Shown: positions 1 to 51,684 of the stretch, piece after piece
Position numbering within the stretch: position 1 is the stretch's first letter
How the letters are laid out: every line of letters begins with the position of its first letter
From: Alicyclobacillaceae bacterium
Lineage (GTDB): Bacteria; Bacillota; Bacilli; Alicyclobacillales; Alicyclobacillaceae
NCBI GenBank assembly: GCA_019683615.1
Contig: JADGIC010000002.1
Span: 1 to 51,684 of the forward strand
DNA length: 51,684 bases
Direction of reading: 5' to 3'
The notes under the pieces: model-generated
What the model saw: the letters and a program-made list of their open reading frames with translations, nothing else
What the model was told of the DNA's origin: nothing
Database searches by the model: none
Position numbers and translations under genes: made by a program

Positions 1-2287
1 GGCGGAAACAGCTGCGCAGCCACAACTCCTTCAACTCCTTGACGGACTGAACCCCGCGCAGCGGCGGGCGGTGGAGACGACCGAGGGGCAGGTGCTGGTG
101 GTGGCGGGTGCCGGCAGCGGCAAGACGAGCGTGCTGACGCGGCGCATCGCGTATTTGATCCAGGTGCGCCAGGTCCCTGTGCACCACATCCTCGCCATCA
201 CGTTCACCAACAAGGCGGCCGCGGAGATGCGGGACCGCGTCCGCAAGCTCGTGGGTCGGTCGGCGGACGACCTGTGGATGGGCACGTTCCACAGCGTCTG
301 CGTCCGCATCTTGCGGCGGGAGGCGGATCGCATCGGGTTTCCGCCTGGGTTCACCATCCTCGACGCGGACGACCAGCGCACCGCCGTCCAGCAGGCGCTG
401 CTGGACCTGGGCTTCGACCTGAAGAAGTTTGACGCGGGTGCCGTCTTGCACCAGATCTCGCAGTGGAAAAACCAGCTGCAAATTCCTGACGCCGTCAGCC
501 GCAGAGCCGGCAAGCGGCAGCTGCTCGAATCGGTGGCGGCCCAGGTGTACGGACTGTACCAGCGGCGCCTGTACGGCGCCGGCGCCATGGATTTTGACGA
601 CCTCATCGCCCACACCGTGCGGCTGTTGGAACAGGACGAGGCGGTGCGTGCTCATTACCAGGACAAGTTCCGGTACATCCACGTCGACGAGTACCAGGAC
701 ACCAACCACGCCCAGTACCGCCTCGTCCGACTGTTGGCCGCGGGGCACCGCAACATCTGCGCAGTCGGTGACTCCGACCAAGCCATTTACCAGTGGCGGG
801 GGGCGGACATCTCCAACATCCTCGACTTTGAACGCGACTTTCCGGACGCCACCGTTATCACGCTGGAGACCAACTACCGGTCTACGCGCAGCATCCTCGA
901 CGCCGCCAACGCGGTGATTCGAAACAACGTCCGGCGCAAGGAGAAAACGCTCAAATCCGCCCGGGGTACAGGGGAACCGGTGGTGGTGGCGGAACTGGGC
1001 AACGGCGAGGAAGAGGCCCGCTACGTTGCCGACCAGATCCAAGCGTACGTGGCGGACGGCCGCCGGTTCGGCGACTGCGCGGTGTTGTACCGCGCGAATG
1101 CCCAATCCAGGGCGGTGGAGGAAGCGCTCATGGAACGGGCCATTCCGTACACCATCGTCGGCGGCCTGACGTTTTACGACCGCCGCGAGGTGAAGGACGT
1201 GCTCGCCTACTTGCGCGTGTTGGCCAACCCGCGCGACGAGATCTCACTGCTCCGCATTATCAACACGCCGAAGCGCGGGTTGGGCGAACAGGCGGTCGGG
1301 CGCCTGTTGGAGTTCGCCCACGGCGAGGGCCTTACGCTGTTTGAGGCGTTGGCACGGGCGCGGGAGGCGGGTTTGCCGGAGCGCGCGGCAGAGGCGGCGG
1401 CCGCGTTTCACGGCACGCTGTCCGAGCTGATGCTCTGGATGGAAGGGATGCCGGTCAGCGAATTTCTCGCCGAGGTGCTGCATGCCACCGGGTACCGCGC
1501 AATGTACAGCGACAGCGCCAAGGCGGAGGACCGTCAGCGGCTGGAGAACATTGATGAGCTGTTCAGCGTCACACGCTCGTTCGACGAGCGGCGGGGCGGC
1601 GGCGTGTTGGAGTTCTTGGCAGAGGTGTCGCTGATGAGCGAGATCGACAAGGAGAAGGGCAAGTCGCGCGACGCCGTCCGCCTGATGACGCTGCACGCGG
1701 CGAAAGGGCTGGAGTTTCCGGTGGTATTCCTGATAGGCATGGAGGAAGGGGTGTTTCCGCACGCCCGCGCCCTGGACGACGACGGCATCGAGGAGGAGCG
1801 CAACCTCTGCTACGTCGGTATCACCCGGGCGAAGGACCAGTTGCACCTGACGTACTGCGCCGAGCGCACCCTGTACGGGCAGGTGAAGGTGCGGGAGCCG
1901 TCGCGCTTCTTGTTGGAGCTGCCGGACACATGCGTGCGGCGGATCAGCTTGGCGGACGGGGATGCGTACGAATGGCGGCCTGGGGACCACGTGCGCCATC
2001 CTCAGTACGGGGAAGGGGTGGTCCTCGAGGTGATTCGGCCGACGGACACGAGCGGGCAAGGCCGTGCCGCGGACGGCGGCGGGAGCAGCGATCCCGCCGC
2101 TGCGGGCGGACGCGCGGGCGTACCGGTCACCGCGGCGCCAGGCACGGCTCCCGCCCGCGGCCGAGCGGCGGCGGAGTCACGGACGGAAACCCTGTTGCAG
2201 GTGATGTTTCACCCGTCCGTCGGGCTCAAGACATTTCCGAAACGGTACGCGCGCCCGGTTCGCTCGTCCCAGGCCCAGGCTCGGTGA
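1..2287 (+). CDS. pcrA: ATP-dependent DNA helicase PcrA (UvrD/Rep family), 5' end missing
   Basis: Superfamily 1A 3'-5' DNA helicase used in repair and in clearing proteins from DNA. The frame is open from base 2, so the true start lies before the window. The visible part opens with a Q-motif (LNPAQRRAV), then Walker A (GAGSGKT), DEYQDTN (Walker B), GDSDQAIYQWRGAD (motif III), NYRST (motif IV), TLHAAKGLEFP (motif V) and VGITRAK (motif VI). The C-terminus has a Gly/Ala-rich linker and then a small domain (GDHVRHPQYGEGVV ... LLQVMFHPSVGLKTF), the RNA-polymerase-binding tudor-like domain typical of Firmicutes PcrA. A GTG at 71 is not the start, because the Q-motif precedes it in frame. In many Firmicutes ligA follows pcrA; here a convergent gene follows instead. 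Confidence 0.95.
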   Translation, partial: AETAAQPQLLQLLDGLNPAQRRAVETTEGQVLVVAGAGSGKTSVLTRRIAYLIQVRQVPVHHILAITFTNKAAAEMRDRVRKLVGRSADDLWMGTFHSVCVRILRREADRIGFPPGFTILDADDQRTAVQQALLDLGFDLKKFDAGAVLHQISQWKNQLQIPDAVSRRAGKRQLLESVAAQVYGLYQRRLYGAGAMDFDDLIAHTVRLLEQDEAVRAHYQDKFRYIHVDEYQDTNHAQYRLVRLLAAGHRNICAVGDSDQAIYQWRGADISNILDFERDFPDATVITLETNYRSTRSILDAANAVIRNNVRRKEKTLKSARGTGEPVVVAELGNGEEEARYVADQIQAYVADGRRFGDCAVLYRANAQSRAVEEALMERAIPYTIVGGLTFYDRREVKDVLAYLRVLANPRDEISLLRIINTPKRGLGEQAVGRLLEFAHGEGLTLFEALARAREAGLPERAAEAAAAFHGTLSELMLWMEGMPVSEFLAEVLHATGYRAMYSDSAKAEDRQRLENIDELFSVTRSFDERRGGGVLEFLAEVSLMSEIDKEKGKSRDAVRLMTLHAAKGLEFPVVFLIGMEEGVFPHARALDDDGIEEERNLCYVGITRAKDQLHLTYCAERTLYGQVKVREPSRFLLELPDTCVRRISLADGDAYEWRPGDHVRHPQYGEGVVLEVIRPTDTSGQGRAADGGGSSDPAAAGGRAGVPVTAAPGTAPARGRAAAESRTETLLQVMFHPSVGLKTFPKRYARPVRSSQAQAR

Positions 2288-2333
2288 CGGCTGTCCGCCG
2301 CCAGGTCTGCGCTGGTGCGGACCCGGGGGTACG

Positions 2334-2777
2334 TCATGCCAGCAACTTTTGAATCAGCGGTAGTTGACCACGGTGGTGCCCAGCGTGAGCGATGGCCAGG
2401 GCAATCAGCTGCCGCTTGTTCAAGACCGCGCCCGCCCTTGTCGTCAACGCTGTCTGGTCCAGGTCCGCCTCCGTCAGGCTGGCGAACGCCGACTCGGCCG
2501 CCTTCAGGGAGTCTGCCCACAGTTGACGGATGCGACCGACGTCCCACGACGTTGCCTGGAAGGTGCTCTGCGTGTCGATATCCTCCGGCTGGCCGCGAAG
2601 GACTGACCAGAAACGGTGTTCAGTGAGCGCGAGGTGTTCGATGATGGACGCCACGTTGTTGATGCCTGGTGCCGGTTTCTTGATCCATTGCTCTTCCGAC
2701 AGTCCGTTCAACATGCCGTCAATCTGCCCGTGGATGGATTTGAGCATCTCCAGTTGATCTGAGACCTCTTTCAGCAC
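2334..2777 (-). CDS. DinB family protein
   Basis: 147-residue four-helix-bundle protein of the DinB/YfiT-like family. These proteins are often metal-binding and thiol- or damage-related, but most lack a proven reaction. The metal-ligand pattern is visible: H48 in EHLALTEHRFW and the C-terminal HAGHHRGQ (H131, H135). The GTG start at 2777 is preceded by AGGAGG with 8 nt spacing. An extended -10 box (TGGTACAAT) lies about 45 bp upstream, so the gene probably has its own promoter. It converges on pcrA with 46 bp between the stops. The family is clear; the function is unknown. Confidence 0.85.
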   Translation of the reverse strand: MLKEVSDQLEMLKSIHGQIDGMLNGLSEEQWIKKPAPGINNVASIIEHLALTEHRFWSVLRGQPEDIDTQSTFQATSWDVGRIRQLWADSLKAAESAFASLTEADLDQTALTTRAGAVLNKRQLIALAIAHAGHHRGQLPLIQKLLA

Positions 2778-2820
2778 GGGGATGTCCTCCTTTTTGGCAA
2801 GGGGTTCAGGATTCGACCAT

Positions 2821-2829
2821 ATTGTACCA
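2821..2829 (-). promoter_or_regulatory. Extended -10 promoter of the DinB-family gene
   Basis: On the minus strand the bases read TGGTACAAT, a TGN-TACAAT extended -10 element. No good -35 is seen at 17 bp, as is common for extended -10 promoters. Predicted transcription starts near 2814, about 37 nt before the GTG. Confidence 0.45.
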
Positions 2830-2893
2830 CACCGGTCGGGAGGGTTGCTGAGGTTAGCGGGTCGTCTCGGACGTGCGCAGACACCCTAGCGGC

Positions 2894-2923
2894 ATGAAAA
2901 GATGCACGCAAAGATGTTAGAAT
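2894..2923 (+). promoter_or_regulatory. Probable sigma-A promoter of the small membrane protein gene
   Basis: ATGAAA (2894-2899) is followed after 18 bp by TAGAAT (2918-2923), which is preceded by TG in the extended -10 position. It lies about 80 bp upstream of the TTG start at 3002. Confidence 0.4.
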
Positions 2924-3001
2924 GAAACACAAGTGCCAGGTGGACCGGACAGGGGGCGGCTTCGACATCCCCGTCCGGTCGGCGTGAGGAGAAGATGCGG
3001 T

Positions 3002-3508
3002 TTGATTGGGACTATCGTGGTGTGTGTGATTGCGGCCGCATTAATCGGGTTGTACGTCTGGATGTTCTTGTACGCCCGCAAGCGTCAGCGCGCGTTTGAC
3101 GAACAGTACAACGCCATGAAGGAGCGGCGGGAAGTATTTGTGCTCAGCAAGCGCGTGACGCGCGAGCGCCCGCAGTCCAAGTGGCTCCGATTCGCCCGGT
3201 TCAAAAACTACCAGGTGGTCGGGCGTGTCATGGTTTCACAGGCGGTCAAAGGGATCCAGGTTAGCCGCATGCAGACGGTCACGTTCCACACCATTAAGCA
3301 GGAGTACGACAAGATCCAACCGAACCACAAGTACAAGATGGACATCGCCGGGAACTATATCGGCTACGTCGTCGCCCCGCCAGCCGGGAAGAAGGTGCAG
3401 GGCACGGGTGGATCGGCGAAGGCGGGCAAGGGAAAGGGCGGCACGGGCGGTCCGGCGGCAGAGTCTGCGCGGCGCCGTTGGTTCCGCTTGCGCAGGCGGG
3501 GGTCTTAG
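3002..3508 (+). CDS. Single-pass membrane protein of unknown function
   Basis: 168 residues from a TTG start at 3002, chosen because AGGAG (2987-2991) lies 10 nt upstream and the reading begins directly with the membrane segment. An in-frame GTG at 2933 would add 23 basic residues that look non-coding. Residues 2-23 form one hydrophobic helix (IGTIVVCVIAAALIGLYVWM), followed by a basic cytosolic-looking region (ARKRQRAF) and a soluble domain of about 100 residues. The tail is rich in Gly, Lys and Arg. I do not recognise a family. A promoter-like TAGAAT lies upstream, and the next gene is on the same strand after a 312-bp gap. Confidence 0.65.
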   Translation: MIGTIVVCVIAAALIGLYVWMFLYARKRQRAFDEQYNAMKERREVFVLSKRVTRERPQSKWLRFARFKNYQVVGRVMVSQAVKGIQVSRMQTVTFHTIKQEYDKIQPNHKYKMDIAGNYIGYVVAPPAGKKVQGTGGSAKAGKGKGGTGGPAAESARRRWFRLRRRGS

Positions 3509-3820
3509 CGGACGCATGGTGAGGTGGCAATTGCCGACGTACACGCCGGCTTGCTTCGGCCGGCGCGCTGGGGCGTTCCCGTTTTGTGACAGGGGCGCTC
3601 GCCGGACAGGTGACGACTCCGATTCCCTGTGAGCCGAGTGCGGCATGGTTGTCGGGTGCACCATGGTACAGGATAGCCGCATAAGCTGTGGGTGAACACC
3701 GCGGGACCGGGCCGGGTGCAGCCGCTCGCCGGCAGCACCCGGAAGAGCCTGGCTCGCGAAGGGTCGGCCGGGTTCCACTCGCCAGCCTGGCGGACCCACC
3801 TCAGCGAGGAGCGATTGACC
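3509..3820 (+). other. Intergenic region, no gene seen
   Basis: 312 bp between two plus-strand genes. It contains a GC hairpin (CGCCGGC / GCCGGCG near 3544-3565) without a T-tract. The frame of the next gene is open back to 3692, but the residues there are Arg/Ser/Pro-rich and not convincingly coding. Confidence 0.4.
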
Positions 3821-4660
3821 ATGCGGCAGCCCTCAAATCGGAAGCCGGGATCGAAGCCGAGGCTGATGACATCGTCCCCCCGGTCGTGGACCGGGCCGGG
3901 GAGGCCGGGCACGTCGACGGACCATGCGCTGGCCCGTCGCGACAGTGCCCCGATTTCGTCTCACCAGGACGCCGCTCGTGGAGCCGCCAGGGTGCACCTG
4001 GCGGGGGGCGTGCGGACAACCGCTGGTGCAGCGCCGGCTTCGGCAGCGGCCGCTTCCCGCCGTCGGCGGACCCGCGTTGGCAGCGGGCGCAAGCGGCAGG
4101 ACGTGCCAGCGGCAGATCCACTGCAAGTGTCCTTCCGGCCACGGACGGAGGAGGACGACCCGTACATTCTCCAACTCACGGAAGAGCAGCTGGGCTCCAT
4201 ACACCAGCAGGCGTTTCAGGAGCCGTTTCCCCGGGAACCGTTTCTCGGGTACCTGCGGTCGGGCGCCCCCACCTTTATCGTCGAGCAGAACCACAAGCGC
4301 ATCGGGTACTATTCCTACTTAATTGGTCCGGACGCCCGCATGCACATCAGTGCGTTGGTGATTGAACGTGATCACCAGTCCGAAGGAGTCGGCACTGCTG
4401 TGATGAAAAAGTTGGAGGACGATGCGCGGGCGATGGGCGTGCAGTTGCTCGAGGTGTTCGTGCAGACGAACAATGAACGCAGCCTGGCGTTCACGCGCAA
4501 GCTGGGCTTTGTTGAGGCGTATCCGGTGGGGCCGAACACCTGGTGCTTTCAAAAGCGCTTGGGAGCCGCGTCTGCGGAGCCGCCAAACAGGCCTGGTGCG
4601 CCGGCGCCATTTGCGTCCGGCACACCGCCGTCTGGCACGCCTTCCGGCAACCGGGCTTGA
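3821..4660 (+). CDS. GNAT-family N-acetyltransferase with long disordered N-terminus
   Basis: 280 residues from ATG 3821, chosen for GAGGAG (3806-3811) 9 nt upstream; the frame is open to 3692. Residues 1 to about 100 are Arg/Ser/Pro/Ala-rich and probably disordered. The GNAT fold occupies about 105-245: ISALVIERDHQSEGVGTAV is the acetyl-CoA-binding motif A (V/I-x-x-x-x-Q-x-x-G-x-G/A), and VFVQTNNERSLAFTRKLGF is motif B. A Pro/Gly/Ala tail of about 35 residues follows. The substrate cannot be told. The N-terminus could be shorter, with a start close to the domain, but no ribosome binding site supports one. Confidence 0.75.
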   Translation: MRQPSNRKPGSKPRLMTSSPRSWTGPGRPGTSTDHALARRDSAPISSHQDAARGAARVHLAGGVRTTAGAAPASAAAASRRRRTRVGSGRKRQDVPAADPLQVSFRPRTEEDDPYILQLTEEQLGSIHQQAFQEPFPREPFLGYLRSGAPTFIVEQNHKRIGYYSYLIGPDARMHISALVIERDHQSEGVGTAVMKKLEDDARAMGVQLLEVFVQTNNERSLAFTRKLGFVEAYPVGPNTWCFQKRLGAASAEPPNRPGAPAPFASGTPPSGTPSGNRA

Positions 4661-4842
4661 CCGAGAATGCCGGAAGTGCAAGGCCGGACAGCGCCAGCCG
4701 GAACCGTTGCGGATGGCGGGTGAAGCCCGTGTCCGGCGGGCGGTGGAACGCATTCCGCCGCCGGGCACAGCCTGGCACCCGCCTCTGTTTTCTCAAGCTG
4801 GCGGAACCCACCGGCGCCAGAACCAGTTTTGCCCCCTCAGTC

Positions 4843-5046
4843 TTATCGTTTCGAGCGTTCGGCGTGATTGTCAAACAACAGGGTGATGCAATAGAGGCCG
4901 GCGAGTCCAATGATCACGTAGATGATACGGCTGGCGACGGTGTTCGTGCCGCCGAACAGCGAGGCAATCACGTCAAATTGGAAGAGCCCGACCAACAGCC
5001 AGTTGACCGCGCCGATCACCACAAAGGTCAAGGCTGTCTTGCTCAA
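4843..5046 (-). CDS. DUF378 family small membrane protein
   Basis: 67 residues with two hydrophobic helices. The family signature is clear: INWLLVGLFQFD-like wording (GAVNWLLVGLFQFDVIASLFGG) followed by SRIIYVIIGLAGLYCI. DUF378 proteins are small integral membrane proteins of unknown function. The start is chosen at TTG 5046, with GGAGG 7 nt upstream. The ATG at 5052 leaves only 1 nt after GGAGG, and the frame open to 5151 has no support. It lies 101 bp downstream of the Ala/Pro-rich hypothetical on the same strand. Confidence 0.75.
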   Translation of the reverse strand: MSKTALTFVVIGAVNWLLVGLFQFDVIASLFGGTNTVASRIIYVIIGLAGLYCITLLFDNHAERSKR

Positions 5047-5147
5047 CGCCATTCCTCCCTCGGCAACTCCACGTTGTACCTCTCGAGGGAGTATGCGCAG
5101 GGTACACGCGCGCCATGCGAGCAAGCCCTGTTCGCGCGCCGGCCTGA

Positions 5148-5717
5148 TCAACCCCCCGCGTACGGAGGAATCCCAGTGTTCGATCCAGGCGGGCCAGGGC
5201 GGGTACGCGAGTGGCTCTGTGCCTGTTGTTTGTCCACTCGCTCCGCCAGTTCACTGAGCCTGACAGCCAATTCTTGGTGTATTTGGTTCAACTTCTGGTG
5301 GATGACTTCAAGTTGGCGCAGCCTGTCTTTCGTCTCACGCAGTTCCCGCATGAGCGACCGGTAGTACGGCCCGGAAGCCTGTTGTGTGCGAACGAAGCGC
5401 GCTGGTACGCCCTTTCGGCCCCTGGGTGGTGCGAGGGATGCCTCCGGGTTGGCGGACGGCAAAGAGCGGGTGGATGGCGTCGGCAGCCGTTTCACCGGCC
5501 GCGATGCGGGTGCTGTGCGCGCCGGCGGGCGGGTGTTGGCGCCCGTGGCAGCTCCGCCGGGCGTCGCGTTTCGCGCGGGGGCCGCGATGCCACCGGCCTT
5601 GCCTGGCAACTGTGCGGGACCAGGTGCGCTGTTGGCTGCCCAGTTGGTGCGCTGCTTCGCCTCCTGAATGGCTTCGAGGAGCATTGGGATCCATTTGAAT
5701 CGTGGCAGAGTGGCCAT
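5148..5717 (-). CDS. Hypothetical protein, Ala/Pro-rich with C-terminal coiled coil
   Basis: 189 residues from ATG 5717, with GGAGGAG 5-8 nt upstream. A short helical N-terminus (LPRFKWIPMLLEAIQEAKQR) is followed by about 85 residues rich in Ala, Pro, Gly, Arg and Thr. Residues of about 115-165 are charged and heptad-like (LMRELRETKDRLRQLE... LAVRLSELAERVDKQQ), predicting a coiled coil. No family is recognised. The architecture (short helix, low-complexity linker, helix) resembles the hypothetical at 11379-11765. Confidence 0.6.
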   Translation of the reverse strand: MATLPRFKWIPMLLEAIQEAKQRTNWAANSAPGPAQLPGKAGGIAAPARNATPGGAATGANTRPPARTAPASRPVKRLPTPSTRSLPSANPEASLAPPRGRKGVPARFVRTQQASGPYYRSLMRELRETKDRLRQLEVIHQKLNQIHQELAVRLSELAERVDKQQAQSHSRTRPGPPGSNTGIPPYAGG

Positions 5718-5893
5718 CGCCGCTCCTCCTCCCGGCAGGTGGTGGTCCGACGGTGTACCCTGACGACCGGCCCGCACCGGTCAGGGTGTGCTATGCCATC
5801 GTATGGCACCGACAGGTGTCCCGGCAGGGCATTTGCCACTTGCGGGCGGGAATCGCGTTGCGTTATTCTATGGGCAAAATGGAGGGGCTGCAG

Positions 5894-6124
5894 ATGTCTG
5901 TGGAGGAGCGCATTGAACAGGCGCTGGCGGAAATCCGTGATGCCATCCAGATGGATGGCGGAGATGTGCAATTTGTATCGTACGACGAATTGACCAAGAC
6001 CGCCTTCGTTTCGCTCACGGGCTCCTGCGCAGGGTGTCCGGCCAGCGCGATGACACTGAAGCTGGGCGTGGAGCGGGTCATCAAGCAGCGGGTGCCGGAA
6101 ATCGAGAACGTGGAAGCCTGCTGA
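5894..6124 (+). CDS. NifU C-terminal-domain (Nfu-type) iron-sulfur carrier
   Basis: 76 residues, the usual length of stand-alone NifU-C proteins such as B. subtilis YutM. It begins EERIEQALAEIRDAIQMDGGDV and holds the CxxC motif at C45 and C48 (GSCAGCPAS), which binds a [4Fe-4S] cluster in a dimer for transfer to client apoproteins. Start ATG 5894 has GGAGGGG 7 nt upstream. It is not linked to the suf operon at 33-39 kb but should act downstream of it. A terminator hairpin follows at 6174. Confidence 0.9.
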   Translation: MSVEERIEQALAEIRDAIQMDGGDVQFVSYDELTKTAFVSLTGSCAGCPASAMTLKLGVERVIKQRVPEIENVEAC

Positions 6125-6173
6125 AGCGGGCGCGTGCGGGGGATCGGAACGGAACGACGGCTTGATCACGGTG

Positions 6174-6203
6174 ACGCGGTGTGAGTGCACCGCGTTTCTC
6201 ATT
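6174..6203 (+). terminator. Rho-independent terminator after the Nfu-type gene
   Basis: Perfect 8-bp stem ACGCGGTG / CACCGCGT (6174-6181 and 6188-6195), 6-nt loop, then a T-rich tail TTCTCATTTG. It lies 50 bp after the stop codon. Confidence 0.55.
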
Positions 6204-6275
6204 TGTGGAACGTGAGTCCAGCATGGTGTTTGTGACGGATTCGACGTTGGCGATGGGGGCGGAACGGGCAGCGGC

Positions 6276-7268
6276 ATGAACGCGGAGGTTGCGGGAGACG
6301 CGCTTGTGGTCACACCAGACAGCCGCCAAGCAGGCCGGACGTTGGACACGTTTCTGTCCGCCGACTTGTGGTTGCCGGAGCGGTTCGTTGGCGAGATATT
6401 TCGGCAACAGCGAGTGTGCGTGGGCCGGGCGAGAGCCAGTCGGCACGACCTCGTGGTGGCCGGCCGGCGCATTCGTCTTCAAGGCGGCGTTGAAGAGGAG
6501 TTCGGCGTCGCTGTCGAAGGATCGGCGTCCGATCCAGGGATCGTCAGAGCCGGCGGGATCCCGGCCGTACTGTACGAGGATGACCACTTAATGGTCGTGG
6601 ACAAGCCTGCCGGGTTGCTGGTGCACCCGGGCACGCCGGCCGACGTCGATACGCTGGCACACCGGGTGGCGCGTTACTACAAATGGCGCGGCTTGCGCCG
6701 GAGAGTGCGGCACGTGCACAGGCTTGACCGGGACACCACCGGTGCCATGTTGTACGCCAAACACGTGTACAGCGCGCGGGCCCTCGACCGGATGTTGGCG
6801 GTAGGGTTGGTTCGCCGCCGCTACCTGGCGTTCGTATCCGGCCGGGTAAATCCGCCGGAAGCGTGGGTTCGCACCGGCATCGGGCGTGATCGCCACGTGG
6901 CCGGGCGATACCGGGTGTCAGCCAACGGCCGCGAAGCAGTGACCCACTACCGCACCCTGGAATGGTTCCCGCTCGGCCGGGGTGGTGTGAGTCTGGTGGA
7001 GTGCGAGTTGCAGACGGGGCGGACGCACCAGATTCGCGTGCACATGGCATACCTGGGCCATCCGGTGGTCGGTGATGCACTGTACGGGGGCTCTGACCCG
7101 TCCTCGCCGTTGTCATGGTCAGAAGGGTATGCGCTGCACGCCGTCGAATTAACGTTCATGCATCCGTACCGGCAGGAGCATGTCTGCGTACGCGCGCCTT
7201 TGCCGCGGGTGTTCGCCGACGTGTTGAGGCGGTTGGGCTCGCGGGCGGTTCAGCCGCGCCAGGGGTGA
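6276..7268 (+). CDS. RluA-family rRNA/tRNA pseudouridine synthase
   Basis: 330 residues. It isomerises specific uridines in structured RNA to pseudouridine. The catalytic motif HRLDRDTTG is present with Asp151, and it is preceded by LYEDDHLMVVDKPAGLLVHP and followed by the family motif LQTGRTHQIRVHMAYLGHPVVGD. The N-terminal 80 residues fit a divergent S4-like domain. The exact target (RluD, RluA or RluC type) cannot be assigned. ATG 6276 has only a weak ribosome binding site. The stop lies 4 bp before the next gene, so the two are probably cotranscribed. Confidence 0.9.
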   Translation: MNAEVAGDALVVTPDSRQAGRTLDTFLSADLWLPERFVGEIFRQQRVCVGRARASRHDLVVAGRRIRLQGGVEEEFGVAVEGSASDPGIVRAGGIPAVLYEDDHLMVVDKPAGLLVHPGTPADVDTLAHRVARYYKWRGLRRRVRHVHRLDRDTTGAMLYAKHVYSARALDRMLAVGLVRRRYLAFVSGRVNPPEAWVRTGIGRDRHVAGRYRVSANGREAVTHYRTLEWFPLGRGGVSLVECELQTGRTHQIRVHMAYLGHPVVGDALYGGSDPSSPLSWSEGYALHAVELTFMHPYRQEHVCVRAPLPRVFADVLRRLGSRAVQPRQG

Positions 7269-7272
7269 TAGG

Positions 7273-8127
7273 TTGCGGGAACCGGATGGCGGTTGGCAGT
7301 TGACTTTGCGGTTTGTTTGGCGGCTGACGGCGTCTTCCTTGCGCCACGACATTTTTTCGCTGGGGGCCGTCATCGCCTTCTACGCATTTTTCTCCCTGTT
7401 TCCGCTGCTGCTGCTGATCATCTACGCCGCTTCCGTGCTGTTGCCGAACTCGAACGTGGAACAGGTGCTGCTCACCATGGTCAGACCGTATTTTCCCACA
7501 CTGTCGGCGGCCAAGGATGTCATTGCAGACAGCATCACCAACTTGGCCCAGCAAGGAGGAAAAATCGGTCTGGTCAGCGGCTTGACGCTGCTGTGGTCGG
7601 CTACGAGCGGATTCATGGCCGTGCAGCAGACAATGGACGTCATCTGGGAGACACCTCACCAACGGTCGTTCGTGGTGCGGCGCTTGATTGCCTTTGCAAT
7701 GTTGGTCGTGCTGTTGCTGTTGACTCTTGTGTCAGCGGCGGTGATGGCGATGTACACGGCGGTTCGACCGGCTGCGCTGGCACACGTGGGAGTTTTACAC
7801 TGGCTGAACTTGGCACACGGGGTGTCCCGCGTCCTGTTTCCGCTTTCCCTGTTCGCGGGCTGTGTGGTGTTTTACAGGTACTTGCCTTCCCGGGCGTCTC
7901 CGTGGCCGTACCTGGTGGCGGGCGCGCTGGTCGCGACAGCGGTGTTGGACGGGGCGCGCGAGGTGTTCATTTGGTATGCCGGCCACTTGGGCACGTATCA
8001 GATGATCTACGGAACGTTGACAGCGGTGATGCTGTTGGCGTTGTGGATGTACGTGGCAAGCATCATTCTGCTGTTCGGCGCAGAAGTGGCTACAACGCTG
8101 GAGGCGCTGTTGGACAGCGCCTCGTGA
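7273..8127 (+). CDS. YihY/virulence factor BrkB family membrane protein
   Basis: 284 residues with about six hydrophobic segments. The family signature includes IAFYAFFSLFPLLLLI near the N-terminus, LLWSATSGFMAVQQTMDVIW, and YGTLTAVMLLALWMYVASIILLFGAEV near the C-terminus. Members are inner-membrane proteins of unresolved function, once wrongly called RNase BN. Start TTG 7273 has AGGGG 8 nt upstream and lies 4 bp after the pseudouridine synthase stop. It converges on the OsmC gene. Confidence 0.9.
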   Translation: MREPDGGWQLTLRFVWRLTASSLRHDIFSLGAVIAFYAFFSLFPLLLLIIYAASVLLPNSNVEQVLLTMVRPYFPTLSAAKDVIADSITNLAQQGGKIGLVSGLTLLWSATSGFMAVQQTMDVIWETPHQRSFVVRRLIAFAMLVVLLLLTLVSAAVMAMYTAVRPAALAHVGVLHWLNLAHGVSRVLFPLSLFAGCVVFYRYLPSRASPWPYLVAGALVATAVLDGAREVFIWYAGHLGTYQMIYGTLTAVMLLALWMYVASIILLFGAEVATTLEALLDSAS

Positions 8128-8171
8128 CTGCCGCCGAGTCGTTGGTCACCGGCGATCTGGCCTTTTGCCGT

Positions 8172-8621
8172 TCAACGGCTGGCGGACTGCACGCGGATCT
8201 GCGGGTGGACGGTGACCGATACATTCCCCCGCAGCGCACTCGACACCATACAGGCGTGTTCCGCGTGCTCAGCTAAGGCGATAATGCGCTCGTCGTCAAC
8301 CGGGTGGTCGAACACCAAGACCGGGTGGTGTTCCATCCGGTCGAATCGCAGCCCTCGGTCGAACTCGAAATAGCCGTGACTGGTCAGCTCAATGCGGATG
8401 AACGGAATCTGGCGGTTCGTCAGCAGCGTGCACAGCGTGATTAAATAGCAACCGGCGGCGGCACTCACCAGAAGTTCTTCCGGATTGGTACCCAATCCGG
8501 GCCCACCGAGGTTTCCAGGCACGCTGAATGAGGCAGACAAATGGTCGGCGTCTAGTTGTCCGCTTCCGTTGCGGTCGCCTGTCCATGTGCTGCGGACGGT
8601 GTAGGTGTGAACGGTGGCCAT
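8172..8621 (-). CDS. OsmC/Ohr family peroxiredoxin-like protein
   Basis: 149 residues. OsmC/Ohr proteins reduce organic hydroperoxides with two cysteines in a domain-swapped dimer. Both are seen: C58 in SAAAGCYLITL and C124 in EHACMVSSALRGNV. The sequence GTNPEELLVSAAAGC is typical of the YmaD/OsmC subgroup rather than Ohr. Start ATG 8621. A TACAAT box on the minus strand at 8729-8734 might be its -10, but the -35 is poor. It is a separate transcription unit, with neighbours convergent at one end and divergent at the other. Confidence 0.88.
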   Translation of the reverse strand: MATVHTYTVRSTWTGDRNGSGQLDADHLSASFSVPGNLGGPGLGTNPEELLVSAAAGCYLITLCTLLTNRQIPFIRIELTSHGYFEFDRGLRFDRMEHHPVLVFDHPVDDERIIALAEHAEHACMVSSALRGNVSVTVHPQIRVQSASR

Positions 8622-8837
8622 CGCATTTCGCCCCCATGGCCCGGCTGCGGGTCCGGGCGTTTGTGAACGGGATGCCGTGTCGACAGCACGGCGGGCGCCC
8701 GTCGCGCCGGCAGCAGTTGACGATAGTTATTGTACACGGGAACAGCACTGATTGCCATTCACCGCGCGCCTCCATCCCTGCCCGCGGATGCGGGCAGGCG
8801 GCAGCGCGAAAGCATCGGGCCCGGAAGAGGTGAGCAT

Positions 8838-9710
8838 GTGTCTGTTGCGGTCAGTGTCCTGGTGGCAACGTACAACCGGCCGCAGTCTTTGGCGGCTTGC
8901 TTAGAGTCGATTGCGAAGCAGCGCGGAGGGTGGCAGCTGCAGGTGTGTGTCGTGAACGACGGCGGGACGAGCATCCGCCACGCGGTGGCGGCGTTCGCCC
9001 GGCGCCACCCTGGTGTGGACGTCCGGTGGCAGGACAATCCTGACCGAGTGGGTCAGGTGGAGGCACGCAACCGGGCGCTGGAGATGGCCACAGGGGTGTA
9101 CATCGCCCTGTGCGATGACGACGATCGCTGGTTGCCTGGGCATCTGGAGAGCCTGTTCGCGGCGGCGGGGAAGCTATGGGCGGGTGGCGCGCCGCACCCT
9201 CTGCCTGAGCCGGGGGAGGACCTGTGGCTGGCCTACACAGATACGGAATTGGTGTGGTTGGACGGGGACCCTGCCGAGGGGCCGCGGGACGTTCAGCGGC
9301 GGCGTCCCTTCGCTTGGCGTGACGCGGCCGATCTGTTGCGGCGTTGCAACCCGATTGCCCCGTCCAGCGTTCTGTACCCCCGCGTCTTGCACGACCGGAT
9401 CGGCGGTTTTGATGCACGGATGTCCCATTATTGGGATTGGGACTTTTGGCTGCGCGCGTCTGCGGTCGCCTCGCTGCGGAGGGCTGCTCGCTGCGAAACG
9501 CTGTACGGAATCTCGGCGGCCGGTGACAACCTTTCGTCGGACCCGGACCGGATGCGCCCATATCTGGAGCGGCTGGCCCGCAAACACGACTTGGGGAAAC
9601 TGGAGCCGAGCAATTTTGCCCGCATGACGGACGATCCGGCGCTGACGCCGTACCAAGCGGCGACTGAAGTAGTGTGGGGTGGTGACCCGTCCATTTGGTC
9701 GTACGGCTGA
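8838..9710 (+). CDS. Family 2 glycosyltransferase (GT-A fold)
   Basis: 290 residues from GTG 8838, with GAGGTG 6 nt upstream; the longer frame from 8730 adds an unlikely leader. The GT2 N-terminus (VSVLVATYNRPQSLAACLESI) binds the nucleotide-sugar, and IALCDDDDRW carries the metal-binding DxD-type motif. HYWDWDFWLRAS in the C-terminal half is the usual acidic/aromatic acceptor-site motif. The donor and acceptor are unknown. There is no membrane segment, so it acts in the cytosol. It is isolated from any polysaccharide cluster; folB follows 63 bp later. Confidence 0.85.
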   Translation: MSVAVSVLVATYNRPQSLAACLESIAKQRGGWQLQVCVVNDGGTSIRHAVAAFARRHPGVDVRWQDNPDRVGQVEARNRALEMATGVYIALCDDDDRWLPGHLESLFAAAGKLWAGGAPHPLPEPGEDLWLAYTDTELVWLDGDPAEGPRDVQRRRPFAWRDAADLLRRCNPIAPSSVLYPRVLHDRIGGFDARMSHYWDWDFWLRASAVASLRRAARCETLYGISAAGDNLSSDPDRMRPYLERLARKHDLGKLEPSNFARMTDDPALTPYQAATEVVWGGDPSIWSYG

Positions 9711-9773
9711 GCGGACAGGTTTTCTCAGCCCGGGTTGCCGGCGTTCGGCGAAAGGGCGTGAGGAGGGAGCAAC

Positions 9774-10151
9774 GTGGACGTGATACGTTTGTACGGCATG
9801 AGGTTTTACGGACGCCACGGGGTGTTCTCCGAGGAGCGTGCGCTGGGGCAACCGTTCATCGTACATGTGGAGATGCGTTTGGACCTGTCGCTGGCCGGCC
9901 GCACCGACCAGCTCGAGCATACGGTGGACTACGGACAGGTGTACCAGCGTGTGCGCCGCCTCGTCGAAGGAGAGCCGGTGCGGTTGGTGGAATGTCTGGC
10001 GGAGCGCATCGCAGCGGAACTGTTGGCCGCGTTTCCGTTGCTCGAAAGCGTTGGCGTCACCGTGGCCAAGCCGTTCGCTCCGATTGATGGCGTTCTGGAC
10101 ACGGTGGAAGTGGCGATTGAACGCACTCAGGACCGGCAGAGCCAACGGTAA
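9774..10151 (+). CDS. folB: Dihydroneopterin aldolase
   Basis: 125 residues, the normal length. It converts 7,8-dihydroneopterin to 6-hydroxymethyl-dihydropterin in folate synthesis. Signatures are FYGRHGVFSEERALGQPF (Glu of the pterin site), HTVDYGQVY, ECLAERIA, and VAKPFAPIDGVLDTVEVAIER with the catalytic Lys. GTG 9774 has AGGAGGGAG about 5 nt upstream. folB usually sits with folP and folK; neither is in this window. The last 25 bp overlap the 3' end of the convergent ytpB gene. Confidence 0.88.
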   Translation: MDVIRLYGMRFYGRHGVFSEERALGQPFIVHVEMRLDLSLAGRTDQLEHTVDYGQVYQRVRRLVEGEPVRLVECLAERIAAELLAAFPLLESVGVTVAKPFAPIDGVLDTVEVAIERTQDRQSQR

Positions 10152-11200
10152 AGGCGGCAAGCCCAGAAGAACGTCCAAGCGGCGGCCCCGGCTTCGCTGA
10201 TCATGGAGTGCATCGGCCGGACGTCTGCTTGGCGTCTGGCTTTTGCGTCCGACAGGTACATAGCGACCAAGCCCAGCACGACGTAACGGTGCAGGCGGGA
10301 GTGGGCCAGACGGTCCGCCTCAGCGAGGCTGCGCCGAAGGAACTCCCGAATGCGCCGGTGGGCATCCGTCAAGGACGGGTAACACCGGACAAAATTGAAG
10401 TCGCCTTCTGCGGCGTCCTCCTCAAGGTCAATCAGGTAGTCGAGCAGGATATGCAATCCGCAGATCCACGGAAAATACCCTCCCGTCACCTGGACGACCT
10501 GGGTGGCGGCCAGCTCCGGATCGACGGCTTCCAGGAACAGCGCGAATACGCCGAGGGTGGAGCCGCAGGCGGCTGCGAACTCCCACCATTCGAGGTCAGG
10601 GAACAGCGGTTGGTACCTGGCCCACCAGGTTTGCAACCGGGCGGTGCGCAGCTCGGGATGAACGTGTTTGTGTTCTTGCAGCTCGCAGTAGCGGTCGACC
10701 AACCACACGACGTGGGGCTCCACAGCTGTGTACCCGGGCAGCGTGCGGAGGGTTGTTTGACACTTTCCGACCAAGTCGGACAGATAGCCGCCATCGTCGC
10801 ACATTCCCCTGTACAGGTAATAGGGTCGCAAGGGTGCGAATGGCCGGACGGCATCGCGCATGGCGTGATGGAGTTGGCGGAAGTCGTCGGGGTCGAACGT
10901 TTGGCAGCGGTCACACAGGTTGTCCAGGTAGTCGCTGATGGTTTGCAAAGCGACAATCAGCGGGACCACGCGCCCGGCCCAGTCGGGCCGGAATGCGCCG
11001 TACACGCTGCCGCCGTCCGCATGAAACCGTTTCTTGGCCAAACTGGCGAGCGCTTGTGCGCGCAGGACGGGATCCGGGATCTGCCGGGCCCGATTCTCCC
11101 AAAACCGCAGTTCCCGGCGGGCGCATGGGACAACCTTGACGGCCAGCCGGCCCAGGAAGTGGACGGCGCTTCGTGGCAGGGGGGTCGTGGCGGGCGACAT
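10127..11200 (-). CDS. ytpB: Tetraprenyl-beta-curcumene synthase family protein (YtpB, DUF2600)
   Basis: About 357 residues from ATG 11200. In B. subtilis YtpB cyclises heptaprenyl diphosphate to tetraprenyl-beta-curcumene, precursor of the spore sesquarterpenes (sporulenes). Family features are RRELRFWENRA, SDYLDNLCDRC (Asp-rich), the DGGYLSDLVGKCQ block, and LDYLIDLEEDAAEGDFNFV (second acidic motif). The frame stays open to 11389. A GGAGGGG (11238-11244) stands 7 nt before an in-frame CTG at 11230, which may be the real start; the ATG at 11200 has no good ribosome binding site. It overlaps folB by 25 bp tail to tail. Confidence 0.85.
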   Translation of the reverse strand: MSPATTPLPRSAVHFLGRLAVKVVPCARRELRFWENRARQIPDPVLRAQALASLAKKRFHADGGSVYGAFRPDWAGRVVPLIVALQTISDYLDNLCDRCQTFDPDDFRQLHHAMRDAVRPFAPLRPYYLYRGMCDDGGYLSDLVGKCQTTLRTLPGYTAVEPHVVWLVDRYCELQEHKHVHPELRTARLQTWWARYQPLFPDLEWWEFAAACGSTLGVFALFLEAVDPELAATQVVQVTGGYFPWICGLHILLDYLIDLEEDAAEGDFNFVRCYPSLTDAHRRIREFLRRSLAEADRLAHSRLHRYVVLGLVAMYLSDAKARRQADVRPMHSMISEAGAAAWTFFWACRLYRWLCRS

Positions 11201-11378
11201 CGCCACCCCGCTGGTGCGAGACAGCTGCAGAGCGTATCCCCTCCGGTTATGCGGAATGAACACGGCCAGCGGCGGTGGCGGTGTTCCCGTCCCCGTGTCC
11301 CAGGGTTGCCGCGCTTCCGGTCCGCCTTGGCTCGCCTTTAGTATCAGCCGGTTTCGCCGAGTCATACCGGGATCGGCC

Positions 11379-11765
11379 TTATTTGCCAAGCAGTCCCTTC
11401 ATCACGCCTGCCACTTCCAATACCTTCTTGGCGTTGTCAGCCGTCAAGTACTTCATGATGCCCGAGCCGCCGTACGCCTGCAACGGCAGCCCGGGCGGCC
11501 CGAACGGTATCCACGGCGTCGGCGCTGCCGCGGAACTTCCCGTACCCGTCTGTCCCTTCGCCTTCGGGGCCGGTTGCGGCGCAGCTGTTGCTCCCCCCGC
11601 GTGGTTGGACGCCGCGACAGGCGGTGCCGGCAGGATGGGCGGGGGCGGGAGAATTCCCCTGCGTTTGGCGCCGCGGTGGATAAGGCTGGCCAACTGCCGC
11701 ACTTTGTCATCTTGGGCGACCTGGAGGGCCAGGGAACCCAATTTGACCAGGGTATCGAGCTGCAT
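11379..11765 (-). CDS. Hypothetical protein with Pro/Ala-rich linker
   Basis: 128 residues from ATG 11765, with GGGGTGAG 6 nt upstream. A helical N-terminus (LVKLGSLALQVAQDDKVRQLASLI) is followed by a Pro/Ala/Thr-rich linker of about 50 residues and a helical C-terminus (LTADNAKKVLEVAGVMKGLLGK). No family is recognised. It lies just upstream of ytpB on the same strand and may be cotranscribed with it, although no functional link is visible. Confidence 0.6.
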   Translation of the reverse strand: MQLDTLVKLGSLALQVAQDDKVRQLASLIHRGAKRRGILPPPPILPAPPVAASNHAGGATAAPQPAPKAKGQTGTGSSAAAPTPWIPFGPPGLPLQAYGGSGIMKYLTADNAKKVLEVAGVMKGLLGK

Positions 11766-11996
11766 CGCATCTCACCCCTGTGGAGTTGACGGAATCGCGT
11801 CTCATCTAGAGTCAGGGTATGTCGTCCGAGCTCGGCTGCAGTGGCTGACTGCCTCAGGACACTCGCGGAATTCCCTTCAGCGCGAGGGAAGATTTCCATG
11901 GCCAGCGGTTGCAAGGCTGTGATAACGTAGGAAAGGTGGAAATGGACAACGAGGGAACGTGCTGCCGCTGCGTTCACCCCGGATGGAGCGAGGAAG

Positions 11997-13655
11997 ATGG
12001 CGGTTGTCAAACAGTCAGTATCCGGAGATGTGTGGTCGACGTCCGACCGTGGGCCGCATGGGAACGAAGTGTGGCGTCCGGATGGTCTGTTGCATCTGGA
12101 CGACGCTGCGCTGGAGAAGCGGGCGTCGTGGATCATGGAGCGATTGGAAGAGTTGGAGACGACGTTGCATCAGGAAGGAGATGCCAGTGCGGCTGCCCGG
12201 GTGCGGGAGTTGCGCAACCGGACAGCCGCCGTGGCCGCCGGGACGTCGCCGGCCGTGGTGACCGTGGCGTTTTGCGGCCTGTTTTCCGCGGGCAAGTCGA
12301 GCCTGGTCAACCGGTTATGCGGCAGCGGGGCGCTGGCCACCGGTGCGGTGCCGACGACGGAACAGGCACAGGCTGTCGCGCTGCCGGGGGCAGGGGGACA
12401 GGTGGTGCTGGTCGACACGCCCGGGATTGACTCCACAGTTGACGCTCACCGGTTGGAGACGGAGCGCGTGTTGGAGAGTGCAGATTGCGTGGTCGTCGTC
12501 ATGGATTACCAACACGTCGAGTCAGAACCGAACGTGACGTTGAGCCGCCGGCTGGCGGAGGAAGGCAGACGCCTGTGGCTCGTCGTCAACCAGATGGACA
12601 AACACCTGGAATGGGAGATTCCGTTTGCGCAGTACCGGGCGCGGATCGAGCGGGCGTTTGCGGACGCCGGCGTTCGTTGGGAACGGATCTTCTATACGGC
12701 TGCTGAAGGGGATGGGTGGGCCGAGCCGGACAACGAAGATCTCCGGGAGGTGGGCGCCGCCGGTGTTGAGCGGTTGGCAGAGGCGCTCCAGGAGTTGGGA
12801 GACGTCGCCCCCCGCGCCGTGTTGGCCAGCGTTGTCGCGCAGGCCTGCAACGCATTGGACAGGCATGTGGAGCGGTTGTGGGAATCTCATTGCCAGCGCG
12901 CGGCCGAAGGATTGCGGGCCTTAGGCGAAGTGGTCCCGGGTGACGCCGGGGAGGCACGGACCCGCTTGAACCGCGTTCGTAGCGAATTGGCGCAGCTCGA
13001 CGCCGCGCGGGAGGCGCGGTTGAAAGCTCTGTCTGAGGCCCAGCGGTCGATTCGCGAACAGTGGGTTCGCAGCGTGGAACTCGCCCAGATTGCCCCGTAT
13101 GAGACGACGGAACGAGGGCGGTCGTACGTGGAAAGCCTGCGCCCGGAGTTTCGCGTCGGGTGGTTGCGCTCGAAGCGCAAGACGGCCCAGGAACAGGTGT
13201 CGCGCTTGGAGCGGTTTGCTGCAGACCTGGCTGAGCGGACGGAGAAATTTTTGGTGTGGCCATTGCAAAACAGCTTGCGTCAATTTGTCCGGGAGACGGA
13301 GTGGGCCAACGACCGGTGGTTGGAGGAAGTGGACCACGTGGCGGTGAAGGTCACGCCAGCCTTTTGCCAGTCATTGGTGAAACAGGGGGCTTTGGTGTCG
13401 ACCCAATATCCGTACCAATACGTGAAAGATGTCGTCCACGCTGTCAAGCGGCAGGTCTTTGTCCGCCTGACAGAGCGGGTTGACGCTTGGTTTGCCGAGG
13501 CGTTGCAGTTGGCGTCGGCCGAGGATCCGGCGGCCGTCGACGCCCGCCGCCGGCTGGAGGCGTTGCAAACCCACCTCGAGGTCTTCATCAAGGCGGAGGC
13601 GGAGCGCGTGCAGAGGGTGTCAGAATGGATGGAGCGGGTGATGCAGGGTGCATGA
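11997..13655 (+). CDS. Dynamin-like GTPase, first half of a split DynA-like pair
   Basis: 552 residues. Bacterial dynamins bind membranes and aid fusion, repair or phage resistance. G1 is GLFSAGKSS (94-102), the G2 Thr lies in PTTEQ (120), G3 is DTPG (140-143) and G4 is NQMDK (198-202). The rest is helical, as in the stalk region. B. subtilis DynA (YpbR) is one chain of about 1190 residues with two dynamin units; this protein matches the first unit in length, and the next gene matches the second. ATG 11997 has GGAG 8 nt upstream. The stop overlaps the next start by 8 nt, implying coupled translation. Confidence 0.85.
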   Translation: MAVVKQSVSGDVWSTSDRGPHGNEVWRPDGLLHLDDAALEKRASWIMERLEELETTLHQEGDASAAARVRELRNRTAAVAAGTSPAVVTVAFCGLFSAGKSSLVNRLCGSGALATGAVPTTEQAQAVALPGAGGQVVLVDTPGIDSTVDAHRLETERVLESADCVVVVMDYQHVESEPNVTLSRRLAEEGRRLWLVVNQMDKHLEWEIPFAQYRARIERAFADAGVRWERIFYTAAEGDGWAEPDNEDLREVGAAGVERLAEALQELGDVAPRAVLASVVAQACNALDRHVERLWESHCQRAAEGLRALGEVVPGDAGEARTRLNRVRSELAQLDAAREARLKALSEAQRSIREQWVRSVELAQIAPYETTERGRSYVESLRPEFRVGWLRSKRKTAQEQVSRLERFAADLAERTEKFLVWPLQNSLRQFVRETEWANDRWLEEVDHVAVKVTPAFCQSLVKQGALVSTQYPYQYVKDVVHAVKRQVFVRLTERVDAWFAEALQLASAEDPAAVDARRRLEALQTHLEVFIKAEAERVQRVSEWMERVMQGA

Positions 13656-15702
13656 CGCGGACAACGTGAACAACATGCCGCCCCGCGCTTACGCAGCAAC
13701 TCCGGCGGCACTACTAACGGAGTTGTTGGCGGTGTTGCCTAGCGGGAGCCAGTTTGACGAATGGCGCCGGGCCGCCAACCAGCTGGCGGAGCGGCTGCGC
13801 AACCGCCAGCAGCTGGCGGCAGTGTTCGGCGCGTTCTCGGCTGGCAAGTCATCGCTGATCAACGCCTTGGTCGGCGAACCAGTGCTGGTCGTGTCGCCGA
13901 ATCCGACGACGGCCGCGGTAACGCACGTGGCGTCGGCCGGTCCCGACACCCCGGCCGACACGGTGTGGGTGACAGCCAAGACCGCATCGGCCATGGAGTC
14001 AGACGTGTTCCGCGCTTGCGGGCGCTTGGGCTTGGCGCCTGGCAGCTTGGCGGAGGCCGCGTCGCTTGGCCGCGCCTTGCGCCCCCTGCAGGGCGGCCCG
14101 CCGATACAGCAGGCTGCTGCGTTCTTGCGGGCGTTTGCCAACGGGTACGAGCAGATGGGGCCGCGACTGGGCAGCCGCTGGCCGGTACCGCTTGCGCAGG
14201 CGCGGGCGTACTGTGCCGACGAAAACGTCGCCTGTTTTGTCGAGCGGGTGGACTGGCCGCATACTGCGCCATTCTTGAATTCCGGACTCGTTTTGGTGGA
14301 TACGCCAGGGGTCGATTCCATCCACCAGCGGCACACCCAGCTCGCGTTTGACTACGTGCGCCAAGCGGATGCGGTTCTCTTTGTCCTCTACTACACACAC
14401 GCGTTTTCCCGGGCGGACAAGGACTTTCTGTTGCAATTGGCGGGGATTCAGGACGTCATCGGCCTGAACAAGCTGTTTGTCGTGATCAACGCTGTCGATT
14501 TGGCAAAGTCGGCGGAAGAGCGATCGGCCGTCCGAGAGCGGGTTGTCGCGGAGCTGCGGGCGTTGGGTTTGCGGGATCCGCGCGTCTACGAAGTCTCCAG
14601 CCAACTGGGTCTCGCCGCCCGGATGCTGGAGCGCAATCCGGCGGACGGCCGATTCGTGCAGCTGGTGCGCCAGCGGCTGAAGCTGCCTGCCCACGAGCCG
14701 CTGCCGACGGCTGCCGATTTATGGGAGCACTCTGGCTTGGATCATTTGCTCGCAGACCTCCGGTCGTACATGCGCGAGCAGGCGGATGCCGTCGCGATGG
14801 CCGCTGTCGAACGCGTCATCGCCGGCGCCCGTTCGAGTGTCGAAGCCGCTTGGCACCGGTGGCAGGCGGAGGCCGTGGCGACCCAGGCAGAGCAGGCTCG
14901 CGTGGCCGAACGCCGGCGTGCGTGGCAAGCGGAACTCGCTGCCGAGCGGGCCAAGGTGGAGGCGGGATCGTCCGTATTGGAGGCGGCTTTGCAAGCGGAG
15001 TGGGAGGAGCTGGTCTTTCACATAGGGGAGCGGATTCGCTTCCGGCTGCCGGCCTTGTTCCGCGAGGCCTTCCATCCCGGTCGGTTTCACGCGGGCACGG
15101 CTGCCCGACAAGCGCTTGCTGCGGCGGCGCAAGAACTGGCGGCGGCGTTGTCGCGCCAGGTGGAGGTGGAGACGCGGACGTTGGCGCTGCGTCTGCAAAG
15201 CCAAGTTGACCAGGTGATTCAGCGCCGCTGTGAATCCTTGGCAGCCGAAGCCGTTCTGCTCGGCGTCGACGTGCCAACGGCGTCAGACCCCGAAGCGGCG
15301 CCGGAGGCTGCAGCGTCAGAGGCGGCTGGCCGCCTTTTCGCCGTCCCGTCGGTGGAGTTGGATTGGACGCCCTTTCAGGCGACGTTCCGGCACTTCTCCA
15401 ATCCCAAGCAGTTCTTTGAGGGCGGCGGCCAAGGCGAGATGCTGCGGGATCTGGAAGACGTGGCTTTGCCGATGGTCCGCGACGCGGTGCAGCGGCTGGC
15501 GGATCAGCTCCGCGCCGGCGCGGTGCAACGGTTCCGCGACCAGTTGACCGCCCAGCTCGAGAGGACCGTCCGCGCAGCCGAAGCCGCCGGTGAATCCCTG
15601 ACGTCGCGCACGCCCGGCGCTTCCGTCGACAGCCGTCAGTTGGAAGCCGCGCGGGATTGGTTCCGCCATCGAGAACCTGCCGGTGTCTCGGTCGCTCGCT
15701 GA
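13648..15702 (+). CDS. Dynamin-like GTPase, second half of a split DynA-like pair
   Basis: 684 residues from GTG 13648 (an ATG at 13675 is the alternative). G1 is GAFSAGKSS (61-69), the G2 Thr lies in NPTTAAVT, G3 is DTPG (218-221) and G4 is the weaker NAVD (281-284), as in the second unit of DynA-type proteins. The C-terminal half is Ala/Glu/Arg-rich and helical, and it has a more hydrophobic DWTPFQATFRHFSNPKQFF stretch that may form part of the membrane-facing region. It is read in a different frame from the upstream GTPase. The two would together give about 1230 residues, close to fused DynA. Confidence 0.85.
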   Translation: MHDADNVNNMPPRAYAATPAALLTELLAVLPSGSQFDEWRRAANQLAERLRNRQQLAAVFGAFSAGKSSLINALVGEPVLVVSPNPTTAAVTHVASAGPDTPADTVWVTAKTASAMESDVFRACGRLGLAPGSLAEAASLGRALRPLQGGPPIQQAAAFLRAFANGYEQMGPRLGSRWPVPLAQARAYCADENVACFVERVDWPHTAPFLNSGLVLVDTPGVDSIHQRHTQLAFDYVRQADAVLFVLYYTHAFSRADKDFLLQLAGIQDVIGLNKLFVVINAVDLAKSAEERSAVRERVVAELRALGLRDPRVYEVSSQLGLAARMLERNPADGRFVQLVRQRLKLPAHEPLPTAADLWEHSGLDHLLADLRSYMREQADAVAMAAVERVIAGARSSVEAAWHRWQAEAVATQAEQARVAERRRAWQAELAAERAKVEAGSSVLEAALQAEWEELVFHIGERIRFRLPALFREAFHPGRFHAGTAARQALAAAAQELAAALSRQVEVETRTLALRLQSQVDQVIQRRCESLAAEAVLLGVDVPTASDPEAAPEAAASEAAGRLFAVPSVELDWTPFQATFRHFSNPKQFFEGGGQGEMLRDLEDVALPMVRDAVQRLADQLRAGAVQRFRDQLTAQLERTVRAAEAAGESLTSRTPGASVDSRQLEAARDWFRHREPAGVSVAR

Positions 15703-15764
15703 CGGATGCCGGCGGCCCTGGGATTGAGCCGCTGTTTCAGGTATGATGACAGCAGGAGGGATGG

Positions 15765-16976
15765 ATGATGGCAGGGCGATGGAACAGATGGGATGATGAC
15801 TGGGAGTTCCCCCGGGGCTCAAGCGGCCTGCGCCGGGCGGCAGTGGCCGTGTCGCTGCTGTTGGCGTACGCCCTTGGGGTGTGGACCGGCGGGACGGTGT
15901 TCCACCGCACGCACTCTGCCGCTATTCCCGCTCCCCCGCCACCCGACAGCGCGGACCAAATGCCGGCAAACAATTCCAGTTCCAGCCCGCTTCCGCCAGA
16001 TTTAAACGGCAACGTGATCACCCGCATCTACCGATCCGCTCGTCCCAGCGTGTTCACCATCACTGCTGTAACCACGAAGGCGCGCGACGGGGGGCCAGGG
16101 GCGGACATCGGGACCGGGTTTTTGATTGACCATGACGGCGACATCGCCACGAATAACCACGTGGTGTCCGGCTTTCACACGGTGTCGGTGACGGTCAACG
16201 ACACGACCTACAAGGGCACCGTGATCGGAACGGACCCGCTGGACGATTTGGCGATTGTCCGCATTCCGCCGCCCCCTGGCATTCAACCGCTGCCTCTCGG
16301 AACATCCAAGACGCTGCAGCCCGGTGACCTGGTGGTCGCCATTGGCAATCCCTTCGAACTGACTGCGAGCGTGACAGCGGGCATCATCAGCGGCTTGAAC
16401 CGGTCGATGCCAACCGACAGCGGCCGGGTTCTGACCGGTCTGTTGCAGACGGACGCCGCGCTTAACCCTGGTAACTCGGGCGGGCCATTGTTAAACGCCA
16501 GGGGCGAAGTGGTCGGAATCAATACAGCCATCGAAAGCCCTGTCGAGGGTTCGGTCGGCATTGGGTTTGCGATTCCCATTGATCGGCTGAAACAGGAACT
16601 GCCACTGTTGCGCGTCGGCAAGGCGGTGCAACACCCCTGGCTGGGCATCGTTGCGGACGACATCACCCCCGAGTTAGAGCAGGCGTTGCATTTGCCAGTA
16701 TCCCAAGGCGTGTTGGTGCGCCAAGTCGTAAAGGGAGGGCCGGCGGCGAAGGCGGGATTAATACCGGACACCAGTCCGCTGAGCGCCTCCCTGCCGAAGG
16801 GCGATGGGGATGTGATCACGGCTGTCAACGGCCGACCGGTGGGGTCGGTGGCTGATTTGACATCCGCTATCTCGCAATACCCAGTAGGCACCGTCGTCCA
16901 CCTGACAGTGCTGCGCCACGGAAAGACGATTGAGGTGGACGTCAAGCTCGGCAACTGGAACCAACGGCCGCAGTAA
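15765..16976 (+). CDS. HtrA/DegP-type membrane-anchored serine protease with PDZ domain
   Basis: 403 residues. A cytosolic N-terminus is followed by one membrane helix (about 24-44, AAVAVSLLLAYALGVWTGG) and a Ser/Pro-rich linker. The trypsin-like domain carries the catalytic triad His132 (NNHVVSG), Asp161 (DDLAIV) and Ser238 (GNSGGP), and one PDZ domain follows at about 305-400. It should degrade or refold damaged proteins outside the membrane. ATG 15765 follows AGGAGGG; ATG 15768 is equally possible. It lies 62 bp after the dynamin pair on the same strand and may be transcribed with it. Confidence 0.93.
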   Translation: MMAGRWNRWDDDWEFPRGSSGLRRAAVAVSLLLAYALGVWTGGTVFHRTHSAAIPAPPPPDSADQMPANNSSSSPLPPDLNGNVITRIYRSARPSVFTITAVTTKARDGGPGADIGTGFLIDHDGDIATNNHVVSGFHTVSVTVNDTTYKGTVIGTDPLDDLAIVRIPPPPGIQPLPLGTSKTLQPGDLVVAIGNPFELTASVTAGIISGLNRSMPTDSGRVLTGLLQTDAALNPGNSGGPLLNARGEVVGINTAIESPVEGSVGIGFAIPIDRLKQELPLLRVGKAVQHPWLGIVADDITPELEQALHLPVSQGVLVRQVVKGGPAAKAGLIPDTSPLSASLPKGDGDVITAVNGRPVGSVADLTSAISQYPVGTVVHLTVLRHGKTIEVDVKLGNWNQRPQ

Positions 16977-17460
16977 GCGGCTGCCGCTCGGCTGCCCGGA
17001 GGCTGTCAAAACAGCGGAGCGGCTGTCGACGGTGGCCTGCCAACCAGGGTCGTACATTTAGGAGACGACCAGCCATCCGGGATGCGCACTGCTCACCTTC
17101 CAGGCCTCCTCATCTGGACGCCTCGACAGAAGTTTGTCATCTCCGTCCCGTTGCTGCGAGTGCGCGGCCGGGTCCGCACTGAGCCAAGCAGGCTGCAGCG
17201 CGGCCGGTTTTTGCCACACCACTTCGCACTTGTCACTGTACACCCATTGCCACCCGTCCGCATACAGGAAGCGAGCGTCGTCCCGGCGGGGTCGCGACGA
17301 CGAACACGATAGACAGCTCCTCCCACAGCGATTTGGGCGCGCCTCGCCAGCAGCCACTGGGGTGCCGCCACGAGCAGCGCGACGGCGTGGTGTCGGAAGC
17401 CGTGACCGGTGTGGCAGCGGGAGATGCTTGGCAACACTGCCGCCTCGCTTTCACTGTTCG
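16977..17460 (-). other. Intergenic region with a possible small or decayed minus-strand gene
   Basis: No well-supported gene lies between htrA and the ECF promoter. On the minus strand 17058-17357 is open for 99 residues, and its C-terminal 70 have plausible composition (DARFLYADGWQWVYSDKC) and GC-rich third positions. There is no convincing ribosome binding site, and hydrophobic stretches upstream lie in other frames. It could be a degraded gene or chance. Confidence 0.25.
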
Positions 17461-17486
17461 TGTAACACTTGCGATTCCAAGACGTC
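17461..17486 (+). promoter_or_regulatory. Candidate ECF-type promoter of the first sigma/anti-sigma operon
   Basis: TGTAAC (17461-17466), 16 bp, then CGTC (17483-17486). This fits the -35 (TGtAAC or TGAAAC) and -10 (CGTC/CGAC) elements of Bacillus ECF sigma factors such as SigX and SigW. It lies 59 bp before the sigma gene start, as expected for autoregulation. Confidence 0.5.
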
Positions 17487-17544
17487 AATGTCTTGTGCGG
17501 TGTGTGCGGGATCGGGAAAGTCCAGGAGGGGGGTGCGCGGCGGG

Positions 17545-18078
17545 GTGAACGCGGCTGAGTTTGAGCGGTTGGTTCGCGAATACTCGCCCATGGTTCGCAG
17601 CCTCATCTACCACATCACGCGCAGCCCGGACGACGTGGATGATATTGCGCAAGACGTGTTTCTGCGCGCGTTTCAGGCGATGCCCACGTTCCGGGGAGGG
17701 AGCTTTCGCGCATTTCTCGGACGCATTGCACGAAATCGCTGTTACGACCTCCTGCGGCAACGGCGGGCGAGCAGTGCCAGCCCGTTTCTGGCGTTGGCCG
17801 CCGACGATTGGCCGTCGGCCGAACGCAGTCCGGAGGAAACCGTTGTGGCGCGCGAGGCGGTGGCCGAGGTGATCCGGGTGGTTGGGCAATTAAGCCAAGT
17901 GGACCGGGAAATTTTGTTGCTTCGCCACGTTCATGAGTTTACATACGACGAGATTGCCGCCGTATTGGGCATGCGCAGTGGCGCGGTGCGGACGCGTATC
18001 TCCAGGGCCCGCCAGAAGGTTGTAGCGGCGTTGGAAAGGGGGCAGCGCGATGCGTCAGGATCATCTCAGCTGGGATGA
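17545..18078 (+). CDS. ECF-type RNA polymerase sigma factor
   Basis: 177 residues, typical ECF size with only regions 2 and 4. Region 2 runs from EFERLVREYSPMVRSLIYHI to DDVDDIAQDVFLRAFQAM and RNRCYDLLR. Region 4 has the helix-turn-helix EFTYDEIAAVLGMRSGAVRTRISRAR. GTG 17545 is chosen because it opens directly into region 2; the nearer GTG 17533 sits almost on the AGGAGGG. The gene overlaps the following anti-sigma gene by 29 bp, the standard arrangement of a sigma factor and its cognate inhibitor, and has its own ECF-like promoter. Confidence 0.92.
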   Translation: MNAAEFERLVREYSPMVRSLIYHITRSPDDVDDIAQDVFLRAFQAMPTFRGGSFRAFLGRIARNRCYDLLRQRRASSASPFLALAADDWPSAERSPEETVVAREAVAEVIRVVGQLSQVDREILLLRHVHEFTYDEIAAVLGMRSGAVRTRISRARQKVVAALERGQRDASGSSQLG

Positions 18079-19240
18079 GCTGTGGGCGGCGTGGGACCAT
18101 CAACGGGGCGGCGATGGTGACCGCGCGCGGCTGCATCCGCTGTTCCGCCACCTCGAGCAGTGCCCGGAGTGCGCAAGCCGGTATCAATTGGTGCAATCCG
18201 CGCACCACGCCATCGTGGAGTCGCTGGGCGGGCTCAGCGGGCTTCCGCAGGAAGGGGGCAACGGCCCGGGTTCCGCGCAGCCGGTGGCTGCCCGGCAGGC
18301 GCCGCGGCGCCGCCGAACCGTCAGCCCCACGACTTGGAGGTGGGGTGTCGGATGCGCGGCGGCGGCAGCCTTGACGGCGGCGGTGTGGCAGGTCGGCGGG
18401 CTGACTCGACAGCAGAGCTTGTCGGCCAGCGTGCGGCCGCTGACAGCCCCATCAGGTTCCGCAGGCACAGGGGGGAGTATCGGTTCGCGGGCGGCGGGAA
18501 ACGGACCGTTGCAGCGAAGCGATGCGCGTGAGCGACAACCAGCAGGTGCGCCTGCAGCGGTCCAGGAACGCGCGGGCTTGTTTTCGACGGCCGCTGAACC
18601 GCCGCCGAAAGCGAACAGCCTGCCCGCTTCATCGCCTCCGTCGGCAGCGGGCAATGGTGTGGCCGGGATAGCATCAGACTCTGATGTGCAACAACAGCGT
18701 GACGGGGTGAATGAGAAGAGCGCAGCGGTCACCGGGTTGGGTGTGGCAAACCGGGCCGGTCAGACTCAATCCGCCGAGCCCGGGGGTGTCGAACTGACGG
18801 TGTTCGGCTTCCGTCCGGCTGCACAACTCCGCGCCCGGGCGTCGGTCAGCAGGGCAGCCACAGCAATTGCGCCGTTGGAAGGTGTGCGGGTGACTGTGGT
18901 TTCAGCCGGCACCGTCGTGTGGTCGGGCGAAACGGCGGCAGACGGTTCGCTGCACTCGGTGCTTTCGTCCACAGTCCCTCGCCCGGGCACCACACGTACG
19001 GGCAACCCCTCGTCCCGGCTGGTGGACAGCACGCTGGCCGAAACGGCGACGGTCGTGTTTTGGAAGACGGGTTTCCAACCGGTGGTGTGGTTGGACGTAC
19101 CGTGGATGCGGAAAACGGAGGGTCAAGGTTTGCACCAGTCGGTGTTGATGATGTCCATGCCGGACGGTCAGGCGAAAACCGCGACATGGTGGGCTCTGCC
19201 GCCATCCGTGCCGCTGGACGGCCGCCCGGGGCAGCCATGA
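18050..19240 (+). CDS. Zinc-finger (ZAS) anti-sigma factor with extracytoplasmic domain
   Basis: 396 residues. The cytosolic N-terminus has the zinc anti-sigma motif H34-x3-C38-x2-C41 (HLEQCPEC). A membrane helix lies at about 95-115, followed by a long Ser/Ala/Gly-rich spacer. The C-terminal domain (LEGVRVTVVSAGTVVWSGE ... TVVFWKTGFQPVVWLDV) looks like a carboxypeptidase-regulatory or transthyretin-like beta-sandwich and is probably the external sensor. ATG 18050 has AAAGGGGG upstream and lies inside the sigma gene. It should hold the sigma factor inactive until an envelope signal arrives. The last bases lie 34 bp from the convergent sigK. Confidence 0.82.
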   Translation: MRQDHLSWDELWAAWDHQRGGDGDRARLHPLFRHLEQCPECASRYQLVQSAHHAIVESLGGLSGLPQEGGNGPGSAQPVAARQAPRRRRTVSPTTWRWGVGCAAAAALTAAVWQVGGLTRQQSLSASVRPLTAPSGSAGTGGSIGSRAAGNGPLQRSDARERQPAGAPAAVQERAGLFSTAAEPPPKANSLPASSPPSAAGNGVAGIASDSDVQQQRDGVNEKSAAVTGLGVANRAGQTQSAEPGGVELTVFGFRPAAQLRARASVSRAATAIAPLEGVRVTVVSAGTVVWSGETAADGSLHSVLSSTVPRPGTTRTGNPSSRLVDSTLAETATVVFWKTGFQPVVWLDVPWMRKTEGQGLHQSVLMMSMPDGQAKTATWWALPPSVPLDGRPGQP

Positions 19241-19274
19241 CACCGTTGCGCGCCCGGGCTTCCCGAGTCTCTTT

Positions 19275-20015
19275 TCAGGATCCGCCATCGGTGTGAGGAC
19301 GGTAGACGAACGGCTTCCGGCGGCGCTGACCTGCGTAGGACTGATGAAACATCTTGAGCAAAGCGCGTTTTTCCAGCCGTGACACGTAGGAGCGGGAGAT
19401 GTTCAGCATGTCGGCGACTTCGTTTTGTGTCCATTCACGACCGTCGACGAGGCCAAACCGCAACTCTATGACGCGCCGTTCCCGCTCGTCCAAGACGTTC
19501 AGCAACTGCATCATGTGGCGGATCTCCATACGTTTGTTAACGGCTTCTTCCGTTTCGTCCGCCTCCGAACCGAGAACGTCCCCAATGGTGATCTCGTTAC
19601 CCTCTTTGTCAGTACCGATGGGGCTGTACAGCGAAACGTCTTTCCTGGACTTTTTCAACGAGCGGATTTGCATGAGGATTTCGTTCTGAATGCACCTGGC
19701 AGCATAGGTTGCAAACTTCGTGCCTTTGGTTGGTTGATACGTTTCGACCGCCTTGATCAACCCCACTGTGCCGATGGAGATCAGGTCATCGTGGTCGATC
19801 CCGCACGAATCAAACTTCTTGGCCACGTGCGCAACGAGCCGCAGGTTGTGTTCGATGAGCGCGTGGTACGCAGCGCGATCGCCCGCTTTCCAACGCTCGA
19901 AGTAACGCTTCTCCTGCTCCTTGGTAAGGGGCTGGGGAAAGGATTGGTTCACGTATCCTGCCACGAGCGCAATGTCCCGAATGAGCGACACCATGGCGAC
20001 GGCGAGAGAAATCAA
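19275..20015 (-). CDS. sigK: RNA polymerase sporulation sigma factor SigK (pro-sigma K)
   Basis: 246 residues. Sigma K directs late mother-cell transcription during sporulation. The hydrophobic pro-sequence (ISLAVAMVSLIRDIALVAGY), removed by the SpoIVFB protease, is present, followed by region 2 (DHDDLISIGTVGLIKAVETY, KFATYAARCIQNEILM) and region 4 (WTQNEVADMLNISRSYVSRLEKRAL). The gene is uninterrupted, unlike the skin-split gene of B. subtilis. The start is chosen at TTG 20015, 8 nt after a perfect GGAGGTGA; the GTG at 20027 lies inside that ribosome binding site. It shows that the organism forms endospores. Confidence 0.93.
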   Translation of the reverse strand: MISLAVAMVSLIRDIALVAGYVNQSFPQPLTKEQEKRYFERWKAGDRAAYHALIEHNLRLVAHVAKKFDSCGIDHDDLISIGTVGLIKAVETYQPTKGTKFATYAARCIQNEILMQIRSLKKSRKDVSLYSPIGTDKEGNEITIGDVLGSEADETEEAVNKRMEIRHMMQLLNVLDERERRVIELRFGLVDGREWTQNEVADMLNISRSYVSRLEKRALLKMFHQSYAGQRRRKPFVYRPHTDGGS

Positions 20016-20349
20016 CGGATTGGTCACCTCCGGGCAACCCGCAAGTCACATGCCGGATATACCAGTTTATGCGAGCATCGCCCGGGATGGTGTCACCACA
20101 TCGCCCGGGATGGTGTCACACTCGGAGGACGAACGCCGGCTTGGGTCCAAGCCTGCCGGACAGCATTGCATCGCTGCGGGGGCACGCTGTCCTCCAAGCA
20201 ACCTCTGCCGTCCCGGGCCGCTCCGGCGTCCCCCGACCGTGCGCTCGCCCGCACCTCCTTGCAGAGGCCGGCGCAGGCCTGTGCAATTTCCGCCGGCCAC
20301 CCATATGCATACACCCACACACATAGAGGTAGGGAGAGGTGAGGTTGTC
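20016..20349. other. Divergent intergenic region between sigK and the glycosidase-like gene
   Basis: 334 bp holding the sigK ribosome binding site (20024-20031, minus strand), a tandem 21-bp direct repeat (20076-20119) and an Alu-like absence of any supported gene. No clear sigma-A promoter is seen for either side. Confidence 0.4.
20076..20119 (+). repeat. Two tandem 21-bp direct repeats upstream of sigK
   Basis: The 20-mer ATCGCCCGGGATGGTGTCAC, preceded by C in both copies, occurs at 20076-20096 and 20099-20119 with 2 bp between them. The copies are identical. The repeat period is 23 bp, roughly two helical turns, which fits a dimeric regulator binding twice or a recent small duplication. 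There are only two copies, so it is not a CRISPR array. Confidence 0.8.
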
Positions 20350-21486
20350 GTGCCGTTGCCGAAAGAGCGTGTGCATCTGTACGCTGCGACGTCGGGCGAC
20401 TACGTGAAGGCGTTGGCCGCTGCAGACGTGTGCGGGTTGAGTCCGTCTCAGGTCACAGGGGATTTCTCGGAGGCGTGGCGGCTGGTGGCCAGCGGCCAGG
20501 CGTTGGTCATCGCGGTCGGGGGAGCAGCTTTGCACGCGTTGTACTACAATCCGTGCGGTTGGCACAACCCTGCCGGGCAAGCCGGCGGACACACGCCGTT
20601 TGAAGTGTTTCCCGCTGGATCCGGTGTGGATGCTGTCAAGGCGAACTACTTCGCGAACGCAGCCGGTTTCGTCGCCATGGACAGCCTGAAACTGGCCGTC
20701 ATGCTGGCGTACTACGCGCTGCACGGGACGTTCCCTCATCAGCTGCAACGACTGCCTCGCCAAGAGGTGCCTCGTCAGTTGTGTGTCGCGGACGCCAGTC
20801 CGCAGTTGCCGGCGTTGGCGGTGCATTGGGGGAGCCCGGCGCCGCGCACCGGCAACCCGGCACCGGTTGGCGTGTACGCCGACTTTACATCGGCGGCGCT
20901 TGTGCAGCGGGCACTGCAACTGGGTTGGCAGGGGATCAGCGCCACGGGTGCGCTCGGCACGCGATCCCGCCCGTATACGGCGGAGTTGCCGACACACCCG
21001 GACGCAAACATCGCGCAGGTGTTGTCCCAGACCGACGGAACCACCTGGTGGCTGTCGTTCTGGACGGTCAGCTGGCCAGCCGACGGGGACTCGTTTTACG
21101 AAGGCGGGTTTCACGCCGGCAAGTACGCCGCTTCGTGCTTGACGAGCCTCAAAGGCAAATATCTGCCGACCTACGTCGTGATCGATCCCGAAGGCTACAA
21201 CACACCGGCCCACACCAGCGCCGAGTGGACGGAGTGGCTGCACGGGTGGGCGCAGGGGATCACGTCAGTGAATGCCCAACTGAAACCCGCGTTCTATTGC
21301 AATCAGAACCAGTACGAAACGTACAACCTGTCGTCGGTGAAGATCCCTGCGTTTGTTGCGGTATCCCCAATTGATGGGAACAAGCCGTACGTCGAAGGCG
21401 CCAACATTGAAGGGTTTGCAGCGTATTACGCCGGGTGCCCGGTGGCGGGGGATATTTCCCAGGTGAAGAGCTGGGGGGTAAGTTGA
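20350..21486 (+). CDS. Putative glycoside-hydrolase-like (TIM-barrel) protein, family not recognised
   Basis: 378 residues from GTG 20350, with AGGTGAGG 5 nt upstream. The N-terminal 130 residues are an unidentified domain (HLYAATSGDYVKALAAADVC ... GHTPFEVFPAGSG). Residues of about 155-378 read like a GH25- or DUF1906-type barrel: GVYADFTSAALVQRALQLGW, a Trp-rich strand WWLSFWTVSW, then TYVVIDPEGYN, where the Asp/Glu pair could be catalytic, and AFYCNQNQYETY near the end. There is no signal peptide, so a role inside the mother cell or forespore, or non-classical export, is possible. The position next to sigK hints at spores but does not prove it. Confidence 0.6.
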   Translation: MPLPKERVHLYAATSGDYVKALAAADVCGLSPSQVTGDFSEAWRLVASGQALVIAVGGAALHALYYNPCGWHNPAGQAGGHTPFEVFPAGSGVDAVKANYFANAAGFVAMDSLKLAVMLAYYALHGTFPHQLQRLPRQEVPRQLCVADASPQLPALAVHWGSPAPRTGNPAPVGVYADFTSAALVQRALQLGWQGISATGALGTRSRPYTAELPTHPDANIAQVLSQTDGTTWWLSFWTVSWPADGDSFYEGGFHAGKYAASCLTSLKGKYLPTYVVIDPEGYNTPAHTSAEWTEWLHGWAQGITSVNAQLKPAFYCNQNQYETYNLSSVKIPAFVAVSPIDGNKPYVEGANIEGFAAYYAGCPVAGDISQVKSWGVS

Positions 21487-21779
21487 ACACCGTCCAGTTT
21501 CGCGACAGCGGCGTCGACTGCGGGCCGGGGGCTGCAGGGTGATGTCAAATCGCCCCGCGCCGCCATCGACTCTGAAGCGGCGCGGGAGGTTTGGCTGGCC
21601 TTGCGGCGAGACGCCAGCAGCGGCCAGTGCGCGGGCGCGGGCGCAGGCGAGAAGGCTGTCAAACTGATCGACAAACGCTTGCGCTTCCAAAATCTCAGCC
21701 GTCTCCCAGGGGCCAGGGCGTCCCAAATAAAGCGGGCGTGGTCGCCCAGGACTTGAAGCCAGAAGCGGAGGCAACAGAG

Positions 21780-22691
21780 TCAGCGGTGTTGTTCGTACAC
21801 TACGGGTTTCGTCCACGCCCGGATTTGCGCCAGCTCCGCGGGGGTAAGCGGCGGACTTGCGGCGGCACGGGCGTTCTCTTCGAGCTGGGCGAGACTGCTC
21901 GCCCCAGGGACGACCGTCGCCACGGCCGGATGGGCGAGCGGATAACGGATGGCCAGTTGGGCCAGGCTTCGCTCGGGACCGGTCAGGGCTGCCAGTTGCT
22001 CGTTGATGCGCAGGATGTCATCGCGTGAGTAGCCCAAAAACCCGTCGGCTGGTACTTTGTCGGCGGCGTTGGCGGATAACATGCCTTGCGCCACCGGTCC
22101 CCGGCCGATCACGCTGATGCCGCGCTCCGTGAGCAACTCCAACACCGCCTCCTCTGGCCGCCGGTCGAGAATGCTGTACTGCATCATCACGCTCACGATT
22201 CGCGACCTGCGCACGTACTCGCGGATGACGTTGGGGCGGATGGAAGAAATCCCGTAGTAGCGGATCAATCCCTGTTGCTGCAGCTCCTCAAACGCCTCAA
22301 TCGTCTCATCGATAGGGTCATCGATGGTGCCGCCATGCAGCTGGTACAGGTCAATGTAGTCTGTTCCCAAACGCCGCAGGCTGGCACGGACCGCTTGGTG
22401 AATGTACGCCTTGGACGGGTCCCACCGCCATCCCGGTTGACCAGGTTCCCAGCGGTTGCCCACTTTCGTGGCGAGAATCACCTGTGACCGCCGGTCGCGG
22501 AACGCCTTCCCGACCAGTTCCTCGTTGCGCCCGCGGCCATACAGGTCGGCCGTGTCGAAGAAGTTGATACCGGTGTCAAACGCGGCGTGCAACAGCCGGA
22601 TGGCGTGGCCTTCGTCTTCGCCGATAGACATGCATCCAAACCCGACTTCGCTCACCCACAGGTCGGATGCGCCGAGCCGGTTGCGCCTCAC
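21780..22691 (-). CDS. Aldo/keto reductase family oxidoreductase
   Basis: 303 residues from GTG 22691, with GGGAGGG 6 nt upstream. NADPH-dependent AKR fold: GFGCMSIG at the start, INFFDTADLYGRGRNEELVGKA (catalytic Asp and Tyr), LATKVGNRW (catalytic Lys), YIDLYQLHGG (His of the tetrad), and the C-terminal cofactor-binding stretch VATVVPGASSLAQLEENARA. The substrate is unknown; it resembles the YqkF/general stress type. Transcription probably starts from an extended -10 at 22733-22741 that overlaps the divergent promoter of the next gene. Confidence 0.88.
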   Translation of the reverse strand: MRRNRLGASDLWVSEVGFGCMSIGEDEGHAIRLLHAAFDTGINFFDTADLYGRGRNEELVGKAFRDRRSQVILATKVGNRWEPGQPGWRWDPSKAYIHQAVRASLRRLGTDYIDLYQLHGGTIDDPIDETIEAFEELQQQGLIRYYGISSIRPNVIREYVRRSRIVSVMMQYSILDRRPEEAVLELLTERGISVIGRGPVAQGMLSANAADKVPADGFLGYSRDDILRINEQLAALTGPERSLAQLAIRYPLAHPAVATVVPGASSLAQLEENARAAASPPLTPAELAQIRAWTKPVVYEQHR

Positions 22692-22727
22692 GCAAATCCC
22701 TCCCTCGCTGGCAGCATCGACCGGACA

Positions 22728-22756
22728 TGGACATTGTATCACAGCAGCGGTACAAT
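22728..22756 (+). promoter_or_regulatory. Sigma-A promoter of the molybdopterin oxidoreductase gene
   Basis: TGGACA (22728-22733), 17 bp, TACAAT (22751-22756). Five of six and five of six matches to consensus with ideal spacing; the ATG at 22800 lies about 37 nt after the predicted start. Confidence 0.6.
22733..22741 (-). promoter_or_regulatory. Extended -10 promoter of the aldo/keto reductase gene
   Basis: The minus strand reads TGATACAAT, a TGN-TACAAT extended -10. Transcription would start near 22726, about 35 nt before the GTG at 22691. It overlaps the -35 of the divergent promoter. Confidence 0.5.
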
Positions 22757-22799
22757 GCGGCTGAGCCGGTTTCGAGCGAGGCATGAGAGGAGGGTTCCG

Positions 22800-23477
22800 A
22801 TGCGCGGCGAGGACATTCGCAGGCGGTTGCCCCCCGGCCAAGTGCTGACGACCAAGTGGCCGGTTTTGCACGAAGGGCCGGTGCCGCAGACGGATCTGTC
22901 GACCTGGGATTTTCGCATTTTCGGCTTGGTCGAAGAAGAGCGGCGGCTGACTTGGGAGGAGTTCCAGCGCCTGCCCCGGACGCAGTCGGTGTCTGACATT
23001 CACTGTGTCACCACCTGGTCGCGGTTTGACAACCACTGGGAGGGGGTCTCATTCCGTGATGTGATGAACCTCGTCCGCGTCAAACCGGAGGCGCGCTACG
23101 TAATGGTGCACGCCGAGAACGGATACACCACCAACATTCCGCTTGAAGACCTGCTGCTTGAAGGGGTGCTGTTTGCGGACACTCACGATGGCCAACCGCT
23201 CACACCGGAGCACGGATGGCCGTTGCGGCTCGTGGTGCCGCACCTGTATTTCTGGAAGAGCGCCAAATGGGTGCGCGGAATTGAGTTCATGGCGGAGGAC
23301 CGGCCTGGGTTCTGGGAGCGGTACGGGTATCATCTGTACGGCGATCCGTGGCTCGACCAGCGCTACCGGGATGACCCCGAGTGGTTGGGGACCGGCCTCA
23401 CCACCGACGAATACTACCGGACAATCAAGTCGCGGGTCCGCCGCGAACGCATGCACCGCGACCATCCCGGCTCCTGA
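22800..23477 (+). CDS. Sulfite-oxidase-like molybdopterin oxidoreductase (YuiH type)
   Basis: 225 residues from ATG 22800, with GAGGAGG 6 nt upstream. It is a single molybdopterin-binding domain of the sulfite oxidase family. DIHCVTTWSRFDNHWEGV contains the conserved Cys that ligates molybdenum, and HAENGYTTNIPLEDLL, HGWPLRLVVPHLYFWKSAKWVRGIEF are family blocks. The heme and dimerisation domains of true sulfite oxidase are absent, and there is no Tat signal, unlike MsrP. This matches the cytosolic YuiH group, whose substrate is not established. Divergent from the aldo/keto reductase. Confidence 0.88.
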   Translation: MRGEDIRRRLPPGQVLTTKWPVLHEGPVPQTDLSTWDFRIFGLVEEERRLTWEEFQRLPRTQSVSDIHCVTTWSRFDNHWEGVSFRDVMNLVRVKPEARYVMVHAENGYTTNIPLEDLLLEGVLFADTHDGQPLTPEHGWPLRLVVPHLYFWKSAKWVRGIEFMAEDRPGFWERYGYHLYGDPWLDQRYRDDPEWLGTGLTTDEYYRTIKSRVRRERMHRDHPGS

Positions 23478-23549
23478 CGAGATTGGCCACGGGCCATTCG
23501 CCAAAGCCGGCGCGGCCGTTCGAAGCATGTGTCAGGGTTCCAGCAGCGT

Positions 23550-24521
23550 TCAAGCCCCACCTGTGTCCCCGGGTTTTGGCACCGGGCAAACCCACAGATC
23601 GTGCGCCAGATCGGTGTCGGGAAAGACGGAGCGGGCTTCGTCCAGCAGGCGCTGCAGGTCGTCTTCGCTGTACCGGCTGCTCACGTGTGTGAGCAAAAGC
23701 CGTCTCGCGCCGGCTTCGCGAGCCACCCAGGCTGCTTGCAGCGAAGTGGAATGACGGTAGGTAGCTGCAAGCGCCTCGTCCGCGGCGGCGAATGTCGCTT
23801 CGTGCACGAGTACGTCAGCTTCCTGCGCCAGGCGCACCGCGTTTGCGCACGGCGCGGTGTCCCCGAGAATGGCGACGGTTCGGCCGCGCCTGGGCGGGCC
23901 GGTGAGCGTTCTCCCGTCGATGACGCGGCCATCGGGAAGGGTGACAGATTCCCCTTGTTGCAGCCGCTTGTAGATGGGGCCCGGCGGAATGCCCATCGCT
24001 TGCAGTCGGTCTCGGTCAAGCCTGCCGGGACGGTCCCGCTCAGCAATCCGGTAACCCACACATGTGATGGTGTGATTGAGCGCGGCCGCGCTGACCACCG
24101 GTTCGCCGTCCTCACACACGACGGCCGCAAGGTGTGCAGATTCGCCGGCTTGAGCGGTGTCCACCTCCACGACGTCTAGCGGGTAGGACAGATGAGTCCC
24201 GCTGAGCGTGAGCGCGTTCTCAATCCACTGGGTGGTCCCCGGCGGCCCATACACCGACAGCGGTTTGTCCGGCGCTTGAAAGGATCGGCTGGAAAGCAAT
24301 CCGGGCAGTCCGAACAGGTGGTCGCCGTGCAGGTGGGTGAGGAAAATCCGCCGAAGCTTCGTAAGCTTGGCGGGTGATTTCAGAAACTGGTGCTGCGTGC
24401 CTTCCCCGCAGTCGAACAGCCACAGGCACCGGTTTGTTTCCGTTATGCTGAGCACAATCGCGCTCACGTTGCGTCGTTTGCTGGGCAGCCCCGCTCCAGT
24501 GCCCAGGAACAGCAGGTACAT
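23550..24521 (-). CDS. rnz: Ribonuclease Z (tRNA 3' endonuclease)
   Basis: 323 residues from ATG 24521, preceded by GGGGGGGAG. It cleaves the 3' trailer of tRNA precursors lacking an encoded CCA. Metallo-beta-lactamase motifs: LFLGTGAGLPSKRRNVSA, LFDCGEGTQHQF, THLHGDHLFGLPGL (zinc ligands), a VILGDT-like strand (VAILGDTAPC), VHEATF and LLTHVSSRY. The exosite region PPGPIYKRLQQGESVTLPDGR is the classical short-form RNase Z arm. It has a likely extended -10 promoter at 24588-24596. Confidence 0.93.
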   Translation of the reverse strand: MYLLFLGTGAGLPSKRRNVSAIVLSITETNRCLWLFDCGEGTQHQFLKSPAKLTKLRRIFLTHLHGDHLFGLPGLLSSRSFQAPDKPLSVYGPPGTTQWIENALTLSGTHLSYPLDVVEVDTAQAGESAHLAAVVCEDGEPVVSAAALNHTITCVGYRIAERDRPGRLDRDRLQAMGIPPGPIYKRLQQGESVTLPDGRVIDGRTLTGPPRRGRTVAILGDTAPCANAVRLAQEADVLVHEATFAAADEALAATYRHSTSLQAAWVAREAGARRLLLTHVSSRYSEDDLQRLLDEARSVFPDTDLAHDLWVCPVPKPGDTGGA

Positions 24522-24587
24522 ACGCTCCCCCCCTGAACTGCCGGCCGTGGCCCGTAACGGGACCGGCCGAGGCACTTCTTGACGTGG

Positions 24588-24596
24588 AGTGTATCA
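24588..24596 (-). promoter_or_regulatory. Extended -10 promoter of rnz
   Basis: Minus strand TGATACACT, an extended -10 with one deviation from TACAAT. Predicted start near 24581, about 60 nt before the ATG. No good -35 is seen. Confidence 0.4.
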
Positions 24597-24677
24597 GAGG
24601 GAAACGGGGGGATGCACGTCACCGACACCTGCTTGTCGCCGCAATCCGGTGGTTGCCATGCACGAGGAGGGAGACTG

Positions 24678-25652
24678 TTGGTTTTACACAGACCACGCAT
24701 CTATGTCACGCGCCGTCTGCAGGATGTGGTTATGGATGAACTCATGCAGCAGGCAGACATCACCTTTCACCCGGAGGCGGACCGCCCGGTCCCGCGGGAG
24801 GACCTGTTGCGCGGAGTACAGGGTGTCGACGGCATTCTCAGCATGTTGACCGAACGCATCGATCGGGAGGTGTTCGACGCCGCGGGACCTCAGTTGAAAG
24901 TGGTGGCGAACATGGCGGTCGGCTACGACAACATCGACGTCGAGGAAGCGCGGCGCCGGGGTGTCAAGGTCACGAACACGCCCGACGTGCTCACGGAGAC
25001 GACTGCCGACCTCACGTTTGCCTTGCTGATGGCGGCCGCCCGCCGGCTGACAGAAGCGGAGCGGTTCTTGCGCGAAGGACGCTGGCAGACGTGGAGCCCG
25101 ACGCTGTTGGCTGGCCAGGACGTGTACGGCGCCACGCTCGGCATCGTCGGCATGGGCCGCATCGGACAGGCGGTGGCGCGGCGGGCGCAGGGATTTGCGA
25201 TGCGCGTACTGTACCACAACCGCTCGCGGTCCGTGCAGACGGAGCAGGCGCTGGGCTGTGAGTACAAGCCGCTCGACGAGCTGTTGCGGGAGGCAGACTT
25301 CGTGGTGGTTCTCACGCCGCTCACACCGGAGACGCGCGGGCTCATCGGCCGCCGCGAGTTGTCACTGATGAAGCCGTCTGCCGTATTGGTCAACGCGGCG
25401 CGCGGGCCGGTCGTGGACGAGGCGGCCCTGGTGGAAGCGTTGCAAAACCGTACCATTTGGTCGGCCGGGCTCGACGTGTACGAGCGGGAGCCCATCGCTC
25501 CTGATCACCCGTTGCTGGCGTTGGACAACGTGGTGCTGTTGCCGCACATCGGCTCGGCTTCCATCCGGACGCGGCTGGAGATGGCGAGGATGGCGGCGAG
25601 ATCGGCCGTGGCAGGGGCATTGGGTGAAGAACCGCCAAACCGCGTCGTCTGA
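24678..25652 (+). CDS. D-2-hydroxyacid dehydrogenase (glyoxylate/hydroxypyruvate reductase type)
   Basis: 324 residues from TTG 24678, with GAGGAGGGAG about 5 nt upstream. NAD(P)-dependent D-2-hydroxyacid dehydrogenase: LKVVANMAVGYDNIDVEEA, the nucleotide-binding GMGRIGQAVARRAQGF, VVLTPLTPETRGLIG, MKPSAVLVNAARGPVVDE (substrate Arg), AGLDVYEREP (Glu) and LLPHIGSAS (catalytic His). The close match of these blocks to GyaR/GhrB proteins suggests glyoxylate or hydroxypyruvate reduction. Divergent from rnz, convergent with the isoaspartyl dipeptidase gene. Confidence 0.9.
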   Translation: MVLHRPRIYVTRRLQDVVMDELMQQADITFHPEADRPVPREDLLRGVQGVDGILSMLTERIDREVFDAAGPQLKVVANMAVGYDNIDVEEARRRGVKVTNTPDVLTETTADLTFALLMAAARRLTEAERFLREGRWQTWSPTLLAGQDVYGATLGIVGMGRIGQAVARRAQGFAMRVLYHNRSRSVQTEQALGCEYKPLDELLREADFVVVLTPLTPETRGLIGRRELSLMKPSAVLVNAARGPVVDEAALVEALQNRTIWSAGLDVYEREPIAPDHPLLALDNVVLLPHIGSASIRTRLEMARMAARSAVAGALGEEPPNRVV

Positions 25653-25775
25653 ACGGAGTCCGTGATCCCAAACCTCGGGCCATCCAGGACCGGTTGGGGC
25701 AGGGCTGCGGCGCGGCAGAGCAGGCTCCCGCCGTCCTTTGTGAGCGCAGGTGGCGGGACGTTGCGCGTGGCAGCG

Positions 25776-27101
25776 CTAACAGCAGTACCGGCGGCTGCGG
25801 CGCGGGCGTTCCGCCTCGTCCGGGAGGTCGTCCGGGTCGTCTTCGTCCGGGGCCACCGTGGCCCGTCCCCGTACGTTGTCCTTGCGGCCGGCCGACGGCT
25901 TGCCGTCCGGCGCCCCCGGTACACGTTCGGTGTTTTCAAACGTGCCGAACACGACGGGCCGGCCGTCCCGGACCATCCACCGCCCCTTCGCAAACACGTG
26001 TTGAATTTGAAACTCCCGGTCGGTGAGGATCAGGTCAGCGTCGAGCCCGGCCTGAATCTTTCCCTTTCGCCCCAGCTTGAGCACCCGCGCCACGTTCCGC
26101 GTGACCATGGTGACGGCGGTCTCCACAGGCACCTCCTCCTGCACGATGGTGTCTCGCGTCTCCTCCCACAGCGTGGCGATGGAGCCAATCCCCATGGCCA
26201 CCAGGCGGCCGGCGTCGTCGAAAATCGGTGAACTGCCGTTGCTGTCTGAACTCATCGTGATCTGGCGAGGATTCACGCCCGCGTCGAGAAGCCTGCGGAT
26301 GGCCACCGACGGCTTGACGGAGATGTGGTCGTGTTCATCGGGGCGGATGCCAGAGGTGATGTCGACAAATCCGCCCTCCAGCCCGTAACGGATGGCGTCG
26401 AGCAACAGCCCCGGGTTGCGGTTCAGGTGGGTGGGCGTGAAGACCGACTTCGGCAGTTCCGTCTTCGCGAGCACCTCGAACAGGATGGACAGGCCGCTGT
26501 CGTCGTCGCCCACGTGCAGGTGCAACACCCCCGCCTTGCCGGCAAGCAGGCCGCCCAATCTCGCCTCGCTGGCCAGCCCGGCAATGTCCTGAACCGTCGG
26601 GTGGCTGGAGCGCGTGTCCGAGATGGCGATCTCGCCGATGCCGATGACCTTGTCGATAAGCACGATGTCCGACCGCGGCGTCCCGGTGATGGTCCGCGTT
26701 GGCACCTGATAGGCGCCGCAGTAGATGTACGTGGTGATCCCCTCAAACTCCAACCCCCGGGCCTTCGCCAACAGTTCCCGGGTGGAGCGGGTGACGCCGT
26801 CGGTGCCGAGCACCCCGACGCAGGTGGTGACGCCCGCGCTGATGATGTGACTCAGTGAAATCTCCGGCGTCCGGCAGTGGAAGCCTCCCTCGCCGCCGCC
26901 GCCCGCCATGTGCACGTGCTGGTCGATGAGGCCGGGGAACAGGTACATTTCGGCGGCGTCCAACTGCGCGATAGGCGGCAGGTCCCCGTGCAGCGAGAGG
27001 TCGTCTGCGACGGCCAGGATTTCGCCGCCGCCGAGCAGCACGTCCTTGACGCCAAGCGGGTCAGGGCCGTACACCTTTGCGCGGCGAATCAGTGTCAGCA
27101 T
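25776..27101 (-). CDS. iadA: Isoaspartyl (beta-aspartyl) dipeptidase with charged C-terminal tail
   Basis: 441 residues; E. coli IadA has 390. It hydrolyses isoaspartyl dipeptides released from damaged proteins. Amidohydrolase features: GLIDQHVHMAGGGGEGG (metal His pair), GVTTCVGVLGTD, CGAYQVPTRTITG, VLHLHVGD, FTPTHLNRN and ITMSSDSNGSSP (active-site Asp). The bridging residue, Lys162 in E. coli IadA as I recall the sequence, aligns with Glu157 here (GIGEIAISD). About 50 extra residues follow the enzyme domain, acidic then Arg-rich and ending in CC. ATG 27101 has AGGAGG 10 nt upstream. Confidence 0.88.
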   Translation of the reverse strand: MLTLIRRAKVYGPDPLGVKDVLLGGGEILAVADDLSLHGDLPPIAQLDAAEMYLFPGLIDQHVHMAGGGGEGGFHCRTPEISLSHIISAGVTTCVGVLGTDGVTRSTRELLAKARGLEFEGITTYIYCGAYQVPTRTITGTPRSDIVLIDKVIGIGEIAISDTRSSHPTVQDIAGLASEARLGGLLAGKAGVLHLHVGDDDSGLSILFEVLAKTELPKSVFTPTHLNRNPGLLLDAIRYGLEGGFVDITSGIRPDEHDHISVKPSVAIRRLLDAGVNPRQITMSSDSNGSSPIFDDAGRLVAMGIGSIATLWEETRDTIVQEEVPVETAVTMVTRNVARVLKLGRKGKIQAGLDADLILTDREFQIQHVFAKGRWMVRDGRPVVFGTFENTERVPGAPDGKPSAGRKDNVRGRATVAPDEDDPDDLPDEAERPRRSRRYCC

Positions 27102-27234
27102 GAAGGGGTCGCCTCCTCTTCCTCACGGAAGTGTCTCCGCCCTCCGGGATATTCAAACGTCAAGCGGGGAACGCGGAGGTTGCTTGGTGAGGTACTCGGG
27201 GCTTCAGGGGGGTCGGTGGAGGACCGGCAGGGGT

Positions 27235-27283
27235 TCTAAAAAACGGGCGGAGCCAGCCAGATGCTGTCCGCGGCAGGCTCCGC
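27235..27283 (-). terminator. Rho-independent terminator of sodA
   Basis: Read on the minus strand, GCGGAGCC and GGCTCCGC form an 8-bp stem (27247-27254 with 27276-27283), followed by CCGTTTTTTAG. It lies 12 bp after the sodA stop. Confidence 0.75.
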
Positions 27284-27295
27284 GCGTCTCGTGAA

Positions 27296-27904
27296 TCACT
27301 TTGCCGCCTGGAAGCGCCTTTCCACTTCGGCCCAGTTGACGACGTTCCAAAACGCCGCCACGTAATCGGGCCGCTTGTTCTGGTATTTCAGGTAGTACGC
27401 GTGCTCCCACACGTCCAGGCCGAAGATGGGGGTCTTGCCTTCCATCAGAGGGTTGTCCTGGTTCGGCGTGCTGATGACAGACAACTTGCCGCCGTCCACG
27501 ACCAGCCACGCCCAACCGCTGCCGAACCGGCCGATGGCCGCTTTCGTAAACTCTTCCTTGAACTTGTCGAAGCTGCCGAACGTGCTGTTGATGGCGTCCG
27601 CCAACGCTCCGCTTGGCTGGCCGCCGCCGTTCGGGCTCATGATTTCCCAGAACAACGTGTGGTTGGCGTGGCCGCCGCCGTTGTTGCGGACCGCCGTGCG
27701 AATCGATTCCGGTACGCTGTTGATGTCTTTCAGCAAGTCTTCGATACTCTTCGCTTGCAGGTCCGGATGGCCTTCCAGCGCCGCGTTCAAGTTGTTCACG
27801 TATGTGCCGTGGTGGCGGTCGTGGTGAATCTGCATCGTCAACTCGTCAATGTACGGCTCCAGGGCGTTGTACGCGTAGGGAAGCGGTGGCAGTTGATGCG
27901 CCAT
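27296..27904 (-). CDS. sodA: Superoxide dismutase, Mn/Fe type
   Basis: 202 residues, standard length. It converts superoxide to oxygen and hydrogen peroxide. The metal ligands are visible: His in [17 protein letters not shown], His in [11 protein letters not shown], and Asp/His in [32 protein letters not shown] is a family block. Active-site residues favour manganese as in other Bacilli, but the metal cannot be decided by eye. It is a single-gene unit with a strong terminator at its 3' end. The upstream region is shared with the divergent fabI. Confidence 0.96.
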
Positions 27905-28013
27905 GGGAATTCCCCCCTATGTAGAATTGTGGCAAGTCTGCCCGCATTTATCTTAACGCATTCACATCCGCGATGCCAGGCGGGGCTCGCCGCATGCCGG
28001 CGAGGGTGCCATG

Positions 28014-28022
28014 TGTTACAAT
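28014..28022 (+). promoter_or_regulatory. Extended -10 promoter of fabI
   Basis: TGTTACAAT, an extended -10 (TG at 28014-28015, TACAAT at 28017-28022). The predicted start is near 28029, about 60 nt before the ATG. No FapR-type palindrome was recognised nearby. Confidence 0.45.
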
Positions 28023-28090
28023 GCTGTATTTGAGGGCGTGATTGGCAAGGGATGTCCATCCTCTGAGACTGATACATAGGCGGTGGAGAC

Positions 28091-28867
28091 ATGGGTCTGT
28101 TAAATGGAAAACGCATTCTTGTCATGGGCGTGGCGAACAAGCGCAGTATTGCCTGGGGGATTGCGCTGGCCTGTTACCGCCAGGGGGCAGAGTTGGCGTT
28201 CACCTACCTGAGCGAACGAGAACTGAAGAACATTCGGGAACTGGTGGATGAAGAAATGGGCGGCGCCGACTGGCCGATGGTGCCGTGCAACGTGGAGAGC
28301 GACGAGTCGATGGCGGCGGCCTTCGCCGAGATCGCTGCCCGCGCGGGCACCCTGCACGGACTCGCCCACTGCATCGCATTTGCCAAGACGGAGGAGTTGC
28401 AAGGGGAGTACGTGAACACGTCACGGGACGGTTACCTGTTGGCGCAGAACATCAGCGCGTACTCGTTCGTCGCGGCAGCGCGGCTGGCTCGCCCGTTGAT
28501 GACGGAGGGCGGGTCACTGGTCACAATGACGTATCTTGGCGGTGAACGCGTCGTGGAAAGTTACAACGTCATGGGTGTCGCCAAGGCGGCGTTGGACGCG
28601 AGCGTACGCTACCTGGCGCGCGACCTTGGCCGCGACAACATCCGCGTGAACGCCATTTCCGCCGGTCCGGTGCGAACGATCTCGGCGAAGGGCGTACACG
28701 ACTTCAACAAGGCGTTACGCATCCTTGAAGAGCGGGCTCCGCTAGGGCGTTCCACAAACCAGGAGGAAATCGGCGACGTGGCCGCCTTTTTGTTCAGCGA
28801 TCTCGCCCGCGGCGTGACCGGAGACATCATCCATGTGGACGGCGGGTTTCACGTGCTGGGCCTGTGA
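28091..28867 (+). CDS. fabI: Enoyl-[acyl-carrier-protein] reductase (NADH)
   Basis: 258 residues. It performs the last reduction of each fatty-acid elongation cycle. Short-chain dehydrogenase fold with the FabI-specific N-terminus KRILVMGVANKRSIAWGIA and catalytic Tyr148, Tyr158 and Lys165 (Y-x6-K). NAISAGPVRTISAKGV is the substrate-loop region; IIHVDGGFHVLG ends the fold. ATG 28091 has GGTGGAG upstream. It is monocistronic, with its own extended -10 promoter. Confidence 0.95.
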   Translation: MGLLNGKRILVMGVANKRSIAWGIALACYRQGAELAFTYLSERELKNIRELVDEEMGGADWPMVPCNVESDESMAAAFAEIAARAGTLHGLAHCIAFAKTEELQGEYVNTSRDGYLLAQNISAYSFVAAARLARPLMTEGGSLVTMTYLGGERVVESYNVMGVAKAALDASVRYLARDLGRDNIRVNAISAGPVRTISAKGVHDFNKALRILEERAPLGRSTNQEEIGDVAAFLFSDLARGVTGDIIHVDGGFHVLGL

Positions 28868-28921
28868 CATGACGCCGCGCGGGCAGCAAAGCCGGGGACT
28901 GGGACGAGCGCCAGGCCGGTG

Positions 28922-30010
28922 TTAGGGCCCGGCGTCTGTGCCGACCGCGTCGGCTACAGACGCAAACCCGTCCTTTCGCATCTGCTCCGCCAGCCCGCGG
29001 ACCAGGCGCCCGACGATGGCCGGGCCTTCGTAGATCATGGCCGTGTACACTTGGACGAGGTTGGCGCCCGCACGGATCTTTTCGTACGCGTCGGCAGCGG
29101 TGAATACGCCTCCCGATGCGATGATCGGGACTTTTCCCTTGGCGGTTCGCCGGACGAGGCGGACCACTTCCGTGGCTCGCGCTCGCAGCGGCCGCCCGCT
29201 CAACCCCCCGGGTTCCGCCGCGTGCGGTGAGGAGAGGGCGGGGCGAGCGACGGTGGTGTTGGTCGCGATGAAGCCGTCGATACCTTCGTCCAGCAGCGCT
29301 TCGACCAGCGACTGTATCTGTTCGTCAGGAAGGTCCGGCGCTAATTTCACGAGCACGGGCGGGCGGTGCGGCCGGATGCGGTCGAGGCTGGCCTCGAACA
29401 GCGCCTGGCGGCGGGCCAGTACCTGCCGGACCAAGGGCCGCAGCGAGTCGGCCGCCTGCAGGTCGCGCAAGCCGGGCGTATTGGGAGAGCTGACGTTGAT
29501 AACGAAATAATCGGCGACCCGGAACAGCACGGACAGAGCAGACTCGTAGTCGTCGGCGGCCGATTCGTTCGGGGTGGATTTGTTTTTTCCGATGTTCACG
29601 CCGACGATGCCCCGCCTGCGCCGGCGCAGCAGATGGCGCAACACCGCTTCCGCGCCCTGGTTATTGAAGCCCATGCGGTTGATCAGCGCACCATCCTCGG
29701 GCAGGCGGAACAGCCGCGGCTGCGGGTTTCCGGGCTGCGGGCGGGGGGTGACCGTTCCAATCTCGACGAAGGCAAACCCACAGGCCAGCATGCCGTCCAC
29801 CGCTTCGCCGTTCTTGTCAAGTCCGGCGGCCAGTCCAATCGGGTGCGGGAATCTGACGCCCCACAGCGTCTGTTCCAGCTCCGGCGGGGGCGTGAACGCG
29901 GGGCAGGCCAGGCGGGCGCAGCCCGGGAGCATGGACAGCGTTCGGATGACAATGCGGTGAGCGGTTTCTGGAGAAAACTGGAACAAAAAAGGTCGCACGA
30001 GCCTGTACAC
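28922..30010 (-). CDS. pyrD: Dihydroorotate dehydrogenase, class 2 (quinone-dependent)
   Basis: 362 residues from GTG 30010, with GGGAGG 8 nt upstream. It oxidises dihydroorotate to orotate in pyrimidine synthesis and passes electrons to quinone. Class 2 marks: the amphipathic membrane-docking N-terminus YRLVRPFLFQFSPETAHRIV, GLAAGLDKNGEAVDG, INRMGFNNQGAE, GVNIGKNKSTP, and INVSSPNTPGLR with catalytic Ser174/175 instead of the Cys of class 1. GGLSGRPL and IIASGGVFTAADAYEKIRAGA bind FMN. It stands apart from any pyr operon. Confidence 0.93.
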   Translation of the reverse strand: MYRLVRPFLFQFSPETAHRIVIRTLSMLPGCARLACPAFTPPPELEQTLWGVRFPHPIGLAAGLDKNGEAVDGMLACGFAFVEIGTVTPRPQPGNPQPRLFRLPEDGALINRMGFNNQGAEAVLRHLLRRRRRGIVGVNIGKNKSTPNESAADDYESALSVLFRVADYFVINVSSPNTPGLRDLQAADSLRPLVRQVLARRQALFEASLDRIRPHRPPVLVKLAPDLPDEQIQSLVEALLDEGIDGFIATNTTVARPALSSPHAAEPGGLSGRPLRARATEVVRLVRRTAKGKVPIIASGGVFTAADAYEKIRAGANLVQVYTAMIYEGPAIVGRLVRGLAEQMRKDGFASVADAVGTDAGP

Positions 30011-30201
30011 AGGACCATCCTCCCTGATGGGTCCGCGCCGCGTCCGCAAAGTGACGGCACCAGACAAGGATGAGAACCGGGTGCCAAGGGTGACCGGTTG
30101 CCTGGACCTAGTGTAGCACGAACCGGACTGCGCCACGAACGGGTCCTGCCAGCAAGGAACGCACAGTGGCAAAGGTCACAAACAGCCCATCGGGACTGGT
30201 T

Positions 30202-30228
30202 TGTCACAGAATGAGCGCCGCCTTCGTC
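30202..30228 (+). promoter_or_regulatory. Candidate ECF-type promoter of the second sigma/anti-sigma operon
   Basis: TGTCAC (30202-30207), 17 bp, CGTC (30225-30228). Same architecture as the candidate at 17461-17486. The predicted start near 30235 falls just before a GGAGGTGA ribosome binding site (30248-30255). Confidence 0.5.
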
Positions 30229-30304
30229 TGACGGTTGAGGTGGCTGTGGAGGTGACGGGGTCCTGTCAGAGTTTCGTGATCGGGAATCGATCCACCAGGC
30301 CACC

Positions 30305-30814
30305 GTGGAGACGTTGAACCAGTGGATGACGGAGTACGGCAGGGATGTGATCAACTTTGCGTACTCGTACGTCAGGAACTACCACGTGGCACAAGACATC
30401 GCCCAGGACGTGTTCCTCCGCGCGCTGACCAAGCTGTCGACGTTTCGCGGCGACAGCAGTGCGAAGACGTGGTTGCTTTCGATCACGGCCAACCGCTGCA
30501 AGGACTATCTGCGCTCGTGGGCTGTTCGGCATGAGCGTTTGGCTGAGGCAGAAGCGTTGCCGGAAACGGTGGGCGGAGACGCCGAACGGGACGCGCTGAT
30601 CCGCCTGGAGAGGGACCAACTGTGGGCCGCCGTGCACCGGCTGCCCGTCAAGTACCGGGAGGCCATGGTGCTGTATTACGGGCGTGCCTTGTCGACGAGG
30701 GAAGTGGCGGACGTGCTGGGCACCACGGAGCAGGCGGTACGCACGCGCCTGCACCGGGGGCGCGTGTTGCTCAAGGAGATTTTGGAGGAGGCTGGCGATC
30801 ATGGCGCACTCTGA
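30305..30814 (+). CDS. ECF-type RNA polymerase sigma factor
   Basis: 169 residues from GTG 30305. Region 2: DVINFAYSYVRNYHVAQDIAQDVFLRAL and SITANRCKDYLRSW. Region 4: RALSTREVADVLGTTEQAVRTRLHRGR. GTG 30305 has no real ribosome binding site. The frame is open upstream, and a perfect GGAGGTGA (30248-30255) stands 7 nt before an in-frame CTG at 30263, giving 14 more plausible residues (SEFRDRESIHQATV); that CTG may be the true start. The gene overlaps its anti-sigma partner by 14 bp, and an ECF-type promoter lies just upstream. Confidence 0.9.
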   Translation: METLNQWMTEYGRDVINFAYSYVRNYHVAQDIAQDVFLRALTKLSTFRGDSSAKTWLLSITANRCKDYLRSWAVRHERLAEAEALPETVGGDAERDALIRLERDQLWAAVHRLPVKYREAMVLYYGRALSTREVADVLGTTEQAVRTRLHRGRVLLKEILEEAGDHGAL

Positions 30815-31826
30815 CGAGGAGTGGCGCAGGCGGTTCCGGGAAGCTCCAGAGGTACCGTTCACTGACGAGTTGAGGCAACAGATTTTGAAGCGGGCGGAAC
30901 AGCAACTGGCCTCGACCAAGCGGCCGGCGAGGAACCGCCGTGGGGAGCCGTGGCGCTCCTTGTGGGCATGCCTCGGCGGACTGGGAGGCGCGGCTGCCCT
31001 GATTTGGGCAGTGTGGACCTACAGCCCGGCGGCACCGGCTGAACCTTCGGCCCCTCGGCACCCAAGCGTGCTCCGGCAGATTGTGCCGCAGGCGAATGAG
31101 CACGAGGAACTTGGGCAAGCCCGCGTGTACGGGCTGCAGCGCGCTCCTATCAGCATTGGCGACATTTGGATTGGAACAGAAGCCGGTCAGCCGCCTGGGT
31201 CGGTGGTGTACGCCACGCTCACCAACGTCGGCACAAAACCTCTGGGACCGCAAGACGTCGTGGGGGTGCTGGCATTCCATCCGCGCGGAACGTCCGCGAC
31301 GTTGGCCACCAGCGACTGGCTGGCGTTCGTGAGCGGGCCGGCCGGGACGTTGCAGCCAGGCGACACCGTCACCTGGAGTTTCCGCCCGGTTGGTGCGCCG
31401 GTCGACGCTGAGCACCGGTTGGTGGAAGTGCCGAGCGTGGAGTTTTACAACAGGGGGCTGGTCCCGGTTGAGCGGGCGGATGTCGTTTGGCGGACCCCGG
31501 CCGGGGTGGATGTCACGGACATTCACGTAACGCCGCGGTTGGCCTGGGCAGACGGTCAGTCTGTCGAGCTGACCGCGACGCTAACGAACGGGTCAGGCCG
31601 GTCGCTGAACACGCGCTCGCTGTTGGCCTTGATCTGGTTTGCACCTCAGTCTGTCAGCGATTGGACGCGGCCGGAGGTGATCCGGTTTTTGAACCAAGTT
31701 CAGTTACAGGGTGGCGCTGTCGCCGTTCCTCCGGGCGGGCGGGTCCGGCTGGATTTCCGCTTGATTGGGCCTGCGAAGGTCGATTTTCGACAGTTGGCTG
31801 TCCGCGTGTCGCTGGTTGAACGGTAG
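30801..31826 (+). CDS. Membrane anti-sigma factor-like protein
   Basis: 341 residues from ATG 30801, with GGAGGAGG about 10 nt upstream. The cytosolic part (1-50) is helical and charged without a zinc motif. One membrane helix lies at about 52-73 (WACLGGLGGAAALIWAVW). The external part has two beta-rich repeats of similar build (VVYATLTNVGTKPLGPQDVV and VELTATLTNGSGRSLNTRSL), like CARDB or Ig-type domains. Its place directly after an ECF gene, with overlap, makes it the probable regulator of that sigma factor. No direct homology to a named anti-sigma family is claimed. Confidence 0.72.
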   Translation: MAHSDEEWRRRFREAPEVPFTDELRQQILKRAEQQLASTKRPARNRRGEPWRSLWACLGGLGGAAALIWAVWTYSPAAPAEPSAPRHPSVLRQIVPQANEHEELGQARVYGLQRAPISIGDIWIGTEAGQPPGSVVYATLTNVGTKPLGPQDVVGVLAFHPRGTSATLATSDWLAFVSGPAGTLQPGDTVTWSFRPVGAPVDAEHRLVEVPSVEFYNRGLVPVERADVVWRTPAGVDVTDIHVTPRLAWADGQSVELTATLTNGSGRSLNTRSLLALIWFAPQSVSDWTRPEVIRFLNQVQLQGGAVAVPPGGRVRLDFRLIGPAKVDFRQLAVRVSLVER

Positions 31827-31948
31827 CACGCGTCACCGGGTGCGGCGTTGGACAGGTGATGTCACGGCGGGTGGTGAGGAGGCGGCGTCTTGTCGGTGTC
31901 ATGACCGGTCAGGAAACAGGGTATCCTGGCGCACAAGGAGTGAGCGGT

Positions 31949-32233
31949 GTGACGACCCGGTTCAGTCTGGCGGAACTGGCGGATATGTTAAACGTTCCCG
32001 TGCAGGTGGTTCGCCGCGCCGTGGAGGCGCTGGCGCGAGAGGAAGCATTGACCGCCGAGTCGTTCCAGTACATGGACCGCAATTGGCGGATCGCGCCGAG
32101 CGACGTGAAACGCGTGCAGGAGTGGATTGCTTGCGCCCACCAGCGCGGCCAGTTGGAACCTGCGGCAGTGCGCAGGACCAGCCACGTAAAGCGCAAACAG
32201 GTGTTGAGCGACTCCGGCCCGGACGGCGTCTGA
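31949..32233 (+). CDS. Small helix-turn-helix protein
   Basis: 94 residues from GTG 31949, with AGGAG 8 nt upstream; the longer frame from 31856 is less supported. FSLAELADMLNVPVQVVRRAVEALAREE reads as a helix-turn-helix of the MerR/excisionase kind, followed by a helical segment (DVKRVQEWIACAH) and a basic tail. No effector domain is present. It lies 122 bp after the second anti-sigma gene on the same strand and might share its transcript. Function unknown. Confidence 0.62.
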   Translation: MTTRFSLAELADMLNVPVQVVRRAVEALAREEALTAESFQYMDRNWRIAPSDVKRVQEWIACAHQRGQLEPAAVRRTSHVKRKQVLSDSGPDGV

Positions 32234-32276
32234 CGGTGTACCTGCCCGCCGCCGTCCGTGCCGTGTTCCGGTGACT

Positions 32277-32299
32277 GCACGACTAGTCGTCGTGCGATT
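32277..32299 (+). terminator. Hairpin after the small HTH gene, possible terminator
   Basis: Seven-base arms GCACGAC and GTCGTGC (32277-32283, 32289-32295) with a 5-nt loop, followed by GATTTG. The inner 12 bases ACGACTAGTCGT are also a perfect palindrome, so a binding site is the alternative. Confidence 0.35.
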
Positions 32300-32324
32300 T
32301 GTCACGCATTCGCCACACCCGCCC

Positions 32325-32333
32325 TGGTACACT
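32325..32333 (+). promoter_or_regulatory. Extended -10 promoter of the cupredoxin lipoprotein gene
   Basis: TGGTACACT, an extended -10, about 60 nt before the ATG at 32399 (predicted start near 32340). No good -35 is visible. Confidence 0.4.
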
Positions 32334-32398
32334 GGACACGTAACCATATGCGGCAGGTGCTGGTGATGGCTGCCGATGAGCGAACGGGAGGTGTACGA

Positions 32399-32785
32399 AT
32401 GCGCAGGGCAGCAGCGTTGTGGACTTCGGCGGCTGCGGCAGGATTTGCGTTGACGGCCTGCGGAACGGGCGGTGGCGGGCAAACGGCGCCCACGAAGGTC
32501 CCGGCAAACGCGGTGCACGTTCACGTGACGGCCTCAAACTTCCAGTGGACGATGGACCGAACGACGTTAAAGACGGGTGTCCCCGTGGATTTCATCGTCC
32601 AGTCGTCGGAGTCCACTCACGGCTTTCGGTTGATTGGCAGCAACATCAGCGTCACGGTATCGGCTGGTCAACCGCCCGTCCACGTGGTTTGGACGCCGCC
32701 GAAACCTGGGCAGTATACCATCCAGTGCGACGTGTTTTGCGGCAGTGGGCATGCAAACATGTTCAAAACGTTCACGGTGCAATGA
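32399..32785 (+). CDS. CuA-type cupredoxin lipoprotein (cytochrome oxidase subunit II-like)
   Basis: 128 residues from ATG 32399, with GGGAGGTG upstream. A lipoprotein signal ends in the lipobox LTAC (Cys21). The mature part is one cupredoxin domain. THGFRL gives His74, and CDVFCGSGHANM gives Cys110, Cys114, His118 and Met121, the binuclear CuA ligand set C-x3-C-x3-H-x2-M. The wording is closest to subunit II of ba3-type oxidases. The transmembrane helices of a usual subunit II are absent, and no subunit I gene is nearby. It may pass electrons to a remote oxidase, or deliver copper like Sco/PCuAC proteins. Confidence 0.82.
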   Translation: MRRAAALWTSAAAAGFALTACGTGGGGQTAPTKVPANAVHVHVTASNFQWTMDRTTLKTGVPVDFIVQSSESTHGFRLIGSNISVTVSAGQPPVHVVWTPPKPGQYTIQCDVFCGSGHANMFKTFTVQ

Positions 32786-32911
32786 GCGGCAGGGGCAGCG
32801 GACGGCAGCCGGCTGGCGGTGGGAAGTCCAGTTTCATCTGCCGGTAGACATCGGAAAGCGGATGGAGTAGGCTGAAGGTGCACAGTGTGTAGTGACGGGA
32901 GGAATGGTGCC

Positions 32912-33220
32912 GTGGTCACCGAAGACCAGGTACGGGATGTGCTGATGGGGGTTCTGGATCCCGAGATCCAAATTGATATTGTCAACCTCGGCATGGTTTA
33001 CGGCATTGACATTTCCGAGGACGGCAAGCAGGTTCGCGTAGTCATGACGCTGACCACCATGGGTTGCCCGGCGTTTGACTTTCTGCGCGACCAGATTGTC
33101 GAACGAGTAAAGGGCCTGCCAGGTGTCGAGGACGTTGAGGTGGAACTGACGTTCGACCCGCCGTGGAACAAAGACATGATGTCGGAAGAAGCAAAAATGG
33201 TGTTCCGGTACTTGTTTTGA
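32912..33220 (+). CDS. sufT: SufT-type MIP18 family Fe-S assembly protein
   Basis: 102 residues from GTG 32912, with GGGAGGA 8 nt upstream. MIP18 (DUF59/PaaD-like) domain: LMGVLDPEIQIDIVNLGMVY with the DPE motif, VVMTLTTMGCPAFDFLRDQI carrying the conserved Cys, and VELTFDPPWNKDMMSEEAK. Members (SufT, YitW) help mature Fe-S proteins. It precedes sufC by 208 bp on the same strand, which supports the role. Confidence 0.88.
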   Translation: MVTEDQVRDVLMGVLDPEIQIDIVNLGMVYGIDISEDGKQVRVVMTLTTMGCPAFDFLRDQIVERVKGLPGVEDVEVELTFDPPWNKDMMSEEAKMVFRYLF

Positions 33221-33310
33221 TGCATTCGTGCCGCGAGGCGATGTTTCGGTTCGAGGGGGGCCGGCTCGCCTTGCATTTTGCTATCAGTGTGATAAGCTGG
33301 GATCGAAAGA

Positions 33311-33325
33311 TGACCATTGCGGTCA
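33311..33325. promoter_or_regulatory. Inverted repeat in the sufT-sufC gap, possible operator
   Basis: TGACC-ATTGC-GGTCA, 5-bp perfect arms. It lies about 104 bp before sufC in a 208-bp gap where the suf operon promoter is expected, and an Rrf2 regulator is encoded at the operon end. Short arms mean it may be chance. Confidence 0.25.
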
Positions 33326-33428
33326 ACATTTGCTCGGTCGTGCTGGCTTGCCAGATTCCAGCTCGTCTGATGCGCACGGGCAATGGAGGCCACTGTACCG
33401 GTCGACAGGTCGAAAGGTTGATGGAGCC

Positions 33429-34214
33429 ATGAGTTCACCATATTTGAAAATCGAGAATTTACACGTGGCCGTGGACGGCAAGGAGATCGTCCGCGGGTTG
33501 AACTTGGAGGTCAGGGGCGGCGAGATTCACGCCATCATGGGCCCCAACGGGACCGGGAAGAGCACGTTGGCGGCTGCGCTGATGGGTCATCCGCATTACG
33601 AAGTCACGGGCGGAACGGTTACTTTGGACGGACAGAACCTATTGGAGATGTCCGTCGACGAGCGTGCCCGCGCGGGGTTGTTCCTCGCCATGCAGTACCC
33701 GGCGGAAGTCCCCGGGGTGTCCAACGCCAACTTCATACGTACCGCCCTGAACGCCCGTCGGGGCGAGGGGAATGAGGTGCCGGTGATGAAGTTCCACCGG
33801 ACGCTGCACGAAAAGATGCGCGAGCTGAGCATCGACCCCTCCTTCGCCGAGCGGTACCTGAACGAAGGGTTTTCCGGAGGCGAGAAGAAGCGTAACGAGA
33901 TCCTGCAGATGGTGATGCTGGAGCCAAGGATCGCGATTCTCGACGAGATTGACTCCGGGCTGGACATCGATGCCCTCAAGATTGTGTCGCAGGCGGTCAA
34001 CTCCCTGCGCTCGCCGAACATCGGCTTTCTCGTCATCACCCACTACCAGCGCCTGCTGGAGCACATCGTGCCGGATTACGTGCACGTGATGATGCAAGGG
34101 CGCATCGTCCGCTCCGGCGACAACGAGCTGGCCCGCCAGTTGGAAGCGCGCGGTTACGACTGGCTAAAGCAGGAGTTGGGCATTGTGGACGAAACCGTGG
34201 GAGCGAACGCCTGA
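33429..34214 (+). CDS. sufC: Fe-S cluster assembly ATPase SufC
   Basis: 261 residues from ATG 33429. ABC-type ATPase of the SufBCD scaffold. Walker A is GPNGTGKST, the Q-loop region is AMQYPAEVPGV, the signature is FSGGEKKRNEILQM, Walker B is PRIAILDEIDSGLDIDAL, and ITHYQRLL holds the switch His. The EIDSGLD and EKKRNE wording is specific to SufC. It opens the run sufC-sufD-sufS-sufU-sufB with gaps of 12 bp or overlaps, so one operon. The 208 bp before it probably holds the promoter. Confidence 0.96.
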   Translation: MSSPYLKIENLHVAVDGKEIVRGLNLEVRGGEIHAIMGPNGTGKSTLAAALMGHPHYEVTGGTVTLDGQNLLEMSVDERARAGLFLAMQYPAEVPGVSNANFIRTALNARRGEGNEVPVMKFHRTLHEKMRELSIDPSFAERYLNEGFSGGEKKRNEILQMVMLEPRIAILDEIDSGLDIDALKIVSQAVNSLRSPNIGFLVITHYQRLLEHIVPDYVHVMMQGRIVRSGDNELARQLEARGYDWLKQELGIVDETVGANA

Positions 34215-34226
34215 GGGGGGAAACAC

Positions 34227-37199
<2,973 letters not shown>

Positions 37200-37229
37200 A
37201 CAGTCCGGAAGGAAGAGGAGGTCGCGCAA

Positions 37230-38627
37230 ATGGCGAAGATATTGCCTGAGCTGGAAGAATACCAGTACGGGTTTCGGGACAAAGACATCTCGGTCGTGAA
37301 GTTCCAGAAGGGGCTGTCGCGCAAGGTTGTCGAGGAAATCTCGATGATGAAGAACGAACCGGGCTGGATGACCGACTTCCGGCTGCGGGCTTTGGAAGTG
37401 TTTTACGAAAAGCCGATGCCGGCGTGGGGTGCCGACCTGTCGGACCTGAACTTCGACGACATCACGTATTACGTGAAACCAACCGAGAAGAAGAGCAAGA
37501 GCTGGGAGGAAGTGCCGGAAGAGATCAAGAAGACGTTCGACCGGCTGGGGATTCCGGAGGCAGAGCAAAAGTTTTTGGCCGGCGTGTCGGCCCAGTACGA
37601 GTCTGAAGTGGTGTACCATTCGATGCGGCAGGACCTTGAGAAGATGGGCGTCCTGTTCACCGATACAGACACCGCGTTGCGCGAGTACCCGGAGATCTTC
37701 AAGCAGTACTTCGGTACGGTGATCCCGCCGGAGGACAACAAGTTCGCGGCCCTCAACAGCGCGGTGTGGAGCGGCGGCAGCTTCATCTACGTGCCCAAGG
37801 GTGTCCGCTGCGAGGTGCCGCTGCAGGCGTACTTCCGCATCAACTCGGAGAACATGGGCCAGTTCGAGCGGACGTTAATCATCGTCGACGAGGACAGCTT
37901 CGTTCACTACGTGGAAGGCTGTACGGCGCCAATCTACAGCACCAATTCACTGCACAGCGCGGTGGTGGAGATCATCGTCAAGGACCGGGCACGCTGCCGT
38001 TACACCACCATTCAGAATTGGGCGCCCAACATCTACAACCTGGTGACCAAGCGGGCGTTCGCTTACAAGGACGCGACGATGGAGTGGGTGGACGGCAACA
38101 TCGGATCGAAGGTGACGATGAAGTACCCGAGCGTGTACCTGATGGGCGAGGGCGCGAAGGGGATGGTGCTCTCCATCGCGGTGGCTGGCCGCAACCAGCA
38201 CCAAGACACCGGGGCCAAGATGGTGCACAACGCGCCCAACACGACGAGCACCATCGTGTCCAAATCCATCAGCAAGCACGGCGGAAAGACCACCTACCGT
38301 GGTTTGGCCAGCTTTGCACCCAATGCTTTGAACGCCAAATCCAACGTAAAGTGCGATACGCTGATTCTTGACGACGGCTCCACGTCGGACACGATTCCGT
38401 ACAATGAGATCATGAACAACGACGTCACACTGGAACACGAGGCGTCGGTGTCGAAGGTCAGCGAAGAGCAGTTATTCTACCTGATGAGCCGGGGAATTTC
38501 CGAGGAAGATGCGACCCGGATGATTGTCATGGGCTTCATCGAGCCGTTCACGCGGGAGTTGCCGATGGAGTACGCTGTGGAGATGAACCGGCTGATTAAA
38601 TTTGAGATGGAAGGGTCCGTGGGTTGA
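37230..38627 (+). CDS. sufB: Fe-S cluster assembly scaffold SufB
   Basis: 465 residues, the usual length, from ATG 37230 with AGGAGG upstream. Core of the SufBC2D scaffold on which the cluster forms. Typical blocks: [115 protein letters not shown] and [20 protein letters not shown]. It is the most conserved gene of the operon. Confidence 0.97.
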
Positions 38628-38639
38628 GAAGGTGAACGG

Positions 38640-38954
38640 ATGGCTTGGATAAAGGTCGCCGCCGTGGCGGACGTTCCGCCAGGCACGATGAAACAGGTCA
38701 CGGTGAACGAAGACGAGATTGCGGTGTACCACGCCGAGGACGGGTTTTACGCGACGTCCGACGTTTGTACGCACGCCAGTGAGTCACTCAGCCGAGGCAG
38801 GTTGTTGGGCCACGTGGTGGCGTGCCCGAAGCACGGCGGCAAGTTCGACATCCGCACCGGCGAGGCGGTTGCGCCGCCCTGCGTGATCCCGCTGCAGACG
38901 TACCCGGTGGAGGTCCGGGGGGACGAGGTCTGGATTGACTACGAGGAGTGGTGA
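38640..38954 (+). CDS. Rieske [2Fe-2S] ferredoxin (NirD-like)
   Basis: 104 residues. Rieske-type cluster ligands C43-x-H45 (VCTHASESL) and C62-x2-H65 (CPKHGGKFDIRTG) are in the expected spacing. PPCVIPLQTYPVEVRGDEVWID ends the domain. It is soluble with no membrane helix, resembling the ferredoxin subunit of dioxygenases or NirD. It starts 12 bp after sufB, so it is probably made with the Suf machinery; it may carry electrons for cluster assembly or be a client, which cannot be decided here. Confidence 0.9.
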   Translation: MAWIKVAAVADVPPGTMKQVTVNEDEIAVYHAEDGFYATSDVCTHASESLSRGRLLGHVVACPKHGGKFDIRTGEAVAPPCVIPLQTYPVEVRGDEVWIDYEEW

Positions 38955-39017
38955 CGGCCTGGGCTGAGGCGGTTGGGCGGTTTCGTCGCTGGATTGATGA
39001 CGGCGAGGAGGATGACC

Positions 39018-39464
39018 GTGAAAGTCTCTCAGCGAACGGAATACGGTCTGCGCGCGATGGTGGCCATCGCTTCGATGGCCGGCGAGCGGCGGCCGGTTCC
39101 TTTGTCGGCCGTGGCGGAGGCGGAGGGAATCCCGGAACAGTTCTTGGACCAGATTGTGATGCAGTTGCGCAAGGCGGGCTTCGTGAAGAGCGTCCGCGGC
39201 GTCAACGGCGGCTACTTGCTGTCGAGGCCCGCCGAGGAGATTTCAGTGGGATCGGTCGTCCGCGTATTGGAAGGTTCGCTTGCTCCGATGGGGTGTATCG
39301 GCGACGGCGAGCTGACGGTGGCGGAGGAGTTCTGTGACCGGGCCAGCCACTGCCACACCCGTAGCGTGTGGCTCCGGGTGATGGCCGCGGTGACCCGTGC
39401 GCTGGATTCGATCTCGCTGGCAGACGTAATGCGCGATGAGGTGCCGTTGATGCAGGCGCTGTGA
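39018..39464 (+). CDS. Rrf2 family transcriptional regulator (IscR/SufR-like)
   Basis: 148 residues from GTG 39018, with GAGGAGG 6 nt upstream; the in-frame ATG at 39012 abuts the ribosome binding site. Winged-helix N-terminus VSQRTEYGLRAMVAIASM, then IPEQFLDQIVMQLRKAGFVKSVRGVNGGYLLSR. Three Cys (93, 106, 112) lie in the region where Rrf2 sensors bind an Fe-S cluster. It closes the suf gene run 63 bp after the Rieske gene and likely senses cluster status to control the operon. Confidence 0.9.
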   Translation: MKVSQRTEYGLRAMVAIASMAGERRPVPLSAVAEAEGIPEQFLDQIVMQLRKAGFVKSVRGVNGGYLLSRPAEEISVGSVVRVLEGSLAPMGCIGDGELTVAEEFCDRASHCHTRSVWLRVMAAVTRALDSISLADVMRDEVPLMQAL

Positions 39465-39547
39465 CGGTTGTGGCGAATGTGGGGAGCAGGGCGGTTACGG
39501 TGCGGATGCAGGTTCCTAGTCCCAAGGGAAACTGCCAGATGCAGACA

Positions 39548-39582
39548 AGCCGGTTTGGGGATGGTACGTGCCCAGACCGGCT
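39548..39582 (+). terminator. Hairpin downstream of the suf operon, possible terminator
   Basis: Arms AGCCGGTTTGGG (39548-39559) and CCCAGACCGGCT (39571-39582) pair over 12 bp with one G-T pair and an 11-nt loop. No continuous T-tract follows, so it is an imperfect terminator. Confidence 0.4.
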
Positions 39583-39618
39583 CGTCGACTGTTTGGCAGC
39601 ACTGCAGCCCCCGCGGGG

Positions 39619-39933
39619 TTAACCCTGTTGGGAACCGCCTGCATGGCTCACCTGCGCTTCGAATCCCAAGTCGATCTTGGGCAATGACTGGATCTTGCGG
39701 AGGGCTTCATCCCTTTGGTCGCACGCGCGGCGGTACTGTTCGTACAGGTGACGCAGTTCCGGGTGTGCGTGGAGCACCTCGTCGTCGACCAGCAGTCGGT
39801 GCTCGTCGTGGGCGTATCGTATGTGCAGGCTTGGATTATATCCCAAGTCGCGAAGGGCATTCAACAATTTGGACAGCAAGTCGTTCACCAACAGGTGGGC
39901 GTTGCTCCATTCCTCTGACCGAAGGATTGTCAT
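39619..39933 (-). CDS. Hypothetical protein, mostly helical
   Basis: 104 residues from ATG 39933, with AAAGGAAGGG about 7 nt upstream. It is a charged helical protein (NDLLSKLLNALRDLG ... HPELRHLYEQYRRACDQRDEALRKI) without membrane segments or cysteine motifs. No family is recognised. It converges on the suf operon and diverges from the peroxiredoxin gene. Confidence 0.6.
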   Translation of the reverse strand: MTILRSEEWSNAHLLVNDLLSKLLNALRDLGYNPSLHIRYAHDEHRLLVDDEVLHAHPELRHLYEQYRRACDQRDEALRKIQSLPKIDLGFEAQVSHAGGSQQG

Positions 39934-40012
39934 CGGGTATCCCTTCCTTTCCGAGGTGGAGTAGTGCGGGATGCCAGTTCGGCAACCCGTGACACCTGCG
40001 TGACGAAACCGG

Positions 40013-40207
40013 TCAGCCGGCGAGCCGGAGGCTTATCGCCCGCATAAAGAGTGCTGCAAGCTGTGCGCGGGTATGCGTTGATCCGGACGAAAACGCTTGC
40101 GGGCCAAACTCGTGTAGGCCAGGAGGAAAATTGAAATCCCGTTCCACTTCATAGTATAATTCAACCCGGATGGATTCGCCAGGCTGGTCATCCTGTCGCC
40201 AACCCAT
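40013..40207 (-). pseudogene. Possible remnant of an S-layer-homology-type sequence
   Basis: A 64-residue open frame whose C-terminus reads FSSGSTHTRAQLAALFMRAI, close to the SLH repeat pattern (F-x-P-x-x-x-x-TRAQFAALLxRAL). There is no ribosome binding site and only half a repeat, and the strong promoter of the peroxiredoxin gene lies inside it on the other strand. It may be a decayed SLH gene or chance. The rest of 39934-40309 holds no other gene. Confidence 0.3.
40131..40160 (+). promoter_or_regulatory. Strong sigma-A promoter of the peroxiredoxin gene
   Basis: TTGAAA (40131-40136), 18 bp, TATAAT (40155-40160): five of six and six of six consensus matches. Transcription would start near 40167, giving a leader of about 140 nt before the ATG at 40310. 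No PerR box was recognised. Confidence 0.7.
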
Positions 40208-40309
40208 TATTCGGGTTCGGACACATCATGTGACAGCCAGGCTCGGCGGGAAAGGGCTGTGAAGGCCGCTCGCCACCGTCAATCACCAATTGAACGGGAG
40301 GGTTTGCCA

Positions 40310-40852
40310 ATGCCGCTGGTCGGACAACCTGCTCCGGATTTTGACATGCCCAGCACGAAAAACTTAAAGACGCTGGATGAGCGTGTGAAGTTGTCAGATT
40401 ACCGCGGGAAGTGGCTTGTCCTGTTTTTCTACCCGCTGGATTTCACTTTCGTCTGCCCGACGGAGATTATCGCGATGAACGACCGTTTGCAGGAGTTCAA
40501 GGATCTGGGCGCGGAGGTGCTCGGGGTCAGCTGCGACAGCGTACATAGCCATAAGGCCTGGATCAACACTCCGCGCGAGAAGAACGGGCTCGGCGGGTTG
40601 GGATATCCGCTGGCTTCTGATTTCACCAAAGAGGTGGCTCGCCGCTACGATGTACTGGTGGAGAGCGAGGGCACCGCGTTGCGCGGTTTGTTCATCATCG
40701 ACCCAGATGGGATTCTCCGGTATCAGGTCGTACACGACATGAACATCGGGCGCAGCGTCGACGAGACCCTGCGCGTCCTCGAAGCGTTGCAGGCGGGTGG
40801 TTTGTGCCCGGCTGATTGGCGTCCGGGTCAGAAGCTGTTGACGCCGGAATAA
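40310..40852 (+). CDS. Typical 2-Cys peroxiredoxin (AhpC/TSA family)
   Basis: 180 residues from ATG 40310, with GGGAGGG about 8 nt upstream. Thiol peroxidase reducing hydrogen peroxide and organic peroxides. The peroxidatic Cys49 is in FVCPTE, and the resolving Cys166 is in GGLCPADWRPG. DPDGILRYQVVHDMNIGRSVDETLRVL is typical of the Prx1/AhpC group. No ahpF is adjacent, so thioredoxin probably regenerates it. It has the best promoter in the window and a long hairpin after it. Confidence 0.95.
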   Translation: MPLVGQPAPDFDMPSTKNLKTLDERVKLSDYRGKWLVLFFYPLDFTFVCPTEIIAMNDRLQEFKDLGAEVLGVSCDSVHSHKAWINTPREKNGLGGLGYPLASDFTKEVARRYDVLVESEGTALRGLFIIDPDGILRYQVVHDMNIGRSVDETLRVLEALQAGGLCPADWRPGQKLLTPE

Positions 40853-40883
40853 GGGCTGGAAGCACAGGCTTGTCCAGATACGC

Positions 40884-40925
40884 ATGCACGGGGGTTAAGT
40901 GTGTTTCGCTTAACCCCCGTGTTGC
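40884..40925 (+). terminator. Long stem-loop after the peroxiredoxin gene
   Basis: Perfect 13-bp arms CACGGGGGTTAAG (40887-40899) and CTTAACCCCCGTG (40909-40921) with a 9-nt loop. It is extended by TGCA on both sides after a 2-nt bulge. It lacks a T-tract but is symmetrical and could stop transcription or protect mRNA ends. Confidence 0.55.
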
Positions 40926-41036
40926 ACGTGGGAGGTTTCAAGCGGCCCGTGCTGCGGGCGTGCGGTGCCATTCCTGTCCCGCGCGGTGAGAAACGAAGCC
41001 CTTGCGGCGGGACACGTGTTTCGGAGGTGCGTGAAG

Positions 41037-41495
41037 ATGCCGATGCGGTTGGGGACTCCGATGCCGTCGCTGGAGGGGGCGACGGATTGGCTGAACAGCG
41101 ACGGGGTGCCACAATTGGAACAGGGAAAGGTGACCTTGATCCACTTTTGGGCGGTATCCTGCCACATCTGTCATGAGACAATGGATGAGGTCATGCGCAT
41201 CAAGCGGGAGTATGAGCCGCAAGGTCTGCAGACGGTGGCGATTCACATGCCGCGGTTTGAGGAAGACACCCAGGTGGAACGGGTGCGCTCTGACATCGAG
41301 ACGTACCAGATCACGCAGCCAGTGGCGCTGGACCACATGCGTGCCATCGCTGATCGCTTCGAGAATGAATACGTGCCAGCGTTCTTCGTGTTCGGACCGG
41401 ATGGCACGTTGAAATTTCGGGCAGCTGGAGACAAAGGATTTCAAAAGGTGGAACCGAAGATCCGCGAAGCATTGGGCCTTCCGGTGGAATCGTAA
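41037..41495 (+). CDS. TlpA-like thioredoxin-fold protein
   Basis: 152 residues from ATG 41037, with GGAGGTG 7 nt upstream. Thioredoxin fold with the redox motif C42-H-I-C45 (FWAVSCHICHETMDEV), a long central insert typical of TlpA/ResA/YkuV proteins (HMPRFEEDTQVERVRSDIETY) and the cis-Pro region NEYVPAFFVFGPDG. There is no signal peptide, so it is cytosolic, like B. subtilis YkuV. It lies after the peroxiredoxin gene and may reduce thiol targets. Confidence 0.87.
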   Translation: MPMRLGTPMPSLEGATDWLNSDGVPQLEQGKVTLIHFWAVSCHICHETMDEVMRIKREYEPQGLQTVAIHMPRFEEDTQVERVRSDIETYQITQPVALDHMRAIADRFENEYVPAFFVFGPDGTLKFRAAGDKGFQKVEPKIREALGLPVES

Positions 41496-41632
41496 CGCAC
41501 CCGGCCGAGTATGTCGCGTCCTGTCCAGTTCACAAGGCCAGAGGTGGGCAAGCCGGGCGACGAGGGACGACAGACGTGACCTCGCCCCCGGTTCGCGCGG
41601 GGGTGCATCGCTCGCTTTCATCTCCCCGCGCG

Positions 41633-41782
41633 TCACATGGACGGATCGGCTGTTTGGTGGACACCGGCGGCAGGAACCGCGAATGACGTCCCTTCGGCCG
41701 GAAACGGTGGTTGCGGGCGAAACGTCTCAATGGCCACGATGATCAGTGCGATAATGAACAGGATCATGGTGAACTTCTTCAT
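41633..41782 (-). CDS. Small single-pass membrane protein
   Basis: 49 residues from ATG 41782, with GGAGGAGG 6 nt upstream. KKFTMILFIIALIIVAIETF is one hydrophobic helix at the N-terminus, followed by a Pro-rich tail outside or inside the membrane. No family is recognised. A promoter (TTGCCG, 16 bp, TG-extended TACAAT) lies 50-80 bp upstream, which makes expression likely. Divergent from the next gene. Confidence 0.65.
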   Translation of the reverse strand: MKKFTMILFIIALIIVAIETFRPQPPFPAEGTSFAVPAAGVHQTADPSM

Positions 41783-41833
41783 AGGAGACCTCCTCCGTCG
41801 GTCCGCCCCTTGGGCTTGTCCAGTCCACCCCCG

Positions 41834-41861
41834 ATTGTACCAAACGAAAGGGAGTCGGCAA
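41834..41861 (-). promoter_or_regulatory. Promoter of the small membrane protein gene
   Basis: Minus strand: TTGCCG (41861-41856), 16 bp, TACAAT (41839-41834) with TGG before it (extended -10, TGGTACAAT). Predicted start near 41827. The same TGGTACAAT occurs before the DinB-family gene. Confidence 0.5.
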
Positions 41862-41863
41862 AC

Positions 41864-42172
41864 GTGGATCCGCTCGCGTGGGCGCACCAGTGGGATGAAT
41901 TCGAAATGATGTTGTACGCCTTGCCCGGCGACGAACAGGGAGGCGTATTCGTGCAAGTTTCACGCCGGCGTGTGCAGAACGGCGCCGAGGAATGGGAGAT
42001 TCTGTACGACCGGCGCGTCGGCGATGCCGATGCGACCGTTACCGCGGAGCCGGGCAGCGAAGCGTGGGAAGAAGCGGTCTTGCGCCGGTTCTTCAACGCC
42101 CACCCCGATCTCGTCAACGCCGAGAAGGCGTACCTTCGAGCTTTTCTCGCACAACGCGGAGAACATTCGTGA
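41864..42172 (+). CDS. Hypothetical protein
   Basis: 102 residues from GTG 41864, with GGGAG about 10 nt upstream. Acidic protein with Trp-rich N-terminus (AWAHQWDEFEMML) and a strand-like middle (GGVFVQVSRRRVQNGAEEWEILYDRRVGDADATV), ending in a helix. There are no membrane segments or metal motifs. No family is recognised. The next hypothetical starts 80 bp later on the same strand. Confidence 0.6.
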   Translation: MDPLAWAHQWDEFEMMLYALPGDEQGGVFVQVSRRRVQNGAEEWEILYDRRVGDADATVTAEPGSEAWEEAVLRRFFNAHPDLVNAEKAYLRAFLAQRGEHS

Positions 42173-42252
42173 CAACCGCCGGAGGGCATACATTCGGTAC
42201 GGCGGCGGGTCCGCGGACCTTGGCAGAGGTACGGCAGTGGGAGGGGATGAGC

Positions 42253-42786
42253 GTGAAACGGAACCGACCGCGAGCAGACAAGGAACGGACGCCATGGCGC
42301 GGCGAAACCGACAAGCCTGCGTGGGCCATGGGGTTGGCGGAGGAGCCCGGGCTTGGCCAGATGGCGCGCGAGCAGGGGCGTGAGCCAGGCCACCTGGGGT
42401 CTGGCGGGAGGAAGTTGCCTGGTGCTGAGGTGCCGTTGGCTGACAGGCTGGCACCGGACGTTCGGGAGCGGCTGACCCGGTGGAAAAAGGAAGCAGAAGC
42501 GGATGTGGCCAACGCCGGGGCCGACAAGCCGGTCGGTGGCAGACACCGCACCGTCCCAACACACTCTGCGGGTGATCCGCGGCGCCTGACAACCGATACC
42601 GGCAGGGTCACAACGCCCCCGGAAACGCGAGCCGGGCGACACGCCATGGCGGACAACGCTGGTGATAGTTCGCAACTCGAACCGTCGTTCGCGGAGCTGT
42701 TTGATCCCCAGGACGACGAGGGCGCGTCGTTTGCCGAACTGTTGGATTCTTCTCGCCTGGACTGGCGGCGATTTAAGTCGGATTGA
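42253..42786 (+). CDS. Hypothetical protein, disordered with conserved-looking C-terminal motif
   Basis: 177 residues from GTG 42253, with GGGAGGGG 6 nt upstream. Residues 1 to about 140 are polar, Arg/Pro/Gly/Thr-rich and probably unstructured. The end holds a doubled motif, PSFAELFDPQDDEG and ASFAELLDSSRLDWRRFK, that looks like a short repeated peptide-binding element. The function is unknown. A good terminator follows at 42798. Confidence 0.5.
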   Translation: MKRNRPRADKERTPWRGETDKPAWAMGLAEEPGLGQMAREQGREPGHLGSGGRKLPGAEVPLADRLAPDVRERLTRWKKEAEADVANAGADKPVGGRHRTVPTHSAGDPRRLTTDTGRVTTPPETRAGRHAMADNAGDSSQLEPSFAELFDPQDDEGASFAELLDSSRLDWRRFKSD

Positions 42787-42797
42787 GCCGGATGTTC

Positions 42798-42836
42798 AGG
42801 ACATTTTCCGCTGGATGCGGAAGATGTCCTTTTCGT
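42798..42836 (+). terminator. Rho-independent terminator after the hypothetical gene
   Basis: Arms AGGACATTTTCCGC (42798-42811) and GCGGAAGATGTCCT (42817-42830), 14 bp with one G-T pair and a 5-nt loop, then TTTCGTGTT. Confidence 0.7.
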
Positions 42837-42979
42837 GTTCAAAACAAGGGTCCGTGTGGCAAACGGCTGTGGTGTGGCAGTGCAGCGGAGTCTAGGCGCA
42901 CCCGACAGGGTATGTCAGGCGAGAACACGGCGGGAAGCGGAGCGAAACCGGCGTGCGGCTGAACAGGAGTGTGGTTGAG

Positions 42980-44503
42980 TTGGTGGTCATCCTCGACGGA
43001 GAGCGGCTGACGCGGCAGGGCTTAATGGCGGTGACGCTTCAGCGCGCCCGGTGCGAATTGAGCCGGGACGCCGTGAAACGGGTTCTGGCCAGCCGCCGGT
43101 GGGTCGAGCGGTGCGTTCAATCGGGGGACGTGGTGTACGGTGTGACGACAGGGTTCGGACGGCTGGCCGACCGGCGGATCGCCCCTGAGGACACGGGTGA
43201 CCTGCAGGTGAACCTGATCCGGTCGCACGCGTCTGGGGTGGGGGCTGCTCTCCCGGTGGAAGTGGTCCGGACGATGCTCGCCCTGCGGGCAAATGCGTTG
43301 GCAAAAGGCGTGTCGGGGATCCGCTTGGAGACATTACGGTTGCTGATTGACATGCTCAACCGCGGCGTGCATCCGGTGGTGCCGTCGCAAGGATCGCTCG
43401 GCGCCAGCGGCGACCTGGCGCCTTTGGCACACATGGCGCTGGTCGTCATGGGCGAGGGTGAGGCGGAGTATCAAGGTGCCATACTGTCGGGCCGGGAGGC
43501 GTTGCGAAGGGCGGGGTTGACGCCGGTGAAGCTGGCGGCGAAGGAAGGACTGGCGTTGATCAACGGCACCCAGATGATGACGGCTGTCGGCGTCATCGCC
43601 TTGACGGAGGCGGAACGGGTCGGCTTGGCGGCCGACGCGGCTGCCGTACTCACCTTGGAAGCGTTGCGAGGTGTTGTCAGCGCCTTCGACGCCGACCTGC
43701 TCGCCGTCCGTCCTCATCCGGAGCTGCAGGAGGTCGCGGCGCGCCTGCGCCGCTGGCTGTCCGGCAGCCGCCGGGTCACGCGGCAGGGCGAGATTCGCGT
43801 CCAGGACGCCTACTCCCTGCGCTGCATTCCGCAGATCCACGGCGCCTCCTGGCAGGCGTGGGGGTATGCGCGCGAGCGTATCGAGGCGGAGTTGAACGCC
43901 GCCACGGACAACCCGATTGTGCTCGCCGACGGTCGCATCCTCTCCGGCGGGCAGTTCCACGGCCAGCCCATCGCGATCGCGATGGACGTGTTGAAGCTGG
44001 CCGCTGCGGAGTGGGCGAGCGTCTCGGAACGGCGGGTGGAGCGGCTCGTCAATCCCCATCTCAGCGGCTTGCCCCCGTTCCTGGCGCGGCGGCCAGGGTT
44101 GGAGTCGGGATTGATGATTGCCCAGTACACGGCGGCCAGTTTGGTGTCGGAAAACAAGGTGCTCGCACACCCCGCCAGCGTTGACTCGATTCCGTCGTCC
44201 GCCGGCCAGGAGGATCACGTCAGCATGGGCGCCGCCGCTGCCCGCCAAGCGCGGGAGGTCGTGTCCAACGCCGCCAAGGTCGTGGCCATCGAGATGATCT
44301 GCGCCTCCCAGGCTCTCGCCTTTCAGGAGGCGGAGGGAAACGTGGGTCCGTTTGCGCGAACTTGTCTGGAGCACGTGCGCGCACACGCCCCCGTGTTGAC
44401 CGCGGACGCCCCGCTGGGAGGGGCCATTGAAGCGCTAGCGGCCGACGTGCTGGCTGGCTGCGGGCCGTGGATAGGCGCTGTGCCGTCCGCTGACAACCCG
44501 TAG
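42980..44503 (+). CDS. hutH: Histidine ammonia-lyase
   Basis: 507 residues from TTG 42980 (AGGAG 10 nt upstream). It removes ammonia from histidine to give urocanate. The self-formed MIO cofactor motif Ala-Ser-Gly (GSLGASGDLAPLAH) falls at 142-144 with this start, the same numbering as in the Pseudomonas enzyme, which supports it over GTG 42953. VYGVTTGFGRLADRRI, INGTQMMTA, QDAYSLRCIPQIHGA and ATDNPIV are family blocks. No other hut genes lie nearby. Convergent with the aspartase-like gene. Confidence 0.93.
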   Translation: MVVILDGERLTRQGLMAVTLQRARCELSRDAVKRVLASRRWVERCVQSGDVVYGVTTGFGRLADRRIAPEDTGDLQVNLIRSHASGVGAALPVEVVRTMLALRANALAKGVSGIRLETLRLLIDMLNRGVHPVVPSQGSLGASGDLAPLAHMALVVMGEGEAEYQGAILSGREALRRAGLTPVKLAAKEGLALINGTQMMTAVGVIALTEAERVGLAADAAAVLTLEALRGVVSAFDADLLAVRPHPELQEVAARLRRWLSGSRRVTRQGEIRVQDAYSLRCIPQIHGASWQAWGYARERIEAELNAATDNPIVLADGRILSGGQFHGQPIAIAMDVLKLAAAEWASVSERRVERLVNPHLSGLPPFLARRPGLESGLMIAQYTAASLVSENKVLAHPASVDSIPSSAGQEDHVSMGAAAARQAREVVSNAAKVVAIEMICASQALAFQEAEGNVGPFARTCLEHVRAHAPVLTADAPLGGAIEALAADVLAGCGPWIGAVPSADNP

Positions 44504-44567
44504 AGGTGGCCTCCCGCGTGGCCTCCCGCGGCGTGTGCGGGAGCCGTTGCGTTCAAAGCCGCTGCCC

Positions 44568-46199
44568 TCAATCCCCAGGCTCCGCCAAGGTTGACCGTGG
44601 CTCCGGAGTCGTCTGGACTCCGCCCGGCGTACGCGTCGCATGGCCTTCCACGGGTGGTGTCGCGGGGGTGGCCAAGGGGGGTGTTGTGCCTGCCGTCACC
44701 GGCGTGCCTTGCGGCATGGCCGCCCCGGCCACGCTGCCAGTGCCGGCCATCGTCGGTACGGCGTGCACCGGCGGGGCGACCGACCAGACCGATTCGCCGA
44801 ATGTCCGCGGCACCGTCAGCGACAACCGCTCCACGTCCAGCGCCCGCTGCACCACCTCCACCGGGATGCCCAGCGCCTGGGCCGCCTCGGCGAGGCTGGT
44901 GCCCTGCGCCAGCGCCTGTTTGACCACCGCCGCCGCTTGGTCATACCCAATTTCCGTGTTCAGCGCTGTCGCCAGCGCCAGGCTTTGCTCGGCGTACGCC
45001 CGGCAGCGGGCGGCGTTCGCCTGAATCCCCGTCACGCAGCGGTCGGTGAACGCTTCCACGGCGGTCGCGAGAATGTGGATCTCGTGCAGGAAGTTGGCAG
45101 CCATCACCGGCATCATCACGTTGAGTTCGAGCTGGCCCGCGCCTCCCGCGTGGGCGATGGCCGTGTCGCAGCCGACGACCTGGTGGGCGACCATGTTGAG
45201 CATCTCGGCCAACACCGGGTTCATTTTGCCGGGCATGATTGACGAGCCGGGCTGCACCGCCGGCAGCGCGATTTCAGCCAAGCCCGTGCGCGGGCCGGAT
45301 GCCAACAGGCGCAGGTCATTGGCGATCCGCTGCAAGGCGAGGGCGACGTTGCGCAACGCGCCGCTGACGAGCACCACTTCGTCCGGGTTTTGGTTGAAAG
45401 TGAACGGGTTGGGCGCCAGGCGGAAGCCGAGCCCGGTCCGTTCAGCGACGTGGGCGACCGCGCGCTCCGCGAACCCGGGCGGCGTGTTGATGCCGGTGCC
45501 GATGGCGTTGCCCCCGAGGCCGATGGCCAACAGGCTGGAGGCCGCCATCTCCAGCCAGTCCCGGTGGCGTCGCACGTTGTCCGCCCAAGCGCCAAATTCA
45601 TCGCCCAGCCGCATCGGCACGGCGTCCTGCAGGTGGGTGCGACCCGCCTTCACCACGCCCTGGAACTCGCGAGCCTTGTCCTCCAGCGCCGCGGCCAGCC
45701 GGCGCAGAGCAGGGTCCAGCCTGTGCGCTAGCAGCTCCATGGCAGCGATGTTCATCGCCACATGGAACGTGTCGTTGGTCGACTGCGAGCGGTTCACGTC
45801 GTCGTTCGGGTGCACCAGGCGGAAATCACCCCGCGCGCCGCCCAAAAGTTCGGCGGCGCGGGAGGCGATGACCTCGTTCGCGTTCATGTTCTGGGATGTG
45901 CCGGCGCCTGCCTGGTAGATGTCGACGACGAACCAGGCGTCCAACTTGCCATCAATCACCTCGTCAGCCGCTTGGCAAATGGCGTTCACCTTGTCCGGCG
46001 GCAGCGCGCCCAGGTCTCCGTGTGCCCGGGCTGCCGCCCACTTCACGATCCCCTGTGCCCGGATGAACGCCCGCGGCAGGCGCAGTCCGCTGATCGGGAA
46101 GTTGGCCATGGCTCGCGCGGTTTGCGCGCCGTAGTACGCGTAGGCGGGGATTTCCAGCTCGCCGAGGGAATCCCGGACTACACGGGTCCTTGCCTGCAT
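44568..46199 (-). CDS. Aspartase/fumarase superfamily lyase, most like aspartate ammonia-lyase
   Basis: 543 residues from ATG 46199, with GGAG 8 nt upstream. IPAYAYYGAQTARAMANFPISG and VDIYQAGAGTSQNMNANEVI favour aspartase over fumarase, which has a QTGSGTQSNMN-type motif. The flexible-loop signature is GSSIMPGKMNPVLAEM with the catalytic Ser, and HPNDDVNRSQSTND binds substrate. Aspartases are about 470 residues; here about 70 residues of Pro/Thr/Ala/Gly-rich tail follow the last domain (after FGESVWSV). Fumarate hydratase activity is the alternative. It is an independent unit, divergent from the inositol monophosphatase. Confidence 0.82.
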   Translation of the reverse strand: MQARTRVVRDSLGELEIPAYAYYGAQTARAMANFPISGLRLPRAFIRAQGIVKWAAARAHGDLGALPPDKVNAICQAADEVIDGKLDAWFVVDIYQAGAGTSQNMNANEVIASRAAELLGGARGDFRLVHPNDDVNRSQSTNDTFHVAMNIAAMELLAHRLDPALRRLAAALEDKAREFQGVVKAGRTHLQDAVPMRLGDEFGAWADNVRRHRDWLEMAASSLLAIGLGGNAIGTGINTPPGFAERAVAHVAERTGLGFRLAPNPFTFNQNPDEVVLVSGALRNVALALQRIANDLRLLASGPRTGLAEIALPAVQPGSSIMPGKMNPVLAEMLNMVAHQVVGCDTAIAHAGGAGQLELNVMMPVMAANFLHEIHILATAVEAFTDRCVTGIQANAARCRAYAEQSLALATALNTEIGYDQAAAVVKQALAQGTSLAEAAQALGIPVEVVQRALDVERLSLTVPRTFGESVWSVAPPVHAVPTMAGTGSVAGAAMPQGTPVTAGTTPPLATPATPPVEGHATRTPGGVQTTPEPRSTLAEPGD

Positions 46200-46476
46200 C
46201 TGATTCACTCCATTCACTCCTCGTCGCTTTGATGGAATCGACTCCCGTATCAACCATGTTCCTGGTTCCGTTGGCATCCTTTGCAGCACCTTCAGTATGC
46301 GCTGATGTGGGAAAATCGTTTCATTCATCGCTTACAGGGACAACAGGTTGCCAGCGGACGTCCAGCCGTTCCCGCTGTTGGCTTGCGCCGGGCAGGCGGC
46401 TTGCACGGCGGTTGCATCCAGCACAGGGGAAGTGTAATCTGCGGTTGGACTCATCTACACGGAAAGGATGACCGCG

Positions 46477-47409
46477 TTGCAGCAGCACAGCGCGCTTGGG
46501 CGGGTGCTGGCCGTGGCGGCAGCGGCTGCCCTGACCGCAGGTGACTACTTCAAAGCCCGGTTGGCGGCTGCCAAACAGGTGAAGGCCAAGTCGTCGCCGG
46601 CAGATCTCGTCACCGATGTGGACCCCGTCTGTGAACGGTTGATCCGGGAGCAGATCCTCGCGCGCTTTCCGGATCATGACATTCTCGGCGAGGAGTCGAC
46701 CGAATCGGGTGCGGAAGCGTCGGCGCGGGCGGCTGCGTCGCGCGCCGGCTCGCCTCGCCTTTGGATTGTCGACCCGCTCGACGGCACCACCAACTTTGTC
46801 CATCGCCTGCCATTGTCTACCGTGTCCATTGCGTACAGTGAACGGGGGCAGGTGTTGGTGGGTGTGGTGTACGATCCGTACCACGGAGAGGTGTTTTACG
46901 GCGTGCGCGGACAGGGGGCGCGGCTGGCCGCAGGGGCGGCGATGCGCGCCTGGGCAGACTCGCCCGGCGGCGACCCGCCAGGCGAGCGGCTGCGCGCGTC
47001 GGCGACGGAGTCGCTTGCTTCTTGCATCTTGGCCACCGGCTTTCCGACCCGGGCGCCTTCGCGGACCCTGGCCACACATGCCGGTTTCATCCTGAGCGAG
47101 CGGGTGCGCAGCATGCGAGCGCTGGGATCTGCAGCGTTGCACTTGGCATATGTCGCGGCAGGCCGGCTGGACGGGTTTTGGGAGTATGACCTGAACGCCT
47201 GGGATTTGGCAGCTGGCGTCTTGCTGGTGGAAGAGGCCGGGGGCATTGTGCGGGGGCTCGCGGATGGCAGGCCGTACACGTTGACCATGCGGGATGTCGT
47301 GGTCAGCGGGCATCCGCGCGTGGCGGATGCCATCATCGAGGCGCTGCAAGCCATCGACGGCGGCGGCGCTGCGAAGGGAGGCGGCATGGCGAATGCTCAT
47401 GGCGTCTGA
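46477..47409 (+). CDS. Inositol monophosphatase family protein
   Basis: 310 residues from TTG 46477 (GGAAAGG 9 nt upstream); the in-frame ATG 46468 touches that ribosome binding site. Mg-dependent phosphatase fold: LVTDVDPVCERLIREQI, ILGEES (metal Glu), WIVDPLDGTTNFVHRLP (metal Asp pair) and YDLNAWDLAAGVLLVEEAGG. The substrate may be inositol phosphate, or PAP, fructose bisphosphate or NADP-type compounds. The last 17 bp overlap the nicotinate phosphoribosyltransferase gene, so the two are translated from one message. Confidence 0.88.
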   Translation: MQQHSALGRVLAVAAAAALTAGDYFKARLAAAKQVKAKSSPADLVTDVDPVCERLIREQILARFPDHDILGEESTESGAEASARAAASRAGSPRLWIVDPLDGTTNFVHRLPLSTVSIAYSERGQVLVGVVYDPYHGEVFYGVRGQGARLAAGAAMRAWADSPGGDPPGERLRASATESLASCILATGFPTRAPSRTLATHAGFILSERVRSMRALGSAALHLAYVAAGRLDGFWEYDLNAWDLAAGVLLVEEAGGIVRGLADGRPYTLTMRDVVVSGHPRVADAIIEALQAIDGGGAAKGGGMANAHGV

Positions 47410-48928
47410 GGAACTGGAGCAGCGGGCGCAACAGGCAGAGCGGCGCATGGAGGAGCTGTGCAGCCTGCCTGTGTACCGCCATCGCCCGCTGCCCTTGCTC
47501 GCCGACTTGTACCAGTTGACCATGATGTACGGGTATTTCAAGGCCGGCAAGCATCGCCAACGTGTGGTGTTTGACTTGTTCTACCGCACCAATCCGTGCG
47601 GCAACGGATACGTTTTAGCGGCGGGGCTGGAACAGGTCGTCTGGTATTTGTACAACCTGCGGTTTACGCCTGAAGACCTCGCCTATCTGCGCAGCCTCGG
47701 GCAGTTTTCGGAGGAGTTCCTGCAGGCGTTGGCGGAATTTCGATTTACGGGTGATTTGTGGGCGGTTCCGGAGGGCACGGTCGTGTTCCCGAACGAGCCG
47801 CTTTTGCGGTTTGAAGGGCCTGTTTTCGAGGTGCAGTTGATTGAGTCCGCCGTGCTCTCGTTCGTGAACCACCAGAGCCTGATTGCGACCAAAGCGCAGC
47901 GTATCGTCGACGCAGCGCGGACGGACAGGCGGCATCCGGACGCGCCGGTGTTGGAGATGGGTTTGCGCCGCGCACAAAACGTCGACGCATCGGTGTTCGG
48001 GGCGCGCGCGGCGTTTATCGGCGGCTGTGCCGGCACCAGCAACGTGATGGCCGGCCAGAGCTTCGGCATCCCCGTAGTAGGGACACAGAGCCACAGTTGG
48101 ATCCAGAGCTTTCCCAGCGAGCTGGAGGCGTTCCGCGCCTATGCGGAGACGTTTCCCGACCAGACAGTGCTGTTGGTGGACACGTACGACGTCTTGCGCA
48201 GCGGCGTCCCGAATGCCATCATGGTGGCAAAGGAGCTGGAACAGCGGGGTCACCGCCTCAAGGCCATTCGCATCGACAGCGGGGATCTCGCATACCTGTC
48301 CAAACGCGCCCGGGCCATGTTGGACGCTGCCGGGCTGGACTATGTCGGAATTATCGCCTCGTCCGACCTGGATGAGGCGACCATCCGGGAGTTGGTGATC
48401 CAAGGCGCGGAGATCACCTCCTGGGGCGTGGGCACACGGCTCATCACAAGCTACGGGTGCCCGGCGCTGGGCGCGGTGTACAAGCTGGTGGCGCAAGAGG
48501 TGAACGGCGTTCTCGAACCCAGGATTAAGGTGTCCGAGAACGCCGGCAAGGTGACCAACCCCGGGAAGAAGAAGGTTCTTCGGCTGTACGTGGACGGCCA
48601 GGCCTCGGCGGATCTGATCTGCCTGGACGACGAGGAGTATGACCCGGCGCAACCGCTGGAGCTGTTCGATCCGGTGCACACGTACAAGCGTAAGACGATT
48701 CAGCATTACGAGATAGAACCGCTGTTGGTTCCGGTGTTCCTCGGCGGACGGCTGGTCTACCCGCTGCCTTCGCTCGGCGAGATCCGCCGCCGCGCCGTCG
48801 AAAGCTTGAGCCGGTTCGCGTCAGAAGTGCTGCGGCCCATCAATCCGCACGAATACCACGTCGACCTGTCCAAGCCGCTGTGGGACCTGAAACAGCGGCT
48901 GCTGCACCAGATGCGGCCGGCCCGGTGA
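47393..48928 (+). CDS. pncB: Nicotinate phosphoribosyltransferase
   Basis: 511 residues from ATG 47393 (GGGAGG 11 nt upstream; ATG 47399 is possible). It converts nicotinate and PRPP to nicotinate mononucleotide in NAD salvage. YRHRPLPLLADLYQLTMMYGYFKAG opens the family; VLEMGLRRAQNVD, GGCAGTSNVMAGQSFGIPVVGTQSHSWIQSF (catalytic His), DTYDVLRSGVPNA, IRIDSGDLAYLSKRAR and WGVGTRLITS form the PRPP and base sites. Overlaps the upstream phosphatase gene. Confidence 0.94.
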   Translation: MLMASEELEQRAQQAERRMEELCSLPVYRHRPLPLLADLYQLTMMYGYFKAGKHRQRVVFDLFYRTNPCGNGYVLAAGLEQVVWYLYNLRFTPEDLAYLRSLGQFSEEFLQALAEFRFTGDLWAVPEGTVVFPNEPLLRFEGPVFEVQLIESAVLSFVNHQSLIATKAQRIVDAARTDRRHPDAPVLEMGLRRAQNVDASVFGARAAFIGGCAGTSNVMAGQSFGIPVVGTQSHSWIQSFPSELEAFRAYAETFPDQTVLLVDTYDVLRSGVPNAIMVAKELEQRGHRLKAIRIDSGDLAYLSKRARAMLDAAGLDYVGIIASSDLDEATIRELVIQGAEITSWGVGTRLITSYGCPALGAVYKLVAQEVNGVLEPRIKVSENAGKVTNPGKKKVLRLYVDGQASADLICLDDEEYDPAQPLELFDPVHTYKRKTIQHYEIEPLLVPVFLGGRLVYPLPSLGEIRRRAVESLSRFASEVLRPINPHEYHVDLSKPLWDLKQRLLHQMRPAR

Positions 48929-48979
48929 GTGCGCTGAAGCGGTCGGGCAAAGGAGACGTTACGGGGAGGAGGGTTGTCC

Positions 48980-49918
48980 ATGCGGGTCATCAGAATCACC
49001 CCGCGCGGTTACTGCCACGGCGTGGTCGATGCCATGGTGTTGGCGAAACAGGCCGCTGAGGACCCGTCGCTGCCGCGCCCGATTCACATCCTCGGGATGT
49101 TGGTGCATAACCAGCACGTGGTGGACGCCTTGGCGCAAGCGGGCATTGTCACGTTGGACGGGCCGGACCGCTTGTCTTTGTTGGAGCAGGTGGAGACCGG
49201 CACGGTCATTTTCACGGCACACGGCGTCTCGCCGGAGGTCAAGCGGCGGTCGGCAGAGCGCGGCCTGCACGTGATTGACGCCACATGTCCGGACGTGACG
49301 CGGACCCACGAGTTGATTCGCGATCGCGTAAGCCAAGGGTACGACATCGTCTACATCGGTCGGCGCGGCCACCCCGAGCCGGAAGGCGCCATGGGTGTCG
49401 CACCAGGCCGCGTTCACTTAGTCGAGAATCACCAGGACGTGGAAGCACTCGCACTCGACAACGACAAGATTGCGGTGACGAACCAAACCACCATGAGCCA
49501 GTGGGATACAGCCGAACTCATGGAAGCCGTAAAGCGCAAGTACCCGCAGGCGGAAGTGTACAACGAGATTTGCAATGCCACCCAGGTTCGTCAGCAGGCG
49601 GTCGCGGAACAGGCCAAAGGGGCGGATTTGTGCATCGTTGTCGGGGATCCGCGCAGCAACAATTCCAACCGGTTGGCGCAAGTGTCGGAACAGATTGCCG
49701 GGACGCCGGCCCGGCGGGTGGCGGATGTCAGCGAGATAGACCCATCGTGGTTGAAGGGCGTGCGGACAGTCGCGGTGACTTCAGGGGCTTCCACGCCGAC
49801 CGCAGTGACGAACGAGATCATTCAGTATCTCGAACAATTTGACGAAGGCAATCCGGAGACGTGGGTGCCGAAGCGGACGATGGACATCAACCGCCTGTTA
49901 CCCGCCGTGCACAAGTAG
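48980..49918 (+). CDS. ispH: 4-hydroxy-3-methylbut-2-enyl diphosphate reductase
   Basis: 312 residues from ATG 48980, with GGAGGAGGG 6 nt upstream. Last enzyme of the MEP isoprenoid pathway. The [4Fe-4S] ligands are Cys12 (GYCHGV), Cys103 (DATCPDV) and Cys198 (EICNAT); the substrate His residues are in LVHNQHV and TAHGVSP, and SNNSNRL and [10 protein letters not shown] are family motifs. The cluster would be supplied by the Suf system. It lies 51 bp after pncB on the same strand. Confidence 0.96.
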
Positions 49919-49928
49919 GCGTTGGGCT

Positions 49929-50123
49929 GTGAAACTGCTGCTCTTGCTCGCGCTTCTTTTAGTGCTGGCCGGCGTGTGCACGTACGTCCGCCGGCGGACG
50001 GGCCGCCGGCTGTTCACGTTTTTGGCCGTCGTGACCTGGGTGGCGTTTCTTGCCCTGCTTGGCTTTGTCGCGGGTTATCAGGCGGGTGAACGCGGCGTGC
50101 ACGTGGCGCGGATCCTGTTTTGA
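49929..50123 (+). CDS. Small membrane protein, two helices
   Basis: 64 residues from GTG 49929, just 10 bp after the ispH stop. Helix 1 is KLLLLLALLLVLAGVCTYV and helix 2 is LFTFLAVVTWVAFLALLGFVAGY, joined by a basic loop RRRTGRR. No family is recognised. The ribosome binding site is weak, so translation may depend on coupling to ispH. Confidence 0.6.
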   Translation: MKLLLLLALLLVLAGVCTYVRRRTGRRLFTFLAVVTWVAFLALLGFVAGYQAGERGVHVARILF

Positions 50124-50182
50124 TGACGCGGCACCCGATGAACCGACCTCGCGAAGAGGGTCGGCGAAACGGAGGCTTCCCG

Positions 50183-51094
50183 ATGGAACGACTCGTGCGC
50201 GGGATGTTTCTGGCGATGGCGGGGAGTGCGGCCGCCCGCCGCCTGGCCCGCCGCTACGGGCTTTGCCTCGGTGCGGCGCGGTTTGTGGCGGGGGAAACGA
50301 TTGATGCGGCCATCGAGGTGGTCCGGAAGTTGAACCGTTCGGGCATGTCCGCCATCCTCGACCATTTGGGCGAATTTGTCCAAGACGCTGCCGAGGCGGC
50401 GGCTGTGGATGAGCTGCTGGCGGCCTTGGCGGCCATCACCGCCGCCCGCGTCGATTCATCGGTATCCGTGAAACTGATGCAGCTTGGCCTCGACGTGGAC
50501 CGCGAGCTGTGTGCCGCCAACCTCCGCCGGATCCTTGCTGCGGCGCGGGACTGCCAGCTTCAGGTCACCATCGACATGGAAGACTACCGGCACTGCCAGG
50601 CCATTTTCGACCTGTTTGAACAGATGCGGCGCGAGTTTGACAACGTCGGCACGGTTGTGCAGGCGTACCTGTACCGCAGCTTTGAGGATGTGCTGCGGCT
50701 GGGCGCCATGGGTGCGCACCTGCGGATTGTGAAGGGAGCCTACCGTGAACCGGCTTCGGTCGCGTATCCGGACAAGTCGGACGTGGACGCGAATTACGTG
50801 AAATTGATGGAGGCGAGCCTGCTCGGACCCGGCTTTACGGCCATCGCCACGCACGATGAGCAGATCATCCGGCACGCCATTTCGTTCATCAGCGCTCGCG
50901 GCCTGTCCCGGGACAAGTATGAATTTCAAATGTTGTACGGCATTCGGCCGCAGCTGCAGATGCGTTTGGCGGAAGCCGGCTATCCGGTGCGCATCTACGT
51001 GCCGTACGGTACCGACTGGTTCGGGTATTTCATGCGCCGGCTCGCCGAGCGACCGGCCAATGTCGCTTTTGTCCTGCGCGGGCTCATGCGCTGA
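50183..51094 (+). CDS. Proline dehydrogenase
   Basis: 303 residues from ATG 50183, with GGAGG 7-8 nt upstream. FAD-dependent oxidation of proline to pyrroline-5-carboxylate, monofunctional as in Firmicutes PutB/FadM. Barrel motifs: SVSVKLMQLGLDVD, VTIDMEDYRHC, VVQAYLYRSFEDVLR, LRIVKGAYREP (substrate Lys), TAIATHDEQIIRHA, FQMLYGIRPQLQMRL and VRIYVPYGTDWFGYFMRRLAERP. The partner pyrroline-5-carboxylate dehydrogenase gene is not in the window. Confidence 0.93.
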   Translation: MERLVRGMFLAMAGSAAARRLARRYGLCLGAARFVAGETIDAAIEVVRKLNRSGMSAILDHLGEFVQDAAEAAAVDELLAALAAITAARVDSSVSVKLMQLGLDVDRELCAANLRRILAAARDCQLQVTIDMEDYRHCQAIFDLFEQMRREFDNVGTVVQAYLYRSFEDVLRLGAMGAHLRIVKGAYREPASVAYPDKSDVDANYVKLMEASLLGPGFTAIATHDEQIIRHAISFISARGLSRDKYEFQMLYGIRPQLQMRLAEAGYPVRIYVPYGTDWFGYFMRRLAERPANVAFVLRGLMR

Positions 51095-51142
51095 GGGGGC
51101 TTCCGCGCCGGTGTTCCGGGTTCGCTCGCTCCTCGCTGTCGC

Positions 51143-51659
51143 TCACCTCTCACTGTACACGGACCGGTACAAATCGGCCCACGCGTTCGCTGTCCGTTGC
51201 CAGGTGAACTGGCGGGCGCGCTGCCGGGCACCGCGGCGCAGTTGTCGCCATCGCAACGGACGCGCGGCAAGGTCCCTCAGGGCGTTGGCAAACGCGGCGG
51301 GATCGCGGAAACGGGTGACAAGCACACCGGCGTCAGGTGTGACGACTTCCGGGATGCCGCCCTGCCGGCTCGCGACCACCGGCAATCCGGCGGCCATGGC
51401 CTCGAGGTTGACGAGCCCAAACGCCTCCGGCGCTTGTGACGGGCAGACGAACACGTCGGCCGCGTGGTAGTATCGCGCCAGTTGGTCTGGGGGCACGAAT
51501 CCGGCCCAGTCAACCGCCAATCCGCTCGCCATCCGCCGCAGGCGGCGCGCGTATGCCGCCTCCCAAGGAGGCGTGCGGCCGACAATGGTCAGTGTGACCG
51601 GCACTCCGCGTCGCCGGAGCTGGCGGACCGCTTCCACCAACACGTGGACTCCCTTCCCC
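51143..51659 (-). CDS. GT4-type glycosyltransferase, 5' end cut off
   Basis: About 171 residues of the C-terminal half of a GT-B glycosyltransferase of family 4. KGVHVLVEAVRQLRRRGVPVTLTIVG is the start of the nucleotide-sugar-binding domain, WAGFVPPDQLARYYHAADVFVCPSQAPEAFGLVNLEAMAAGLPVVAS contains the E-x7-E motif (Glu ... NLEAMA), and GGIPEVV is the next family block. The frame stays open to the window end, so GTG 51643 is not the real start. The N-terminal acceptor domain is missing because the sequence runs into adapter. Confidence 0.88.
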
Positions 51660-51684
51660 CTGTCTCATACACATCTCCGCGCCC
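51660..51684 (-). other. Sequencing adapter (Nextera mosaic end) contamination
   Basis: The last bases read CTGTCTCATACACATCT then CCGCGCCC. The Nextera adapter read-through is CTGTCTCTTATACACATCT then CCGAGCCC. The match has one 2-base gap and one mismatch. These bases are not genomic. Confidence 0.85.

Follow-up and report, generated by a model that had tools for sequence, protein, structure and literature searches.

An unfused, DynA-type pair of dynamin genes is shared across the Alicyclobacillaceae

We found that a bacterium of the Alicyclobacillaceae encodes two complete, co-directional and adjacent genes for distinct dynamin-like GTPases, DLP1 and DLP2, and that this split is real and common to the whole Alicyclobacillus family. 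Fusion of the two heads of DynA is not universal in these bacteria. With a probability of roughly 80%, we consider DLP1 and DLP2 to be unfused DynA orthologues, made as two proteins from one message by coupled re-initiation, which would form a hetero-oligomer that tethers, fuses or repairs membrane. The window, meaning the entire 51,684-nucleotide stretch of DNA that was analysed, spans the full length of contig G000:C85 in a draft genome of 2.4 Mb (224 contigs, 85.6% complete), and its relevant features are collected in Table 1.

Table 1 Features of the dynamin locus and its surroundings, in window coordinates
Feature	Position	Strand	Description
DUF2600 protein gene	10127..11389	-	oriented divergently to the DLP pair; recurs beside it within the family
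DLP1	11997..13655	+	552 aa; DynA head 1 orthologue; long helical stalk with conserved tip motif GALVSTQYPYQYVKD
DLP1 GTPase motifs			G1 GLFSAGKSS residues 94-102; PTT 119; G3 DTPG 140; G4 NQMD 198
Possible DLP2 Shine-Dalgarno, GGTGAT	13637..13642	+	lies inside DLP1, 5 nt upstream of GTG 13648
DLP1 stop / DLP2 start overlap	13648..13655	+	8 nt, GTGCATGA; probable translational coupling site
DLP2	13648..15702	+	684 aa, GTG start; DynA head 2 orthologue; conserved stalk tip motif QFFEGGGQ
DLP2 GTPase motifs			G1 GAFSAGKSS residues 61-69; PTT 86; G3 DTPG 218; G4 NAVD 281
HtrA-like trypsin/PDZ serine protease gene	15765..16976	+	downstream neighbour of the pair; recurrent in the family
ECF-type sigma factor gene, then a slightly overlapping gene without Pfam match	17521-19240		
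Sigma-70 family gene, sporulation sigma factor-like	19275-20027	-	single uninterrupted ORF

Two DynA heads in separate genes

The initial annotation had described a DynA-type double dynamin encoded by two genes in different frames, each specifying a complete GTPase unit. Both open reading frames were confirmed at these positions and in different frames, and each combines the G1, PTT, DTPG and G4 motifs with a significant match to the Pfam family Dynamin_N (2.8e-17 for DLP1 and 4.3e-27 for DLP2). On the NCBIfam DynA profile NF052648, which has 1187 positions, DLP1 covers positions 131-498 and DLP2 positions 582-879, with the order of the heads kept. The two halves score 192 and 238 bits, below the equivalog cut-off of 1600 bits; we regard this cut-off as very narrow because the fused proteins of Bacillaceae likewise fall under it, scoring just 794-848 bits. 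Profile order, tree orthology and conservation of the split all agree that this is a DynA-type double dynamin in the form of two genes.

The summed length of 1236 aa matches DynA, as had been pointed out from the sequence, but this agreement is partly coincidental: fused proteins carry 43-100 residues (median 54) between the heads, and this linker is absent from split pairs. When linker sequences were compared for signs of fusion or fission, they were alignable just at the last residues before head 2, where they correspond to the N-terminus of split DLP2 (for example DYKAKLG in Ammoniphilus and MEDFKSQLG in Tumebacillus).

AlphaFold models, built from 39-row alignments, have mean pLDDT values of 89.3 (DLP1) and 87.4 (DLP2) and predict folds of the bacterial-dynamin type, with a GTPase domain and a helical-bundle stalk. 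Using Foldseek, the top PDB matches are LeoA, BDLP and IniA for the DLP1 model (E down to 1.6e-9) and SynDLP, BDLP and IniA for the DLP2 model (E down to 3.4e-17), and chains of the C. jejuni DLP pair (5owv/5oxf) appear in the match lists of both. The Foldseek TM-scores are modest for both models (0.2-0.5), perhaps reflecting differing conformations of the stalk and hinge.

Conservation of the split in the Alicyclobacillaceae

We searched 61 related genomes with each protein, fetched the loci and re-derived their open reading frames. DLP1 and DLP2 are separate genes in 35/35 Alicyclobacillaceae genomes whose two ORFs share a contig, a count that includes the genome of the window and one genome (G027) in which the contig ends within DLP2. 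Two further genomes (L232 and L233) likewise have separate genes, and named Alicyclobacillus species are also split. No fused DynA was found within the family among the examined genomes. DLP1 stands alone before a contig end in one genome (G006) and neither gene was found in another (G010); the two genes co-occur, in that neither is present without the other in any genome whose locus is uncut.

The junction between DLP1 and DLP2

The 8-nt overlap noted in the initial annotation holds with GTG 13648 as the start of DLP2, but with GTG 13666 or ATG 13675 as the start the two genes would be separated by a short gap. GTG 13648 is the likeliest of these starts because the anti-Shine-Dalgarno match GGTGAT lies 5 nt upstream and the -8 spacing recurs in relatives. 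In 57 distinct split junctions drawn from all lineages, the spacing is -4 nt in 22 and -8 nt, the value of the window, in 9 (31/57 together), in a tally whose script picked the start nearest -4 and is thereby biased toward short overlaps. In 39 of the 57, DLP2 is preceded by an SD-like match that is 5 nt or longer. Both spacing and frame offset (0, 1 or 2) vary between genomes, with gaps that are small or overlapping, often -4/-8 nt. Taken across lineages, this junction pattern suggests translational coupling of DLP1 and DLP2. A sigma-70 promoter scan of positions 11700-15900 found no site, a negative that carries no weight here.

Same-frame junctions, in which just a stop and a few codons separate DLP1 from DLP2, occur in several Brevibacillus-family, Tumebacillus and Alicyclobacillus genomes (L132, L134, L137, L141, L154, L201, L204 and L091). 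At such junctions, losing the stop would fuse DLP1 with DLP2.

Alternative explanations for the two genes

The initial annotation raised the possibility of a sequencing indel near 13642-13655. An error of this kind, from sequencing or from assembly, would break a single fused gene, and both the fragmented state of the draft and the different frames of the two ORFs are compatible with it. We rejected this artefact as extremely improbable, since no close relative is fused and every same-family genome with both ORFs, complete chromosomes included, has separate genes, at offsets of 0, 1 or 2 and with a start region of their own. Conservation of the split in relatives therefore excludes a single-strain indel by itself; moreover, the linker of the fused proteins is missing here, which no single indel accounts for. 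Programmed ribosomal frameshifting or readthrough could instead yield a DynA-like fusion from the two ORFs. The ORFs do overlap, and DLP2 of some Brevibacillus, Tumebacillus and Alicyclobacillus genomes begins in frame just past the stop. However, the offset varies among relatives, the pairs of two genomes (G015 and G024) lack any overlap of open frames, the junctions show no slippery sequence in common, and DLP2 mostly has an SD-like match of its own. With neither overlap, frame offset nor slippery motif conserved across split junctions, this candidate was also rejected, and we regard it as very unlikely.

The full set of GTPase motifs in each protein would also suit two independent homodimeric dynamins that are neighbours by chance. 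This is improbable given that the pair co-occurs and stays adjacent across families, that in many lineages its orthologues are joined in one covalent chain, and that B. subtilis DynA requires both of its GTPases for hydrolysis (PMC6104087, PMC8844932).

Proposed function and relation to known dynamin pairs

Most likely, DLP1 and DLP2 constitute a translationally coupled, hetero-oligomeric machine for membrane tethering or repair. One message would give rise to two proteins, with DLP2 produced by coupled re-initiation at the overlapping stop and start, and DLP1 and DLP2 would come together at the cytoplasmic membrane in a hetero-oligomer. GTP hydrolysis stimulated by this assembly would lead to membrane tethering, fusion or repair, in the manner of B. 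subtilis DynA and the Campylobacter DLP1/DLP2 tetramer. In fused lineages a flexible linker holds the heads to each other, whereas the split pair would have to rely for this on its shared operon and on an interface between the proteins. The C. jejuni DLP1/2 complex is a 2:2 tetramer that tethers membranes (PMC6104087), and DynA carries out nucleotide-independent membrane fusion (PMC8844932, PMC6162298). On the Campylobacter precedent (PMC6104087), the earlier proposal that a split pair could form both homo- and hetero-oligomers is plausible.

The pair resembles B. subtilis DynA (YpbR) in that both heads are orthologous and in the same order, sharing GTPase and stalk motifs and the two paralogous clades. 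It differs in consisting of two polypeptides rather than one, in lacking the linker and in having another neighbourhood. Like Cj-DLP1 and Cj-DLP2 (PMC6104087), DLP1 and DLP2 are encoded by distinct genes that lie side by side, and their predicted folds match the 5owv/5oxf chains; by sequence, however, they are much closer to DynA, and a counterpart of the Campylobacter-specific assembly domain found in Cj-DLP1 is not expected in the Alicyclobacillaceae pair. Streptomyces DynA/DynB, LeoA/B/C and IniA/IniC are likewise paired bacterial DLPs in operons (PMC6104087), and LeoA and IniA rank high among the structures that match our models, but these are separate families with weak sequence similarity. 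A PADLOC search for defence systems returned distant LeoA/LeoBC matches and no other.

Most bacterial DLPs occur as side-by-side pairs in operons (PMC6104087), and in the Bacillota literature covered DynA is a single two-headed gene product. Paired bacterial dynamins are already known, and the unfused DynA pair departs from a generalisation in the literature without amounting to a novel type of system. We found no relevant earlier report on Alicyclobacillus or Brevibacillus dynamins in a literature that excludes the primary DynA paper (Burmann et al. 2011). The pair adds orthologues in which each head has its own gene, an arrangement fixed in entire families within one class. Because the machine exists naturally both as a single chain and as two, and these versions can be exchanged in B. 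subtilis, the reason for the fusion and any importance of the linker can be tested, as can the way in which hetero-oligomeric fusion dynamins such as mitofusins assemble, which makes the pair a useful natural experiment.

Split and fused DynA beyond the family

Among named loci, the heads are split in Alicyclobacillus, Brevibacillus and Tumebacillus and fused in Bacillaceae, Anoxybacillaceae, Paenibacillus, Cohnella, Aneurinibacillus and Ammoniphilus, with two Paenibacillus loci cut by contig ends as exceptions to the fused call. A class-wide search, in which the state was read from the open-frame lengths of the matches listed and low-scoring genomes remained unclassified, gave a uniform state for several families. 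Among the matches listed, 36/36 Brevibacillaceae (f160, including Brevibacillus massiliensis and B. fulvus) and 7/7 members of a Tumebacillaceae-like family that groups with Tumebacillus (f171) are split, and 11/11 members of the Aneurinibacillus family (f150) are fused. Sampled Bacillaceae, Paenibacillaceae and Aneurinibacillaceae are fused.

A sister family in the same order (f2) is mixed, being split in G039, G040 and G049 and fused in G041 and G051. Its two fused loci, L108 (G041) and L110 (G051), group together (100/99) inside their split relatives L106, L107 and L109, and likely represent a separate fusion.

Outside the class, 9 sampled genomes matched, and their intact loci are fused. 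DynA is broken at two loci there, L225 (G070) and L222 (G189), one inside the head 2 stalk (frames of 926 + 323 aa) and one inside head 1; both breaks lie off the head boundary and are read as pseudogenes or assembly errors. One genome (G257) has two diverged fused DynA copies, L214 and L215, and a locus from another genome, L218 (G652), groups with L214.

History of fusion and fission

Heads 1 and 2 form reciprocally monophyletic clades, each with split and fused members, and we consider the heads to be ancient paralogues because the two clades are fully supported. The initial annotation held that the pair bears on the origin of two-headed dynamins. This is borne out, but the history goes beyond one event: on a concatenated tree of 65 taxa and 1188 columns, the split or fused state changes at least five times. 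An AU test with all split lineages in one clade rejected a single fission behind them (p 8e-46), and a clade of the three non-Alicyclobacillales split lineages was rejected more weakly (AU p 0.015).

When each head is rooted by the other, the mostly split Alicyclobacillales are deepest in both, with support of 98 and 97 under LG+G4 and again, at 87-95, under a mixture model; the main caveat on this deep placement is the long branches and compositional bias of that order. By parsimony, a split root takes 5 changes and a fused root 6-7. A history of fusions with no fission needs 9 fusions, and one of fissions only needs 6-7 fissions. These trees slightly favour a split ancestor, followed by an early fusion and then by later fissions and one more fusion. 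We give about even odds to the broader proposal that the Alicyclobacillales pair is a surviving pre-fusion DynA and that the state switched at least five times in Bacilli, these switches including one fusion that arose separately within the sister family and splits that arose independently in Brevibacillaceae, Tumebacillaceae and a third lineage. On this proposal the heads can do without a covalent link, which may be gained or lost in evolution.

Secondary fission, with an ancestral fused DynA from which splitting produced the Alicyclobacillaceae pair, is a serious possibility to which we would give rather less than an even chance. The split pairs of Brevibacillaceae, Tumebacillaceae and f170 nest inside fused clades, making fission look possible; fused ancestry is just one or two steps costlier, and when fusion is weighted twice fission the roots tie or the fused root wins. 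What speaks for the split ancestor instead is the position of Alicyclobacillales at the base of both heads under either model, which leads to the lower count for the split root.

Genomic neighbourhood

The arrangement of DUF2600 gene, DLP pair and HtrA-like protease gene differs from the neighbourhood of dynA in Bacillus. The split is therefore not tied to one locus, and orthology accordingly rests on trees rather than on synteny. Further downstream, the Pfam-less gene that follows the ECF-type sigma factor gene possibly encodes its anti-sigma factor, and the sporulation sigma factor-like gene beyond it lies on the opposite strand to the DLP pair.
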